DNA from: Polytrichum commune
Taxonomy: Eukaryota > Streptophyta > Polytrichopsida > Polytrichales > Polytrichaceae
Direction: 5' to 3'
DNA length: 64,000 nucleotides
NCBI GenBank assembly: GCA_950295325.1
Contig: OX485808.1
Span: forward strand, 20,668,527-20,732,526
The position numbers and the translations under genes were made by a program. Positions 1 through 64,000 of this stretch are shown one piece after another (within the stretch, counting starts at the first letter, position 1; the number at the start of each line of letters is the position of its first letter). The notes below the pieces were generated by a model. The model saw nothing but the letters and a program-made list of their open reading frames with translations, did not search any database and was not told where the DNA came from.

Positions 1-57
1 ATAGTAAAGTTCAAAGGCGGGAATGGGAAAGTTGGATTTGTTGCTGTGGGTGGCAGC
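1..57 (-). CDS. Exon 22: Pro-rich exon reaching the window edge
   Basis: Acceptor TTCCTTGCAG|G at 58-61. The frame is open to position 1 and begins LPPTATNPTFPFPPLNFT with sequon NFT. The 57 nt seen equals the usual size of a type L exon, so the donor may lie just outside the window. Confidence 0.72.
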
Positions 58-3000
58 CTGCAAGGAAATATGCCCATTGTTGTTATAATAAGGTCTGCAG
101 GTTTCAATAACCAAGAGGAACTCAAGTAATGTAAATATCCGAAGTGAGAAAAAAACAGGTATAGGGGGTTGGGAAGATTGTCCTATTAATGGTTGGTATG
201 GATCTGCTTACTCACAGTTCACATCCCTCAGATGACACTCCTGACGATCTTAGGTAAAATTTCTGCACAAATTAGCCTGTATCTTTCTTTTGCTTGTCAT
301 TCAAAGAGCTAACTAACTATGCCAGCAACATACAGTCTCGGATGCACAATAACAATTTGTAGAGAAACACTTGTAAAATTGAGTCACTTACGTGTTGCTG
401 GCAGGAGGGGCCGAGATGTTTGGGAACGAAATGGGTGGTGGAAGGGGCCTGCGTGCAGCAGTCAATATTATTCAGCGAAACTGCAACCTTGGAATTTTAT
501 TTTCCCTCTGTTGACTGTGAATCACGCTCTGAAGTAAGCGTTCACGACATAGTTGTCTCAACAAGTGCACTCAAAATTGCTTGAATTGCGTTTCAGGAGA
601 CCACAACAAGGACAGTTCACAAGGAAGCTCACAAGGTTGGCAGAGGCGGTATCGTCCCATTCAAGGTTGGTGTTGTTCTGCAAAATCAGATGACAAATTC
701 AGACCTTTGAAAGTGTGCACCCTAAACCCTGAACCCTTAATCATACAGTATACATAGTGTTTGCCTATGTAGCCTGAAGATGTAATCCTCAATCACTTCA
801 GTGGAAACAAATAGTAGGACAAATTAAATCGAGATTGTTGTCGACCCAGTTAGCCTCATGAGATTAGTGATTCTCAAATCTCTTAGTAGTAACCCCCAGA
901 AGAGTCTGGAGTAGTTGTGCACTTACAATGATGAGTCTCATATATTACTTAAGGTAGACAACCTTTAACTGGTTACTTTTTTCCAAGTAGCCTATGATAT
1001 GTAACACGTGATTAGTTGATTAGCCAATCCAATTTGAGGCCGTAGCCACTTTCCTCATAATCTTTGGAGCTCATATGAATATCTTATTCATTATCAAAGT
1101 GAAGGTTCTTGTGCTCATTAAATGGTCATATAGATCCCCCTCACCCCCCCCACAATTATGTTGACCATTAAGCCTAGAATGGTTATCATATTTTGAGCAC
1201 CTAGTCCAATCTCTTTAAAACACGTCTTTCTGGTATCCATTCTTGGAGGCACACCTAACCACATACCACTCAAATATAGGTGTTCTAATAAGAAAAGTAA
1301 GAGAATAAGGGTTGTCTACCTTATCGACAAGCTCTACATTTTTTCCATAAGATTGGTTGTACAAACACTTTTGGCAGCTATTACTCAAATATTTGGAGAC
1401 ATGATACTGACTTCCACAATAGTTCAGTGATAAACTTACATGTTTGGGAAGGAGATGTTGGGCAAAGTGGTGTTGGGAAGCGAAAGAGGTGGTGGCAAAG
1501 GCCTGCATGCAATCCTTAAATTTCTCAGAGAAATGAAGCACTCCTATTTCTGACACCATGATAAGGGATACAGAATTAAGTGAGTTGCACTCGAAAAGGG
1601 GAATGAAGACTTGGCTACAAAGTTCACCTGCTTATGAGAATAACCAGGTATGTATAAACTTACAGTGTTGGGAGCGGGGGAACTGTGAAGTTTTGCGTTG
1701 GTGTGGTCCTGCACCCACCATACAGGCACAATATGAGTCGATTGGATCTTGTACTCTTCTCATTCCAGGATTTTTATCATATCAGGATAAATTTCAGAAC
1801 ACATGATAAATACTCGTTTGCAGAAACCACACTTGTAATAACTTACACATTGATAGCAAGAGGAGGGGGAGAGGTTGAAATGGGTGGAGGCGGAGACCAG
1901 CAAAAAATGCTTAAAGTTATCACTCCAAAATGCAACATTGCCATCTTGTCCAAGGAAAATGTTGAAAAACAATCTTGCTCGGTATTGGCTCTTTTGGTTT
2001 TGTAATAGGGTGTCAGACATGGGGCCCAAATTTGGGCATCTTCATGCAACCAAGGGTTTGGCTTTGATGTTCTCTTTAGGAGTGTGTCAAGGCTTGATAT
2101 TCTGAGAGGTTGAATTCATTAAAGCGGCCATTTCGTTTTCTTCTTTCCCTCTTCTTCTTGGGTGATGTGCCAGATTAAAACCTTTTTTTTTGTCCTTTGT
2201 TTTCATGCCTAGGAATTTGCAGCCATACACTCATCTTCAATTAATTCCCCCTCTTGTGCATTCACATGAGTAAGTACTGCAACGTGGAGTGCACCCCCAG
2301 AGATGCACATGCATTCAACAAATTTTCCCTCCACATATATAGAGTTCAGTAGAACTTATAATTTATCTGAGGATAAAATTTTAAGAATATAAACACCTCA
2401 CGACTTTGTGACATATCTAATTCAAACTTGTAAAGAATGATGGATCATTTTCAGGGGTGCTATGAGCATACATAACTTTTTGGAAACCCCTGAGAATCTG
2501 ACATATCATTTTTCAATACCTACTTCTGTGGTTACATTTTGGACCCCATTTAATTCTAGGAGTGTACATTCTAGAATCAACCCTTAAGTAAATCTTATGA
2601 ATCCAAAATGGGACCCTCTACTATAAATGGATAGAATCATAGATGTTGCTAGAAAGAATGTGATAGATAACAATAAAATTCCACGCATAGCCTTTGAAAT
2701 TGTCTATCATCTCCAAGAAGGTGACCTGTCAAGTGTCCGTCTTTTGTAGAAAAAGCATTAATTGGCACGGTGAAGGTTTGGAAAGGAGTGGGAGCTGACT
2801 ATGGTGGAGCTAAAAATTTGTAAAGAAACATTTGTAAAATTGAGTCACTTACGTGTTGCTGGTAGGAGGGGCCGAGATGTTTGGGAACGAAATGGGTGGT
2901 GGAAGGGGCCTGCATGCAACGATCAATATTATTCAGTGAAACAACAACCTTAGAAATTTATTTTCCCTCTGTTGACTGTGAATCACGCTCTGAAGCAAGT

Positions 3001-6000
3001 GTTCACGATGAATTAGTCTCAACATGTGCACTCAAATTTGCTTGAATTATGTTTCAGAAGATCACAACAAGAATGGTTCACAAATGAAGCTCACAAGGTT
3101 GGCAGAGGCGATATCGTCCAATTCAAGGTTGGCGTTGTTCTGCAAAATCAGATGACAAATTCAGACCTTTGAAAGTGTGCACCCTAAACCCTGAACCCTT
3201 AATCATACAGTATACATAGTGTTTGCCTATGTAGCCTGAAGATGTAGTCCTCAATCATTTCAGTGGAAACAAATAGTAGGACAAATTAAATCGAGATTGT
3301 TGTCAACCCAATTAGCCTCATGAGATTAGTGATTTTGAGACCTCTTAGTAGTAACCCACAGAAGAGTCTGCAGTAATTGTGCACTTGCATTGATGAATCT
3401 CATATATTACTCAATATCTAAGTTCTCGACTAGCTCTATGTTCTCGCCTTAAGATCTTATAACTCTCCCTATTCCAGGATTGTTATCATATCAGCATAAA
3501 TTTCTGAACACATGATAAACACTCGTTTGCAGAAAACACATTTGCAATAACTTACACATTGATAGCAGGAGGGGGAGAGGTTTTGGGGGTCGAAACAGGT
3601 GGTGGAGGAGACCTGCAAAAAATGCTGAAAGTTGTCACTACAAAATGCAAAATTGCCATCACCGGATCTTAAGTTGTTCAAAATGGCCTAAGAAAGAATT
3701 AGATATCTACTGTAAGTGGTAACACTGAAATTTTTTGTTCAGGGAATTTTGCCTCGGGGCTTGAAAACAATACGAGAACAATAATGAACTTACGAGCTCG
3801 GGGGCGGAGGAGACACCAGGATTGGTATGGGTCTGCGCGCACCATACATGCACAATATAAGTCGTTTGGGTCTTGTACTCTTTTTGTCACAAGATTTTAT
3901 CATGTTAGAACACGTGATAAATACTCGTTTGCAGAAAACACACTTGTAATAACTTACACTTGGATAGCAGGAGGAGGGGGAGAGGTTTTGGGGGTCGAAA
4001 CAGGTGGTGGAGGAGACCTGCGAAGAATGCTGAAAGTTGTCACTACAAAATGAAAAATTGCCATCACCGGATCTTAAGTCGTTCGAAATGGCCTAAGAAA
4101 GAATTAGATATCTACTGTAAGTGGTAACACTGAATAAAGTTGTTCAGGGAGTTTTGCCTCGGAGCTTGAAAACAATACAAGGAGAACAATGATGAACTTA
4201 CGAGCTCGGGGGCGGAGGAGACGTCAGGATTGGTATTGGTCTGCACGCACCATACATGGACAATATAAGTCGTTTGGGTCTTGTACTCTTCTTGTTGCAG
4301 GAATTTATCATATCAGAACACATGTTAAATACTTGTTTGCAGAAAACACACTTGTAATAACTTACACTTGGATAGCAGGAGGAGGGGGAGAGGTTTTGGG
4401 GGTCGAAACAGGTGGTGGAGGAGACCTGCGAAGGATGCTGAAAGTTGTCACTACAAAATGCAAAATTGCCATCACCGTATCTTAAGTCGTTCGAAATGGC
4501 CTAAGAAAGAATTAGATCTCAACTGTAAGTGGTAACACTGAATGAAATTGTTCAGGGAGTTTTGCCTCGGAGCTTAAAAACAATACAAGGAGAACAATGA
4601 TGAACTTACGAGCTCGGGGGCGGAGGAGACGTCAGGATTGGTATTGGTCTGCACGCACCATACATGGACAATATAAGTCGTGTGGGTCTTGTACTCTTCT
4701 TGTTGCAGGAATTTATCATATCAGAACACATGTTAAATACTTGTTTGCAGAAAACACACTTGTAATAACTTACACTTGGATAGCAGGAGGAGGGGGAGAG
4801 GTTTTGGGGGTTGAAACGGGTGGAGGAAACCTGTGAAGAATGCTGAAAGTTGTAAGTACAAAATGCAACATTTCCATCGCCGGCTCTTAGATATCTACTG
4901 TACGTAGTAACACTGAAAAAATTTTGCTCAGAGAGTTTTGTCTCAAAATAATACAACAAGAACGATAATGAACTTACAAGCTCGGGGGCGGAGGAGACGT
5001 CAGGATTGATATGGGTCTGCACTAGCACAAATCACAGTTTAGTTCTATGGAAGCCAAATCCTGTCCAGATTCACACTTGATATGTTTAGGGTTTCAAACT
5101 TGATATGTAGATCGCACAATGCAAGCAACCATCAATGTTGAGTCAATGTTGATGCACGCCTTTCAGGACATCAAGGGTTGAGTCCTACCTGTTTGATGCC
5201 AGTGAGAGCATCAAATGAACAGAGCAATTAATTTATATCGAAACGGAATACGGGTGCTGTCTGGTTCAACACAGCATGATTACTCTTTGGAAGACATTTA
5301 CCACATGTCATATTCACATTGGTCAATCCCTTGTTGAAACCCACTTGGAAATCGCCTCTCGACACTCATACTGTTGAAGCAGACATCACTGGACGGTAAC
5401 ATGAATGATCAACCAGGTTTCTGTATAGGAAGGAATCCACCAGAGCTAAATCATGGGTTGAGTCCTAGCGACTAGTTTGTGAACATTTCTGATTGGACCA
5501 AAGCAATAAATCTAAAATCTCTATTAAAACGGAATGACATATATGATCAACCAGGTTCTGTAGGAAAGGAATTCACTACAGCTAAGTCGAGGGTTGAGTC
5601 GTCGTGAGTTTGTGAACTCTGCTGCCATTGAGAACATCAAAGGTTTATAGTTATGAATTCCATTGAAACAGATTGACATAAAGGATCAACACCTGTTCTG
5701 TAAAAAAAGGAATAAACTACGGAGAAGTATACTTACGGAGGTGGAGAACTTGTGAGCCTTGGCGGAGGGGTTGCTGCTGCCGGAGATGTAGTATTTTGGA
5801 GCCATAGCGGAAGAGGTATTCCGAGGGTTGGAATGGTGACATTCACAGGCAAGAAGTTGATTACTGGTACTTCTGGAATTGTGAGATTCACAGGCTCGAA
5901 GGTTGGTAGGGGCACTTCGTAGGAGACAGTCCCGCCGGTGACTGGAAGATCCCATGCCCTAAAACCCCCAAAACCAACCAAATGAGCATACGGTGGCTTC

Positions 6001-9000
6001 CAAACAAAAGAAAAGGAGACAGACAACACCATTTCCTTTCCTCTCAGAATTCAACAGATGTGACACATTTTCATGTGGATGCACAAACCTTTAGAATCAT
6101 ATTGCCATCAACACTGATTTCACGTTCATTCAATCACATCAAACTACAACAGTAAATCCATGACTTTTAAACGTATGGTCACTGCAATGTTGATATCTTG
6201 ATCAATGTTTCTGTATTTAATAGTTTCAAGACCTGAAGGTTGAATGAATCATTAGCCAAGTGTTGATAAGTTGGCACTGAAGAAAGATATCAATCCCTAA
6301 AGGATATGTCTCAACACTGAAGATCCAATGTCCCAAACCACCCCCGCCAAACCAATCAATGAGCACATTGTAGCTTCCAAATAGAGCACACATGAATGCT
6401 GACAAGGGTAAGACATCATGCAAAGCTGCTCATTTTCTTTTTTCTCTGAATATAATAGATTTTACACATTTTCTTGTAGATGCACAACATCACAAACTCA
6501 AAAAATCATATTGTCATCAACATTGATTTCACGTTGATTCAATCACATCAAACTACAATAGCGAATCCATGCGTAATGACCCAGAAACCCCAAACCAACC
6601 AATGAGCACACTGTGGCTTCCAAATAGAACACATCATCATAACATTCTTCAACCATTGTACAGATCACTCTTTATGGGGGAATGGTACTCTTCAGTATCG
6701 TAAAATATACACGTCCCTGATGATTATGCAGATCCACACCTTCAGACTGAAGATGGATCCTACTTCCTGCTCAGGCTTCAATTCAGATGAATGAGAAGGA
6801 GAAATCAGACAGTCGGGCAGGAAGTTAGGGACGTGGCATGATTGCTCTATACAGAAATGGAAAAGGGTGCAGGGTTATGTTGTTGAAGAATGATATGATA
6901 GATGCTGAAAAGAGACAAACATTGGCATGCACAACCACTCAATTTTTATTTATTATTGTATCTGACTTCAGCAGATTTGACACCATTTCATATGAATGCA
7001 CAACATCACAAACCTCTAACATCATAAGGTTGACATCCCTTATTCAGTTGCTTTTCATATTAGGACACTTTCATCTGAATGGTATATGGTATGGTGTGGC
7101 TCCAAGAACAAATACCATAATGTGTGGAAAAAAAATTGGACCACATGCTCAAAACATGATAACCATTCTATATTCAGTTCTCAACATAATTGGAAAGACC
7201 TAAATGACCATTTAACAAACACGTGATCTTCACTTTGATAATGAATAAGGTATTCATGTGAGCTCCGAAAATTATGAGGAAAGTGGCTCCAGCCTTGATT
7301 TGGATTTGCTGACCATCTTGTACTAGTCACATGTTTCATATCATGGGAGAAGTGGGCTAGTCGGAAAAAGTAACCTTTTAAGACCCATCCAACCTTATGC
7401 CATCATCACTGGTTTCACGTTGATTCCATCACATAAAACTACAACAGATCTAAGCCCTAAATCCCCCAAACCAATCAATAAGCACACCGTGTCTCCAAAT
7501 AGAGCGCACGAATGCTGAAATTGGACGTTGGCATGCACATCCACTCTTTTTCTTTTCTTTATTAATCTCTGTCTTCAACGGATTTGATACATTTTCATGT
7601 CGATGCAAATCATCACAAACCCTTCAAATCATATGTCAACACTGATTTCACATCGATTTAATCACAACAAACCACAACAGTGAAACCATGCTCCCTAAAG
7701 CCCTAAAACCCCCACCCTAAACCAATGAGCACATTGTGGCTTCCAATCAGAGCGTTATGAATGCTCAAAAGGGATATTGACATCATGCATAACCACTCCT
7801 TTCCTTTTCTCTTGGAATTCAACAGATCTGACACATTACAACAACATCACAAGCCTCTAAAATCATATGTCAACACTGATTTTGCATTGATTCCATGACA
7901 TCAAACTAAGATACCTATTGCGGGTATTATTCGGTTACTTTTCTTAATCGAGCACTTTTCTTAATCGAACACCTAGATTTGATGGGTGTGTACTTTGGTG
8001 AGGATCAAAGAACAACCATCCTGAAGACACATGTTCAAAAGAGATTGGCTTACATTTGCAAATTTTATAAACTACTCCACATTCAATGGTGAACACAATT
8101 GGGAAGACCCATGTATTCATCACTTAAGGAATCGACCACCGAGCACTTCCGATAATCACAACTAAATCAGGGGAGGTCCGAACTTCAACCCAATTATTGC
8201 TATTGCTTCAACGCAGCACTAGTTTCGTTGTGTAAATCCAATGGGTAGAAGTTGGAGAACATGAAAAACGAACCGAATCTCACCCACATATCTTACAACA
8301 GTGAGATGAACCTTATATCAAATACATTGTGTATCATGTGTAGATTCATAGGCGCGCAGTTACTTACGGGATGCTTAGGTTGAGATTGTAGCCAGGTAAG
8401 GTGCCAGTCAGATTGTTCCCTGCCAAGCTTCTGCGAAAACATCATCACAACAAAAATCATGAGCTTTCAAATCACAATGTGTCTAGATCCATATGTCATC
8501 AACACTGGGTTTTATTGATTCAATTCCATCAACCTACAAATTGGATTTATTGTCGCCTACCAAATATGAGGTTGCAATATTAATCTTTCTTTTCTATATT
8601 TTATAGTTGGCAAGACCTGAACAGGTTGAATTATGAGTTGAACCAAGATAAGCTTAATGTTGAGTTAGCACTCAAAAGATATTAAACCCTAAAGGCTATG
8701 TATCAACACTGACTGGACATGAAACATTGAACGTCATCCATTTGCATTTTTGAGATTTTGAGATATTTCATGTGGGTGGGCATGAGTAGAGAGTGGACTT
8801 GTGGAGGATTCTTACAATGTCTCGAGGTTTTTGAGATTTAGAATCCATGTCGGAAAGGTCCCGGATATTTTTGGGTTGTTTGCAACAATCCTGCATGCAT
8901 CATACACTAGAAATTGTGAGGGCCCTTGAATCTCATCCGAAGGCCGTCCATGCACAATTGGAATTGAATTTTGTGTGGTCACGGACCTCAAGTGTAGTGT

Positions 9001-11250
9001 GACGACATATGCAATTCGGGCTCTCAACTGAATACTATTTCATCACCCTCTTATAATTTATTGGGCCCAGATTCTATACAACAAAGTTATTATAAATCAA
9101 GGGTGGTGAGATTTGAAGTGTCATTGTCTCCGCTTTTGGGTTAAGGTTAGACCTAACCCACCTCTTTGAGGTGGAGGACTGGACGCAAGAATTCGGCGGA
9201 ACCATTAAACATTATTCAGCCTTTGCAGGTTTTCCATCCATTCAAATGCTTGTAAAGGGTTGTTGTTCATTCAAACCAGTGTATACTTGAGGTTCATGAA
9301 TGCTTACAAGTTTGTCAAGTCTTTGAGGTCAGCTGTGGCCTGGGGGATGGGACCCTTGAACAAGGTCTTTCTGATCGTCAGGCTCCTCAAGAATTTCAAA
9401 TGTTTGATTGTATCCTACGATTTACATGTCAAGCAGGAGCTGAGATGTCAGAGATCATCATCAGGTCACCTGGATTAATCATGGAATTTAGTTCATCAAG
9501 GTGGGGTTTGGATCAAGAGCCATCAATCAAAGACTTACAGGAATTCTGCCCTTGAACTCAGAACCTTCCAACATCCTGCAGAGACCCACCGCAACTGAAC
9601 CAGTTTGAGATCAAATCCTCTAAAGAATTTGATTAAAACCTTCTCATCAAATATATTTAAATCTCATCTGGTGTGCAAAATTTTCATCCCCACTTGCCAC
9701 CATTCCTGCCAATTTTATTCGCCCAAGTTCAGGCATCACAGGCTTAAGGTCTGTCACGGGTGTTGTCCGGTTAGTTTTTCACGTTCTTCAAATTCTACGT
9801 ATTAGATTTACACAACGGAACTTGTGTTGGATTAGCAAACTTACGATGAAGAATCAGCAAAAATTGGATTGAAAATCGCACCTCCTCTAGTTTTGTTATG
9901 GTTTTCAGAGGTGTGTTGTTTGTTGATTTCTTAACTGAGCACATGAGGGCCTCCCAATTGTGTTTCCTATTGAATTAATAAACTTTGAAGATGGTACGGT
10001 CCATCTCTTTTAAACACTTGTCTTTGTGATGTTTGCTTTTTTATCCTCCAGAACTCATAACATTTTTAAGCAGTGTGCATTTGTTCATGTGGGCCTTGAG
10101 AATATAACCATGGGATGTCCTGACCTAGTGCATATTAAGACTTAATTTGAGTATCATTGCACTAGGTTGGGACATCCCATGGTTATATTCTCAGGTTCCA
10201 CATGAACGAATGCACACTAAGTTAATAATGTTGTGGGTTCTGGAGGAAAAAAGAACAAACACCATAAAGACACATGTTTAAACGAGATTGGGCCGTAACA
10301 TCTTCAAACTTTATTAATTCGATAGTGAAACACAATTGAGAGGACCTATGTGCTCAGTTAAGAAATCAACAAACAACACACCTCTGAAAACCATAACTTA
10401 ATAAGAGGAGGTCTGATTTTCAATCCAATTTTTGCTGATTCTTCATCGTAAGTTTGCCAATCCAACACAAGTTCCGTTGTGTAAATCTAATACGTAGAAT
10501 ATGAAGGACGTGAAAAACCGACCGGAACACCCGTGACATACCTTAAGCCTAGATAGAATGCTCGATTCCTCTCTATCTAGACTCAAGGAACAAATCTGCA
10601 AGAATTGGTATCCTCAGATCAAGGAATGAATGCCGAGCAGGGTCCAGTGACAAGCTTCACATGTCAACATTTGATGCTTGCATCAAAGTGCTATATGTGA
10701 TTCTCAGACTGCCCAAGGGAACACTCTTATGAAGCTAACTCAAGTCCGAGAATGTTATGGCTACGTCTTGTAATATCTTGGTCTTGAAATTGCACTGAAT
10801 GGAATTCCAAAAGATGGATTTGATGGCGTACAGCTCCGTGACGGAATTCCGATCCTGGTTGCACACAATCCCGCGCCATGTGCCCGAACATGCATTTGTT
10901 CTTGGATCCCATGATCGCAGAGCCGCCGGGACCTCCAACGCCCTCTTGAATGCCAACAGCAACCTCTCTAAATCCACCAACCCTCTAAATTAGTTCCCAA
11001 ACCCAAGCTTGATCATTTCACCACAACCATATAATGCACTTCTGATCACCTGAAACCGTTACAGCTGCATCACTCATAACCAATCCCAAATTGGTTGTTT
11101 TATTTATTCAGCAACAGCATTGAAACCCCGTGATTTTGTACCTTCAGATGCAAGGTCTGCGTAAGCGAACGACAAGAACGTCGACCCCAACAGCAGGAGG
11201 GATAACAGATTCACAGCGGCTCCCGCCATTGCTGTGCCTCGTGATTGCAT
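1..11250 (-). CDS. Multi-exon LRR/extensin-like secreted or receptor-type protein, 3' end outside window
   Basis: Spliced gene read 11250 to 1. Seen: signal peptide (exon 1), LRR N-terminal cap with the W..R..C-type pattern (exon 2), four plant-type LRRs (exons 3-6), a spacer with NLT, NVT and NTT glycosylation sequons (exon 7), then about 250 residues encoded by mini-exons of 39-63 nt rich in SPPPP, PLPPP and TTPT motifs (exons 8-22). All 22 exons join with matching phases and no stop over about 507 codons, which random sequence would not give. Known: LRR plus Pro-rich linker occurs in the STRUBBELIG-type LRR-V receptor kinases, in LRX cell-wall proteins and in other LRR kinases. SPPPP is the extensin hydroxyproline glycosylation motif. 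Inferred: a secreted or plasma-membrane protein touching the cell wall. No transmembrane or kinase part is visible because the gene leaves the window. Three introns carry TIR elements. Exon 2's donor (GTACGC) is weak. Confidence 0.8.
392..448 (-). CDS. Exon 21: Pro-rich mini-exon, type L
   Basis: 57 nt, acceptor GCACGCAG|G, donor AACAC|GTAAGTG. It reads PLPPPISFPNISAPPASN. Confidence 0.75.
633..677 (-). CDS. Exon 20: Thr/Pro mini-exon, type T
   Basis: 45 nt, acceptor ATTTTGCAG|A, donor ACCTT|GTGAGC. It reads TTPTLNGTIPPLPT with sequon NGT. Part of the 0.36-0.94 kb duplication. Confidence 0.74.
950..1330. repeat. Fragment of the TTAA foldback family in an intron
   Basis: Resembles, in inverted orientation, 7060-7390, and in direct orientation 40765-40950 and 20250-20370. 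Its distal part also matches the inner arm of the foldback at 9748-10542. No coding potential seen. Confidence 0.6.
1440..1502 (-). CDS. Exon 19: Pro-rich mini-exon, type L (long form)
   Basis: 63 nt, acceptor GCATGCAG|G, donor AACAT|GTAAGTT. It reads PLPPPLSLPNTTLPNISFPN with sequons NTT and NIS. Two codons longer than exons 17 and 21. Confidence 0.75.
1664..1708 (-). CDS. Exon 18: Thr/Pro mini-exon, type T
   Basis: 45 nt, acceptor GGGTGCAG|G, donor AACACT|GTAAGT. It reads TTPTQNFTVPPLPT with sequon NFT. Confidence 0.74.
1847..1897 (-). pseudogene. Dead type V mini-exon with lost acceptor
   Basis: A clear homologue of the type V exons (SPPPPISTSPPPLAIN, 51 nt, phase 2 to 2) with a good donor AATGT|GTAAGT. 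The acceptor reads TTTTTTGCTG instead of TTTTTTGCAG, so the AG is lost. Skipping it leaves the frame intact because both flanking introns are phase 2. An upstream AG at about 1912-1911 might allow a longer, still open exon. Confidence 0.6.
1945..2720. repeat. ~750 bp dispersed repeat, intronic copy
   Basis: Matches 13345-14045 over its length in the same orientation (e.g. GTATTGGCTCTTTTGGTTTT shared). It begins right where the tandem exon unit is interrupted (after ATTGCCATC), so it looks inserted. No open frame and no clear terminal repeats. Confidence 0.7.
2853..2909 (-). CDS. Exon 17: Pro-rich mini-exon, type L
   Basis: 57 nt, acceptor TGCATGCAG|G, donor AACAC|GTAAGTG. It reads PLPPPISFPNISAPPTSN with sequon NIS. 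Paralogue of exon 22. Confidence 0.75.
3095..3139 (-). CDS. Exon 16: Thr/Pro mini-exon, type T
   Basis: 45 nt, acceptor ATTTTGCAG|A, donor ACCTT|GTGAGC, phase 2 to 2. It reads TTPTLNWTISPLPT with sequon NWT. Paralogue of exon 21. Confidence 0.74.
3556..3612 (-). CDS. Exon 15: Pro-rich mini-exon, type V (copy 4)
   Basis: 57 nt, acceptor ATTTTTTGCAG|G, donor AATGT|GTAAGT. It reads SPPPPVSTPKTSPPPAIN. Confidence 0.77.
3794..3832 (-). CDS. Exon 14: Pro-rich mini-exon, type P (copy 4)
   Basis: 39 nt, acceptor GCGCGCAG|A, donor GAGCTC|GTAAGTTC. It reads PIPILVSPPPPS (Val replaces Thr). Confidence 0.78.
3958..4017 (-). CDS. Exon 13: Pro-rich mini-exon, type V (copy 3)
   Basis: 60 nt, exactly 408 bp from exon 11, acceptor TTCGCAG|G, donor CAAGT|GTAAGT. 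Same peptide as exon 11. Confidence 0.78.
4202..4240 (-). CDS. Exon 12: Pro-rich mini-exon, type P (copy 3)
   Basis: 39 nt with the same splice sites and peptide as exon 10, exactly 408 bp away. Confidence 0.78.
4366..4425 (-). CDS. Exon 11: Pro-rich mini-exon, type V (copy 2)
   Basis: 60 nt, acceptor TTCGCAG|G, donor CAAGT|GTAAGT. It reads SPPPPVSTPKTSPPPPAIQ with two extensin SPPPP blocks. Confidence 0.78.
4610..4648 (-). CDS. Exon 10: Pro-rich mini-exon, type P (copy 2)
   Basis: 39 nt, acceptor GCGTGCAG|A, donor GAGCTC|GTAAGTTC. It reads PIPILTSPPPPS. Identical at exon level to exon 12. Confidence 0.78.
4774..4830 (-). CDS. Exon 9: Pro-rich mini-exon, type V (copy 1)
   Basis: 57 nt, acceptor TTCTTCACAG|G, donor CAAGT|GTAAGT. 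It reads FPPPVSTPKTSPPPPAIQ. Compared with its siblings it lacks one Pro codon. Confidence 0.77.
4978..5016 (-). CDS. Exon 8: Pro-rich mini-exon, type P (copy 1)
   Basis: 39 nt, acceptor CTAGTGCAG|A, donor GAGCTT|GTAAGTTC, phase 2 to 2. It reads PISILTSPPPPS. This is the most diverged of four copies. Confidence 0.78.
5100..5710. repeat. Short tandem repeat in intron 7
   Basis: A motif GATCAACCAGGTT.CTGTA followed by AGCTAA.TC..GGGTTGAGTC recurs at about 5407, 5545 and 5681, spacing near 138 bp, degenerate. Confidence 0.55.
5737..5958 (-). CDS. Exon 7: glycosylation-rich spacer entering the Pro-rich region
   Basis: 222 nt (73 codons plus flanking bases), acceptor GGGGGTTTTAG|G, donor CACCTCC|GTAAGTAT. 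It opens AWDLPVTGGTVSYEV, contains sequons NLT, NVT and NTT, and ends in PPPRLTSSPPP. I do not recognise the domain. It may be a degenerate extra-LRR segment or a linker. Confidence 0.78.
7060..7390. repeat. Inverted copy of the 950-1330 element fragment
   Basis: The reverse complement matches 950-1215 (e.g. AATTATGTTGA, CTTTCCTCATAAT, TAAAAGGTTACTTTTTCC). Lies in intron 6. Confidence 0.6.
7912..8313. mobile_element. TTAA foldback family, ~400 bp copy in intron 6
   Basis: Left end TAAGATACCTATTGCGGGT, right end ACCCACATATCTTA. Internal sequence matches the arms of 9748-10542 and 22321-22709, including AACCCAATTATTGC and GTTGTGTAAATCCAATGG. Non-coding. Confidence 0.65.
8368..8430 (-). CDS. 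Exon 6: LRR4
   Basis: 63 nt, acceptor TTTTCGCAG|A, donor ATCCC|GTAAGT, phase 2 to 2. It reads LSLAGNNLTGTLPGYNLNLS, the LxLxxNxLxGxLP pattern. It is followed by a 2.4 kb intron full of degenerate repeats. Confidence 0.83.
8816..8890 (-). CDS. Exon 5: LRR3
   Basis: 75 nt, acceptor GCATGCAG|G, donor ACATT|GTAAGA, phase 2 to 2. Joined to exon 4 it reads LTNLIVANNPKISGTFPTW then ILNLKNLET. Its size is close to the usual 72 nt single-LRR exon of plant LRR receptor genes. Confidence 0.82.
9308..9414 (-). CDS. Exon 4: LRR1 end and LRR2
   Basis: 107 nt, acceptor AATCGTAG|GAT, donor AACTT|GTAAGC. It encodes DTIKHLKFLRSLTIRKTLFK then GPIPQATADLKDLTN. A TAG lies immediately upstream in frame, which fixes the start. 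It ends in phase 2. Confidence 0.78.
9539..9575 (-). CDS. Exon 3: first LRR, N-terminal half
   Basis: 37 nt between TCTCTGCAG| and CCT|GTAAGT. Joined to exon 2 it reads VTELMLEGSEFKGRIP, a textbook LRR line. It ends in phase 0. The preceding intron contains the 795 bp foldback element. Confidence 0.72.
9748..10542. mobile_element. 795 bp foldback transposon flanked by TTAA
   Basis: Two arms of about 380 bp in inverted orientation around a short centre near 10145. Ends are GGTCTGTCACGGGTGTT and AACACCCGTGACATACC. Both sides carry TTAA (9744-9747 and 10543-10546), inside a longer palindromic AGGCTTAA / TTAAGCCT context. TTAA duplications are typical of piggyBac-type elements, but the ends do not match a family I can name. 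It lies in intron 2 of the LRR gene. Confidence 0.8.
10832..10982 (-). CDS. Exon 2: LRR N-terminal cap
   Basis: 151 nt. The acceptor TTTAGAG|GG restores the frame from exon 1. It encodes LVDLERLLLAFKRALEVP, RSWDPRTNACSGTWRGIVC and NSVTEL, i.e. the LRRNT_2 pattern (leucine-rich helix, then C...W.G..C). The end at CT|GTACGC is placed where plant LRR genes usually have their first phase-2 intron, and it joins cleanly to exon 3. The donor is weak; the frame can also read on for 32 codons to a TAG near 10735. Confidence 0.7.
11142..11250 (-). CDS. Exon 1: start codon and signal peptide
   Basis: 109 nt, 36 codons plus one base. The ATG at 11250 opens MQSRGTAMAGAAVNLL..., with a second in-frame Met at codon 8 (11229). 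A hydrophobic core LLSLLLLGSTFLSF is followed by AYA, a good signal-peptidase site. The donor is CTGAAG|GTACAA. Either Met gives a working signal peptide; the first is chosen because no in-frame stop separates them. Confidence 0.82.
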
Positions 11251-11289
11251 CTGCGTAATTCTTTCTCCACAACACTCAATTTCCGATTT

Positions 11290-11998
11290 CCATCAGCTGA
11301 CTATCATCAAATGCTGTTGATCTCTTCAATGAGAATTCAATCTTGGACAATATGACCACGAGCCGTCAACAATAGCTTCATAGATATTATGAGTCGATAA
11401 TCCGTCCATTGCTGCACAAATCACTGAGTGCAACAGAAATTCACATCAGCTGAGTGCACTAAACATCTGATTTAGTGTGTCTCACATTAATAATCATCGA
11501 CCCATATTAAGCGTCTTGCAATCACTGGGTCAACACGGCAAACCGAAATTCATGCCACACTAAATCAGATGTTTAATTTAACATTAAATGCTGAGGATCT
11601 CTTCAAAGAGAAATAAGTCTTGCATGACACCACGAAGCGTCAGGATACCCTTTAAATACATTACAAGTAGGAAATAGTTCACCCAGTTGCACAAATCACC
11701 GAGCACAAGGGTCGATCAATTCACATGATTCCACCTGCTATCTTTCGGCACAGTATTCAACAGACCTTATTTGTTTTTTCGATACCACCCAATATCCATG
11801 CCTCGGAATAATGAGCTGGCCACTACCAAACCCATCCATCAAGTGCTGTGCATCTCTTCGACGAGGAATATTTAACCTTGAGCAACAAGTCACAACGAGC
11901 TCTCAAAATACCTCAAATCACTTAAAGCATCATCACCGCCAGTAAGCAATTATTCTTCGCCCAGTTGCACAAATTACAAGAAAATTCACATCAATGTA
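11290..11998. repeat. Degenerate ~270 bp triplicate upstream of the gene start
   Basis: The series CATCAA.TGCTG..GATCTCTTC, then CC.CGA.C, then CCCAGTTGCACAAATCAC.GAG and TTCACATCA recurs from about 11308, 11580 and 11838. It sits in the 5' leader or promoter of the LRR gene. Confidence 0.65.
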
Positions 11999-12279
11999 TT
12001 GGATCTGAGGTATCCTACCACCTGGTGGTTGATTCTAGGTGCCTCCTTCTTCTTTGATCGATTTTTTCTTCTTCTACTACTTCTTCATTCCATGTAGCTC
12101 AACCTCGAACATTTAATCCTCTACATGATCCTATGCGGATCGTACCCCTCTTGATCACTCAATTTCTAATGATTCTACCTAGTACTACGACCTACGATAG
12201 CTCACTCCTTTACCTGAAAACGTGGTGAAAACGCTCGATTCTTTGAGAATTCTGTCACTTACAGACAGGATAATGAGGG

Positions 12280-12650
12280 CAACATCTTGGCCTTCTCATT
12301 CTCTCTCTTTCGCAAGCTGGCATACAAAACTGTGACATGGCGGATTTTCGGAGCTTCTTCTTCGATCTGATTGATTGATTGATTTTATTTCATTTGGGTT
12401 TGCGAGAGAGAGAAAGAGAGAGCGAGCTTGAGGTTGTTATGGGTTCGGAGCAAGAAGCGGGGGATCTGGCCCATGCTATAGGCGATCGGAATTTCCACAC
12501 TCGAGGCTTTTACTTCAACGGCCGCCTAACCGCCGCTTGTCTTGGCGCTCGGACACACGGGGGAAGCAGATCTCATCCATCCACCCATCCATCCATCCAC
12601 TGCGTCTGCTGTTTCTGTCCATCCGTGTCTGTTCAGGTTAATTCCTAGCA
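12280..12650. promoter_or_regulatory. GC-richer block between the LRR gene and the intergenic desert
   Basis: Higher GC than the surroundings, with TGATTGATTGATTGATTTTA (12371-12390) and a purine GAGAGAGAGAAAGAGAGAG run, both common in plant core promoters or 5' leaders. Could serve the LRR gene (minus) and/or a divergent transcript. Confidence 0.35.
12439..12648 (+). CDS. Candidate divergent first exon, unrecognised
   Basis: An open frame from ATG at 12439 begins MGSEQEAGDLAHAIGDRNFH, with more balanced composition than the neighbouring frames. A possible donor TTCAG|GTTAAT is at 12635-12636. No family recognised, and the tail is low-complexity Ser/His/Pro from a CATC repeat. May be untranslated leader instead. 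Confidence 0.2.
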   Translation: MGSEQEAGDLAHAIGDRNFHTRGFYFNGRLTAACLGARTHGGSRSHPSTHPSIHCVCCFCPSVSVQVNS

Positions 12651-13345
12651 ACACTGTACGTACAATTCAATTAGGTTGACACAGGCTAAGTGATGAATAT
12701 TCAACAATATTTTGCATATTTATTACCACAATGGTAATTTTCCTTAATGTGGTTTCTATATGGATGCATAAATTAAGCCATTTGACTCCATTTTGATGGG
12801 CAACGTAATTTGCATGGGGTAAAGTGTCAACTTGTTTGCAAGGTTGAAACCCTAATTACACATATAAGTGTACACAAAACATCTATTTTAGTGAGGCATT
12901 ATTATTGGTGTGAAATATTAATTAGATTGGTCTTCAAGAGTTGACATGTAGCATTTCAACGTACTCTATAGTTGCCACACTATGATCATTGCAAAATAAT
13001 TAGTGTGGATTGATGATAAATAGTGTTGGGCACTAAATCATATATTCAGGTGTGTTCTATTTTGACAAAATAATGTTATACTTTTAACATAAGGGCCAAA
13101 AACTTGCATGCTACTCTCTTAGACACCTAAATAAAAAACAACCTTATATCCGGGTTTTAAAACCATTTCATTGTATAATTACAAATGTAATGGACATGTG
13201 TTTAACATTTTGTACTTTAGCACAAAATGCACATGATTTATATGTTATATACCTAATTTCCAGTCTAAGGCATGCCAAGAGTTGTTAAATTCCTTGGAAA
13301 TCTCAAACATAATGGGGCAAGGGGAAGGGGGGAGGGGCGGTGCAA
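12650..13345. other. Intergenic, no feature seen
   Basis: AT-rich unique-looking sequence with frequent stops in all frames. Confidence 0.6.
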
Positions 13346-14045
13346 GGAAAATATTGAAAAAAAATCTTGCTCAGTATTGGCTCTTTTGGTTTTGTAATTA
13401 AGTGTTAGACATGGGCCCAAAGTTGGGCATCTTCATGCAGCCAAAGGTTGGGCATTGAAATTTCTCATTTTGAAGTGTGTCAAGGAGTTTGATATTGTGT
13501 TAGATTGAAGTTATAAAAGTGGCCATTTAATTTTCTTCTTTCCCCCTCTTCCCCTTGGATGATGTGCCAAATGAAAAATGGCATTTTATTTTATTTTTTG
13601 TCCTTTGTCTCATGCCTAGGAATTTGCAGCCATATACTACATCTTCAACCGATTCCCCCTCTTGTGCATCCACATGAGTAAGTAGTGCAATGTAGAGCGC
13701 ACCTCTAGAGATGCACATGCATTCAACTAATTTTCCCTCCACATATATAGTTTCCAGTAGAACTTATAATTTATCTTACAATAAAAAAATTTAAGAATAT
13801 AAATACCTTACAACTCTATGAAATATTCAATTCAAACTTGTGAAGAGTGATGGAGTTTATACATGGGTCCTATGAGTATAAATAAATTTATGGAAACCTC
13901 CAAGAATATGACATGTCAAATTTCAACCTACTTCTATGGTTACATTTTGGATCCCATCTATTTATAGGAGTGTACATTCTAGAATCAACAGTTAAAGAAG
14001 AATGAAATTTGCATGCTTAGCTATTGAAAAAATTTGTCACCTCCA
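13345..14045. repeat. ~750 bp dispersed repeat, intergenic copy
   Basis: Second copy of 1945-2720, same orientation, diverged by substitutions and small indels. Contains the same TTTCCCTCCACATATATAG segment. Confidence 0.7.
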
Positions 14046-16010
14046 AAAAGTTAATCACACAAAAAATTGATAAGTATCTTGAAATTATGTTTCATGAAAT
14101 GTTCACATCTCACAATGCAATATGATGATTCTACCACTTGAAGAATGTATAAATGTGTGAACTTCCTATCACTTTATAATGGTTTTTATTTCTCAAAAGA
14201 CCCTTAAGCTCATGCTTAAATCATAAGATATAACATCTCCTAGAATGTGCAATACCCTCCACACTTCTTAGGGCTTAACAATTGTACAAGTAAAAAGACA
14301 CACCTCTCTATAGTGTCTCGAGTGTACAAAGTGATTTGATGCAAAGGAGTAGAACTATCAAATAAATAAATAACCTAAGACCCAGCTATTGATTATAATA
14401 TAGATGCACAGTATTTATAACCTAGTATGAGAGCTTGGAGAGCTTAGGAAGCTTAGGGAGCTTAGGGTTTCATCTATAGGCAAGACTTTGAAAATGGCAA
14501 TTTCTTTTGTTCATTAGGTATGCAAAATAATACATGTTGAGTTGTGTTGATCCAATTTCAATTGCTAACTATACCCAATAAAAATCAAGTCGTCGTTCTT
14601 ATTGTCATAACTATGCTCAATTGCTATAAAGGAGAAGTTGTAGGGCCCTGTGTTTTTAACCATATGGCACATCATAGAGCAAGCTTGAACTTGACCAATC
14701 ATCAAGTGAATAACCGGATGTTTTGCAATGTACAGTGGACATTCAACACTCACATGTGTTGCTTCAAATGCTAAGGCAGGCATACCCAAAACCCTAAACC
14801 CATAACTCTCAATCAAGAATGAACAATGTAATGTTCCAAAGTCACACATTTGAAGTCCCCAATCTATTAGAAATTTGAGGACGGGTGGGTGTTGACATAC
14901 TTGCCATTCCAAAGTTTCAAAATATACAACCATAAACAACAGCATATAGAGTGGATGGTGCGGAGGGGTTGGTGTTGTCTGGGACATTAATTCATATCAT
15001 TGAGCGGGGAGAACCGGCCGCTAATTACAGATGAAGTGGTTGAGTTTGAGACTTATGGAACATTACCAATCATTTTACAAGAATCTATAGGATATACCTC
15101 AACTTAAGTTAGGAAAACCGAAAGATCACAACATGGAACCAGTTGAACTTGGAAACACTGGGATCTTGACCAATTATGCTCAAAAATCTCCCTACTCATT
15201 GATTTGTATATATGGGTGCGACAAGTCCAGACAATGTTAGGATGGCCCCATACATCAATTCAAATGCACAAGTGCAATGAGTCAGGATGGCATAAGCCCA
15301 AATTAGTTGCATAACATACATGGTGTTGGTTTTAGGTTATGTGTTGGCATTGGGTATATAACTAGGATTTAAGTATACTTGGATTCATGCATGAATTTTG
15401 GACAATTCCAACTGCCAATATGATGTACATTAGATTGCAAAACTACACAAATATGGTGGTTGACAAACATGGAATACAAACTTTCAAAGTTGTGATTGTT
15501 GTGTTGTGTTGTGTTGTGTTGCTTTTGTTGTTGTCGTTTGATGTAACTTTTTGTCCCCACAAGTGCACATCCTTTATTACTGACACATACAAGTAGTTTG
15601 TCCAAGTATATTTAAATGTCAGTTATATGTCATCAATCACTTTAGCAATACCAAAAATATACTAGTACACGCATCTTTATAAGGACAATATCCTTGTCGA
15701 TCATAACCCATCACTCATCCAAGAGTGACATGGTTATCATAACTTGTCAGTATTATCCATGGAGATGCAATATCATCCATTATTCCTAGATTCTATCCAT
15801 GAGTTGCTCGATTATGACTGATAACTAGGTCGAGTAAGTTAGGTGGATGACTTGCCGCTCCTGCGGCTATTCATCCACTCTCCTCTCATGGTTATCTAGT
15901 TTGCCATAGTTCTTCTACAGACACAACCAATTAGGTAAATTTAGCAAGTGTGTGGCTCAATCCTCGTAGACTTAATCCAATCATGACCGAGCTGCAAATT
16001 AACCAAGTTC
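14045..16010. other. Intergenic with a (GTTGT)n microsatellite
   Basis: No gene recognised. GTTGTGTTGTGTTGTGTTG lies at about 15499-15520. A segment near 15002-15115 (GGCCGCTAATTACAGATGAA) resembles 48546-48690, a dispersed repeat of unknown type. Confidence 0.5.
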
Positions 16011-16012
16011 CC

Positions 16013-16241
16013 AACTACACTAAATATGATATTCAGTGTCACTGACTGTTTGGAGTTATACATTGCTATATCATTTTACTATTGATGTAAACTTTTACGA
16101 AGTAAATTTCTTAATATTCTATAATGTCCAAACGATCAATTTGACATTTATTGATAAAATAAAAGATATGTAGTAAATAGATATACAACATTTTGTAATT
16201 CCAAATAGTAAGTGACACTAAATATCATATTTAATGTAGTA
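16013..16241. mobile_element. MITE with ACTACACTAAATATGATATT ends
   Basis: Nearly the whole element folds back: the left arm ACTACACTAAATATGATATT with CAGTGTCACT, the right arm its inverted match ending TTTAATGTAGT. About 70 bp stems with a central AT-rich loop. Two related complete copies lie at 43152-43381 and 46089-46298. Confidence 0.75.
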
Positions 16242-16759
16242 TCTCTTATATGTTTGAAACCCATCTGGAGTGCCAACTGTCTCTTTAGAGTAGTTGGTTC
16301 TAAACACTTCTAATACATCTAAAGAATTGATGGTTTTTAATTGAAGAAAAATGAAAGAAAGAAAATTAACATGCTTGGAAAGAGGGTGTTGATAGGAATC
16401 CATTGCTACAATTTGTGCTTGGACCAGAAAAAGTTTGCATTTTCAAATGTCAATTATTAAAACTAGTTAGAAACTAGTTTCCTAAAATGGGGGTCACCGT
16501 CTAGCACCTCTAGGTGTTGAATCTCACCTTTAAGAAAAGAAATTAAGAATTTTGAGAATTTTAAAGTTTTTAAAATGCTTATAATGTGAAATGAATTTTC
16601 AAATAATGCTTCTTATAAATGATTTATTAGCTTCACATCAAGTTCTATAGATGGTGACTCCTGCAAGTGCTATAGATCGTTGTCATCCTGGGGAGAAGAT
16701 CCATTTCAAATTTGCAAAGGAGGGATGTTGAAATCTTGTTAACTCATGTCAACAATAAG

Positions 16760-16795
16760 TGCATCATAGAAGTAACATATATATATATAACATTA
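16760..16795. repeat. (AT)n microsatellite
   Basis: ATATATATATA run in AT-rich intergenic DNA. Confidence 0.6.
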
Positions 16796-16939
16796 CTAAA
16801 CAACTACATGATGAGCTCTTTCTAAAGAAAGACATTGTGATTAAAATACTCTGATAATCTACAACTACTTGTTAGAAAGTTCACAATACACAACCTAAGT
16901 GCCCCCCATAAACAGGAAAACCTTGAATTACAACAGAAT

Positions 16940-17280
16940 TATGTTCATGTGATACTTGGTCCCATGGAACGCAACCAAGGAGTTGTGTGACATTATTGAA
17001 CATAAAACATGAAACACCATATTCAAAATTTTGGGAGATTTCCAGTCTCCCAATTTGATGACAGTTTAGGTGGAGTCGACCTAAAATGTACCCAGTGGGT
17101 ACATTTTAGGTCGACTCCACCTAAACTGTATTTTCCCAAAATCATGGAATTTTCCCAAAATTTCGAATATGGTGTTATGAGCCTCATGGGTTGCATTGAG
17201 GAGCTATATCCTTTGTACCGTTATTCGTTGGAAATAGAGTGTCATAACATTTTTTAGCCATGTGGGTTGGTTCCATGACC
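16940..17280. mobile_element. Foldback element with a perfect central hairpin
   Basis: Outer arms GGTCCCATGGAACGCAACC and its inverted partner near 17262-17276, middle arms ACACCATATTC.AAATTTTGGGA, and a perfect 33 bp inner palindrome (17061-17093 against 17097-17129, loop AGT). Non-coding. Confidence 0.75.
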
Positions 17281-17660
17281 TTGGAATATGTAAATTATAT
17301 ACCATAAGTCCCCTGAATAAAGTAAGAATATTCATTTACTATTCATACATTCATGTTGAATTTGAAATTTTGGGTGGAGTTATATTCCCGGTACTACACA
17401 TATGAATCACCGGTAATATTCCTAGGATACAGTATTCATCCCAATATTATTCAATGGAAATGCTATTCATCGCAACACTATATTGAAAGTACCAACACAA
17501 TTCACAATATTCATACTATTCATACTATTCATCCTAGCACTATTCATTATTCATACTAGCGTTTGATTCTTCCTATTTTCTAAGTTTCTTCCCATGAAGA
17601 TAAAATAGTGGAGGCCCATGTCAGATGCTACATATAGAATAGAACTCAACCGTGAAGCTG
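17235..17660. repeat. Dispersed ATTCAT-rich element, copy A
   Basis: The reverse complement matches 47285-47700, sharing GGAGGCCCATGTCA, TTTCTTCCCATGAAG and the CATGTGGGTTGGTTC end. The interior has local ATTCATACTATTCATACT repetition. Confidence 0.7.
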
Positions 17661-18430
17661 AATAATGTTACGGTGATTGCTACTAGTCTAGTGATGAATT
17701 TCAATCACCTGGAGCGTCCATAATATCCCGATATTGCAGTTCTATTGGAAGAAATCATGGATGGGTCATCTCTTCTGCAACTTGAAATCTTATAGTGAAC
17801 ATGACTTACTTTGCATCAACAAATTAAGTCTGTAAAGAGATCTGAAATAGCAGCAATCAGGGTAACGGTTGCGCAACAAAATCTATGCCTGAATCCCAGA
17901 AACCTAAATAAGCAAGTTGTACATGAGCTGCGCCTATATACTAAAGAAATTTTTATTGATATTTGGGATGGATCAGCTTAGAAATTGCAAGATTCCTTTA
18001 CGGCCGCTGGGTGACGTACAACACACATCTGTTGATGTGAAAATGATGCATGTGGTGGAAGTTGTCGAGGTTCGTTGACCGCAGGAAATTTAGCGGTAAG
18101 ATTTAGGTTCGTGTGAAGCTTGTCAGTTTCCATGCGCCACACGCTTCATGAAATGATCGAAGCTTCAGATCAGATCAAGTGTCTCTAAATTTCTTTTCCT
18201 CTCATCCGTGTCACGTTAGCCCAGTGATTGCAGACGTTGTCGGTCCGAGCTAATTGGGAGCATGAACTGCCACATGTGCGGATGATGATCTGAGTTTGTA
18301 GGTCTTATCCAAATTTGTTCAGAATGGATCTTGCGTAGAGAGAGTCTTACAAAGTACCCTGATCAGGGTCAAAACTTTGTACAAATTTTTAAAAGTGAAT
18401 ATATAGTAAGGTGAGGTACTCAAGTAGTAC
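17660..18430. other. Intergenic, no feature seen
   Basis: GC slightly higher than the flanks; no coding frame or repeat recognised. Confidence 0.5.
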
Positions 18431-18436
18431 TGACAG

Positions 18437-19530
18437 ATGTGGGTAGGTTATGGGATGCATCCCGTTGCATCTGTCGGAGTATACGTAGACATTGTCATAG
18501 TGATTCAGTCGACTAACTCAGACTGGAAATTAAAAGTCCAATCATCTATACACGGTCCTGCTGCTCCGGAGTACTACTGCGAAGTTAAGTCATTAGAATT
18601 ACTGTATCTCAGAATGCAAGTCATCAGAAGTGATCAGTGTCGAGAGATTAAAATATCTTTTCAGTGCTTTAAATTAATATTAAAGACTGGATTATGTCGC
18701 ACCAGTAAATCCAGATTGCAACCCTATGTTTGGGAAGGCATTGTATCAGTGTTGATGTGGTTCGATGTGATGGAATCAATGGAATATAAATATAGATATG
18801 AATGATTTTAGAGGTTGATATATTCAATGTACGCAAGGTTCGCATATTGTATTTCTTATTTCATCAGCATCGTTTCGCTCCTCGGATGCATTTGAAAGTT
18901 GAGTTGCATCTGTTGAAGTAGACACATTACAGGCATACAATAGTCGACCAAAGCAGACTGGGAAAGTCACCTGTACTGCAGTCTGCTCCGGAGTACTACT
19001 GTGGAGTTAAGTCATTAGAACTACTGTATCTCAAAATGCAAGCAACCAGAAGTCAGTGCTGAGAAATTCATACTATTCAGGGTTTAATATCTTTTCAGTG
19101 CTAAGTTCTTAACATTTAAGGTTTGATTTTATGTAGCATCAATGTATTCAAATTGCACCGCTATGTGTGGTAAGTATTTTTGACCAGTGTCGGTTCGATG
19201 TGATGGAATCAATGTGAACATAGTGTCACTGGTACATGAATTTACAGGTTGATGAAATCAATGTTCTACGCAAGGTTCGTATCAGCATATCGTTTCGCTC
19301 CTCAGATGCGATTGAAAGTTGAATTGCATCTGTCCGTGTAGACACGTTAAAATAGCCATACATTAGTCGACCAACTCAGACTGGAAAGAGTCCATTCATT
19401 CTTACAGGCTCCTGCTGCTCCGGAGGACTGTAAAGTGAAGTGATCATCAGCACTACGGCGGAAGGTTAAGGAACAAGTAACCCATGTAATTCCATCAGCG
19501 TCGGTTCAGTCCTCAAGTGTTTTAGAAATT
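18437..19530. repeat. ~425 bp degenerate tandem repeat of unknown function
   Basis: Landmarks repeat in order: CAGACTGG (18518, 18957, 19377), CTGCTCCGGAG (18560, 18981, 19412), CATTAGAA.TACTGTATCTCA (18591, 19013), TCGATGTGATGGAATCAATG (18762, 19195) and CGCAAGGTTCG.AT (18833, 19270). The 122-codon plus-strand frame at 18437-18805 is not preserved between units, so coding is unlikely. It could be a duplicated non-coding transcript or a satellite relic. Confidence 0.75.
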
Positions 19531-22320
19531 AAAGTTGGAGTACTACTGCAAGATTATCAGACGACCATTGCAGCAAATTGATCAATTTAACTATAATATA
19601 TGCTGATGTGAAGAACACTTTTAGAGATAAGGGTAGATTGAGGCTAGAACAAGGCATATCATGTCATACATAGACAGAGAATCTGACAGACATCAGTCAT
19701 CGACATTTCAAAAGGAGTTCTCCCAAAGAGTAAGGCGGCATATCTAGTCAAGTGATGGGCATCGGTACCCTATTGGTACTCATAAGACAAAGTTATTCAC
19801 AAAATTGAGTAACACTATGGTGGAGCTATCCAATCCAGAAGAGACTCGTAGAATCTGCATCAGTATTGCTCCTACCAAAAAGATTCTGATGCATACCGTT
19901 CCAGAAGGCTCACTGATCTCAAGCTGGCACCTGCAAACAAGCTTGAACCTCTTTGCAATCAAAATATATATTTATCTCGCACCATAAGTGCTGGATCCTC
20001 AACTAAAGCATTTGGCCTTATTGTGGCACTTCCAACTCCACTGACAATTATTTCTGTTAGGTAGGATTAGAAATTGTCTTATCCGGTTAGCAGTGGCAAG
20101 TTAGAGAACCGAGCTCAGATACAAAGCTAAGAGCAGTCAAAACCAAGTGAAGACTCTCTTCCTCTTTGAACGATCACATATACAGGCTCTCTTAATTAAC
20201 TGTGTTAGCTAGTGAACCGAGAACAGTGTCTTGAGTATATGTTTTGAGCAGGTAGTCCAATCTTATCGCAACACGTGAACTTTATTGAGTCCGTTCTTCA
20301 CTGGAACCCTTGCCATATAACACTCGAATATGGGTGTCCGATTGAGAAGAGTGACCACATAAGGCCTTCATTAATACAAATACAAGCTGCCGAGCACCCG
20401 GAGCTTCTGATTAAACCCTGCCTTTGACAGAGGAAGTAATCTCCCAAACCTTCCCCACAAGACCGCACTGACCATCAACTGTTGAGATGGTTTCAAAGAA
20501 CCTGATCATAAAAATGATTCACTATTAGCCTCCAAAGTTGGAAGATCACAGAAAGCAATCAACGTTTGGCGTTCAAGAGTAACTGACAAAATGCTGCAAG
20601 TCATCATGCAGCCAGCTGCAGCTCTATCTGCATCTTGCCTTGTTTAAATTTGCAATGTAGAAGCAGATATTTTGTTGAAATACACTAGTTAGTAGTTCCC
20701 CTACTTTGATTAGAGGAGAGCTACCTTATTTAGAATTGCACTAATTAATTATCAGAAGGATACACTGTGTGCGCCATTCTAAACTGCTTAAGTTAGCCAC
20801 AGTTAAATGCAAAAAAAGTTTCTAATTGCAAGCAAGGAACTAGGAGCACAAAATCCCAGGGAGGGGATTTCTGGAAAATTCTGCAATAAATTATCTAAAT
20901 AATTCCTTGCATAACCTGAAAAGGCATTCAGTTGGATTCCCGAGGTTGATGAATTTCCTCGCACCTGGACCCGTATCCAAACTCGTCCAGCATTACTTTA
21001 TAAGATGGTACATTTCTAGCTAGATGTTGATTCTCTCTCATCATTCACTTAAATGCCTCCATGCGCACGCAATACCACACAAATGAGCAGCTAATGAACA
21101 CAAAATGAGTGCAAGACCTACTATGAACCGGCCTACTACTTGTGATCAAGTGACTTGCAATAGAATCTAATGTTAGATTATGCACCTGCCAACTTTCCAT
21201 GCATGCGGAATGCCAAGACCTAGCAATGAATGGCAATGACAAGCATTGGAAATTACAGAATCAGGGCCAGTCAAGATGAAGTCAATGTTATAAACAGAAG
21301 AAAAAAATAAAATAAAATCAATTCAAGTAACTTAGTCTTACTGAGTTGCAGGCTTAAAATTTCAATATCTTCATGATGCTCAGCCTTCTCGACGTAGTAC
21401 AACAAGGTGTGATTCTAAACAAGTCCTATGACCATGCCAAATCCCAGGATCCCTTCACGTCACTTTCTTAGAGTGAATTTGAGCCTGGGATGACGACCTT
21501 TCAAATATCTGTGTAGGCTAGGGCTTGCACTTGTGTTTCCGTTATCACTATGTGAGTGAAGTTGGTATAAACCTACATATTTCATGGCAAGGACAGTACT
21601 ACCAAGGTCCAATGATCTAAGAGTTTGTCAAAGGATCTTTATGTAAGTTACTCAAGATCGGGACAAGTTACTTCACATGTGTTACTTACTGAGTTAGAGC
21701 AACTTTACACCAACCTCAAGTACACTGAACATCTGAATTAGTGTTACATTCAAATTCGTGTGCCATGTTAATAAGAGTGGTTTTTGTGATTTGTCATGTA
21801 CGATCAAGTGTCATGTGACATTCTCACTAGTTACCACTTGGTGATTGCAAGACATGCATGTTCCACAATTTTTTATTTTTAAAATTAGCCCAACATTGCA
21901 AGTGAAGGGTAGTTTGCACGAAGGAGTGGTTGTGGTTTACTTTCTTTGATTCCATTTTCATGGAATAAATGCTAGCCAAAACCACAACCACCCTCTACCA
22001 CATAAGCCTCACTTTGCGTGGTTTATAACGACCCTTAGGTGGTTCTTCATGCTCATTTGGCACCACAAGAGAGCTTCAAGGTTTCAAGGCCAATGTCCGG
22101 GGAGAAAGTGAGAGAGCAACCATTTTACCACTGCATTTGAAGGTTGTCAACAAGGTTAATAATCACTTTGATTTCTTTTCCAATTCAGAACCTAAACCAT
22201 TGACAAATTATGATATGAGAGACCAACCCCACCATATCCCACAACCACAAGGATTGGCACACCACATGTGTGAATTGTTACATGATTAATTATTGGGGCT
22301 AACCACAACCACTTTTGCCA
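19530..22320. other. Intergenic; one foldback-family fragment
   Basis: Only 20250-20370 is assignable: it resembles 1190-1310 (TGAGCA..TAGTCCAATCT, ACTCGAATATGGGTGT). Nothing else recognised. Confidence 0.5.
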
Positions 22321-22709
22321 CTAAGGTATATGGGTCTTAAGTGCGCTCGTTTTCTTAATCGGATCCCTATATTTGATTGACATGTGATTTGGTAAAGATA
22401 AAAGAGGAAATATCATAAAAATACATGCTCAAAACATATTGGACTACACCTTCCAATATTAATAACTACTATGCACTCAATAATGAGCACAATTGGGAGG
22501 ACCTATGTCTCCAGTTAAGAAATCAACAAGCATACGCTTCCAACCCACTTCCAATACCCATAATTGAATCAAGGGAGGTCCGATTTTTAATCCAGTTTGT
22601 GCATGTGTTTCATCGTAGATTTGCTAATGCAACACGAGTTTTATGTTTAATATAATCGGTAGACGCTGGAGAACATGAAAAATGAAGCAAGCAACACCCA
22701 CATACCTTA
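22321..22709. mobile_element. TTAA foldback family, ~390 bp copy
   Basis: Left end TAAGGTATATGGGT, right end ACACCCACATACC followed by TTAA. The reverse complement of the interior matches the left arm of 9748-10542 (GTTGATTTCTTAACTG, CCTCCCAATTGTG). Confidence 0.72.
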
Positions 22710-24248
22710 ATAACCCTTAAATGCTCAAGCAACCTGAAAGGGTCGCCACATGATATTCTACTAGGTGGCAATCTACGTGGATGGAGAGGTATCTACTAGT
22801 GTAGGTTGGTGCCCACTACCACGTGGGCCGAAATAACATATAAAAACCTCATACTCCAAGCATGTAGGATTTTTTGATAAGTTGGCATTACTTGTTTTGG
22901 GAGGTGGTTCCTTGTGTTGCACAAATGAAAGAGCCAAATTTAGGAGCCAATATCTTTCACATATGATGCTCGATACATACGGAGATTTTTTTCCCCCCCT
23001 TAGGACAAGGTGATGGTTGTGCACAACTTGACAAGATGCATTTGAAGAAAAAAGCTTAGTACACATGTTGCTCGCTCCATGAAAAAAGGGAAATCTCCCA
23101 AAATGACCTCACGTGACCCCTCCAACTTCGAGGGTGACGGACTTCATCTACATTTGCTCCCAAAAACCCAATTTTTTTGGGGGGAGTAGCTCGTTTGTCA
23201 TCCCCATAACATATTATGACAAAGTTGCCAACTTCCCGAAATCTGTAGTATGACTGACACGATCATGAAACAAAAGAAATGATCAAAGCTTTCTCTAACC
23301 GCCCCCCGCCCCCCCCATATGAAGGCCCTATTCATATGTCAAACTGACCCAGCAAAAGTGGTCCGATTGACTTCAAATTTTCCCAGAACACAGATATGGC
23401 AGTCTAGTTCACATCCGTACGGCCAGATTCGAAGAAAGCAGCGCCCACTTCACCACACAACAGAAATCTCCAGCAGTGGGTGGTGGAGGTGGCCGAAAGA
23501 GGAATGTGAAGGGTTGTTGAGGGGGTGAAGTGAGTGGGGTGCATTGAGGCCCTCCAAAAACATTCTTCTTCTTCTGCCTGCAGCGCCCATGATGAGGAGG
23601 CCTGGTGGCGTGGAGTGTGGAGTGTGGAGAGAACTGAACTAAGTAGTGTATATTTAGGTTAGCTTAGCTTAGCTTAGGCCTCCAATTCAACGCTGCTGCC
23701 AGCAGCTTTATGCTGCTTCATTCCCTTCGGGGCTGGGCTGCTGCTGTGCTGAGAAGGTAGGCAGGTAGGTAGCTAGGCAGGGCTGCCTGCATATATATAT
23801 ATATATATATATAGATACACTACTGTGGTGTGCAGGCAGCGGCACAGACACCGAGGGCGTAGGCCAGTCAGACCGTTATTAAGGAGCGACGGGGGCCGGG
23901 AGAGAGAAGAAGCCCTTGGGATCCTGCAACTTGCCCTTTTGGCCATTGTGCAGCGCCGCCCTGGCAATGCCACCTTAATGAACAACCATCACAGGGCAGG
24001 GGGAGATTGGAAAAAGGGGGAATGAACCCTTCAATGCTCTCAATCAAATCGCCCCCCCTGCCTGCCCACATTATATTCTTATTCTTAGCCTTGCCCTCAC
24101 CTAGTGTTGTTTCAAAACCTAAATTCCAGATGTTGGCCGTATGTATGTATGTATGTTTCGAATCGAATGCACTGCAATGCAACTCAGGAGCCTAGCTCGT
24201 CCCAGCTGCAACAACATGAGGAGCCGGCTCCAGCCTTTTCAGGTTGTC
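22710..24248. other. Intergenic with GC-rich island and microsatellites
   Basis: Contains C-runs (22994-23000, 23300-23316), (TTCTTC)n near 23563, TTAGCTTAGCTTAGCTTAGG (23659-23678), (AT)n at 23791-23813 and (ATGT)n near 24139-24158. From 23550 to 24080 composition is GC-rich, as in a promoter or first exon, but no frame is recognised. Confidence 0.45.
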
Positions 24249-24558
24249 TGAGGGGCTGATCGTGATGGCCCGATCACACCAAAATTTCCGTCCGGTTCTA
24301 GCCGTGAAATTGTTGGGGATTGTGTTCGTAAATAAATGTTGGGTCCACTACTGTTCACACTCTTATAATTGGAGATGCTGACGGTTGGTGTCGAAACTGG
24401 CCGGTGTGATCAGCCCCTCACAGTGGTTGTTTCTAGCAGCATCCGTCGGCATCTCTGGTTGTAATAGTGTGAAAAGCGGTGGACCGGCATTTGATTTCCA
24501 CCATGATCCCCAACAAATTCAGGGTTGAGACGGACGGAAACGTCGGTGTGATCGGGGC
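24249..24558. mobile_element. Compound foldback with GATCACACC ends
   Basis: Outer ends GCCCGATCACACC (24268) and GGTGTGATCGGGGC (24545-24558), with long inverted arms (TTTCCGTCCG, TTGTTGGGGAT). An internal end GGTGTGATCAGCCCCTCA at 24404-24421 pairs with TGAGGGGCTGATC at 24249. A related shorter copy lies at 35398-35550. Confidence 0.72.
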
Positions 24559-24559
24559 A

Positions 24560-27130
24560 TGCGAGCGTGCTCCGATTTATCCATGGAGTTTGGAAACGAA
24601 TGTAACAAGGGGACGGAAAAGTGCGATTTGTGAATGAGAGCCACTTCAATGCCTCTCCGTCGAACCCATGACCTTCCCCGCTCCCTTACCCAAATCCCGC
24701 CTTGTTGTTTCTAGCCTCACTTGTCATTTCTTGGTAGATGGTAGTGTCATATAGCTACCACTTCTCTGCTTGTGCATGTTGTTCTTTCAGCACAACTCGT
24801 TGTGAGTATACCTAAGATCGGTAGGCTATACTATTTCTTCTATTTGTGGTGGGTGCTATTATTTTTACATTTTGTCACTAATTTAATTGGCTTGATTTGA
24901 TGTTGGGCATATTATATTGTAACACCATGAGATTCTACAAAATAAACAAATTGGTATAGTGCACAAGACATTATATTTCACAACTTAACTTGGGGTTATA
25001 ATCAAATTACTTCAGTTAATGTGGAGAATCCAAAATGCGATGTTCATGTCTAGCAGTGTCTGCATGACAATCAATCTTGAGATTCTTAAAGACATTGTTC
25101 ACTTTTAAGAGCTCTCAAAATGCATTGGTGGCAAAACGGTGTGCAAGGAGTGGCGGCAAAATAATGGTGGAATCCTACACAGTGAAGAATGTTAACAACA
25201 ATCATTTTGTACGACATAATTTGTGATTTATTTTTTAAAAAAAATCAATTAAAGCATTCCACCCTAATTGGATTCCACCTTTCTAATACCCACACTAAAT
25301 AGAAGAAAGAGTGTAGCCAGCTCCAAAGTTTGGAGATTGTCTAAGAATGCGCTCCGTCCATGCACTTTATAAAACTACTAATGGATAATGTTGGGTGAAC
25401 TACTCATGAGATATCATCATCCTTGAGAGAGCAAGCCATAAGATAGATGAGGTTAATGTGGGCACCTCTAGCCCTATGGAATCGTTTGGCCAATAGATTT
25501 GAGCATTAGAAGCTTGAGCAGGTTAGCAATTGCAAATCTAGACCAAAGAATTTGAAGTCGTTGAAATCGGAGTTGGGGAAGGTGTTGATCTAGGCTATGG
25601 AATCAAAGATACTAGGCTTCCCAATTTGAGTTATAGGGGAGAATTCTTTCATCGTTCGATGTTGTGTAAGTGGACGACATCACTAGCAAATTCTACATGG
25701 GTCATTTTCCAATGAAAACCAAGTTCAATGCTAATATTGACTATGTCGTGTCTCTAAAGTGGTCACGGGTAAGATAAAGTGTCGTCAAACTAGCTTTTTG
25801 TTATATAGAATACCCACAACACAACTTGGTTGGCAGCTCATAGCCACATGCCGCCTCCTACGTTGACCACAAAATCCAAGGGTGTCATAGCTCAGTGGAT
25901 AGCCCTCATAATTATGGAGAATGATGATTGTACTTTGATTTTTATGAAGATGACTAACTCAAAAATCATCAAGGTGGCGGCCAACTCAACAGGTAATACT
26001 CACCCACTAAATTAAAGCAATTGTACTACCGATTAGGAGGCCAAAATAGGTGTCCATTAAGGAAGCTAGCCGAATTGGCCTCATCTACCTTACCTAATAT
26101 TGATTCTCTAACCTTTTAGCAAGACATCACATTGTACCAAGGAAGCCCAAAGAAGCATAAAGTTGATTGTCCAATAACTCAACCCCTAACCTCCCACGCC
26201 CAATGTCTCTAAATATGTGACCTCAATTTCAACGACCGTAGCTAAAGATCTAAAGTATTTTTGACAAATCCAACTATATAGATGTCTGCAAGTTAGAGGT
26301 GACTACTCACAATCAAAACTTTAAATATTGAAGCCGTATCATGTAGGAGATTATAATAGGAATGTCAGAAGTGGTCTTGAGGGGGAAACGATTTAGAAAA
26401 TAAATTGGGGTTAGCTATTTTTATCGAACCTCCACTCAAATCATCTCCAAATGACAAAATGTTACCCTCGTTCAAAAGAGGTTTAGCATGCATACTTAAA
26501 TCAACTCACAAATCTTGAAACCATTTTTTCTTGATTTTTTGGGAGGCTTTGTAATTTGAGGCAGTGATGCCACAATTGTGCACCTTCCACATGGATTTGC
26601 ACCCACCAACACATGTCCAACTAAAAATTCCAACGGTAGATGTTTAGGGTATGTTACGTTTGAGTGCTATGGAAATTTCCATATCAATTGGGAATCATTT
26701 GCACATAGGGATCAAAAAAAAAGTAAAAAAAATAGGATTTGTTGCCCTCTTGAACGCGGAGGTGACAAATGTCAAGCTAGCATTGGTGGACCAATTTCAC
26801 TCTAACCAGTTGAGAGCACACTCCCAAATTTCAATTAATCCCAAATTTACTAACTTTATTGAATCAAAATTATCCACATGGCATAACATAGAAGACTCGA
26901 ACATGAACATGAGGAGTAATTGAAACAATCAAGAAACCATCCGAATCAGTGTCAAAGGGGTCAAAGTGAAATTGCTCGCGACCAAATTATGATCACATAG
27001 GACATTAGAAACCTGCAGAAGTTGAATCATAAACTACATCAGTCTATGGTTGGATTAAGGATCAAGGCCGTTGATCTCCACCAAATCACGTTAAGCATTT
27101 TTCCTTGAGAAAATAACTACCTCTACAGTC
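24560..27130. other. Intergenic, unassigned
   Basis: Two stretches (24950-25010 and 25290-25330) resemble parts of the 61-64 kb array (ATTATATTTCACAA, CCCACACTAAATAGA). Otherwise nothing supported. Confidence 0.45.
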
Positions 27131-27134
27131 CTTA

Positions 27135-27520
27135 GGGCCACTTCACATGCGAGACTGAGGGCCCATGACCATGCACACTCATTAGTGGAAAAGGCAGCGC
27201 CGGTCCAAGTTTGCTTCACGTTACGCTTGAGGGACCAACGGATTCAGCGATTGCAAGATGCATGTAAAGTCTACATGGATTCCTACATGGCATTGAGTGG
27301 ATCATGTTTCATAGTCACTTGGACTATTTTCAAAAATCATTTCTTGGAGGTAGGCCTAACACAAAATTGGGAGAAAATTGTGGCACTCCGAAATATCATA
27401 ATCAATGATTTATTCTATTTTATCATGTATGAGGACCTTGGATGAATAGAAAATCACTGAAATAGTATTTGGTTGAGAGCATGGTCACATAGGACTTCAC
27501 ACTACATTTGAGAGCATGTG
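27135..27520. mobile_element. Tourist-like MITE, GGGCCACTTCACA type, right end truncated
   Basis: TTA precedes GGGCCACTTCACATGCGAGA. The interior matches 57621-58117 directly and 50192-50677 in inverse (TGGAAAAGGC, CGCTTGAGGGACCA). Similarity stops near 27520, before the expected GTGGCCC end. Confidence 0.72.
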
Positions 27521-30505
27521 AATGATTCATTAATAAGGGGCTTCATTGAACAACTTGCAATATTTGAATAATGATATGTAGTGTGTACATTTAAAACGGT
27601 TACAAAAGAATTTTGAAGTAAAGGTAGATTTACAAAAGGGGGTCCTAAAGTTTAGAGAATTTTTTGACAAAAGATGTGTCAGGGTCATCTAATACAAATT
27701 TTGATCCATCGTTGTCATATGGTAATAGTCCTCAATGACTCCCTTGTCCATTCTTGTTAGGGTTTGCATTTGGGTTATAAGACAAGCTAGAGGCTCTTGG
27801 AGTGCTCTTGGGCTCCCTTGAGTTTTGCTCTCTGGATTGTGGCTAAGTTATTTTGCTCTTGTCTTTGATGCAATTATTGAGTTACATGCTATGGATGAAA
27901 AAAATGTTCAATGTCTTTCTCATTAGAAAGTTAGCATGAATTTTACGTGTAATAAAGGCATATTCAATTCATGATTTATATTTTGTATTTGTAGTGAAGA
28001 CATTTATCACATCGAATTGCAAATCTTAGTATAAATACATGAGTTTATTGTCGTTGGTACATATACATTTGTTTTTCTCTATAATTTCTCGTATATAGGG
28101 TGTTTATTAAATTCATAATGACCCATGCATGTCATTTAGATTTCCAATGAAGAATCCATACCCCCCCCCCCCCCCCCGCGCATACATGCTCTATTCCAAA
28201 TCTATAACAATGTAGAAATGAGGTGGTCCACTTCATTTATTATCCACATTATTCCAAAGCACAGTGGATGTTAATGTATACTATCTAAAGTATTTGTAGC
28301 AAATGGGTAATTATCAGGAGCTAGGAGGGGGGAGGTATGGCAGACATTAAAGTTACCCCTACGAACTTGTAGGTCAGCTCCAGGCTGCGGCAACCCCCTA
28401 GAGTTCTTTTTAATTTTTTTGAACCCGGCCGAAAATTGTTGCCCGCCCCGCCCAACTTTGAAAAAAACATTACCCTTGCATTCTTGAAGGCCGCTTGACT
28501 ACAAATCCCATATTGAGTGCACTTCACCTTCAAGGTCTAAAATCCAATATATATGTGCACTTCCAATTAGTTAAAAAGCAATGATCGGGATTTCATTCCG
28601 GAAGTGAAACCATCAATGAAGCACGTAATTAACTTGGAGGTCAAGAAAATTACAAAATTCTTATTAACATTGAGGTTATAATTTTTGTGACTTACCATTT
28701 GAAATCGTCTTTGTCATTCTAAATGAAACTTAAATTAGTGTGTTAATTTAGTATGTGTATTTTATAATATTTTAGGTGACGCCTTCTACTTTCACAAGTA
28801 TTCATATGCATTCAAACTACTTAATTTAGTAATCCCTATCTTTTATCCCACATGTTTCTCTAATACCACAATAACAAACCCCCCCCCCCCTCCCAAGACA
28901 CACACATAACAAATTATGAAGTCCACACTAAATGAAATAGACAATAGACAATACGACCACATGCCATACAAGAGAACCAACATTTGATGCTTTATATTTC
29001 GTAACACTTTGCATATGGTAGACGTCAATGTGTCCGTGTATATGTTGCCAAATGTCCCTAGCTCTCTCTCTCTTTCTCTCAATTCCATTTGTCGCCAATG
29101 ATTTGTCCGTGGGATGTCACTTGCATTGGGTGTAGTTTAGGGTACACTTGGGAGACGTAGAAGTGCCTCTTCGCTCTTCAAGAGAGAGAGCTTGAGCATC
29201 ACATCAAAAGAAGGTGAGGCTTGACACCGTCCAAGAGAGGCTTGCAAAGGGTCAATATGACGTGATCGAGTCAAAACATACCTTACCCTTAAACCCAAAG
29301 TACTACCTACTAGCTAGAAGATGGCAATGCATCCACCCCCCGACACAACTAAACCATCACCATTTGTCCACAAATCATGTACTCTCCTATGTATACATAA
29401 ATTTATACAAACTATGATTTTATTTTATTTTTTAAAAGGAGAGTTTGTCATATGCAACATCGATTTTGAGTTTTGAAGATCATATGAGGATAGTTGATTC
29501 AAAGTAACCATCTTAAATTCACACACGTGACTCAATTTGTCTTCACAAACAATGTGTTTCTCGTCCAACAATAAGATTCAACATAAGACTGAAGAAATGT
29601 TGCCCATTAAATGATAAATTACATGTTTTTACATACTTGAATTTTTTTTTCCTTACGGCCTCAATTCACTACAAGCATATGAGACTCAAACAAATTGCTC
29701 GTGGTGGTGAGTTTTCTTGCAAACTAATTATTAACAATAAATGTTTAGAATTTTTGATGACACAAGACGATCTACACCGATGCAAGACGAGTTGCCTGGG
29801 ACTATATATGCTCACAATGATTGAAAATTGCTAGATTTTATAATTTGAAGACAAGTGACGATACTAGGACCATGGAGGTGAGCACATAAAAAAGATTGCG
29901 TATGGAAACTAGACTCCTTGTATCCAAACACATCTCGCCATCCATCAGAACCATAATGCACCTGCTGTCTCCAAGGACGAATTCTGAATTTCTAAAAAGT
30001 CCACGTGTCGCTTAAACCTTTGCATCATGTTGTCACACGATCGGCCTTATCTCTATCTTTCACTATCGATAGTGAAATAAAAGCTAGTGCATGCGCGTGG
30101 CATCTTAATGTTTAGCACACGAGGACGTTTTGATGTCATTGATTGGAACGGCGTTGAAGAGCTCTAAACCATGTGCAAGGATCGTGGCCGTTTCATGATG
30201 TATCCTCCCCATGGAGGCAAGTGGGAACAATGGATCACTTCAACTTTCGGTGGTCCCTTGGGATTAAAAGGGGGGAGGGGTTCTTTGTGTCACTACCAGT
30301 ATCACTTGAAAGAGGACCATTCCGTGCTACCCTTGGGAGTGCATGACAATAGGCACGTTGAGAACACTTGAAAAACTTACACTAGAAAGCGGCTTGTGAT
30401 AGCAAATCTCAAGCTTCTTTTTTTTTCCTTTCAAATTCGCCGCTCAACCCCAAGCAACGGTGTCTAAGAGTCTTTCATTTGCATGAGTACTAACTCAACA
30501 TCGTT
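27521..30505. other. Intergenic with long C-runs
   Basis: Holds C-runs at 28161-28177 and 28880-28890 and CTCTCTCTCTCTTTCTCTC near 29063. No gene recognised. Confidence 0.5.
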
Positions 30506-30507
30506 TA

Positions 30508-31404
30508 GGGCATGTTTATGTGAAACGCGTTAGGCCATGGTTCTTGAGAATCTTTGAATTCTCATTGGTTGACAGTGTTATCGGCTTTCACTTTAGGTTT
30601 ACATGAGGGTGGTTTTGGATCACAATCCCTAACATCTTTAGTGGATGAATAGCCTACATAGAATCCCAGATGGCAAGTTTGGATAATGTCGGTTGGGATT
30701 GTAGGGAATTTTTGTAGGGGGGATCTTGCACGGGTAGATCACTCTAAGGCATTTTTGTGCACCACGTGCGGCTGGGGGTTATTTGTTTTGGGGCTATTTA
30801 CCTTCAAGGGTTGAATTAAAGCCTCCCTGTAATTACTTAAATTTCAAAAATGGCCCATTTGTTTGCACCCTTTCATTACTTATATTGTCCAAGTCATTGC
30901 AATTTTTTGTACTCTATATTCCTCTTAATTCATTTTTGGACAGATGGAAATCCCAATTATCATCCATCCCCGTGAGTCCTAAACCCATTTACATACCATA
31001 CTAAACATACCTTCTAGGATCCTTATCTTCAGCCCCTATATTAATTTTACAAAAAAATAATGGCCCACATTTTATGTCCATCTAACTTACTTATAATGGG
31101 ATTGTCTACATTTAATGGCCCCTTCATTATTTGGAATTCCTTTATAATTTTTATTTCAAATGATTTTAATCCTCTCTATATTATGCCGCACGTCGTTTTT
31201 AAAATGCACTAAGTGATCTACCCGTGGGATCTTGAAGGTAGGCATGACAAAATTTGTGTTGGGAATTTGAGTTTACACTAAGAGCTTGTGCCCTCCAAAG
31301 ATTTTGGACTATAGTCCATGGACTAATCTTGGGTCTCATCCAAAATGCGGGGTATTATGGTCATTTAAGAGCCATGGTCTAATGCCTTTGGTGTAAACAT
31401 GCCT
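30508..31404. mobile_element. Tourist-like element, GGGCATGTTTA ends, hosting a nested MITE
   Basis: Left TTA then GGGCATGTTTATGTG; right GTGTAAACATGCC then TTTA. Further inverted matches GTTAGGCCATGG and CCATGGTCTAATG. Most of its interior is the nested element at 30729-31226. Confidence 0.6.
30729..31226. mobile_element. hAT-like MITE with exact 8 bp target duplication
   Basis: Ends CACGGGTAGATCACT and AGTGATCTACCCGTG, then inner inverted CCACGTGCGGC / GCCGCACGTCG. GGATCTTG flanks both sides (30721-30728 and 31227-31234). An 8 bp duplication and CA...TG ends fit the hAT superfamily. Confidence 0.82.
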
Positions 31405-31542
31405 TTAGAGTGAGTGGCCCAATAGTGGCATTTACCTTACTTTCATGCATTCACTTTACTTTCAAGTGTTCACCTTACTTTCCTACATTCACCTTAGGGT
31501 GCTTTGAGTAGTTGTTGTCATGAGCCCTGTATGGTTTGTTGT

Positions 31543-31790
31543 CGGGTGCAAGGACAATAAAGTGGACAACTCTAAATCCCCACAAAGGTTTAAGTGAAAG
31601 TGATTCAAAACTCTATTAAGTTCCTTGAATTGTGAAATGAAATCGTTAAAGCCAAGCAATTTTGTTTAAAAAATTTATTTAAAAAAATAGTATACATATT
31701 TTACAAGATGGTGCAAGTGGTGTGTAGGTAGGTGATATTGAATAAGTATTTATCTAAAATATTAAGTTTAAATTACAATAAAATTACATC
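31543..31790. repeat. Fragment related to the 61.5 kb TIR element
   Basis: Begins GGGTGCAAGGACAATAAAGTGG and continues AGTGAAAGTGA.TCAAAA, as at 61522-61590. Also shares GTAGGTGATATT.AA with 61733-61746. The second terminus was not found. Confidence 0.5.
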
Positions 31791-32379
31791 AAATCTTGGG
31801 GGGGGGGTCACTCCCTTTTAGAATAAGTATACACATGTGATAACGTAGTATTTTATGGGGGCAATTTACCTACTATAATGAATTATAAGGCATGCTAATT
31901 TTCAAAATGATGGTAAATGATTGTCACTATTAACACCCTATGGGTAGTTCTAAATTGTTGAATGTTTGATTTAATGGTACCCTATGTTAATATTTGTAAA
32001 AATAAATTCCCCAAAGTCCTTAAAGTATACGATAAACTACAAGCCATGTTCATTGGGTTGGAGCTCTTACGAAGACAAAGAATAGTGAAACCTTGATCTA
32101 GAAGCCATTGGGGGTGATGATTTCATGAGTGATTTAATTTAACCCTCAACTCTTCACCAAAACATCAACAGTTATTTATCCACCCTCCATAATTAAAATA
32201 TGGATTTTCATATCTAGCCCCTTGTTTTCATGATATTTTATATGTATCACTTAGGTAATTCTATGAGGTTATACTGATTTCTATATTACATATAATAGTG
32301 TTTCACACACCTAGAGCACTCTATGCTATATGTAATCATGTTTAAAAATCTACCCAAAAATATAAATTCATACCCTATA

Positions 32380-34950
32380 TTTATTGCATGTAGTTCCGTA
32401 CACGCCTTGCAAGGAGAGAAAGAGATTGAAGTGCCACGGTGCAACCAAAGACAACCATACATGGAGACCATACTTCAAACCCGGCACCCGACAAACACAC
32501 AAGCACAGACAAAAGCAAGCCCAACTAACAAAAGTTGACCAATGCTCCCAATGGTGGCACACCTTTCTAACCTCGACCACCACCGGGATTCCATGGAAAC
32601 CCTCCACAAATCTCCAACCAAGGCTTCCACACGTTCGATGAACATAAATTCTATGGATATTGTCACATATCTACGCGCTTATCGGCATCCAACCTCCCAA
32701 AGCTCTTCATATTTGTTAGGATATGTGTTTCTATGTTTTGTTCACTCTACTTTCTTTCAATAAGAGTACAAACTCCTACCTTGGATTTTTATCATCTGCC
32801 ATATATGTCTACACACAATCTACCACCAACCGACCTCTTTCCATGAAAACATTCACATCACAAAGTTGCAACACAAAGCCACAACCATCAAGTAATACAT
32901 CAACAACAGTGACACCCTAAGTGGTGGCTACTAAATCACACATTCATATTTCTCGTCGCTCCTTACACACCCAAGAATCCTCAAACATTACAACTCACTG
33001 TATAATCGAGGCAAAGTCTTTGGAGCAACCATACTTGTGCAACCATTACAATGGGAAGGTAACAGACTGACCCACCCTTTTCGACTACAACTATGCCACA
33101 ATGGCCATCCACTAGGCACGGATGGTCGCCAAGGAACATCATAACACTACAACCGTTTTCATATTCAACCATGAAGAAAATCCGCCACCGATCAAACATG
33201 CATACATAAACACCGTCCTAACTAATCACCAAGTACCATTCAATATAGCCACACGTTGGAATGGCCAAATTATCTATACAAACATGAAACCAATATACCT
33301 CCATCGTATGCATCCACAACCTAAGATCCCCCCAATGTACCAACTCTTTAAAAAAAAAACATACTCACACCCAACATATCCGACCCATATAACATCTTTG
33401 TTAGAACCAACAATAAACAAGGCACCCCTCTAGAATACAAAGTTAAATTTTTCAAAACATGGCCAACCACTTTAAAACATACCAACTTAATATTCACACA
33501 CACCATGCAACCCCTACCCAAAGCATCACACAACATTCACATCCTCAAGTACAACCCGAAACAATGCATCTACGTGGTTAGCTTGTTCATTCCCCCAAAC
33601 GAACATGGAGTAGGCAACATAGCTAGCTCTGGTGTCTACATCCTAGCCAACAACCTTTGAATAGCAATGTCTCCTAGGCCTACAAAACATACTCATGGCC
33701 AAACTAAAATGCCTTACAAATAACAATCACCACTACAAGACACCACCCCCAAGATACCATCATCCTCACAAATAGTCATTATAGTATCTACTTATTAAAC
33801 GACCACATAAGAGACCCATCATCCCAACACAACCACCTTAACAAGTTACTCCTCTCAGTCATAGTCAACCAATTTATTTGGTCACCCACAAAATCACAAT
33901 ACAAAACTCCATGCACATATTGGCAATATAAGCAATGAAATAATGGACCAAATAGCGAATGATGGAACCGCCTTAGACTAACATATTATCGACCCCCCTC
34001 AACCCCGTTACATGTAGCACACATCACACCATATTGGCTAAATGGAAAAATGAAGCACATGCATGCACCATCCGCAACCTACAAGCGTACATAATCAAAG
34101 TCCACCGAGAGATTGAACTCGCAATAGTCAAATAATAAATTACCTACGTAAACAAAAGGGTTTCAAATGACCAAATCGACCAAAAACACTACAATCACTT
34201 TTGGAAAGCCCCCAAAATCTTAGATGCCCAAACCACACAAACACTTGAGTTTTGATATGCGTGATGCATGGGTTTTTACTGTAAAAGCAATTTTTGGCCA
34301 ACCACACATCCAAAGACAAATTGCACATTATACCCCCAACAACACTAGAGACACATGGCCCCGCCTTTCTGTCCATATGCTCGAACTCACACATAAAAGG
34401 ACTATGCATTGCCCATCATAATAACAATGCACACCAAATAACACACACACTACGGTCAAACAAAAACACACAAGATCCTACGCCCTCATCAATGCAATTC
34501 TAGACCCCAAGACATCGCAGTTCCCGAATGGCTAGTCAAACGTACATGCACCATCTCCCCACGTACATCCATGGCTAGCCTTAGGCTAGACATTCTATGT
34601 GTACTAGGCGCCTCCATAGATACCCCCCCCCCTCCCCAACACCAACTCTACCAAATGTTATACGATTCTTAGAATTCACGTATTAACATAGATTCCCCAC
34701 CACTTCACATAGAGAAAAATTCACTCAAGACAATCCACTCATACAAACACTTAGAATCACAGAATGGCAAGTCAACCCTCTCACCACCATCACTGCAAGT
34801 GTAAGGGAAGCCATCCATGAACACTCAATCCAGTTAGAACACCTCAAAATATACACAAACAAGGTTTAATGACTCATGAAGCACATGCACTAGAACATCA
34901 TCAAATACTTCACATACATAGTAACTCAACAAAGTAAAACTAGACAACAA
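32380..34950 (+). pseudogene. Decayed LINE-type retrotransposon with RNase H
   Basis: A 2.6 kb block with strong strand bias (rich in A and C on plus), unlike its flanks. Broken frames on plus give recognisable RNase H pieces: IILTNSHYSIYLLN at 33759-33800 (the catalytic TDS position reads TNS), then LHAHIGNISNEIMDQIANDG at 33908-33967, matching the H.GI.GNE.AD..A core, after a frameshift. Downstream, LSICSNSHIKGLCIAHHN (34355-34408) and VPEWLVKRTC then LRLDIL resemble the tail found after RNase H in some plant LINEs. Stops and frameshifts make it inactive. No poly(A) or target duplication located. Confidence 0.68.
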
Positions 34951-35397
34951 ACAAAACCCCGCGAATTTAGAATCGCGTCATACACAATGCCCAAAGAAGC
35001 CCATTTTTCGTAAGGAAAGATATAACCTTATTGTGAAGCTTGGTAACACATGATCACATCAAGGAAGAACAAGCACCCATTCACGTTGGTGTAGAAACAC
35101 ACCAATTTTGTTTTTATTTTATAATATTTTTCTTTAGACATTTAGAGATTACGTACTGGGCACCGCAGTATGGAAAGTGCTCAAAGTTACAATTGCTAAA
35201 GAAGACCTTCATTTTCTCTGAATTGTAGTTTATTCCATAATATGCAGGGAGAATTCATGCTCCATTGAACAATGCCATTTTGTGAGCAACCTACCATTGT
35301 GGAAACAACGACATTTTGCATTAAATTTTTTTGTTAAGAAATGATCTAGCAAACATCATTTGGCAAAAAGCATTCAAACATCAATATGGTATCATGT
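34951..35397. other. Intergenic, no feature seen
   Basis: Ordinary AT-rich sequence. Confidence 0.5.
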
Positions 35398-35550
35398 CCC
35401 GATCACACCAAAATGTTTATCCGGTTCCAGCCGTGACATTGTTGAGGATTATGTTCAGAATTAGATGTGGCCTACCACTTTTCACATTATTATAGCCGGA
35501 GATGCCAACGGATGGTGTCTAAACTAGCCGGTGTGATGAGCCCCTCAGCT
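35398..35550. mobile_element. GATCACACC-ended MITE, short copy
   Basis: TCCCGATCACACC at left and CCGGTGTGATGAGCCCCTCA at right. The interior matches 24268-24421 (TCCGGTTC.AGCCGTGA, GGAGATGC). Confidence 0.75.
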
Positions 35551-35918
35551 CTTCCTTCTATAGTGGGCAAAATGGGAGAGATAACCCTTAAAATGATTTT
35601 AAGAAGATCTGCCAAAGAAATCCCTCCCCAATGGTACGTTATGTTGAAAAATAACATTATGGTTGAGAAATATTACTAGACTATTAAAGGGAGTTGATGC
35701 CACATAATTTTTCTACCATGCTCTCATGCTTTTTGTGTTAGGCCACCTCTTTCTAGTGGGCATGATGAAAGATCCAGCTAGCCATTAGAAAGAAAAAAAG
35801 GAAGCGACGTTGTTCTCTTACACTAACATGCAATGTTTGGCATTGCCTCTAACCCATGTCCACATGGGCATGGGGGATAGAGGTGGTTAATTACCTATGT
35901 TCATAGGTGGACTATGGG

Positions 35919-35941
35919 TTAGAGAGAGAGAGAGAGAGATT
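35919..35941. repeat. (GA)n microsatellite
   Basis: AGAGAGAGAGAGAGAGAGA run. Confidence 0.85.
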
Positions 35942-36022
35942 TGGTTTTAGTAAGTTTTTAGTTTAGTGGGACCGGGCTTGTTTCTTTTCAACTTTTCTTT
36001 TGTTTAGGATGATATGTGTTAA

Positions 36023-36375
36023 GGGTTGGTTCACATGGGTCCCCAAGTCCCAAGTCCTACTCATGTTTGCAATTCCCAACAGAGTTCCAAGTTTTGAGCC
36101 TCCAAATCCATTAAAATATGGTTGATTATCATCAAAGTCGGATCTTGATTCTTTTATGCATAAATATTTGCAGTCCCAATTTTTAACACGAGTCCCAAGC
36201 CTCACCTCCAAAACAAGTTTTGCCATGTAGGCATCCATGTCATGCTTGGGACTTAGGACTTAGGACCCGTGCGAAGTGGTGAGTCCCAACTTCCATGTTC
36301 TCGACGGCTAAGATTGCACAGAATGACCTCAAGTGACTTGGGACTTAGGATTTGGGACTCCATGTGAGCCAACCC
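36023..36375. mobile_element. Tourist-like MITE, GTTCACA / AGTCCCAAGTC type
   Basis: Ends GGGTTGGTTCACATGG and CCATGTGAGCCAACCC, flanked by TAA on both sides (36020-36022, 36376-36378). The interior shares CCCAAGTCCCAAGTCC with 56890-57291. Confidence 0.82.
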
Positions 36376-36378
36376 TAA

Positions 36379-37785
36379 GTATCTTACGGCAAGTTGTGAG
36401 AATGACTCCATCAGCTTATGGGTTTCAAGAGTAGGCATTTGGACATCTTGGAGACATTTAGTGGTTGTGGTGTGTATGGTTCTTCTTATGCCAAAAGTGA
36501 TGATGATTGGCGGTCGTACTTCCCAACCTTGTTGGGTATGTTGTGGTTGGAGTATGGCGTATTCACAAGCCACAACAATTTTGAGGAATTTGTCACTGGA
36601 ATAGGTGAATTCAAATGTTTGTACTTTGAGATTTGGACTAAGTTATGGTCTGACCATTAAACATTATCCACTTGTTGCCATGTAGGATGCCATATAAAAT
36701 TTTCATCCATGTGAATTTCCTCGGTGTATAATCACATATACAATGTATTACAACTAAAACTATTATTTAATGTAACATAAAAATTAGTGTGTCATGTTGA
36801 TCAGAGTGCTCTTCGTGACTTGTCATGTAACACCAAATGTCATCTAACACCCTCTCTAGTTGTCACCTGGTAATTGCAAACCAAAAAGAAGGCGAATTGG
36901 TCATTGATGAAACGTGTGGGCCACATTAAATCAATGTTGTTTAGTGTAATAGGATGTTTAGTGTAATAATGATAATGAAAAGAGGGTGAACAATACATGC
37001 CCAAAGACGACGCATCATGCATCGTCAAGCCAAAATAACAAACACAAGAGCCACGTATTCAATGTTGGGCGGCTTCGTATGTCAAACAATAGCATGAGAT
37101 TCTCTACGTTTCTAATGCTAGACTTGGCTACCATACCATATCCAAGATAGCATGAATCACAAAGAATGGTGTGAAGAGGTAAACTTGAAGTTGAGCCTCC
37201 ACCCATTAGCCCATTGATTAGAAGTGGCCCACTACTAACAATACACGTAAGGCCCAAAACTTGCAGGTAATCTTCACGGAAACCAAAAGATTCTCTCAAA
37301 GATTCCAAATCGTGCATTAAATTCGTGGGTTAAAAGTATCGAGGCCCGGGTACAAGTTCAGTACAAATTTGTCGGACCCATGCATTTAAAGTCCACCTAA
37401 GATTGAACTCAAAATGACAATTTACCGTCTCGGGCTTGTTTAATTTACTTAGTAGAAGTTGTATCACTATATTCGGTAATAGGAGACTTTTTCATGATTT
37501 TGAGACTATTTAAGGACATGATTTTCAAATAAAGAACAAGAACAACACAAAAATATGCTCGATGTGACTTCATAAAGCAATTTGTGTGGGTAGCACTAAC
37601 CAATTTGGCACAAATACATGTCATCATAATAAAAAAAATTGGACAAGATATTAACCCATTTGCATTTATTTTGAGACTTTCCAAAGTCTCTGATTAACGA
37701 ATATAGTGATTTGTTTGAAATCCACACAAATCGTCCTCTAAGGAACTTGGTGCATGCATATGAGAGAGGATGAGGTAAGAACATG
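36379..37785. other. Intergenic, no feature seen
   Basis: Short frames only; none recognised. Confidence 0.5.
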
Positions 37786-37789
37786 AAGT

Positions 37790-37975
37790 TTGTGGGTGTT
37801 ATTCGGTTCAATTTTCATGTTCTTCGGGCCTCTACTGATTAGGTTTACGCAACAAAACTCGTGTTAAATGATCAAATCTACAATGACGCGTCAACTGTAC
37901 AAAAGAACTGGATTGAAAATCAGACCTCCCTTGATTTAGTTATGGTTATTCTCGGGGGGGGGGGGGCACTAGCGA
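37790..37975. mobile_element. TTAA foldback family, left-end fragment
   Basis: GTGGGTGTTATTCGGTTCA, then CAACAAAACTCGTGTT and GATTGAAAATCAGACCTCCC, matching the arm at 9755-9900. It stops at a G-run of about 13 (37955-37967). Confidence 0.68.
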
Positions 37976-39230
37976 AAATCGTAGAAACGACATGCGATAA
38001 AAAAAATAGGGTCTAATATATTCATTGTAAATCAATTTTGCAAATAACGTACATATAATATAGGGGATTTTTAAATAATGAAACATGTTTACATGTAAAA
38101 TACCATCACATATAATTGCCTCTTTTATCTAGTCAACACATGTAAAATATCGTGGAAACCATTATTAGGGGTAGCAGGTGCAGGGTAGGGTTTGTGCTAG
38201 TGGATGAAAAGAGGTCATTTTTTGTTAAAAAAACTTGGATGGATGACTTTGCAAGCTAGCTGAATTGAACGTTACTGAACCTATGTATCCAATGTGGAGT
38301 TTTAAAGATTGGTTACTTGGGGTATAAGGAAAAAAAATGCAATATAAGTAAAATAGGGTATTTTTAAATGATTCCCCAAATATTTTATAATTACTAATAG
38401 GGTGTATTAAAATACAAGCATTTACCTTTTTTTGAAAAATACCATACCTTATAATATTTTCTACAAGGTAAATAGCCCCCTGATAAATAGGTCATGAGTG
38501 CACATGTATGCAAAATATAAGAGGGAGTGCACCCCCCGAGTGGTTATCATAAGTGGGTGTTGTACTACGTATTCATATGCCACACAAATTACAACTCATA
38601 GTTATGTACATGTATGGAGGACCTTTGGAAAATATATAACATTTGTACTTGTATGGTAGGTTCACTAGATTTTATAATATAAATGATTAATGTTGGATGA
38701 AACTAGGATGAGTAACTTCCTCATTTTCCTTGTCTCATCCATATAGGTATGGAAGAGGCAATATCAGGGTTGTGGGATTGGTGGTTGAGTTACAAACGAG
38801 GCCACCTCTTGCTTAGGGTTGCAAGAGGAACGACATGCACTTCTTTGTGGTTGATGCCTTTGTTACATCATGGGCAGCATCAAATTTGCGAAGGTGTTGA
38901 TTCTTAGGTGAGTTTTTCCTCAATCATTTTCGTATCATTAGCAAACCTCCAATGTGTAATTTGGATCAAGCATTTAGGGGTCACAATTGTTGCAAGTTAT
39001 GAGGGTTGCATGTTCTAGGACCAGGCATGGAGATTGGTTTATGTTGGTATCAAAAGGGAACCAACAATAAGTGACTTACAATCTTATGCATCATTTGATG
39101 ATAGATTTAAAAACAATAATTGCATTAGCTTTTATTGTAGACACATGTTGTAGACTTAAATGCTTGTGAGTTACATCTAGGGGATGAAAAAGTCTCCAAT
39201 GACTTCATTAATGAATGCTAGGGTTTTACA
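37976..39230. other. Intergenic, AT-rich
   Basis: Nothing supported except stray A/T tracts. Confidence 0.45.
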
Positions 39231-39231
39231 T

Positions 39232-39860
39232 TATACATATGATAGGGGTTCATTATTATTCAAAAGTATATTTGTATACTTATGTTAATGACTATATATG
39301 AATATAATGTTTTAACATATACATATTTTTACTTGTATCTTTTTTTCTTATCATTGAGATTGTACATGTATTGCTTGATTTTGACTAAAAAAGAAATGAA
39401 AAAAGAAATGAACTTGTATATAGGGGGTTTTTAGAGTATGTTGTGAACACACGTGGTTATTGGTTTTTTTAGAAAGGTGCACCCCCAGGAGGATGTGATA
39501 ATGTTTGGTGTTGATTCTTAGGTTATAAGATAAGTTGTTCTAAGTAACATAAATACCTCAAATTTGAAATATGCTTTGGAATGGTTTTCTTTCTTAAAAA
39601 TAATGTAGTCTTGTTTAACACCCAAGGGTGCATCTTTCATTATAACCAAGAATCATGTGAATTCACAACATACTCTTAAAACCCCCTAGTATATAGTTTC
39701 TCTTTGTAAAATTCCACAATACACATACAATTAGTATTATTATTATTATAAACAATATGTATACATAAAAAAATTATATGTAGTCATTAACATAAGTATA
39801 AAAATAACCTTTTGATGAATAATCAACCCCTATCATATGTATAATGCACTTACATGCTTA
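39232..39860. mobile_element. ~630 bp foldback element
   Basis: Outer arms ATTATACATATGATAGGGGTT (39234-) and AACCCCTATCATATGTATAAT (ending 39845), next ACTTATGTTAATGACTA with its inverse, then TATAGGGGGTTTTTAGAGTA and its inverse near 39668-39695. Non-coding. Confidence 0.72.
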
Positions 39861-40070
39861 CCCCAACTCCCAATACGACACCTGGTGGTACCATACTTCA
39901 ATTTCAAAGTGAACAATGGAGGGTGCAATTCCAATATGAAGTAATTGAAACAAAGATTGAAGGCACAATTTTATACGATAACTTAACTCAACACCAACAC
40001 CACATCTATGACCACTCAATTGATATGGGGACAAGGGGAAGGGAGAGGGGGTTGGGGCTTCAATGCAATA

Positions 40071-40602
40071 CAATAACCTCCCACTTAAGTATGCAACTTG
40101 AACCTACAAAGTTTGTGCGTACTTAGCTGGTAGGTGCGTACTTTAGGGTTTAGGGTTTCCCAAATCTCTATTGCTTGTGTTTCTCTATGGCCAGTAGGTG
40201 CATACTTTAGGGTTTAGGGTTTCTCAAATCACTTGTGTTTCGCTACAATGTCAAAGAAACCAAACGGAAAGCGTATCAATGAGCATCAATGTTGCAAAAT
40301 CATCTCGAAGCTTAGCAGAACAAAGCAAGTTCTCGACATTGAGGATCAGCTGCTCTACCCTAAAGTTCAAACAGAAGCAGAGCAAACATTCAATGACCTT
40401 AAGAAATCATTTGAATCATTCCAAAGCAAGATCCGAGCAATCGGCCTCAAAGCCAAATGCAAAAAACTTCAAAACTTATGCCAAATGACGATTCACGACA
40501 TGTTCAACTAATAAATCTTGAACCCTAATTTTTTTGCCAAAAAATGCGTACTTAACCGGTATGCGTACTTAAATGGGTGCGTACTTAAGCGGGAGGTTAC
40601 TG
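40071..40602. mobile_element. pogo/Tc1-mariner-like element, TA-flanked
   Basis: 532 bp. Ends CAATAACCTCCCACTTAAGT and ACTTAAGCGGGAGGTTACTG (inverted match), each bordered by TA (40069-40070, 40603-40604). CAGT-type ends with a TA duplication fit the pogo branch of Tc1/mariner. GCGTACTT recurs as sub-terminal repeats on both sides. A ~60 bp segment containing TTTAGGGTTTAGGGTTT is doubled at 40131-40245. Confidence 0.8.
40248..40511 (+). CDS. Intact 87-codon frame inside the pogo-like element
   Basis: Begins MSKKPNGKRINEHQCCKIIS and ends TIHDMFN, stop TAA. An upstream in-frame Met (40233) adds five residues. The start resembles the first helix of the CENP-B/Psq DNA-binding domain of pogo transposases (GKR....RC.II..L), followed by a helical Lys/Glu-rich stretch. 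Length is far below a transposase and no DDE region is present. Either a truncated transposase remnant or a short DNA-binding protein. Codon use is clean, with no internal stop. Confidence 0.5.
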   Translation: MSKKPNGKRINEHQCCKIISKLSRTKQVLDIEDQLLYPKVQTEAEQTFNDLKKSFESFQSKIRAIGLKAKCKKLQNLCQMTIHDMFN

Positions 40603-40764
40603 TACACAAATTTGTGACATCCAAGGATCTCCCATATACGAAAACCTTCATGAATGTGTTGCTAATTGAGCCTTCAACTGCTAAGAGAATTACTTAAGAT
40701 AGATGGGTCTTAATGGTTTCTTTTTTTCTTATGACTAGCGCACTTCTCCAAGGGTATCAAATAT

Positions 40765-40950
40765 GCGATTAGTACAAGATGGTTAGGAAATCCAAATTGA
40801 GGCCATAGCCACTTCCTCACAATTCTTTGAGCTCATATGAATATCATTATCAACGTGAAGTTCTCGTGCTCATCAGGTGGTCATGAAGTCCCCACTCACC
40901 CACCCACCCACCCACCCAATTATGTTGACTATTGAGTCTAGAACGACTAT
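40765..40950. repeat. Fragment of the 950-1330 element, with (CCCA)n
   Basis: Shares TTGAGGCCATAGCCACTT and GAGCTCATATGAATAT with 1032-1085. CCACCCACCCACCCACCCA lies at about 40898-40918. Confidence 0.65.
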
Positions 40951-41231
40951 GAATCTAAAACCAGAGGAAAATATGGCATACGAGTGCACCTCTCATGCAT
41001 ACAACATCAAAACTTGACCCTAGATTAGTTTGTTGCCACTTTGTCTCAAAAGACATGGACTACACTAACTCAAGGTCTTTAAAATTAATTATGCTGTCAA
41101 ATAAACTAAATGTAACATCATCCGAACTGCATACTATTTTAGGGTTTATACGTTGGATGAATGAGAGGTTTGCTCGTATGCAACAATTCCCTCTCTCTCC
41201 CCCTTATGAAAACATTGGATAACTTAACTTA

Positions 41232-41604
41232 GGGCCAGTTTACACTACGGTGGAGAAGTCCACCGGTCATGAAAAAAAGGGCGTTTCTCAATTGTGATTG
41301 GTCGAAAATGCAACTCTTGACCGGTGGGTGTTTACACTAGGTGAAGAAAACAATGGTGGTGAACTTTTCTCATGGATGATAAAATGACATGGCCGCCTAC
41401 ATGGCGGCACTTTTTGGAGTTGGGCTTCTCCGGAGGAGGAGTTTCTTGTCCGGCCTCAAGAGGCCGGAGAAGCCCAACTCAATAAAAATATTTTATTGCC
41501 TTTAATTCTTCTCCGGCACATCCAGCATTTGCCTCATATAACCATGTCTTGGCCAAGCATTCTTGACCGACCGGGGCCTTCTCCACCGTAGTGTAAACCG
41601 GCCC
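41232..41604. mobile_element. Tourist-like MITE, GGGCCGGTTTACACTA type
   Basis: 373 bp. Left GGGCCAGTTTACACTACGG, right CCGTAGTGTAAACCGGCCC, TTA on both sides. A second inner palindrome GTTGGGCTTCTCCGG / CCGGAGAAGCCCAAC lies at 41419-41481. Confidence 0.88.
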
Positions 41605-43150
41605 TTAAAGACACACCCACGCTCCTCCATTTTATGAGTGAGTCCATACCGTCACTTGGCCCATGATATTTGAAATTTTAATGCATTAATGTCAATATAC
41701 GGGCCCGAAGCTAGCGATCCGTAAGTGCTTAACTTAGAGGCCTTTGATAATTTTGGTATGTTAGTGGGATTGTTCCGTCATTTATCACTTCTTAAATCTC
41801 CTTACCTTCCTCTTTCCTTCCCATGGAATACGAGATCTAAGCCACCTTGAAGTTCGAGCCACAATTTGTTTCCATATCTAATCTACCGATCACGGGGTGG
41901 GATTGCAATCAAGCTAAACCCCCTCCACTAATTACGCGGCATGTGCTTCCCACACACTTTGAACCCTATCTTCACCGTGGCCTTCCATTGGGTGAGACAT
42001 GGGCCACTCTTGCTTGTCCAAGGACCAACTAACTTATGTTATTCGGCCAAGTCAAATGCTCGGCTACGGCCTTTTTGCTATTTAGTGTGGGCTTCCTTAT
42101 TCCAAAACTTTTGTTGACATCCATTTAGTCATCTTCACATTATGTGGTACATGTCATATAATAGAGAAATTAGTGTGGTGTGCAAGGTTACATTTCACAA
42201 TCAAATGTGGGCTTAGACATGCAAGCACATATCTATCCAAGATTTTTTTAAACCCTAAAACGGTCTATTCATGTCAAGCAGTAGTGGCATGAAGACATGA
42301 CAAGCCATGTTGATGTATTTCTTGAAATTTTAGAGAAGTGTCTTGAAATCATGGTAGAACACCTACATAGCATTGAATTTGGTTGCAAGGCACGGCATTG
42401 TGGGTGGGGGACTCCCACAAGCATTGTGCCCTTCTTGTTTTGGGCGGGGCCCTTTGTGAGCTCTAGTTAGCCTAATTATTATTCGTAAACAACAACTTTT
42501 AGTGGTGAATGCCACCAGCTCACCAACTCACAAACTGTGCGGTGTGTTTCTAAACAAAAATGATACTCACAATGTCGTTGGTCTTCAAGAGTCAAGCCCC
42601 ACGTGCAAGCCAACACCAGGCCAAGCATGATAACTACCTTCATTACAAATCCCGACATATGGGGAGTGGGAATAAGTGGCCAAGTTTCCATATATTCCGA
42701 CATACTCACATGTTCACTCCCCATTTTAAAAGGGAGCAGCAATGGAGGGGAGGCCACGCATGTTCAAAAACGTTGGTTTTGAAATGAACTTAGGTGGGTC
42801 AAGGTTAAAGTATTTGGGCCTTGACATGTGCCTAAACTTGGGGAGCTAGGATTTAAAGTTGGTCCCTCTTTCATTGGGTGAATCGTATGAATTCAACTCC
42901 AATCTAAGTTTTTCAAGGTGGTTTTGTAAGGCTTAAAATCTATGTTTTCAATCATAGTTGGATACGGATGGTTTTAGCCCCCCACCTCCAAATTCTTTTA
43001 GCTTGGCCCGTTGAACTCCATTTCGAAACCATCAGTTGTGAATGCGTTTGGCCTCCCCTTACGAGGTTGAGTGATGTTATGTATATAGTCTTGAACAACA
43101 TTCTTCACACCATAACCTACCATGTACCAAACTTTAAGTTTTGTTTTAGA
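41605..43150. other. Intergenic, unassigned
   Basis: 42170-42225 resembles the repeat unit of the 61-64 kb array (GTGTGCAAGGTTACATTTCACAA). No gene recognised. Confidence 0.45.
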
Positions 43151-43151
43151 A

Positions 43152-43381
43152 TACTACCAACTACACTAAATATTGTATTCAATGTCACTTACTATTTGAG
43201 ATTCCGCAACGCTATATCTATTTATTGTATATATCTCATATTTTACCAACAAATGTCAAATTGGTTGTTTGGACATTACATTACAAAACAATTTGGTACT
43301 AAAACGCATCAATTGTAAAAGATATAGCACTCTGTAACTCCAAATAATACTATGTGACACTGAATAACATATTTCGTGTAG
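43152..43381. mobile_element. MITE with CTACACTAAATA ends, second copy
   Basis: CTACACTAAATATTGTATTC at left, TTTCGTGTAGT at right, stems containing GTCACTTACTATTTGAGATT and its inverse. Same family as 16013-16241. Confidence 0.75.
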
Positions 43382-43470
43382 TACATCAAAAATTGTCACT
43401 TGCACAACATTGTTCACGACTCATAACTTGACTTAAAAACATGCACTACTAGGATTGTGGGGCCTAGAAT

Positions 43471-43614
43471 ACACTTCCCATTCGACACGAGCAGTCAGGA
43501 GAACACGACCCCATTTACAAGTGTCGAGTCCAATCTACGATCGTTGTACATCGGACTCGACACTTGTACATGGGATCATGTTCTCTTGACCGTTTGTGTC
43601 AAAATGGAAAGTGT
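43471..43614. mobile_element. Long hairpin element
   Basis: Arms about 65 bp: ACACTTCCCATTCGACAC at left against GTGTCAAAATGGAAAGTGT at right, and a perfect inner ACAAGTGTCGAGTCC / GGACTCGACACTTGT. The loop is about 20 bp. Confidence 0.75.
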
Positions 43615-44334
43615 AATCCAATACATTCATCATCCCAATCAGTGCATGTTACTCTTCAAAATCACGCAATACAATAACGTCTTACTTAGGAGTTCAATTT
43701 CTACAGACAAATGTTCTCATTCAAACACTATAAAACACGGACGACTTTGCTCGGTAAAATACTACATTCTCGCAAAATAAGTTATAACATTGCGTAACTC
43801 CGAATAGTAACACACACTCGGTGTAGTGATCATGGCGAGGTCATCGCAACGTTCTCTACATAGATGAGATTCTAAGGAGTAATTAGAATGCTAAGTTAGA
43901 TTCTTAGAGTGGATGCAGATTCCTTAGGACAATCTGTATACACACAACTCAATCGTAAAGTGTTGGGTACTCTCATATTCCATGCTCGGAAATTAATTTA
44001 ACAGATCCATTTAATGCGACGTAGGCCTTGAAGGACGGATTTGGAAAGGAGGAGGAGGGATGTGTCAGAGTCGTGTCCGGGGGACTTTAGTATTCAATCC
44101 GTATGTTAATTATGAGCCTAGCCGTAGTAAACGATAACTAACCAACCCTTTAATCCCTTTAATCTTGATGATGCGATTTGGGAATGTGGATTAGATGAAG
44201 ATTTGACACACAAATACACCTCTTCGTCTAATTAGTGTGGGTTTCCGTTCGGAGTTCCGTGTTGCTATATGACTTTTTTCACCAACTAAGTTATATCATA
44301 TTTTTCGGTGTGCACATATACTAGTTACGTTAAA
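43615..44334. other. Intergenic; MITE-like fragment at 43770-43835
   Basis: TAACATTGCGTAACTCCGAATAGTAA and CGGTGTAGTG resemble one arm of the CTACACTAAATA family. Confidence 0.5.
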
Positions 44335-44770
44335 TGTGATGTTTAGTGTCATATGGTGTTTTATGTCACTGTGGTAACCTTTCTACTGACGAGATTCTCA
44401 TGAATAAGTTTACATATATTGGCATGGGTGATGGATGATAATGTTTAAGTTCATCCATTGCCCAAAACCCTACTTGTGGATCAGTTCCTTCACTTCCCAT
44501 CTCCTTCCTTAATGAGGCTCCCTATACTGTGCGCCCTAACATATATGTAATGTAATATTGTCATGGGTGATTGAAACTTGGATGAAAATTGACTTAGTGA
44601 GTGACGATAAACACAACGTTGTGAATCTATAATGCCGAGAAAAATTAACAAGGAATGACAAAGAATGTCAGGTTAACATTTGGTGTTGGTGACACTACAC
44701 CGCGGGCTCACAATTAGTATTGAGCAAGACAATATTAGAATTGACGACACTAAATAACACATTATGTTAT
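44335..44770. repeat. ~400 bp dispersed repeat, copy 1
   Basis: Shares GGTGTTGGTGACACTA, CGTTGTGAATCTATAATGCC and ATGGGTGATTGAAA..TGGATGAAAA with 45047-45420 and 55548-55940. Confidence 0.68.
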
Positions 44771-45046
44771 TTGAGTAAAAATATGATATTCTTGGTGAAA
44801 TGTTATAACAATGCGTAATTCCAAATGGTAACCCACACTCATTAGATAAAAAAAAAAAGTGTAGACAATAGGAGGATCAATACTAATGTCCAAAGAGAGT
44901 TTTTTGGCATGATCGGTCGAGACCCTACTGTTTCCAAGGCCAACCAATTACATGTTGACATCTTTCAATTTTTCTTTGTTAATTTGAGGTAAATTTCTCT
45001 GAAACAATTGGTAATTTTCCTGAAGTCTTGAACTTCAACCGGTTCA

Positions 45047-45420
45047 ACTGTAACTACACTAAATATGATAGTTAGTGTCACTATGGCGACTTTTTGGATG
45101 ACACTTCTTATGAATAAGTGAACAAATATTGTCATGGATGATGGATGAGTTCATCCATTGGCCAAATCCCTACCTTCTCTTGTCGGCAACTTGTGATGAA
45201 AATATTGTCATGGATGATTGAAATTTGGATGAAAAGTCACTCGGTAAGTGACAGTATTTGCAACACTGTAAATCTATGATTCCCCCTAAAAATTTACAAG
45301 GAATGACAAATAATGTTGGGTTGACATTTAGTGTTGGTGACACTATACCGCGGTTTCCAATTAGTATTGAGCAAAGACAATTAGAATAGGTAACACTTAA
45401 TATTGTCCCAGGGTGTGCAC
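45047..45420. repeat. ~400 bp dispersed repeat, copy 2
   Basis: Closely matches 55548-55940 (CCTTCTCTTGTCGGCAACTT shared). Starts with TAACTACACTAAATATGATA. Confidence 0.78.
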
Positions 45421-46088
45421 TATTCATTAAAACCAAGCATCACATGCGTGCATGCCCCTTATTAAAATACCCCTGTATACATTTTATTTTTGCTAAAATC
45501 AAGCAATATACTTACAAATCTCATTACTTCAAAATACATTTCCATACATACACAAGGGTCCAAAAACAAATACAGAAATTGTATATAACATGTGTACAAA
45601 TGTTTGGAAATGCAAAAATATGGCCCTATTATATGTATAATATCAAATCATGGATTTTTAGTTATAAAGTCGTTACTTAGTGGATGAAAAAACACATGAT
45701 TCTTGGTCCAGGTCTAACTTGAACGCGTAAACGTGTAAATGCGTACTTTACATATATTTTTCTATAGCCTCATGTATATCTACTTCTTGCTTAATAGCAA
45801 TATGTCTCTTGTACGTACATTTTGTACATGCTTGTTTTAAATAATACCCCTTTTGTGCACCCACGTGTATAAATACAGTACTTGAACAGTGCACTCCCTG
45901 GGAATATTGTATTTAGTGTAGCAGCCGGCTCTCCCCATTCATTGATTAGAACGATAGGGGTTCACATACCCTATGTATGGAGATCTCTTAGAATCTAGCT
46001 ACCATTAGCTAGGATAAGAATTAAGCCCATACCATAGTTCACGTTGTTTATCCAATCACAACAAGGATCATAGACAATTGCCTCTACC

Positions 46089-46298
46089 CTAAACATTGTA
46101 TTTAGTGTCACTTGCTATTTGGAATTACACAATGCTATAACTATTTACTACACATCTCTTTTCTACCAGCAAAGGTCAAATTTGGACATTATAGAACATT
46201 AACATCTTTGATTGGTAAACACAATAGTAAAAATATATGGCATAGTGTAATTCCGAATAGCAAATGAAACTGAGTACTATATTTAGTGTAGTTCTTTG
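46089..46298. mobile_element. MITE with CTACACTAAATA ends, third copy
   Basis: CCCTAAACATTGTATTTAGTG at left and TACTATATTTAGTGTAGTT at right; arms carry GCTATTTGGAATTACACAAT and its inverse. Confidence 0.72.
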
Positions 46299-47284
46299 TC
46301 ACTACAAGGTGGATTTTAGGTGTCCGCTATTCATCACAAGCTACATGGTCACTTGTTCACGATTATGTTTAGTATGCAATGGTAGGAGGAGTTACTGCAT
46401 ACAAAGGTAGCTCTTATTTGTCCAACATAAAAGATTTTAAATAGTATGCAACCTAAAAGATTTATTTAACTTTATTCATCGATGTTGAGATTAGCTGTTA
46501 AGAATCAAATTAATCCAATCCAAGTCATTTGAGATGAAACAACAACAAATTTATAGGGATCAAGTTTTGAGGTTGGATGGATGTGAGATAGGCTCTCTCC
46601 ATATGCAATCCACAAGCCATCTCTCTCAATCAATTGTATGCAAGTGAGCTCCCACCGTCAAAGTTGTGTTCCTTTGAAGAGGCGAAATATTTGCATTCGA
46701 GCATACCTCATTCATCCATGTTCATACTATGGTGTCTAATAGGTTTGTGGTCTTTTCATGCTAATCGTGCCTCGCAATACTTTATTGGAGTCTTCAAAGC
46801 TAAGTTTAGTGCCAATAAGCTTCAAACTAAACCTCCAAGGTACACACTATTTGAAGCTCATTCGAGGGTGTTTTAGTTCGGTGGATGTGGGTTATGCATG
46901 TTTGCAAGAAATCCCTCTTGCCCCTTCCTTCTCCGTCCAAAATATGGGGGGGTTTACTTCATCCTAATCTCATAACACACTCTTGCACTTGCGTTTCTTG
47001 GGTCCCCCATTGAAACTTGATTTGTTAGAACTTATGGCCCTTCCTCCATGGCAAAAGTGAAATAATCTTCAGCCACATGGTTCAAGTGCAAAGGAGAAAT
47101 CGTCTTGAAAAATGTTGCTCTTGAAGGAGGAATTTTGCACCATTACTCAACACTGAGGTGTTGCAACCTAGCATTGGGAATTTTGGGAGCATCATGTTCT
47201 AGTTATAGTGAGTCACCTTCACATAAAGAACAATTCTCTTCAAGTGGTGGCTACACAAGCGTGAAACTTAGCATTAATCAGTTG
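46299..47284. other. Intergenic, no feature seen
   Basis: Short frames of 60-80 codons, none recognised. Confidence 0.45.
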
Positions 47285-47700
47285 CAGGGTTGAGTTACAT
47301 CTTATATTTAGCATATGACATGGGCCTCCACTATCTTACCTTCATGGGAAGAAACTTAGGAAATAGGAATAAAATGACACCAATACGAATAATGAATAGT
47401 GCCGGTATGAATATTAAGAATATTGTGAATATTGATGATATTTTCAGTGATACAACAATATTGTTATGAATAATACATGATGGATGAATAATGTGTTTTT
47501 TTTGGTGAATAGTGCCATGATGAACAACAATTCCTATGAATGGTGCGGGGAGTATAACTCTACCCAAATTTCCAAGTCTCAACTTGAATGTATGAAGAAG
47601 AAAAAAATATTCTCACTTTGTTCGGGGGCCCACAAAGATACAATTGACATATTTCATCGACATAGAACCAACCCACATGGCTGAACAAATGTTATGATGA
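47285..47700. repeat. Dispersed ATTCAT-rich element, copy B (inverted)
   Basis: Reverse-complement partner of 17235-17660. Holds GAATAGTG/GAATATT repetition. Followed by a C-run at 47730-47739. Confidence 0.7.
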
Positions 47701-48052
47701 GAAACTATATGTTTTCCAACATATGTGTCCCCCCCCCCCCACTCAAAACCGGTAAGAAGGTTTGAGATACAATTTTTTCATGGAATAAATAAGAAAGTGG
47801 TGTGATGGCTAGGCTCCTACTTGCATGTTGGGACCCCCCACATGGTTGGCACCGAACGTGGCTAACCAAGAGTCCTATTGGTTTGATTATGCTAGCAAGG
47901 TGTTCTAGACTTAAGGCTTTTCCCCCTTTAAAAATGGATCACACCCACTAGCCTTAATAACGTTAAGTTGCGCATGGGTGGGTGGGTGAGGGGAGGGTTC
48001 TTTTTTAATATGTATGGACAATGACAACCACTTCCGTTTCTCAAGCATCTTA

Positions 48053-48428
48053 GGGCCGGTTCACACTATGGCCAAACTTCGAGAGGAGAAGCGTTTGGAC
48101 CAATGAAAATGCATAAATGTCCGAAGTCCGTCCTCTCGGCCTTCACACTAGAGGCTGAAGTCCTAAGGACATCGCCTCCAGAAGAGCCTAGGTGGCAACA
48201 CTTTTAGGAAGTTATGGCGCCAAGAGTTCGGCCTCTCAAGCAAAGTTTGGGTCGAGCAAAATGCTCGACCTAAACTTCCGTCGAGAGGCTGAACTTTTTT
48301 TCATTAAAATATTCAAAATTTGACAGTTTAATATACTTTTTTCAGCCCAAAGGCTTCTCCTCTCGACATAGTTTGGTCCAGAAAAGTGACACTTCTCCTC
48401 TCGACTTGGGCACAGTGTGAACCGGCCC
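48053..48428. mobile_element. Tourist-like MITE, GGGCCGGTTCACACTA type
   Basis: 376 bp. Left GGGCCGGTTCACACTATGG, right CACAGTGTGAACCGGCCC, TTA on both sides. The interior is palindromic around a CGAGAGG motif. Confidence 0.87.
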
Positions 48429-48545
48429 TTAATATACTTAAGCGTTGCGGTTACTAACCTACTTGCGAGTCATTTCTCATACTTGCTACCAACAACTAGG
48501 TATCCACATGTCTTGTTCATCATGCTTGGTTTTAAATGCTCTCTA

Positions 48546-48700
48546 CCAACTAACGGGGGGGAATCGACCGCTAGTCACAGACGAACCAGTCGAGCTTGAG
48601 AAATAACCGGTCGAAGTTCAAGACTCCAAGAGCATTACTGATGGTCATTCTAGAAGAGCTTATAGGAATACATCTCAAATTAACAAAGAGAAAAAACCCA
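48546..48700. repeat. Dispersed repeat related to 15002-15115
   Basis: GACCGCTAGTCACAGACGAA and following text align with the segment near 15015. Nature unknown. Confidence 0.45.
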
Positions 48701-48705
48701 AATAA

Positions 48706-49030
48706 GGGCCGGTTTACACTATGGACCATGAAGTTGTCCCATGGCGATCTAAGAGCGTTGATTGGCTGTTGAAGTCGTCCCGAGACAACTTTGGTTTACA
48801 CTAGAGAAAAAATGGCAGAGGGACCATGAAGGTCGAGGTCCCCACAATATAATTGTTAAAGCCTAATAAATGCACTGACATGGTCCAACGGGTTTTGCGT
48901 TGAGAGAGGCAAGAGAGGTGGTCCGGTAGGAACATGCAAGGGCCCATGGCAGAAAAAAATGAAGTTATTTTAATAAAATTTTAATGAATTTTTTTGGGGG
49001 TTGTGCGTGATATGGCAGCTACCCTTCATC
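48706..49030. mobile_element. Tourist-like element, left part only
   Basis: TAA then GGGCCGGTTTACACTATGGA. The interior aligns with 50691-51000 (ACATGGTCCAAC, TTTTGCG.TGAGAGAGGCAA). No matching right end found; both copies lose similarity at about the same place. Confidence 0.65.
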
Positions 49031-50190
49031 ACAAAAATGTTATAATTCAAAAAACTAGTGTAACGTCCAAATCCAAAAAAATAGAAAAAAAACGTTAAAT
49101 CAACTAAAAACGATGAAAATGTTAAACGGAACATAAAACAGTAAAACGGTAACATAAAACAAATTAAAACAAATTAAAAGAACAGAACGTTGAATCAAAA
49201 GAAATCATTAGAATGTCAACAGGTAATTAACCCGGTTGGAGTCGAAAAACACTCGGACCTCGACCGACGAATGTGCCCAAAGACTGTGCTTGAGTTAATA
49301 AGTTACCATAAGCTTCGCACAAAGAGTGCCTAATTTAATTTGGTCCCACAAATTAAAGCATTCAATGACTTAATAGGTCACCAAACGGAAGCGATTTGCA
49401 GGAGCCACACGGGGAGTGTGAAGTACCTAATCCATATAGTGTCAGCTTTAGTGAATCTCCTGGTGCCTGTAAAAAGGCCCTCATCACAAGTGCCAGTGTT
49501 GAACGTACCACAACAACAACATCATCAAGGTCCTCCCGTGCTCAAAATTGAAGCCCTCATATGAATTTCATTTTGAAGGGCTCTGAAATTTTAGCATTGC
49601 AATTGAAGGGCATATCTAAATCTAGAACGTCTGTGGAAATTTTTCAAATAAATATAAAATTTATATTAAAATTATGCATGATTTGCATGGTACATGCTTC
49701 TAGTTGCACCGAAAGGATTTGTATAAGCTAGCTGCACCAGATTGAATCAGAAGCTTGAGTGGTCCCAGATCACCGAAACTTTGAAGTTTAAGAGAAACTT
49801 AGAAAGTATAAGCTACACCGGACTGAATCAGAAGCTTGACTGGTCTAAGTGATCGGAAGCTTCAAAGTTCAAACCACCGGAACTTGGAAGCTAAATCATT
49901 CGGGAATCGGAATTCTCGAGTTTTGAACTAATTCCCATCTGGATATGAGATCTGGAGCCCAAAGTTAGACAGCCGAAGTTAAACAACTACTTCAGATGAT
50001 GAACAGTACTCGAAGGGTACTATTTATCCAGCACTTCAAGTGATGGGAGCACTTAGACATGAGGATTATGTTTTGAAGGGTTGTTTTCCTTGAGGTATTT
50101 TTTGAAGTCCCAAAACCCATTTGAAGGGCACCGAAGACTCCAATTTTGAGCACTGAGGTCCTCAGCAAGCTCAACAAATTCACTTAACTT
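49031..50190. other. Intergenic, unassigned
   Basis: A-rich stretch 49060-49200, then a short local repetition of GAATCAGAAGCTTGA.TGGTC (49744 and 49824). Confidence 0.45.
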
Positions 50191-50191
50191 A

Positions 50192-50677
50192 GGGCCACTT
50201 CTTCACACACGAGCCATGAGCCGTGACCATGAGATTGTGAGAGCCCAAAAGAAAGTGAGTGTCCAAAGGCCGTCCCAAGACACCTCCAACATCATGTTGT
50301 AGTGTGAAGTCATATGTGACCGGGCCCTCACCACCAAATGCTATTTCGATGAATGTCTATTCACGCGGGTACTCACGTATGGTAAAATAGAATAAATCGA
50401 CGGTTGTGAGCGTTTGGAGTGCCGTGGTCTCCCGGTTTTGTGTCAGGCTTGCTTCCAAGAGGTGGGTTTTGAAAGTAGTCCAAGGGATCATGAAACACGA
50501 TCCATTTGATGCGATGTAGGAGTCCATGCGGACTTTACATCCATCTTGCATTCACATACTCTGTTGGTCCCTCAAGCGTAGTGTGAAGCGAATGTGGACT
50601 GGCTCCACCTTTTCCACTAGTGAGAGTGCTTGAGGTGTAATGGTGATGGGCTCTTAGTCTCATGTGTGAAGCGGCCC
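50192..50677. mobile_element. Tourist-like MITE, GGGCCACTTC type, complete and inverted
   Basis: TTA on both sides; ends GGGCCACTTCTTCACACACG and CATGTGTGAAGCGGCCC. Inverted relative to 57621-58117. Confidence 0.85.
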
Positions 50678-50690
50678 TTAACTTCACTTA

Positions 50691-51000
50691 GGGCCGGTTT
50701 ACACTATGGACCAGGAAGTCGTCCCATGGCGTTGTAAGAGCATTGATTGGCTCTTGAACTTGTCCCAGGACCACTTCGGTTTACACCAAGGAAACAATGG
50801 CAGAGTGACCATTGAGGTCGAGGTCCCCAAATGACATATTTTAAGGCCTACTTAATACACTTACATGGTCCAACATGTTTTGCGGTGAGAGAGGCAACAT
50901 AGGTGGTATGGTAGGAAAAGGCAAAGGGCCCGTGGCAAAGAAATGTCGTTATAATATTTTTTTTGTGAAATTCCTTTTGGGGGCTTTATATACAACTCTT
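50691..51000. mobile_element. Tourist-like element, second left part
   Basis: TTA then GGGCCGGTTTACACTATGGA, only 13 bp after the previous element ends. Pairs with 48706-49030. Confidence 0.65.
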
Positions 51001-51263
51001 CCCACTAGGTGAGGTTCACAAGGCACATTTTTCAGCATCTATGTGTTGCAATGAATCTTGAGAAGCAAGTCCGCCCCACAAGACATATCATTTCTTCCAT
51101 GCCCTACCCCTTAAACTTGCTCCTACATGTTTCACCAAACAATGTGGGACATCTAGAACTCATGAATTCGAGTACACATGTTGAAGCAGGTTGCAAATAA
51201 TGCTCAATGTACAACACAAGGTACATGTCACATGTAAATTACATTGAATATGTACAAATTAAA

Positions 51264-51290
51264 TCGTTTTTTTTTTTTTTTTTTTTTTTT
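51264..51290. repeat. T-run (about 24)
   Basis: Homopolymer T flanked by GTACAAATTAAATCG and GTACAAATTG. May mark a poly(A) end of a minus-strand retrocopy, but no coding relic was found beside it. Confidence 0.6.
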
Positions 51291-51505
51291 GTACAAATTG
51301 TTGTGAGAAGATTTGCAAACCACATCTTTGACACATTTAACAAGAAGTGAAGACAAGTAAAGCCCAAGAGAAGACAAGAGAATGAACAAACTTGAATGTT
51401 TTTCAAAAATGCCCTTTTTGGGTATAAATCAAAAAAATCAACACATTCACTTTTTGATGCATGGTCATTCTTCTTGCTCCACATTTGGTTTACACCTAGA
51501 GCTTA

Positions 51506-52147
51506 GGGGCGGTTTACACTATGGACCAAGAGCCATGACCATGAAATTCTAAAATCTGTGATTGGAGAGTAAAGTGCTCTTGGTCCCATTTGGCTTTACA
51601 CTACCTTGAAAAAAGGAGAATGACCACTAACTTTGAGGTCCCCAAAAACTACTAAAATCTGCCATTTGGATAATGTGCCATGGTCCAACGGGTTTTCCGT
51701 TGAGGCGAGGCAAAATGCTCGACTCAACGGAAATCAAGGGAGCCGTAAGGCTGAAAATCAGCCATTGGCCGAATTTTTTTTAAAATTTTTTTTTCCCGAT
51801 TTTTTTTGGGCATGTATTAAAAAAATCAGCACCTTCACTTTTTGGTGTGTGGTCATTCCTCTTGGTCCACATTCGGTTTACACCTAGTGAAGGGCCCATG
51901 AACCATGAAAACTAATATTTTAGTAACTCGGACCATGGAAGTCGTCCCATGAAGTCGTCCCACGCAAAATAGGCCTCTTACGTGGGACGACTTCATGGTC
52001 CATAGTGTAAACCACCCCTTAGAGCTTAGAACTTTCAATGCTGATTTTTTAAGAAGTCGGACCATGAAAGTTGGAGCATGAACTGGGACCATTGAAAATG
52101 GCCCTCTTCCATGGTCCGACTTCATGGTCCATAGTGTAAACCGTCCC
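51506..52147. mobile_element. Tourist-like element with a doubled right end
   Basis: TTA then GGGGCGGTTTACACTATGGA. Two right ends, CCATAGTGTAAACCACCCC (to 52018) and CCATAGTGTAAACCGTCCC (to 52147), each followed by TTA. An inner hairpin CATGAAGTCGTCCCACG lies around 51945-52005. Nested or partly duplicated. Confidence 0.78.
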
Positions 52148-52149
52148 TT

Positions 52150-54555
52150 ACCTTATGTTTAACTACCTTACGTGGCCTAGGTGGTACTTATGGGTCACTT
52201 TTTGGATCAAGGCTTGTGTCTTTTTAAGTTTGTGCCAAGTCTAGCTCCGACAAACTTACACTATGGCAGTACCTACAAGTGGCTCGCTTGCCAGGAAGAG
52301 GTTCAACCCTCCTTTTGACCGGCCTCGCCTTTGTGCCCAGGCCAGCCCCGCCTGCCCGACAAAAAAATTAAACTGACAACTCTAGTGTCACGAGTGACAT
52401 CGAACTAATCTTGTCAGTATTTTTGGGAACCCATGTAAGGTGGACTATGCCTTAACAAAACATGAACCGTTTATTATTATTATTATTGGTTTGTGATACA
52501 TACACTACTATCGTACGAGTCCTACGTCGATGAAAGAACGATGTAAATCTACCATTGTGCTAGATTTGTTGGCTCTGTCTGTAGGACAGAGGCTATGCAT
52601 CAACTTCTTCGTTTCAATAGCAAATTTCCTAACCACTTTGCGTTCACACTTGGATGTTACTTGTTCTTGTTATTTTTGATCCACTTTATTTAATGTGGAT
52701 GTTAACTATAATTATATATGTATATGTGTGTGTGTGTATATATATATATATAGAACTATAATTGCTCCCTAAAATGCATTGAAAGAAATCTAGTTAACTA
52801 TAGTTATTTCGGCAGTTCTTGATTATTTATTCTAAAAACTTCGGGTGATATCAAAATCCTTGACTTGCATTTGAGAAGAAGGTGCACAAAATCCAAGAAA
52901 GGTTTGGTATAGTAAATAGCCATGGATTGGCATGAACAAAGTGGACAACTATAATTGTAGTCTTTCATAGTAAAGGACAGAGCCTCACGGTTCTACCGTT
53001 TTCTTGTCACTATTCTGATTACATAGGCCAAGTTTCCAGTGACATAGGTCAATTTGCCTACAACTTTATGTGGTTGTGGTGATAGTATCGTTCAACGCCC
53101 GTGTCAAGGACCCCTTCCCGATGCGTCTAAAGTCACGGGCCCGGGAATAATGGGTCATGCCAAACTTTCCATCGTGAGCCTCATACATTCCGACAACTTT
53201 GTGTGTCGGGGATAAGGGAATAAACAATTGGCAACCCAACCCACTTAGTGAGTGTGGATTTCTTCTTGCAATCTTTCAATAATATTCTTCAATTGGGGGT
53301 TGGGGTCTCGTGGAGCCAACACCTAGCCCTTCATACGTGTCGCCGTTTTAGTCCGAATTTGGAATGGGGATGGCCAACAATTACTTGAAACGGTAGTGAA
53401 TGGAGTGAACGATGTCCAACAAGAGTGAACAATATCGTGAAGAGCGTCATGTCGGAATCCGGATAGGTATAGGAAGTTTCAATTCCGTAATATTGTTATG
53501 AACATTCAAAGTTTAATGACTAGTTTTAAGGATACATATTATGTCATCTCCCAATTCAAGATATGAATATAGTCCAATGGGACGTAATAGATTGTATTAT
53601 GGACAAAGACCAAGGATAAGAGGTTCTACTTTGGTAGACCATTGGTATGTAACCCAAAGAAAGTCATTCTCCTTCGTCTCTTTGTTTCTCAATTGGTTGG
53701 TTAGTAGTAGTAGTGGTGGTAGTTGTGGTGGTAGTAGTAGCAGTACTTATTATTTTGATTAGTAGTGGTGGTGGTGGTGGTGGTAGTACTTATTATTTTT
53801 ATTATTATTAGTAGTAGTATCAACCCTTTACTATGTTGGAGTGCACTCTAATGAACTTTTTGCAAACCACTCTTAATGTCAAGGGCATTTGAGTTTGTTA
53901 GGGCCAACATATAATACAATTGACTCTTGTATATGGAAACCAACTCTATAACCAAAAGGTTCAAGGAAAAACGGATCTTCATTCTAACAAATTACGAGAA
54001 GATCTACACATGGTAACGTTGAGTTTCTTTAAGTGACAACGAGTGGCATTTGACTATGGTACATACACCGGACCATACTTATAACAAGAAATCCACATCA
54101 AAAACTTCGGTGATTATATTGTGGGCGCACACTATTTACCAACCTACACTAGTATATAACATCGCAGGCCCAAGAAATGAACGATCGTATCTTGTTCAAC
54201 TCTAGAATCACCATGAAACTTCCTGTAAATCATCGTACCTTTTATGAAACTCCTCAAGATAGAATTTCTTGCCACCAACAGGAAAAAAAATTAAAAAAAT
54301 AACATTGGGGTTTCGTTTATACACCGATGTGAATGGGAGCCCATTCTTCAATACCGTGTGAAACCAACATACTATGTTACAAGGCTCTTTTGCCAAACAA
54401 CCCTCTCCCATGGTCCCAAAATTATGGCCAAAGCGCCAACTCGAGCTTTGGAATCCCGCCAAGCTTGATCAAATCGTCTCCTTGGTTACACCGTTTGAAT
54501 GCCTTGCCCTCCCCCATTGGTACTTGTCACACTTGTCATTGTTCACAAATATTCA
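52150..54555. other. Intergenic with microsatellites
   Basis: (TG)n/(TA)n at 52712-52752 and (GTAGTGGTGGT)n with (ATT)n at 53700-53822. Frames at 53541 and 54208-54568 are not recognised. Confidence 0.5.
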
Positions 54556-55502
54556 ATACCGTAGTTAACTAGCAGGTTAGGCAACTTGCTGCCTAATATT
54601 TAATTAAAGTTCAAAAAGTAGGTTCGGCGCCTAAAAATAGTATATTCATATTTTCGGCAATTTTCTCTTTTAATTTTTAAAAATTCGGCTTACATTCATT
54701 TTTTATTTTCTATTTCAACTTATATCTTGTACATCTCTCTTGCATTGAATGACAAGTAAGATGTGAGTGAAGAGTTGAGAATGCTCTGTGCTTTATGCAA
54801 GTAGAGTGGAGTTGTGTTCAACAATGCATATGGGATATGTAAACTTTGAGGTGAAGCACCTAGTTAGACGTCATTTTTATAACACGCATAACTTCATAGA
54901 GTCTTCAAATGACATAAAATTTGTTGGAGGTGAAATATTACTTGATTTCTAAACTTTTCTTAGACCAACAAAATTCCAAAAAAGTTGATCTTCTATGCAC
55001 AAATGAGCTCCAAAAAACTGTTATGAACGCATTTTAATTTTTTGATCTTTACACGGCTGCAATGTTTTGTCCATATCTTTTGCATAAAGACTTATTTTGA
55101 CACAAAACTTGTTGGAGGTGGAAGAAGGATTGATTTCTCAACTTTTGTTAGTTGGACAAAATTCTATAAAAACTTCATCTTCTATGCTCAATTGGACTCC
55201 AAAAATTTGTGTACAACACATTTGAAAAGCCTCACCTAGAGTCTTGCTACTTCTTAACCCATATTCTTTGTGGACTAATGTACGTGAGCTTGATTACAAA
55301 AGGAGCACCTTCTCTCTTTCAAAATTTACATATGCTTCCACTGTAAGTAAAACTCTAGTGAGAAGTAAAAATTTCTTACTTTTTGGCAATTTTGAAAAAT
55401 AATTAATTTTATATTCGGCAAAAAATGCCAATAATATTCCAAAATTTTAGACGTCTATTTTTAGAATTATTTTGTGCCGAACCTGCTATTAAACTACGGT
55501 AA
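54556..55502. mobile_element. ~945 bp TIR element
   Basis: Left TACCGTAGTTAACTAGCAGG, right CCTGCTATTAAACTACGGTA, then inner GTTCGGCGCCTAAAAATAG against its inverse. The interior is AT-rich with no transposase; class not assigned. Confidence 0.75.
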
Positions 55503-55547
55503 TCAATCACAAGGACCAAAGTAGCCCCACTTTGATTGGGTGGTAGG

Positions 55548-55940
55548 TAACTACACTAAATATGATAGTTAGTGTCATACGGTATTTAATGTCACATACT
55601 ACGGTAACTTCTCGGATGACACTTCTTATGAACAAGTGAGCAAATAAATAAATATTGTCATGGATGATGGATGAGTTCATCCATTGGCTAAAACCCTACC
55701 TTCTCTTGTCGGCAACTTGTGATGAAACATTGTCGTGGGTGATTGAAAGTTGGATGAAAACTCACTTGGTATGTGACAGTAATTGCAACACTGTAAATCT
55801 ATAATCCCTCCAAAAGATTTACAAGGAATGACAAGTAATGTTGGGTTAACATTTAGTGTTGGTGACACTATGCTGCGGTTTCCAATTGGTATTGAACAAG
55901 ACAACTAGAATTGGTGGCACCACATGTCATATTTTAGTGT
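55548..55940. repeat. ~400 bp dispersed repeat, copy 3
   Basis: Same orientation as 45047-45420. Ends near a C-run (55949-55958). Confidence 0.78.
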
Positions 55941-55959
55941 ACTATACGCCCCCCCCCCC

Positions 55960-56888
55960 CAATTTGTAGTAGTTAATATTTAGCATTGTTTGATGGTGAG
56001 TGAGTGGATCATGAAATCCACGCTACCGAACAAGATGGAACCAACAAGTCCCAACTCCCAAACAATCGGATAAGGGCAAGAAGTTAAGTGATCGAGGAAC
56101 AATTTGCATTAGGGTATGGGTCTATGAAATGGAGACCGTCTTTCAAAAGGAAAGGAAGGAAGGGCATGTTGACACTAGTGACAAGTGATCATGGCCTTGG
56201 TTTCTTAAAATTTCCCATTGGTTGAAAACTGAGTGATGGTCTCACTTCATTTTAAACAAGATCATCAAAAATAAAAGCAAGCATGTTAGAATATGGATGA
56301 GAAAGTTACGTGGAATCTTACATGTCCAAAATTGGATGATGTTAGGGTCACCTTGATTTTGCGGCAAGAGAACCCAAGTAGGTTGTCTTAGGGTAAAATA
56401 AGTTGACCATGCCAGAAGGGAGAAAACTATTTGTAATCAATTTATTGGTAAACCTTGTTTATATATATATATATATATAAGTCCTTTTTGGTTATTTTCA
56501 TGAAAAAAACACTATGTCCTGGTCTAAGTCATTAACAAGATTGCTTAATCTTGGAGAAATGTATTCCTATAGTCCCAATCCTACTTTTAGATTTTTAAGG
56601 TAATTATCATATTTTGTGGATTATATTGTCATATTGCATATAGATTGCATATCATAAAATTTCCATATAGAAACTATGGAGGGCTCTCTATTCCGACACA
56701 AAATAATTATCTTCACCTCAAATTTTGCCACATGTCACATTCACATTTGCTAAAACCACTTGTATCCCACATGGAAACTCCGTTCCAACACACGTAAAGA
56801 TGAAATATAGAGCCCTCTACAACATCATTACATCTATGAGTTGTGGGCTTCCTTGGGTGAATTTTGCATACAAATAGAGATCCACATA
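55960..56888. other. Intergenic; (AT)n at 56459-56478
   Basis: No gene or other repeat recognised. Confidence 0.5.
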
Positions 56889-56889
56889 A

Positions 56890-57291
56890 GGGCAAGTTCA
56901 CATGGGGTCCCAAGTCCCAAGTCCCACTCATGTTAGCAAGTCCCAACATGGAAGTAAAGTTCCAACTTTTGAGTGTCAAGGAACCATTAAAATATGGTTG
57001 GTTTCTTAATCATCAAAGTCAGATTTTGATTATTTTATGCAAAAATGTTTATGGGACTTGTGTTGAGAGTTGGATCTAGCTTTTTGCTCGACCCAACTCT
57101 CCACACAAGCCCCGAACCTCACCTCCAAAAACTGCAGTCATGCATGCTTCCATATCATACTTGGAACTCAAGACTTGGGACTCCATGCAAAGTGCTAAGT
57201 CCCAACTTCCATACTCTCAACGGTGGAGATTGCGCGGATTAACCTCAAGTGACTTGAGACTTACGACTTGGGACTATGTGTGAACCGGCCC
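56890..57291. mobile_element. Tourist-like MITE, GTTCACA / AGTCCCAAGTC type, second copy
   Basis: Ends GGGCAAGTTCACATGGGG and ATGTGTGAACCGGCCC, TAA on both sides. The interior aligns with 36023-36375. Confidence 0.85.
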
Positions 57292-57620
57292 TAAGATCAC
57301 ACCCCTTGGGTGTATTTCCTTGTCATCGTCTCCAATTGGATCCCATGTCGATTTGAATATACATTGGTCTTCTTTGTGAATTTCAAACCGAGACCGACTA
57401 GTCATTAGACCTCTATACAAGAGTTGGTACATATGATGTTGATGCTCCTCCATGTTGTAAACTTCGTCACTCCACAATGGATGTTAAGAATATACATATT
57501 ACACATTGCAAATGGCCGATTCCCACCTTAGTCCTTGACATGAACCGTCCCAAAACTCCCAAAACTTTGGCAAAGGACACCACGCAACTTGGTGATGGCG
57601 GTATTAAATAACAAGAGTAA

Positions 57621-58117
57621 GGGCCACTTCACACACGAGACTGAAAGCCCGTGACCATTACACTTCAAGCACTCTCATTGGTGGAAAAGGCGGAGCCGGT
57701 CCAAGTTCGCTACTCCACACTACGCTTGAGGGACCACTGGGGTAGGTGAATGCAAGATGATGGATGTAAAGTCTACATGGCATTGATTGGATCATGTTTC
57801 ATGGTCACTTGGGCTATTTTCAAAAACCACCTCTTGGAGATAGGCCTAACACAAGACCAGGAGACCATGGCACTTTGAACGCTTACAACCGTTGATTTAA
57901 TTCTATTTTATTGTGTGTGAAGACCCACGTGAATAGGAATTCATTGAAATGGCATTTGGTTGAGAGCCTGGTCACACATGACTTCATACTACACTTGAGG
58001 ATCTGTGACCACACTACTACATGATTTTGGAGGTGTGTTGGGATGGCCTTTGGACAGTTTCTTTTGGGCTCTCACAATTTCATGGTCACGGCTCTTGGCT
58101 CGTGTGTGAAGTGGCCC
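57621..58117. mobile_element. Tourist-like MITE, GGGCCACTTC type, third copy
   Basis: Ends GGGCCACTTCACACACGAG and CGTGTGTGAAGTGGCCC. The flanks read TAA and TTA, one mismatch from a perfect duplication. Confidence 0.84.
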
Positions 58118-58950
58118 TTAGTCTTGAGATGAACTGTCCCAAATCTTCCAAATCAATTCATATTGAAAGATAGTATTGAAATATTCAGCTTTGAAGACTC
58201 CGATAATATTAATAGATAATATAGATATTCCAACATAGAGATGATTCACACCAAATACAAGATGTTAATCCTTACCAACCTATTCATAACTTCATAAGCC
58301 ACATCGAAATGATTTTGGAAGCCCCTATATGAATATCAAAACTTTAACAATTTGTATCGTCACATATCATAAATGAATACCAAGTTCAAAATGTAAATGT
58401 CTACAAAGTGTAGGTGAGACGTACCTTCAATGTAAGTCAAACATTTTTAGTTGTCCAAGTATCTCCAACTATGACATGTAAGGTCCTTGTGATGAGATGT
58501 AGAAAATGGCATATTTTCCACATTTTCCACATTTGGAATGTTATGTATCTTTGGTATTACTGATATTAACAAGATTTAGAATCTCGCAATGCATTTATAT
58601 TTGATAGTACATGTAATGCATTATTATAAAATATTGATACAATTTTACATAATACAAATTAAAACATGCATGGAGATGACTCTCACATGTGATGGTTTGA
58701 CTTGAAGTTGTCGCCCCTAGTATCATGAATGTGGTGTGGATGTTTATTAAAATTGGGAATTTGTTTAGTTTAAAAAAAACCTATTTGGTCAAAAAAACTG
58801 CAGTTTTATTTCCAATGGGAATTTGATAGAACATTCATTTACCGAAACGGAATCTTGAAAGTAACTAAATCATTCAACAATGATTTGTAAAAGCCATCCT
58901 TGGAGTATGGTATATGTTTGTATCATGTACTTGATAACATCACTCATATC
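58118..58950. other. Intergenic, no feature seen
   Basis: AT-rich, no recognisable frame. Confidence 0.5.
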
Positions 58951-58951
58951 C

Positions 58952-59071
58952 ATAACATTGTTCTATGGGGACTCACAATATTTCACATGATATTCCCCAC
59001 ATTTGGACTGTATGTGAGGAATATCCGGGAATATTCCATGGAATATTGTCAGTCCCACAAAACATTGTTAT
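58952..59071. mobile_element. Small hairpin element
   Basis: CATAACATTGTT at left and AACATTGTTATG at right, then ATGGGGACT.ACAATATT and AATATTGTCAGTCCCA: 120 bp of nearly continuous stem. Confidence 0.7.
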
Positions 59072-59344
59072 GAATATGAATAGTGTTATGTTCCAACAAC
59101 TACAACATGTACAATATAAAAGCAAGCTTGTTCTTGAGCAAGGGCCCTACAAGCAGTGTGTATGTTTGACAAATTTCATGTGACGTTCAACCTCAAATCC
59201 AAAGTGTCACGTGACGTTTCAAATACAAAAATGAATGTCAATTGACATCTACATTTTATTCCAAAATGTCATCTCAATTTTTGGCTTACACAATATTTTA
59301 GAAAACTAATATTTTGAATAATAAAAAACAAACTTGATTTGTAA

Positions 59345-59830
59345 CAAAAAAAAACTATCAATCGAGTGTAAGTATCCTTCGGTCTCGCATGTTTCTCCAA
59401 ATGTTGAAGATGGTAGCCCAATCCATTGCATCCACTTCAAGCCCACAAAGAGAAACATGCATAAGAGCATCAAGGGTCTTCAAGTTCAACCTATTGCGCA
59501 AGTGGCTTTTGATTGCATTTTGTTTGGAAAATCCTCTCACAAATAGCTATACTTGATGGAATGAGTATAATTTTTTGCCAAAGTTGCATAAGTTTAGGCC
59601 AATTTGTGTGCCATTCCAAATTGCTACCACATATGCGCCAAGCCTCAAATATCGTTTTGTTCTCACACTCATGTCGAAGTGTTTCCGTAAATTCCAAGAG
59701 TTCTCCCTTACACATGTCACTCTCTTCTTCAGTGTATTGAAACATTAGTCTCGCTCTCCGATCACTTTCTTAGCTTCCGGTTACAAAGGAAATTGCAAGA
59801 GCAAAGTTGAACTTAAGTATGTGAGTGAGT
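59345..59830 (-). pseudogene. hAT-family transposase C-terminal relic
   Basis: Upstream frame: FNFALAISFVTGS, then WPKLMQLWQKIILIPSSIAI with CERIF. After a one-base slip at about 59530 the second frame gives FSKQNAIKSHLRNRLNLKTL and DALMHVSL..., ending W....R.RR. This is the hAT dimerisation domain pattern (iL.ips.s...ER.FS....i....R..L....l..lm.i). Stop TGA-TAG follows at 59356-59361. No N-terminal or DDE part seen. Confidence 0.7.
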
Positions 59831-61019
59831 GTAGGAAGTTCTCCTACTATTATGGATTATGTTTTCCGGATACTTGAGCTGCACTTTATAGTACTCAAGT
59901 AATACGTGTCATTTCAATTCCTAGTGTGTCAATTGACGTGTGGTTTTCTTCTTCACAAGTCACAGTACGTGTCAATTTCTAGATTGTGCGTGTCAATTGA
60001 CATGCATTTTTTTTTTGTGCAAGTTTTTGCGTGTCAAAAGAGAAAAACTTGCAAAAACTTTGTCAAACATATACACTGCCTACAAGGGTTGTGTGAGGTG
60101 TATGAGCCTCGTGGGTGGCCTTTTAAAATTAATACTAGTTTCTTAGATTCCTCCGTGCCATAAAGCACCATGATAACCAATGTGTTCATGAATCCGGCAA
60201 AAATCCACCCCCTTTAGGTTTGTGCCTGGGTTATGCCAACTTAATCTCACACGATGAACTCAAGGTCTCAAATTATGATTTCGGGGTTAATCCAACTTAG
60301 AAATAGAATCTTTGAGATATATGCTTAAGTATGACAACATTTTCACCTTTTAACTTACATGGGTGCCACATATTCATAGCCTTGAAAGGCCCCCCTCAAG
60401 TTGGCTATGAAAGTCTGGATGGGGCTTGCTATAAGTGGGTCCGGTAAATAATACCTTTTGTAAGTTTGGTGAAAGGAAAATATAGGATGAGTCTCTCATT
60501 CATCCAATACACATGCCCTAATATAGTATGTAGTTTGTTGCTTATTTCTTGTAAAGATTTTGCGACTGTAAATATTTGATATGTCTTATATATATATATT
60601 TAGCCACTACATGAAAACATGTGCCTAATTGACACAATCCAAAAGAACCAAGATGACATTATGCCATTTAGACCCGCTCACAAGGAACACATTTGCGTCA
60701 AAACAATCAATACTTATTCCTTGCATGTGGGTCTATATTATGACAAGATATCATATCAGTCATTTTCAACCGCGTTAGTTAGAGTTTAAACTTGTGTTTG
60801 CTTGTAGCAAGTGCTTGCATGCTACAACAAGTAGAAATCATGGGTCCAACCAACACAATCGTCAACAACAAAATTATAAGAATATCAAAAAATGGGTACA
60901 TCCATGATACAAAACAACGCAACTTTGTTGCTTCTATATTTAAGTTGTCTAAAATTGTGTTGTTACTTGTTAGGACCCCTTCACTCTACTAGAGCAAGCA
61001 TGCCTAAATGCTAAATAAA
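59831..61019. other. Intergenic, no gene seen
   Basis: GTGTCAATT.....TCAATTGACATGCA repetition at 59910-60005 is local. Otherwise unassigned. Confidence 0.45.
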
Positions 61020-61521
61020 TGTTTAGCGTGATGCAAGATGGGGCTTGGGAGAGAGTTTTGGTGGCCCATTGGTGGGGCTGTCACCTAAACCACAAGCCCC
61101 TTCAAGCCTTCTCTTTAAGCTGGTGTGTGCTCAATGCAGATTAAATCCCACATTAAATTGTGAAATGCAATGTTTTGCACACTATAACATGGGGGTCCCC
61201 TGTTTTGTACTACATTGTGATGTTCTATTATAGTGTGCACCACAAGATATCTAAATTAGTGACTAAAATCTAAAATTACAAACCCACACTAAATAGACGT
61301 AAGAGCGTTGCCTAGCTAAGGACACAACAACATGCAACATGGAGGCAACATGGCAATATTTAGCATGATGCAAACTGGGGCCGGGGAGAGAGGGGTGGTG
61401 GGGTTGCCTCCTCTTCAAGTTGGTGTGTGTTCAATGCAGATTTAAGCCCACGTTAGATTGTGAAATGTAACGTCTTGCGCATTACACTAATTGCTCAATT
61501 TTTACTATATAGTGTGCACGA

Positions 61522-62137
61522 GGGTGCAAGCACGGTAAAGTGGATAGCTGATCCCTACCTAGTGTTAAGTGAAAGTGACTCAAAATCATATACTAACTTT
61601 GAATTTTGTGAAGAAAAAACTCATAGACATTTTTAAAACATGTTGATCTATAAAGCCATAGAAATTATGTTGACAAAAACAATTCCAAGAAAAGTCTTCA
61701 TATTCTAGAAGACAATGCACATGGTGTGCAAGTAGGTGATATTAAACAAGCAACTACCTAAAATTTGTCTAAAATATGATAAAATAACACTAAACTGATG
61801 GTTTTTAAACAATTTTTGGTAATGAAGTCCTCAAGCAAATAATGAATCGAAGGAATATGAAAAAAGTCCCAACTTCAAAATATTCAACTTCGTGAATCTA
61901 GGTCTAGAGCCATATTCAATCATTTGCTTTTGAACATCACTTTTAATGATAAGACTAGTTTTGAAGATCTCAACTTGATATTCTACATTTAAGTATTTAA
62001 CACAACAATAGAGGTCATCATGGAAAAAAGTTCCAATTTAAACAACACTTTGCTACTACTTTTAGGCCTTTGACCAAAAACTTATGGTTTCAATATACCA
62101 AAACATTTTTTTGATCCACTTTACCATGCTTGCACCC
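61522..62137. mobile_element. 616 bp TIR element inside the array
   Basis: GGGTGCAAGCACGGTAAAGT at left against ACTTTACCATGCTTGCACCC at right. Joining the outer flanks (GTGTGCAC with CACATTAAATC) rebuilds an array unit, supporting insertion. No transposase. Confidence 0.75.
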
Positions 62138-62649
62138 ACCACATTAAATCAAGATAACTAAATTAATGAAAAAAAAATTGAAATAACAAAACGCGTACAA
62201 ACTAGAAAGAAAGTTGAGTGGAGCTTGGCTAGGCACACAACAACATGCAACATGGAACCATTCAATAGCATGATGTAAACTAGGGCCAAATACAAAAGAG
62301 AGCTGGTGGGGTTGCCTCCACTTCAATCACGATCACCAAGCCTCTTCTTCAAGATGGCTCCATGTGTTTGCGGGTTTAAACCCACGCTAAATTGTAAAAT
62401 GTAGTGTCTTCAACATTACACTATTCTTTAAAAAAAAAATTGGTCTTTTATACTCTAATGTGATGTTCTACTCTAATGCGGACCACATTAAATCAAGATT
62501 GAATCAAGATAACCAAATTAGCACACGACAACATGCAACTTGGAAGTGTTTAGTAGCATGATGCAATGGGTTGGGACAAAATAAAGCTAGTGGGGCTATC
62601 CCCTAGACTTCAATCACGATCTTCAAGCCTCCTTTTCAAGCTGGTTGTG

Positions 62650-62657
62650 TGTGTTTA

Positions 62658-62688
<31 letters not shown>

Positions 62689-63306
62689 GTTTTGACAGAA
62701 GGCCAATCCAACCAACGCCAAAGTGATTGAAAACAGGAGAAAAACCGCACCCATCACCGAGGGGCGGTGGGACCCCTCGGGTGCGGGACACCGCCATGTA
62801 AACAAGACCAAAAGCAAGACCCCACCATGGACAACCCCCCTCCACCACCAAGCCAAGGACCACCCCCAAACCGCCAACCATCCCCACCCAAAACCACACT
62901 ACTTCTTAATCCTCTTCCAATTCCACTCAACACGAAGATTATGTCTCCAACATAACACGCTCCTAGCGCCCCACGTCCTGTCGAATCTTTGAAGCAACGC
63001 CATCGCCGCAAAGCTGCTAGTCGCGATGAGCTCATTCATCCGCCTCCACTCAATTTTGCCGTAAATAATGAGTTCGTTCCAAATTCTTTGTTTAACCCTC
63101 GCCTCATGCCATTGGGTATGATTAAACACCCTGTCGTTACGTTCAATCCAAATGGTCCACATTGTAATGCCTCTAAGGAGGTGCCAAATCTTAATCGTTT
63201 TGCTCTATTTCTTAGGGATCCTTTCCCCATAAAGTGCTTGCTTCCAGTTAAAACAATCATAGTTGCTAGAGCGCACCCCACAGAGTTCAGTTGCATGTTT
63301 AAGCTT
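62650..63306 (-). mobile_element. 5'-truncated LINE insertion with poly(A) and 11 bp target duplication
   Basis: TGTTTAAGCTT at 62650-62660 and 63296-63306 flanks the insert. The minus-strand poly(A) is the T-run 62659-62688. Truncation leaves about 600 bp of the 3' end. The T-run overlaps the last two bases of the duplication, as expected for target-primed reverse transcription. Confidence 0.87.
62897..63245 (-). pseudogene. LINE reverse transcriptase C-terminal (zf-RVT-like) remnant
   Basis: Reads NWKQALYGERIPKK, stop, SKTIKIWHLLRGI, then MWTIWIERNDRVFN...W, ending RWRHN-like WNWKRIKK before TAG at 62897. W.iW.eRN.r.F is the hallmark of the C-terminus of plant LINE ORF2. One in-frame stop plus the truncation make it inactive. 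Confidence 0.8.
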
Positions 63307-63845
63307 GAAGTGTTAAACTGTGAAATGTGATTTCTTGAACACTACACAGTTTATTTTTGTATTCTGTACTATTATGTGTTGTATTAATATAGTGTGGGAC
63401 ACATTAATCAAGATTAAATTGAGATGAAGTTTGAAATAACAAAGCCCACGCTAAATTGAAGAAAAAGTGCAACCTAGGTAGGGACACGACAACATGCAAC
63501 ATGGAAGACTTGTTTAATAGCATGATGCGGACTAGAGCCAGGGACCAAAGAGCGTTAGTGTGGTTGTTGTCTCCTAGACTTTAATCATGATCTTCAAGCC
63601 TCCTCCTCAAATTGGCTATGTGTGCTTGTGAGTTTAAGCCCATGTTAAATTGTGAAATGTACCGTCTTGAACACTACTATCTACTTTTTGTATGTTTTAA
63701 TATAATGTGTGTTTTACTATAGTATGGACCACATTAATTCAAGATAACTAAATTAACGAGGAAAAATCAAAATAACAAAGCCCACACTAAATAGAGGAAA
63801 GCATGGCTAGGCACACGACACCATGCAACATGGGAAGTGTTTAAG

Positions 63846-64000
63846 GTATGCGGATGTTACTTGGTTCATTTTTCACCTCCTCCAACTTCCACTGATAAGA
63901 TTTCCACAACAAAACTCATGTTGCATTAGCAAATCTATGATGAAGCATGTGCAAAAACTGGATTGACAACCGGACCACCCTTGATCTAGTGATGGTTATG
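63846..64000. mobile_element. TTAA foldback family, left end running off the window
   Basis: TTAA then GGTATGCGGATGTTACTTGG, followed by CAACAAAACTCATGTTGCAT and GATTGACAACCGGACCACCC, matching the arms of 9748-10542 and 22321-22709. Confidence 0.75.

Follow-up and report, generated by a model that had tools for sequence, protein, structure and literature searches.

A Proline-Rich Linker Partly Encoded by Symmetric Phase-2 Mini-Exons in a Predicted Leucine-Rich Repeat Gene of Polytrichum commune

Introduction

In classical LRX proteins the extensin forms the C-terminal part, and changes in the repeat length of wall glycoproteins are usually put down to slippage or to unequal exchange within a single exon. 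Secreted proteins made of symmetric micro-exons are known from the micro-exon genes of schistosomes. The LRR-extensins (LRX/PEX) are RALF-binding wall proteins (PMC10824444 and PMC6482432). The PEVK region of titin consists of many small exons which were duplicated and lost in evolution, and its splicing alters length and passive stiffness (PMC6469411); in brown-algal ROCO genes, one LRR corresponds to one 72-bp phase-2 exon (PMC11378527). Plant microexons, as catalogued in PMC8831610 and PMC12409088, are 1–15 nt long and occupy conserved places in genes; the main texts of both papers are free of the words "tandem" and "proline", and that of PMC8831610 also of "extensin". A literature search, with most subscription journals outside its reach, found no gene like the one described below, and its absence from print is not firmly claimed. 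The terms "mini-exons" and "extensin" both occur in PMC12479429.

Here we describe a predicted gene at one end of a window of 64,000 nucleotides of Polytrichum commune (contig OX485808.1, positions 20,668,527 to 20,732,526), in which a proline-rich linker between two LRR blocks is encoded in part by an array of symmetric mini-exons.

Gene Model and Domain Layout

A minus-strand model of 35 exons and 1567 aa, with 0 internal stops and terminating at a stop codon in exon R7, was built by hand; since exon borders were hand-picked, some of them guided by a paralogue, the openness of this frame is partly chosen. Its exons other than the mini-exons are as follows (positions are those of the window; negative positions lie outside it, 0 being the base just before position 1).

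11142..11250, minus: exon 1, 109 nt, ATG and signal-peptide-like segment (by eye); 38.8% aa identity to the paralogue (also 109 nt)
10832..10967, minus: exon 2, LRR N-terminal cap (LRRNT_2) with two Cys; Pfam PF08263, E 1.7e-7; paralogue match 54%
9539..9575, minus: exon 3, LRR part, 37 nt, phase 2-0 (model); 37 nt in the paralogue
9308..9414, minus: exon 4, LRR, 107 nt, phase 0-2 (model); 107 nt in the paralogue, 71% identity
8816..8890, minus: exon 5, LRR, 75 nt, phase 2-2 (model and paralogue comparison)
8368..8430, minus: exon 6, LRR, 63 nt, phase 2-2 (model and paralogue comparison)
5737..5958, minus: hinge exon, 222 nt, start of the proline-rich linker (model); paralogue hinge 159 nt, 43% identity
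-3699..-6140, minus: long exon, 2442 nt, outside the window (model)
-6333..-10276, minus: second LRR block and Cys end (R exons), outside the window (model)

The cap scored 31.9 bits against PF08263 (Pfam cut-off 20.7), and PF00560 gave 22.7 bits in the N-terminal and 53.7 bits in the C-terminal block (cut-off 20.6); the gene thus has the LRRNT cap and the plant-type LRRs by which plant extracellular LRR proteins are recognised. Exon R3 is a 72-nt phase-2 LRR exon. A kinase-type receptor (PERK, SRF/STRUBBELIG type) was ruled out by the stop in R7 and by the lack of a kinase match in the ORFs tested, nine of the minus-strand ORFs listed for the flanking piece L002, where small exons could be missed; one of these ORFs had a DED match far under the cut-off (17.8 of 35.9 bits). 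A plant eIF4B gene lies next door (PF06273, E 1.9e-39); like the LRX-like genes described below, it is indicative of a land plant.

The Mini-Exon Array

Within positions 1–5958 of the minus strand there are 14 proline-rich mini-exons of 39–63 nt, each preceded by AG and followed by GT, all of a length divisible by three and of phase 2-2. N1, the fifteenth, spans position 1, and with the five that follow outside the window the model has 20. These are the exons which the first-pass annotation had described as at least fifteen symmetric phase-2 mini-exons, and the junctions predicted there, 4366/4240 and 4202/4017, proved exact. In the following list, "scan" denotes the fixed-rule scan and "pattern" the V/L-type pattern search described below.

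4978..5016, minus: mini-exon P1, 39 nt, phase 2-2 (model, scan)
4774..4830, minus: mini-exon V1, 57 nt (model, scan)
4610..4648, minus: mini-exon P2, 39 nt (model, scan)
4366..4425, minus: mini-exon V2, 60 nt (model, scan, pattern)
4202..4240, minus: mini-exon P3, 39 nt (model, scan)
3958..4017, minus: mini-exon V3, 60 nt (model, scan, pattern)
3794..3832, minus: mini-exon P4, 39 nt (model, scan)
3556..3612, minus: mini-exon V4, 57 nt (model, scan, pattern)
3095..3139, minus: mini-exon T1, 45 nt (model; missed by the scan, too few Pro)
2853..2909, minus: mini-exon L1, 57 nt (model, scan, pattern)
1847..1897, minus: V5, V-type remnant, open and divisible by three, with TG in place of the acceptor AG and therefore likely to be skipped in splicing (outside the model)
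1664..1708, minus: mini-exon T2, 45 nt, preceded by an intron with homology to a V-to-P intron (model, scan)
1440..1502, minus: mini-exon L2, 63 nt (model, scan)
633..677, minus: mini-exon T3, 45 nt (model, scan)
392..448, minus: mini-exon L3, 57 nt (model, scan, pattern)
157..203, minus: T-like remnant, 47 nt, not divisible by three, poor donor (outside the model)
From 57 past position 1, minus: mini-exon N1, ending at -8 (66 nt) or at -50 (108 nt), phase 2-2 in either case (the model uses 108 nt)
-537..-590, minus: mini-exon T5, outside the window (model)
-810..-836, minus: mini-exon N2, outside the window (model)
-1016..-1063, minus: mini-exon N3, outside the window (model)
-1371..-1409, minus: mini-exon N4, outside the window (model)
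-2380..-2424, minus: mini-exon N5, outside the window (model)

The splice sites, which had been called good, are indeed GT-AG at the 14 exons inside the window, but of the 20 mini-exons in the model 12 passed the cut-offs of splice-site weight matrices, the acceptor of V5 is lost, and both candidate donors of N1 are poor. The matrices also picked out an unrelated 18-nt candidate and, in three V exons, a second in-frame acceptor lying 12 nt upstream. GC content is 0.54 in the mini-exons versus 0.38 in the introns between them. Judged from the sequence, the mini-exons would be spliced in vivo.

A fixed-rule scan ([CT]AG, 27–66 nt, GT[AG]AG, a frame open in phase 2 and a Pro content of 28% or more) returned 15 segments in the 9.66-kb array, all of them model exons (15 of 20), versus a mean of 0.003 in a Markov-1 null of the array (300 replicates, maximum 1); this overstates the surprise, because the rules were fixed after the exons were known and copies arising in tandem do not count as independent. 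With entry phases 0 and 1 two segments each were obtained. In the rest of 84 kb, the minus strand yielded one segment, at the 3' end of the long exon, and the plus strand none. The V/L-type pattern GCAGGNCNNNNCCNCCN{18,48}GTAAGT, which is blind to the P, T and N types and to V1 and L2, matched at five sites in 408 Mb, each of which (V2, V3, V4, L1 and L3) belongs to this gene; its reversed control had 2+2 matches.

Linker Composition

The linker comprises 1229 aa with 35% Pro and sits between the two LRR blocks. It had been thought to be built mainly of mini-exons; however, 814 aa are encoded in the single 2442-nt exon outside the window, and about 327–341 aa in the 20 small symmetric phase-2 exons. 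The designation extensin-like is appropriate for the P/V part, with 11 SP3+ motifs inside P/V exons and one at the hinge/P1 junction, but not for the stretch from T1 to N5 or the long exon, where SP3+ motifs number 0, as they do in the linker of the paralogue. Most of the linker is N-x-S/T and PPLP sequence, and apart from the P/V cassettes it is rich in N-x-S/T sequons. The long exon carries an internal 48-nt repeat in 22.6 copies (paralogue: 69 nt, 12.9 copies). Pfam Extensin_2 gave no match over the genome, and neither did its control, so that this negative is uninformative. For a putative chimeric hydroxyproline-rich glycoprotein, the sequence offers a start resembling a signal peptide (by eye), the proline content and, in part, the SP3+ motifs.

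Duplication History and Constraint

A 408-bp P-V cassette, exons and introns together, forms a tandem array at 3506..4889 (minus strand; 3.4 copies, 93% matches, 0% indels), and T1-L1 and T3-L3 belong to a 604-bp duplication whose copies match at 92% with a shift of 2462. Both agree with the earlier proposal of modular linker growth by unequal exchange; as in tandem exon-duplication genes, adjacent homologous exons occur with their introns and in symmetric phase. The four exon types P, V, T and L of the first-pass annotation are recognisable, but probably reduce to two ancestral ones, since in sequence P seems to be homologous to T, and V to L; one two-exon cassette would have been multiplied.

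Exon divergence was below intron divergence in 10 of 11 comparisons, with p < 0.05 in five, although these comparisons share sequences and are not independent. Significant differences were obtained for U1/U2 (exons 6/96 versus introns 54/255, p 0.0007), U1/U3 (6/96 versus 45/253, p 0.006), U1/U4 (9/93 versus 50/224, p 0.011), U2/U3 (0/99 versus 15/293, p 0.015) and T3L3/T2L2 (34/96 versus 141/253, p 0.0008); those for U2/U4 (p 0.28), U3/U4 (p 0.81), T1L1/T3L3 (p 0.11) and T1L1/T2L2 (p 0.075) were not significant. V5 had no significant excess conservation over its flanks (U4V/V5, 11/51 versus 21/99, p 1; U3V/V5, 7/51 versus 22/96, p 0.2). All scored exon indels were of 3, 6 or 9 nt; intron indels included many not divisible by three.

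When 15 module peptides were compared with an LRR profile, T1–T3 gave shuffle p values of about 0.006–0.007 each, although they are copies of one another, and P2 gave p 0.024; the other 11 were not significant at 0.05. An LRR origin of the linker modules is weakly suggested by these sequences.

Paralogue and LRX-Like Genes

A paralogue on another contig has the same skeleton, with 17 exons, only three mini-exons and the same order of LRR block and Cys tail after the linker; its 1023 aa contain no internal stop (the model is cut inside R7, with no stop codon placed). Eight exons outside the linker (E1, E3, E4, E5, E6, R2, R3 and R4) are of equal length in both genes; a counterpart of R5 was not recognised. 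The LRR parts are under constraint (pS 0.742, saturated; pN 0.287; 307 codons); for the hinge, pS was 0.589 and pN 0.425 (52 codons). A search with the N-terminal block yielded this gene and one close relative (56%), other matches being 31–45% identical (best 150 of 222 candidates), and with that of the paralogue only these two exceeded 45% identity among the matches listed (best 150 of 1528). The paralogue was not among the matches listed for the C-terminal block (best 150 of 621), and the cut-off of a further search missed even this gene (best 150 of 933). Two family members are therefore a lower bound, since the searches scored part of the candidates and some missed known members.

A query with an LRX sequence gave 19 matches at E <= 1e-6, among which neither this gene nor its paralogue was found (best 150 of 1361 candidates); two matches, both on one contig, were strong (E 6.5e-40, 59%). 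The two LRX-like genes found in this genome have their LRRs and extensin within a single frame, with a C-type lectin domain after it, and their linkers lie in long uninterrupted exons, as the first-pass annotation had stated for LRX-type linkers. Judging by sequence, our gene does not look like an LRX: membership was rejected on the N-terminal search and the domain order, although the search ran exon by exon, which disfavours a split gene. Its extensin-like part is not the C-terminal end, a weak criterion, as both LRX-like genes also have a domain after the extensin.

Discussion

The locus is likely to be a working plant gene whose product would be a chimeric, proline-rich glycoprotein that is secreted. 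The symmetric exons for part of its tether were multiplied by tandem duplication, and the tether would act as a flexible glycosylated spacer. The exon anatomy with its frames, the tandem duplications, the constraint on the LRRs and the paralogue of the same skeleton are observed. The protein would consist of a signal peptide, an LRR N-cap with about four LRRs, the 1229-aa tether, a short second LRR block and a Cys-rich tail. Because most surrounding LRR exons are also of phase 2, a linker exon or exon pair could be duplicated, lost or skipped without frameshift, and this shared phase suggests how a proline-rich linker can expand within such a gene. Here a cassette of two exons would have multiplied through tandem duplication, by unequal exchange, and SP3-4 extensin-type sites would have arisen in the P/V branch. 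After secretion, hydroxylation and glycosylation, the tether would most likely be a length-flexible, heavily glycosylated spacer with two LRR binding heads held in the wall.

The array could instead be a dead or optional intron, the mRNA usually running from the hinge directly into the long exon or the late N exons; the arrays of P/V and T/L would then be young, open-looking tandem junk. Skipping would be harmless given the symmetry, the acceptor of V5 and the frame of the T-like piece are gone, two of the three comparisons among the young U2–U4 lack a significant exon-intron difference, and the paralogue manages with three mini-exons. Yet the older pairs (U1 with U2, U3 and U4; T3L3 with T2L2) conserve exons over introns, with exon indels only in multiples of three, and 14 of 16 recognised array members inside the window (N1 aside) keep both splice sites and frame, so that we consider this unlikely. 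Very improbable is a pair of adjoining genes, the first coding for LRRs and a proline-rich tail, the second comprising the long proline-rich exon and the second LRR block: an intron of 1274 nt precedes the long exon and the C-terminal block opens with its own Cys-containing start (PPCDETK), but phase 2 continues through the linker with no stop, and the order is identical in the paralogue on another contig. An assembly error in the copy number of the near-identical cassettes U2–U4 would be in keeping with the mere 15 differences in 392 aligned positions between U2 and U3 and with the spacing of P2, P3 and P4 at exactly 408; it is very improbable, as every unit is distinct, and U1 stands 368 from P2 with introns about 18–22% different from those of the other units.

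If the gene is functional as proposed, two routes act on the same linker, the 48-nt repeat in the long exon and the 408-bp exon cassette. The latter would bring tether length and type of glycosylation within the reach of splicing, and since the mini-exons all keep the frame, the tether could lengthen or shorten without breaking the protein. A bolder and rather doubtful idea is that of a plant counterpart of the titin PEVK spring, a putative extracellular tether between two LRR heads, in which regulated mini-exon inclusion and copy-number variation between individuals would determine, exon by exon, both the length and the kind of glycan (N-glycans or extensin arabinosides); the T modules may perhaps derive from shrunken phase-2 LRR exons.

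Comparison with Known Systems

Schistosome micro-exon genes belong to a different kingdom and protein class, and no homology is claimed. With LRX/PEX proteins (PMC10824444 and PMC6482432), the predicted protein shares an LRR domain, a proline-rich stretch with SP3+ motifs (here in the P/V part), the lack of a kinase and, presumably, secretion; unlike theirs, its linker has an LRR block on either side, consists for the most part of N-x-S/T and PPLP sequence, and is split in part into mini-exons. The plant microexons of PMC8831610 and PMC12409088 are likewise very short internal coding exons of land plants which annotation often misses, but are of 1–15 nt with conserved positions, in contrast to 39–63 nt in the window. 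Brown-algal ROCO genes (PMC11378527) are also LRR genes in which symmetric phase-2 exons serve as modules that can be duplicated, and R3 has the same 72 nt and phase; there the LRRs multiply, whereas here it is the linker, and eight non-linker exons keep their length between paralogues. Titin is a muscle protein, without claimed homology, in which regulation by splicing was demonstrated, whereas our case is made from genomic sequence; nevertheless, its PEVK region (PMC6469411) offers the same picture of a proline-rich stretch built from many small exons which are duplicated and lost.

Gene model and protein architecture

The gene lies on the minus strand of contig C6 (window G000:C6:20668527-20732526; genome of 408 Mb in 64 contigs). 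It starts at 11250, crosses position 1 and the adjoining 10 kb (L001), and ends in the following stretch, L002. The model comprises 35 exons, 4704 nt and 1567 amino acids with no internal stops; its exon borders were chosen by hand, partly guided by a paralogue, and the open frame is therefore partly a product of choice. The features needed below are as follows (negative coordinates continue the window numbering past position 1, and 0 denotes the final base of L001).

-3699 to -6140, minus: long exon, 2442 nt, 814 amino acids, outside the interval of the first-pass annotation
1897-1847, minus: V5, a remnant with TG in place of the acceptor AG
203-157, minus: T-like piece, a remnant of 47 nt

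The long exon is followed by a 102-nt exon with a PPCDETK motif, by phase-2 LRR exons 51-72 nt long and by a Cys-rich end with a stop; thus, the protein architecture is LRR-linker-LRR. No kinase was found in this stop-terminated model or in the downstream minus-strand L002 ORFs tested, and the next gene found was plant eIF4B on the opposite strand. Within the intron that separates exon 2 from exon 3, a long, MITE-like inverted-repeat element lies at 9766-10526 (arms of 179 nt, 94% complementary, plus inner arms). Elsewhere in the window, GC skew on the plus strand of 32001-36000 was -0.375 and -0.168, and the ORF listing contained no frames of at least 120 amino acids there.

The mini-exon array

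The hinge exon (5958-5737) is separated from the long exon by 20 mini-exons with lengths of 27-108 nt, all multiples of three, in phase 2 to 2, preceded by AG and followed by GT. The symmetric phase-2 mini-exons reported earlier for 1-5958 are real and well above chance, 14 lying inside the interval and one across its edge; five more are found further out. The accompanying view of a linker built from mini-exons misjudged their extent, since 814 of the 1229 linker residues (two thirds) sit in the long exon, and in part also their kind.

A fixed-rule scan, with rules framed once the exons were already known, gave 15 matches in the 9.66-kb array, every one a model exon (15/20), and outside it one on the same strand (84 kb) and none on the opposite strand; the Markov-1 mean was 0.003 (300 replicates), and two matches each were obtained with entry phases 0 and 1. 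Because tandem copies are not independent, the number of matches exaggerates how surprising the array is. A V/L-type pattern, covering only some exon types, had five matches in the 408-Mb genome, all in this gene (reversed control, four). A rough splice-site score based on weight matrices passed 12 of the 20 mini-exons at its cut-offs; for three V exons it also listed an alternative acceptor, and it picked up a single unrelated candidate. For N1 two donors are possible, giving 108 nt (1567 amino acids in total) or 66 nt (1553, no internal stops); the latter places Leu at the junction, as at T5/N2, N2/N3, N3/N4 and N4/N5.

SP3+ motifs were counted 11 times within P/V exons and once at the hinge/P1 junction, and were absent from T1 to N5, the long exon and the paralogue's linker. 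"Extensin-like", the term applied in the first-pass annotation, therefore suits the P/V cassettes only. N-x-S/T sequons numbered 70 in this linker and 59 in the paralogue's, with none in the P/V array.

Growth and probable constraint of the array

TRF detected a 408-bp unit in 3.4 copies in the P-V array; the spacing from P2 to P3 and from P3 to P4 is exactly 408, and that from P1 to P2 is 368. T1-L1 matches T3-L3 at 92% across 604 bp, the two being offset by 2462. The introns 5' of T2 and of P4 match (78.5% across 149 nt, E 1e-34), as do acceptor plus exon of V with L1 and L3 (76% across 50-51 nt, E 3e-7 and 1e-7) and with L2 (71% across 62 nt, E 1e-5); from these matches P/T and V/L are probably two homologue pairs, i.e., one two-exon cassette, although common Pro-rich composition may contribute to the V-L similarity. 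A stretch of the intron 3' of L1 (2807-2714) is similar to the end of N1 together with its 3' flank (-1 to -93; 86% across 94 nt), so that possibly sequence which is coding in one place is intronic in the other.

Differences per site were lower in exons than in introns in 10 of 11 comparisons, with p < 0.05 in five (U1 vs U2, U3 and U4; U2 vs U3; T3L3 vs T2L2) and no significance in six (U2/U4, U3/U4, U4V/V5, U3V/V5, T1L1/T3L3, T1L1/T2L2). Scored exon indels were all multiples of three, while many intron indels were not. V5, whose acceptor is missing, was in neither comparison significantly more conserved than its flanks (11/51 vs 21/99, p 1; 7/51 vs 22/96, p 0.2). Constraint on the mini-exons is thus supported rather than proven, because the comparisons are pairwise alignments overlapping in sequence.

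The paralogue

A search with the N-terminal block yielded one close relative, on C5 (150 of 222 candidates scored); it was absent among the matches listed for the C-terminal block (150 of 621 scored).

C5:32338001-32358000: stretch read for the paralogue model

This model has 17 exons and 1023 amino acids without internal stop, its 3' end being unsettled (cut inside R7); no counterpart of R5 was recognised in it. The skeleton is kept, with eight exons of equal length and the hinge exon. Between the paralogues, pS was 0.742 (saturated) and pN 0.287 in the LRRs (307 codons), and 0.589 and 0.425, respectively, in the hinge (52 codons). Three mini-exons are present (36, 45 and 39 nt, one containing Cys), and the P/V and T/L arrays are absent, so the arrays either expanded in the gene studied here or were lost in the paralogue; the youth of the tandem copies, rather than an outgroup, would point to expansion. 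The principal repeat differs between the two long exons (48 nt x 22.6, plus longer units, L001 5170-6256; 69 nt x 12.9, L003 3833-4728, in an exon of 1845 nt), which suggests separate re-expansion.

Comparison with known systems

The two strongest LRX-like matches, on C1, carry LRRs and SPPPPSPSPPPP within one uninterrupted frame of 710 and 721 amino acids (150 of 1361 candidates scored). The earlier statement that LRX linkers are normally encoded in long uninterrupted exons thus holds within this genome for these two genes, which are in opposite orientation, 91 kb apart.

L005 1-2046, minus (C1:58790252): LRX-like gene
L006 1276-3342, plus (C1:58881286): LRX-like gene

Both have a C-type lectin domain 3' of the extensin in the same frame (PF00059, E 5.6e-6 and 1.8e-6, above cut-off); such an LRX-lectin fusion is not known from seed plants. 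Among solved structures, the best matches by sequence were the plant LRR receptors GSO1 and FLS2, an unsurprising result for LRRs of plant type. RALF peptides are bound by LRXs, and the extensin domain anchors these proteins in the wall (PMC10824444); predicted LRXs in moss and spikemoss are mentioned in PMC6482432.

The gene reads as a variant form of the chimeric Pro-rich LRR genes, unusual in how its exons are organised, and its product is best supported, from sequence, as a predicted secreted spacer protein. Its tether probably evolves in length by two routes, namely repeat change inside the long exon and the duplication of symmetric exons in tandem. As a working analogue of such a length-changing tether, titin PEVK comes closest (PMC6469411); at the level of exons, the nearest precedent is found in brown algae, whose ROCO genes have 72-bp LRR exons in phase 2 (PMC11378527).
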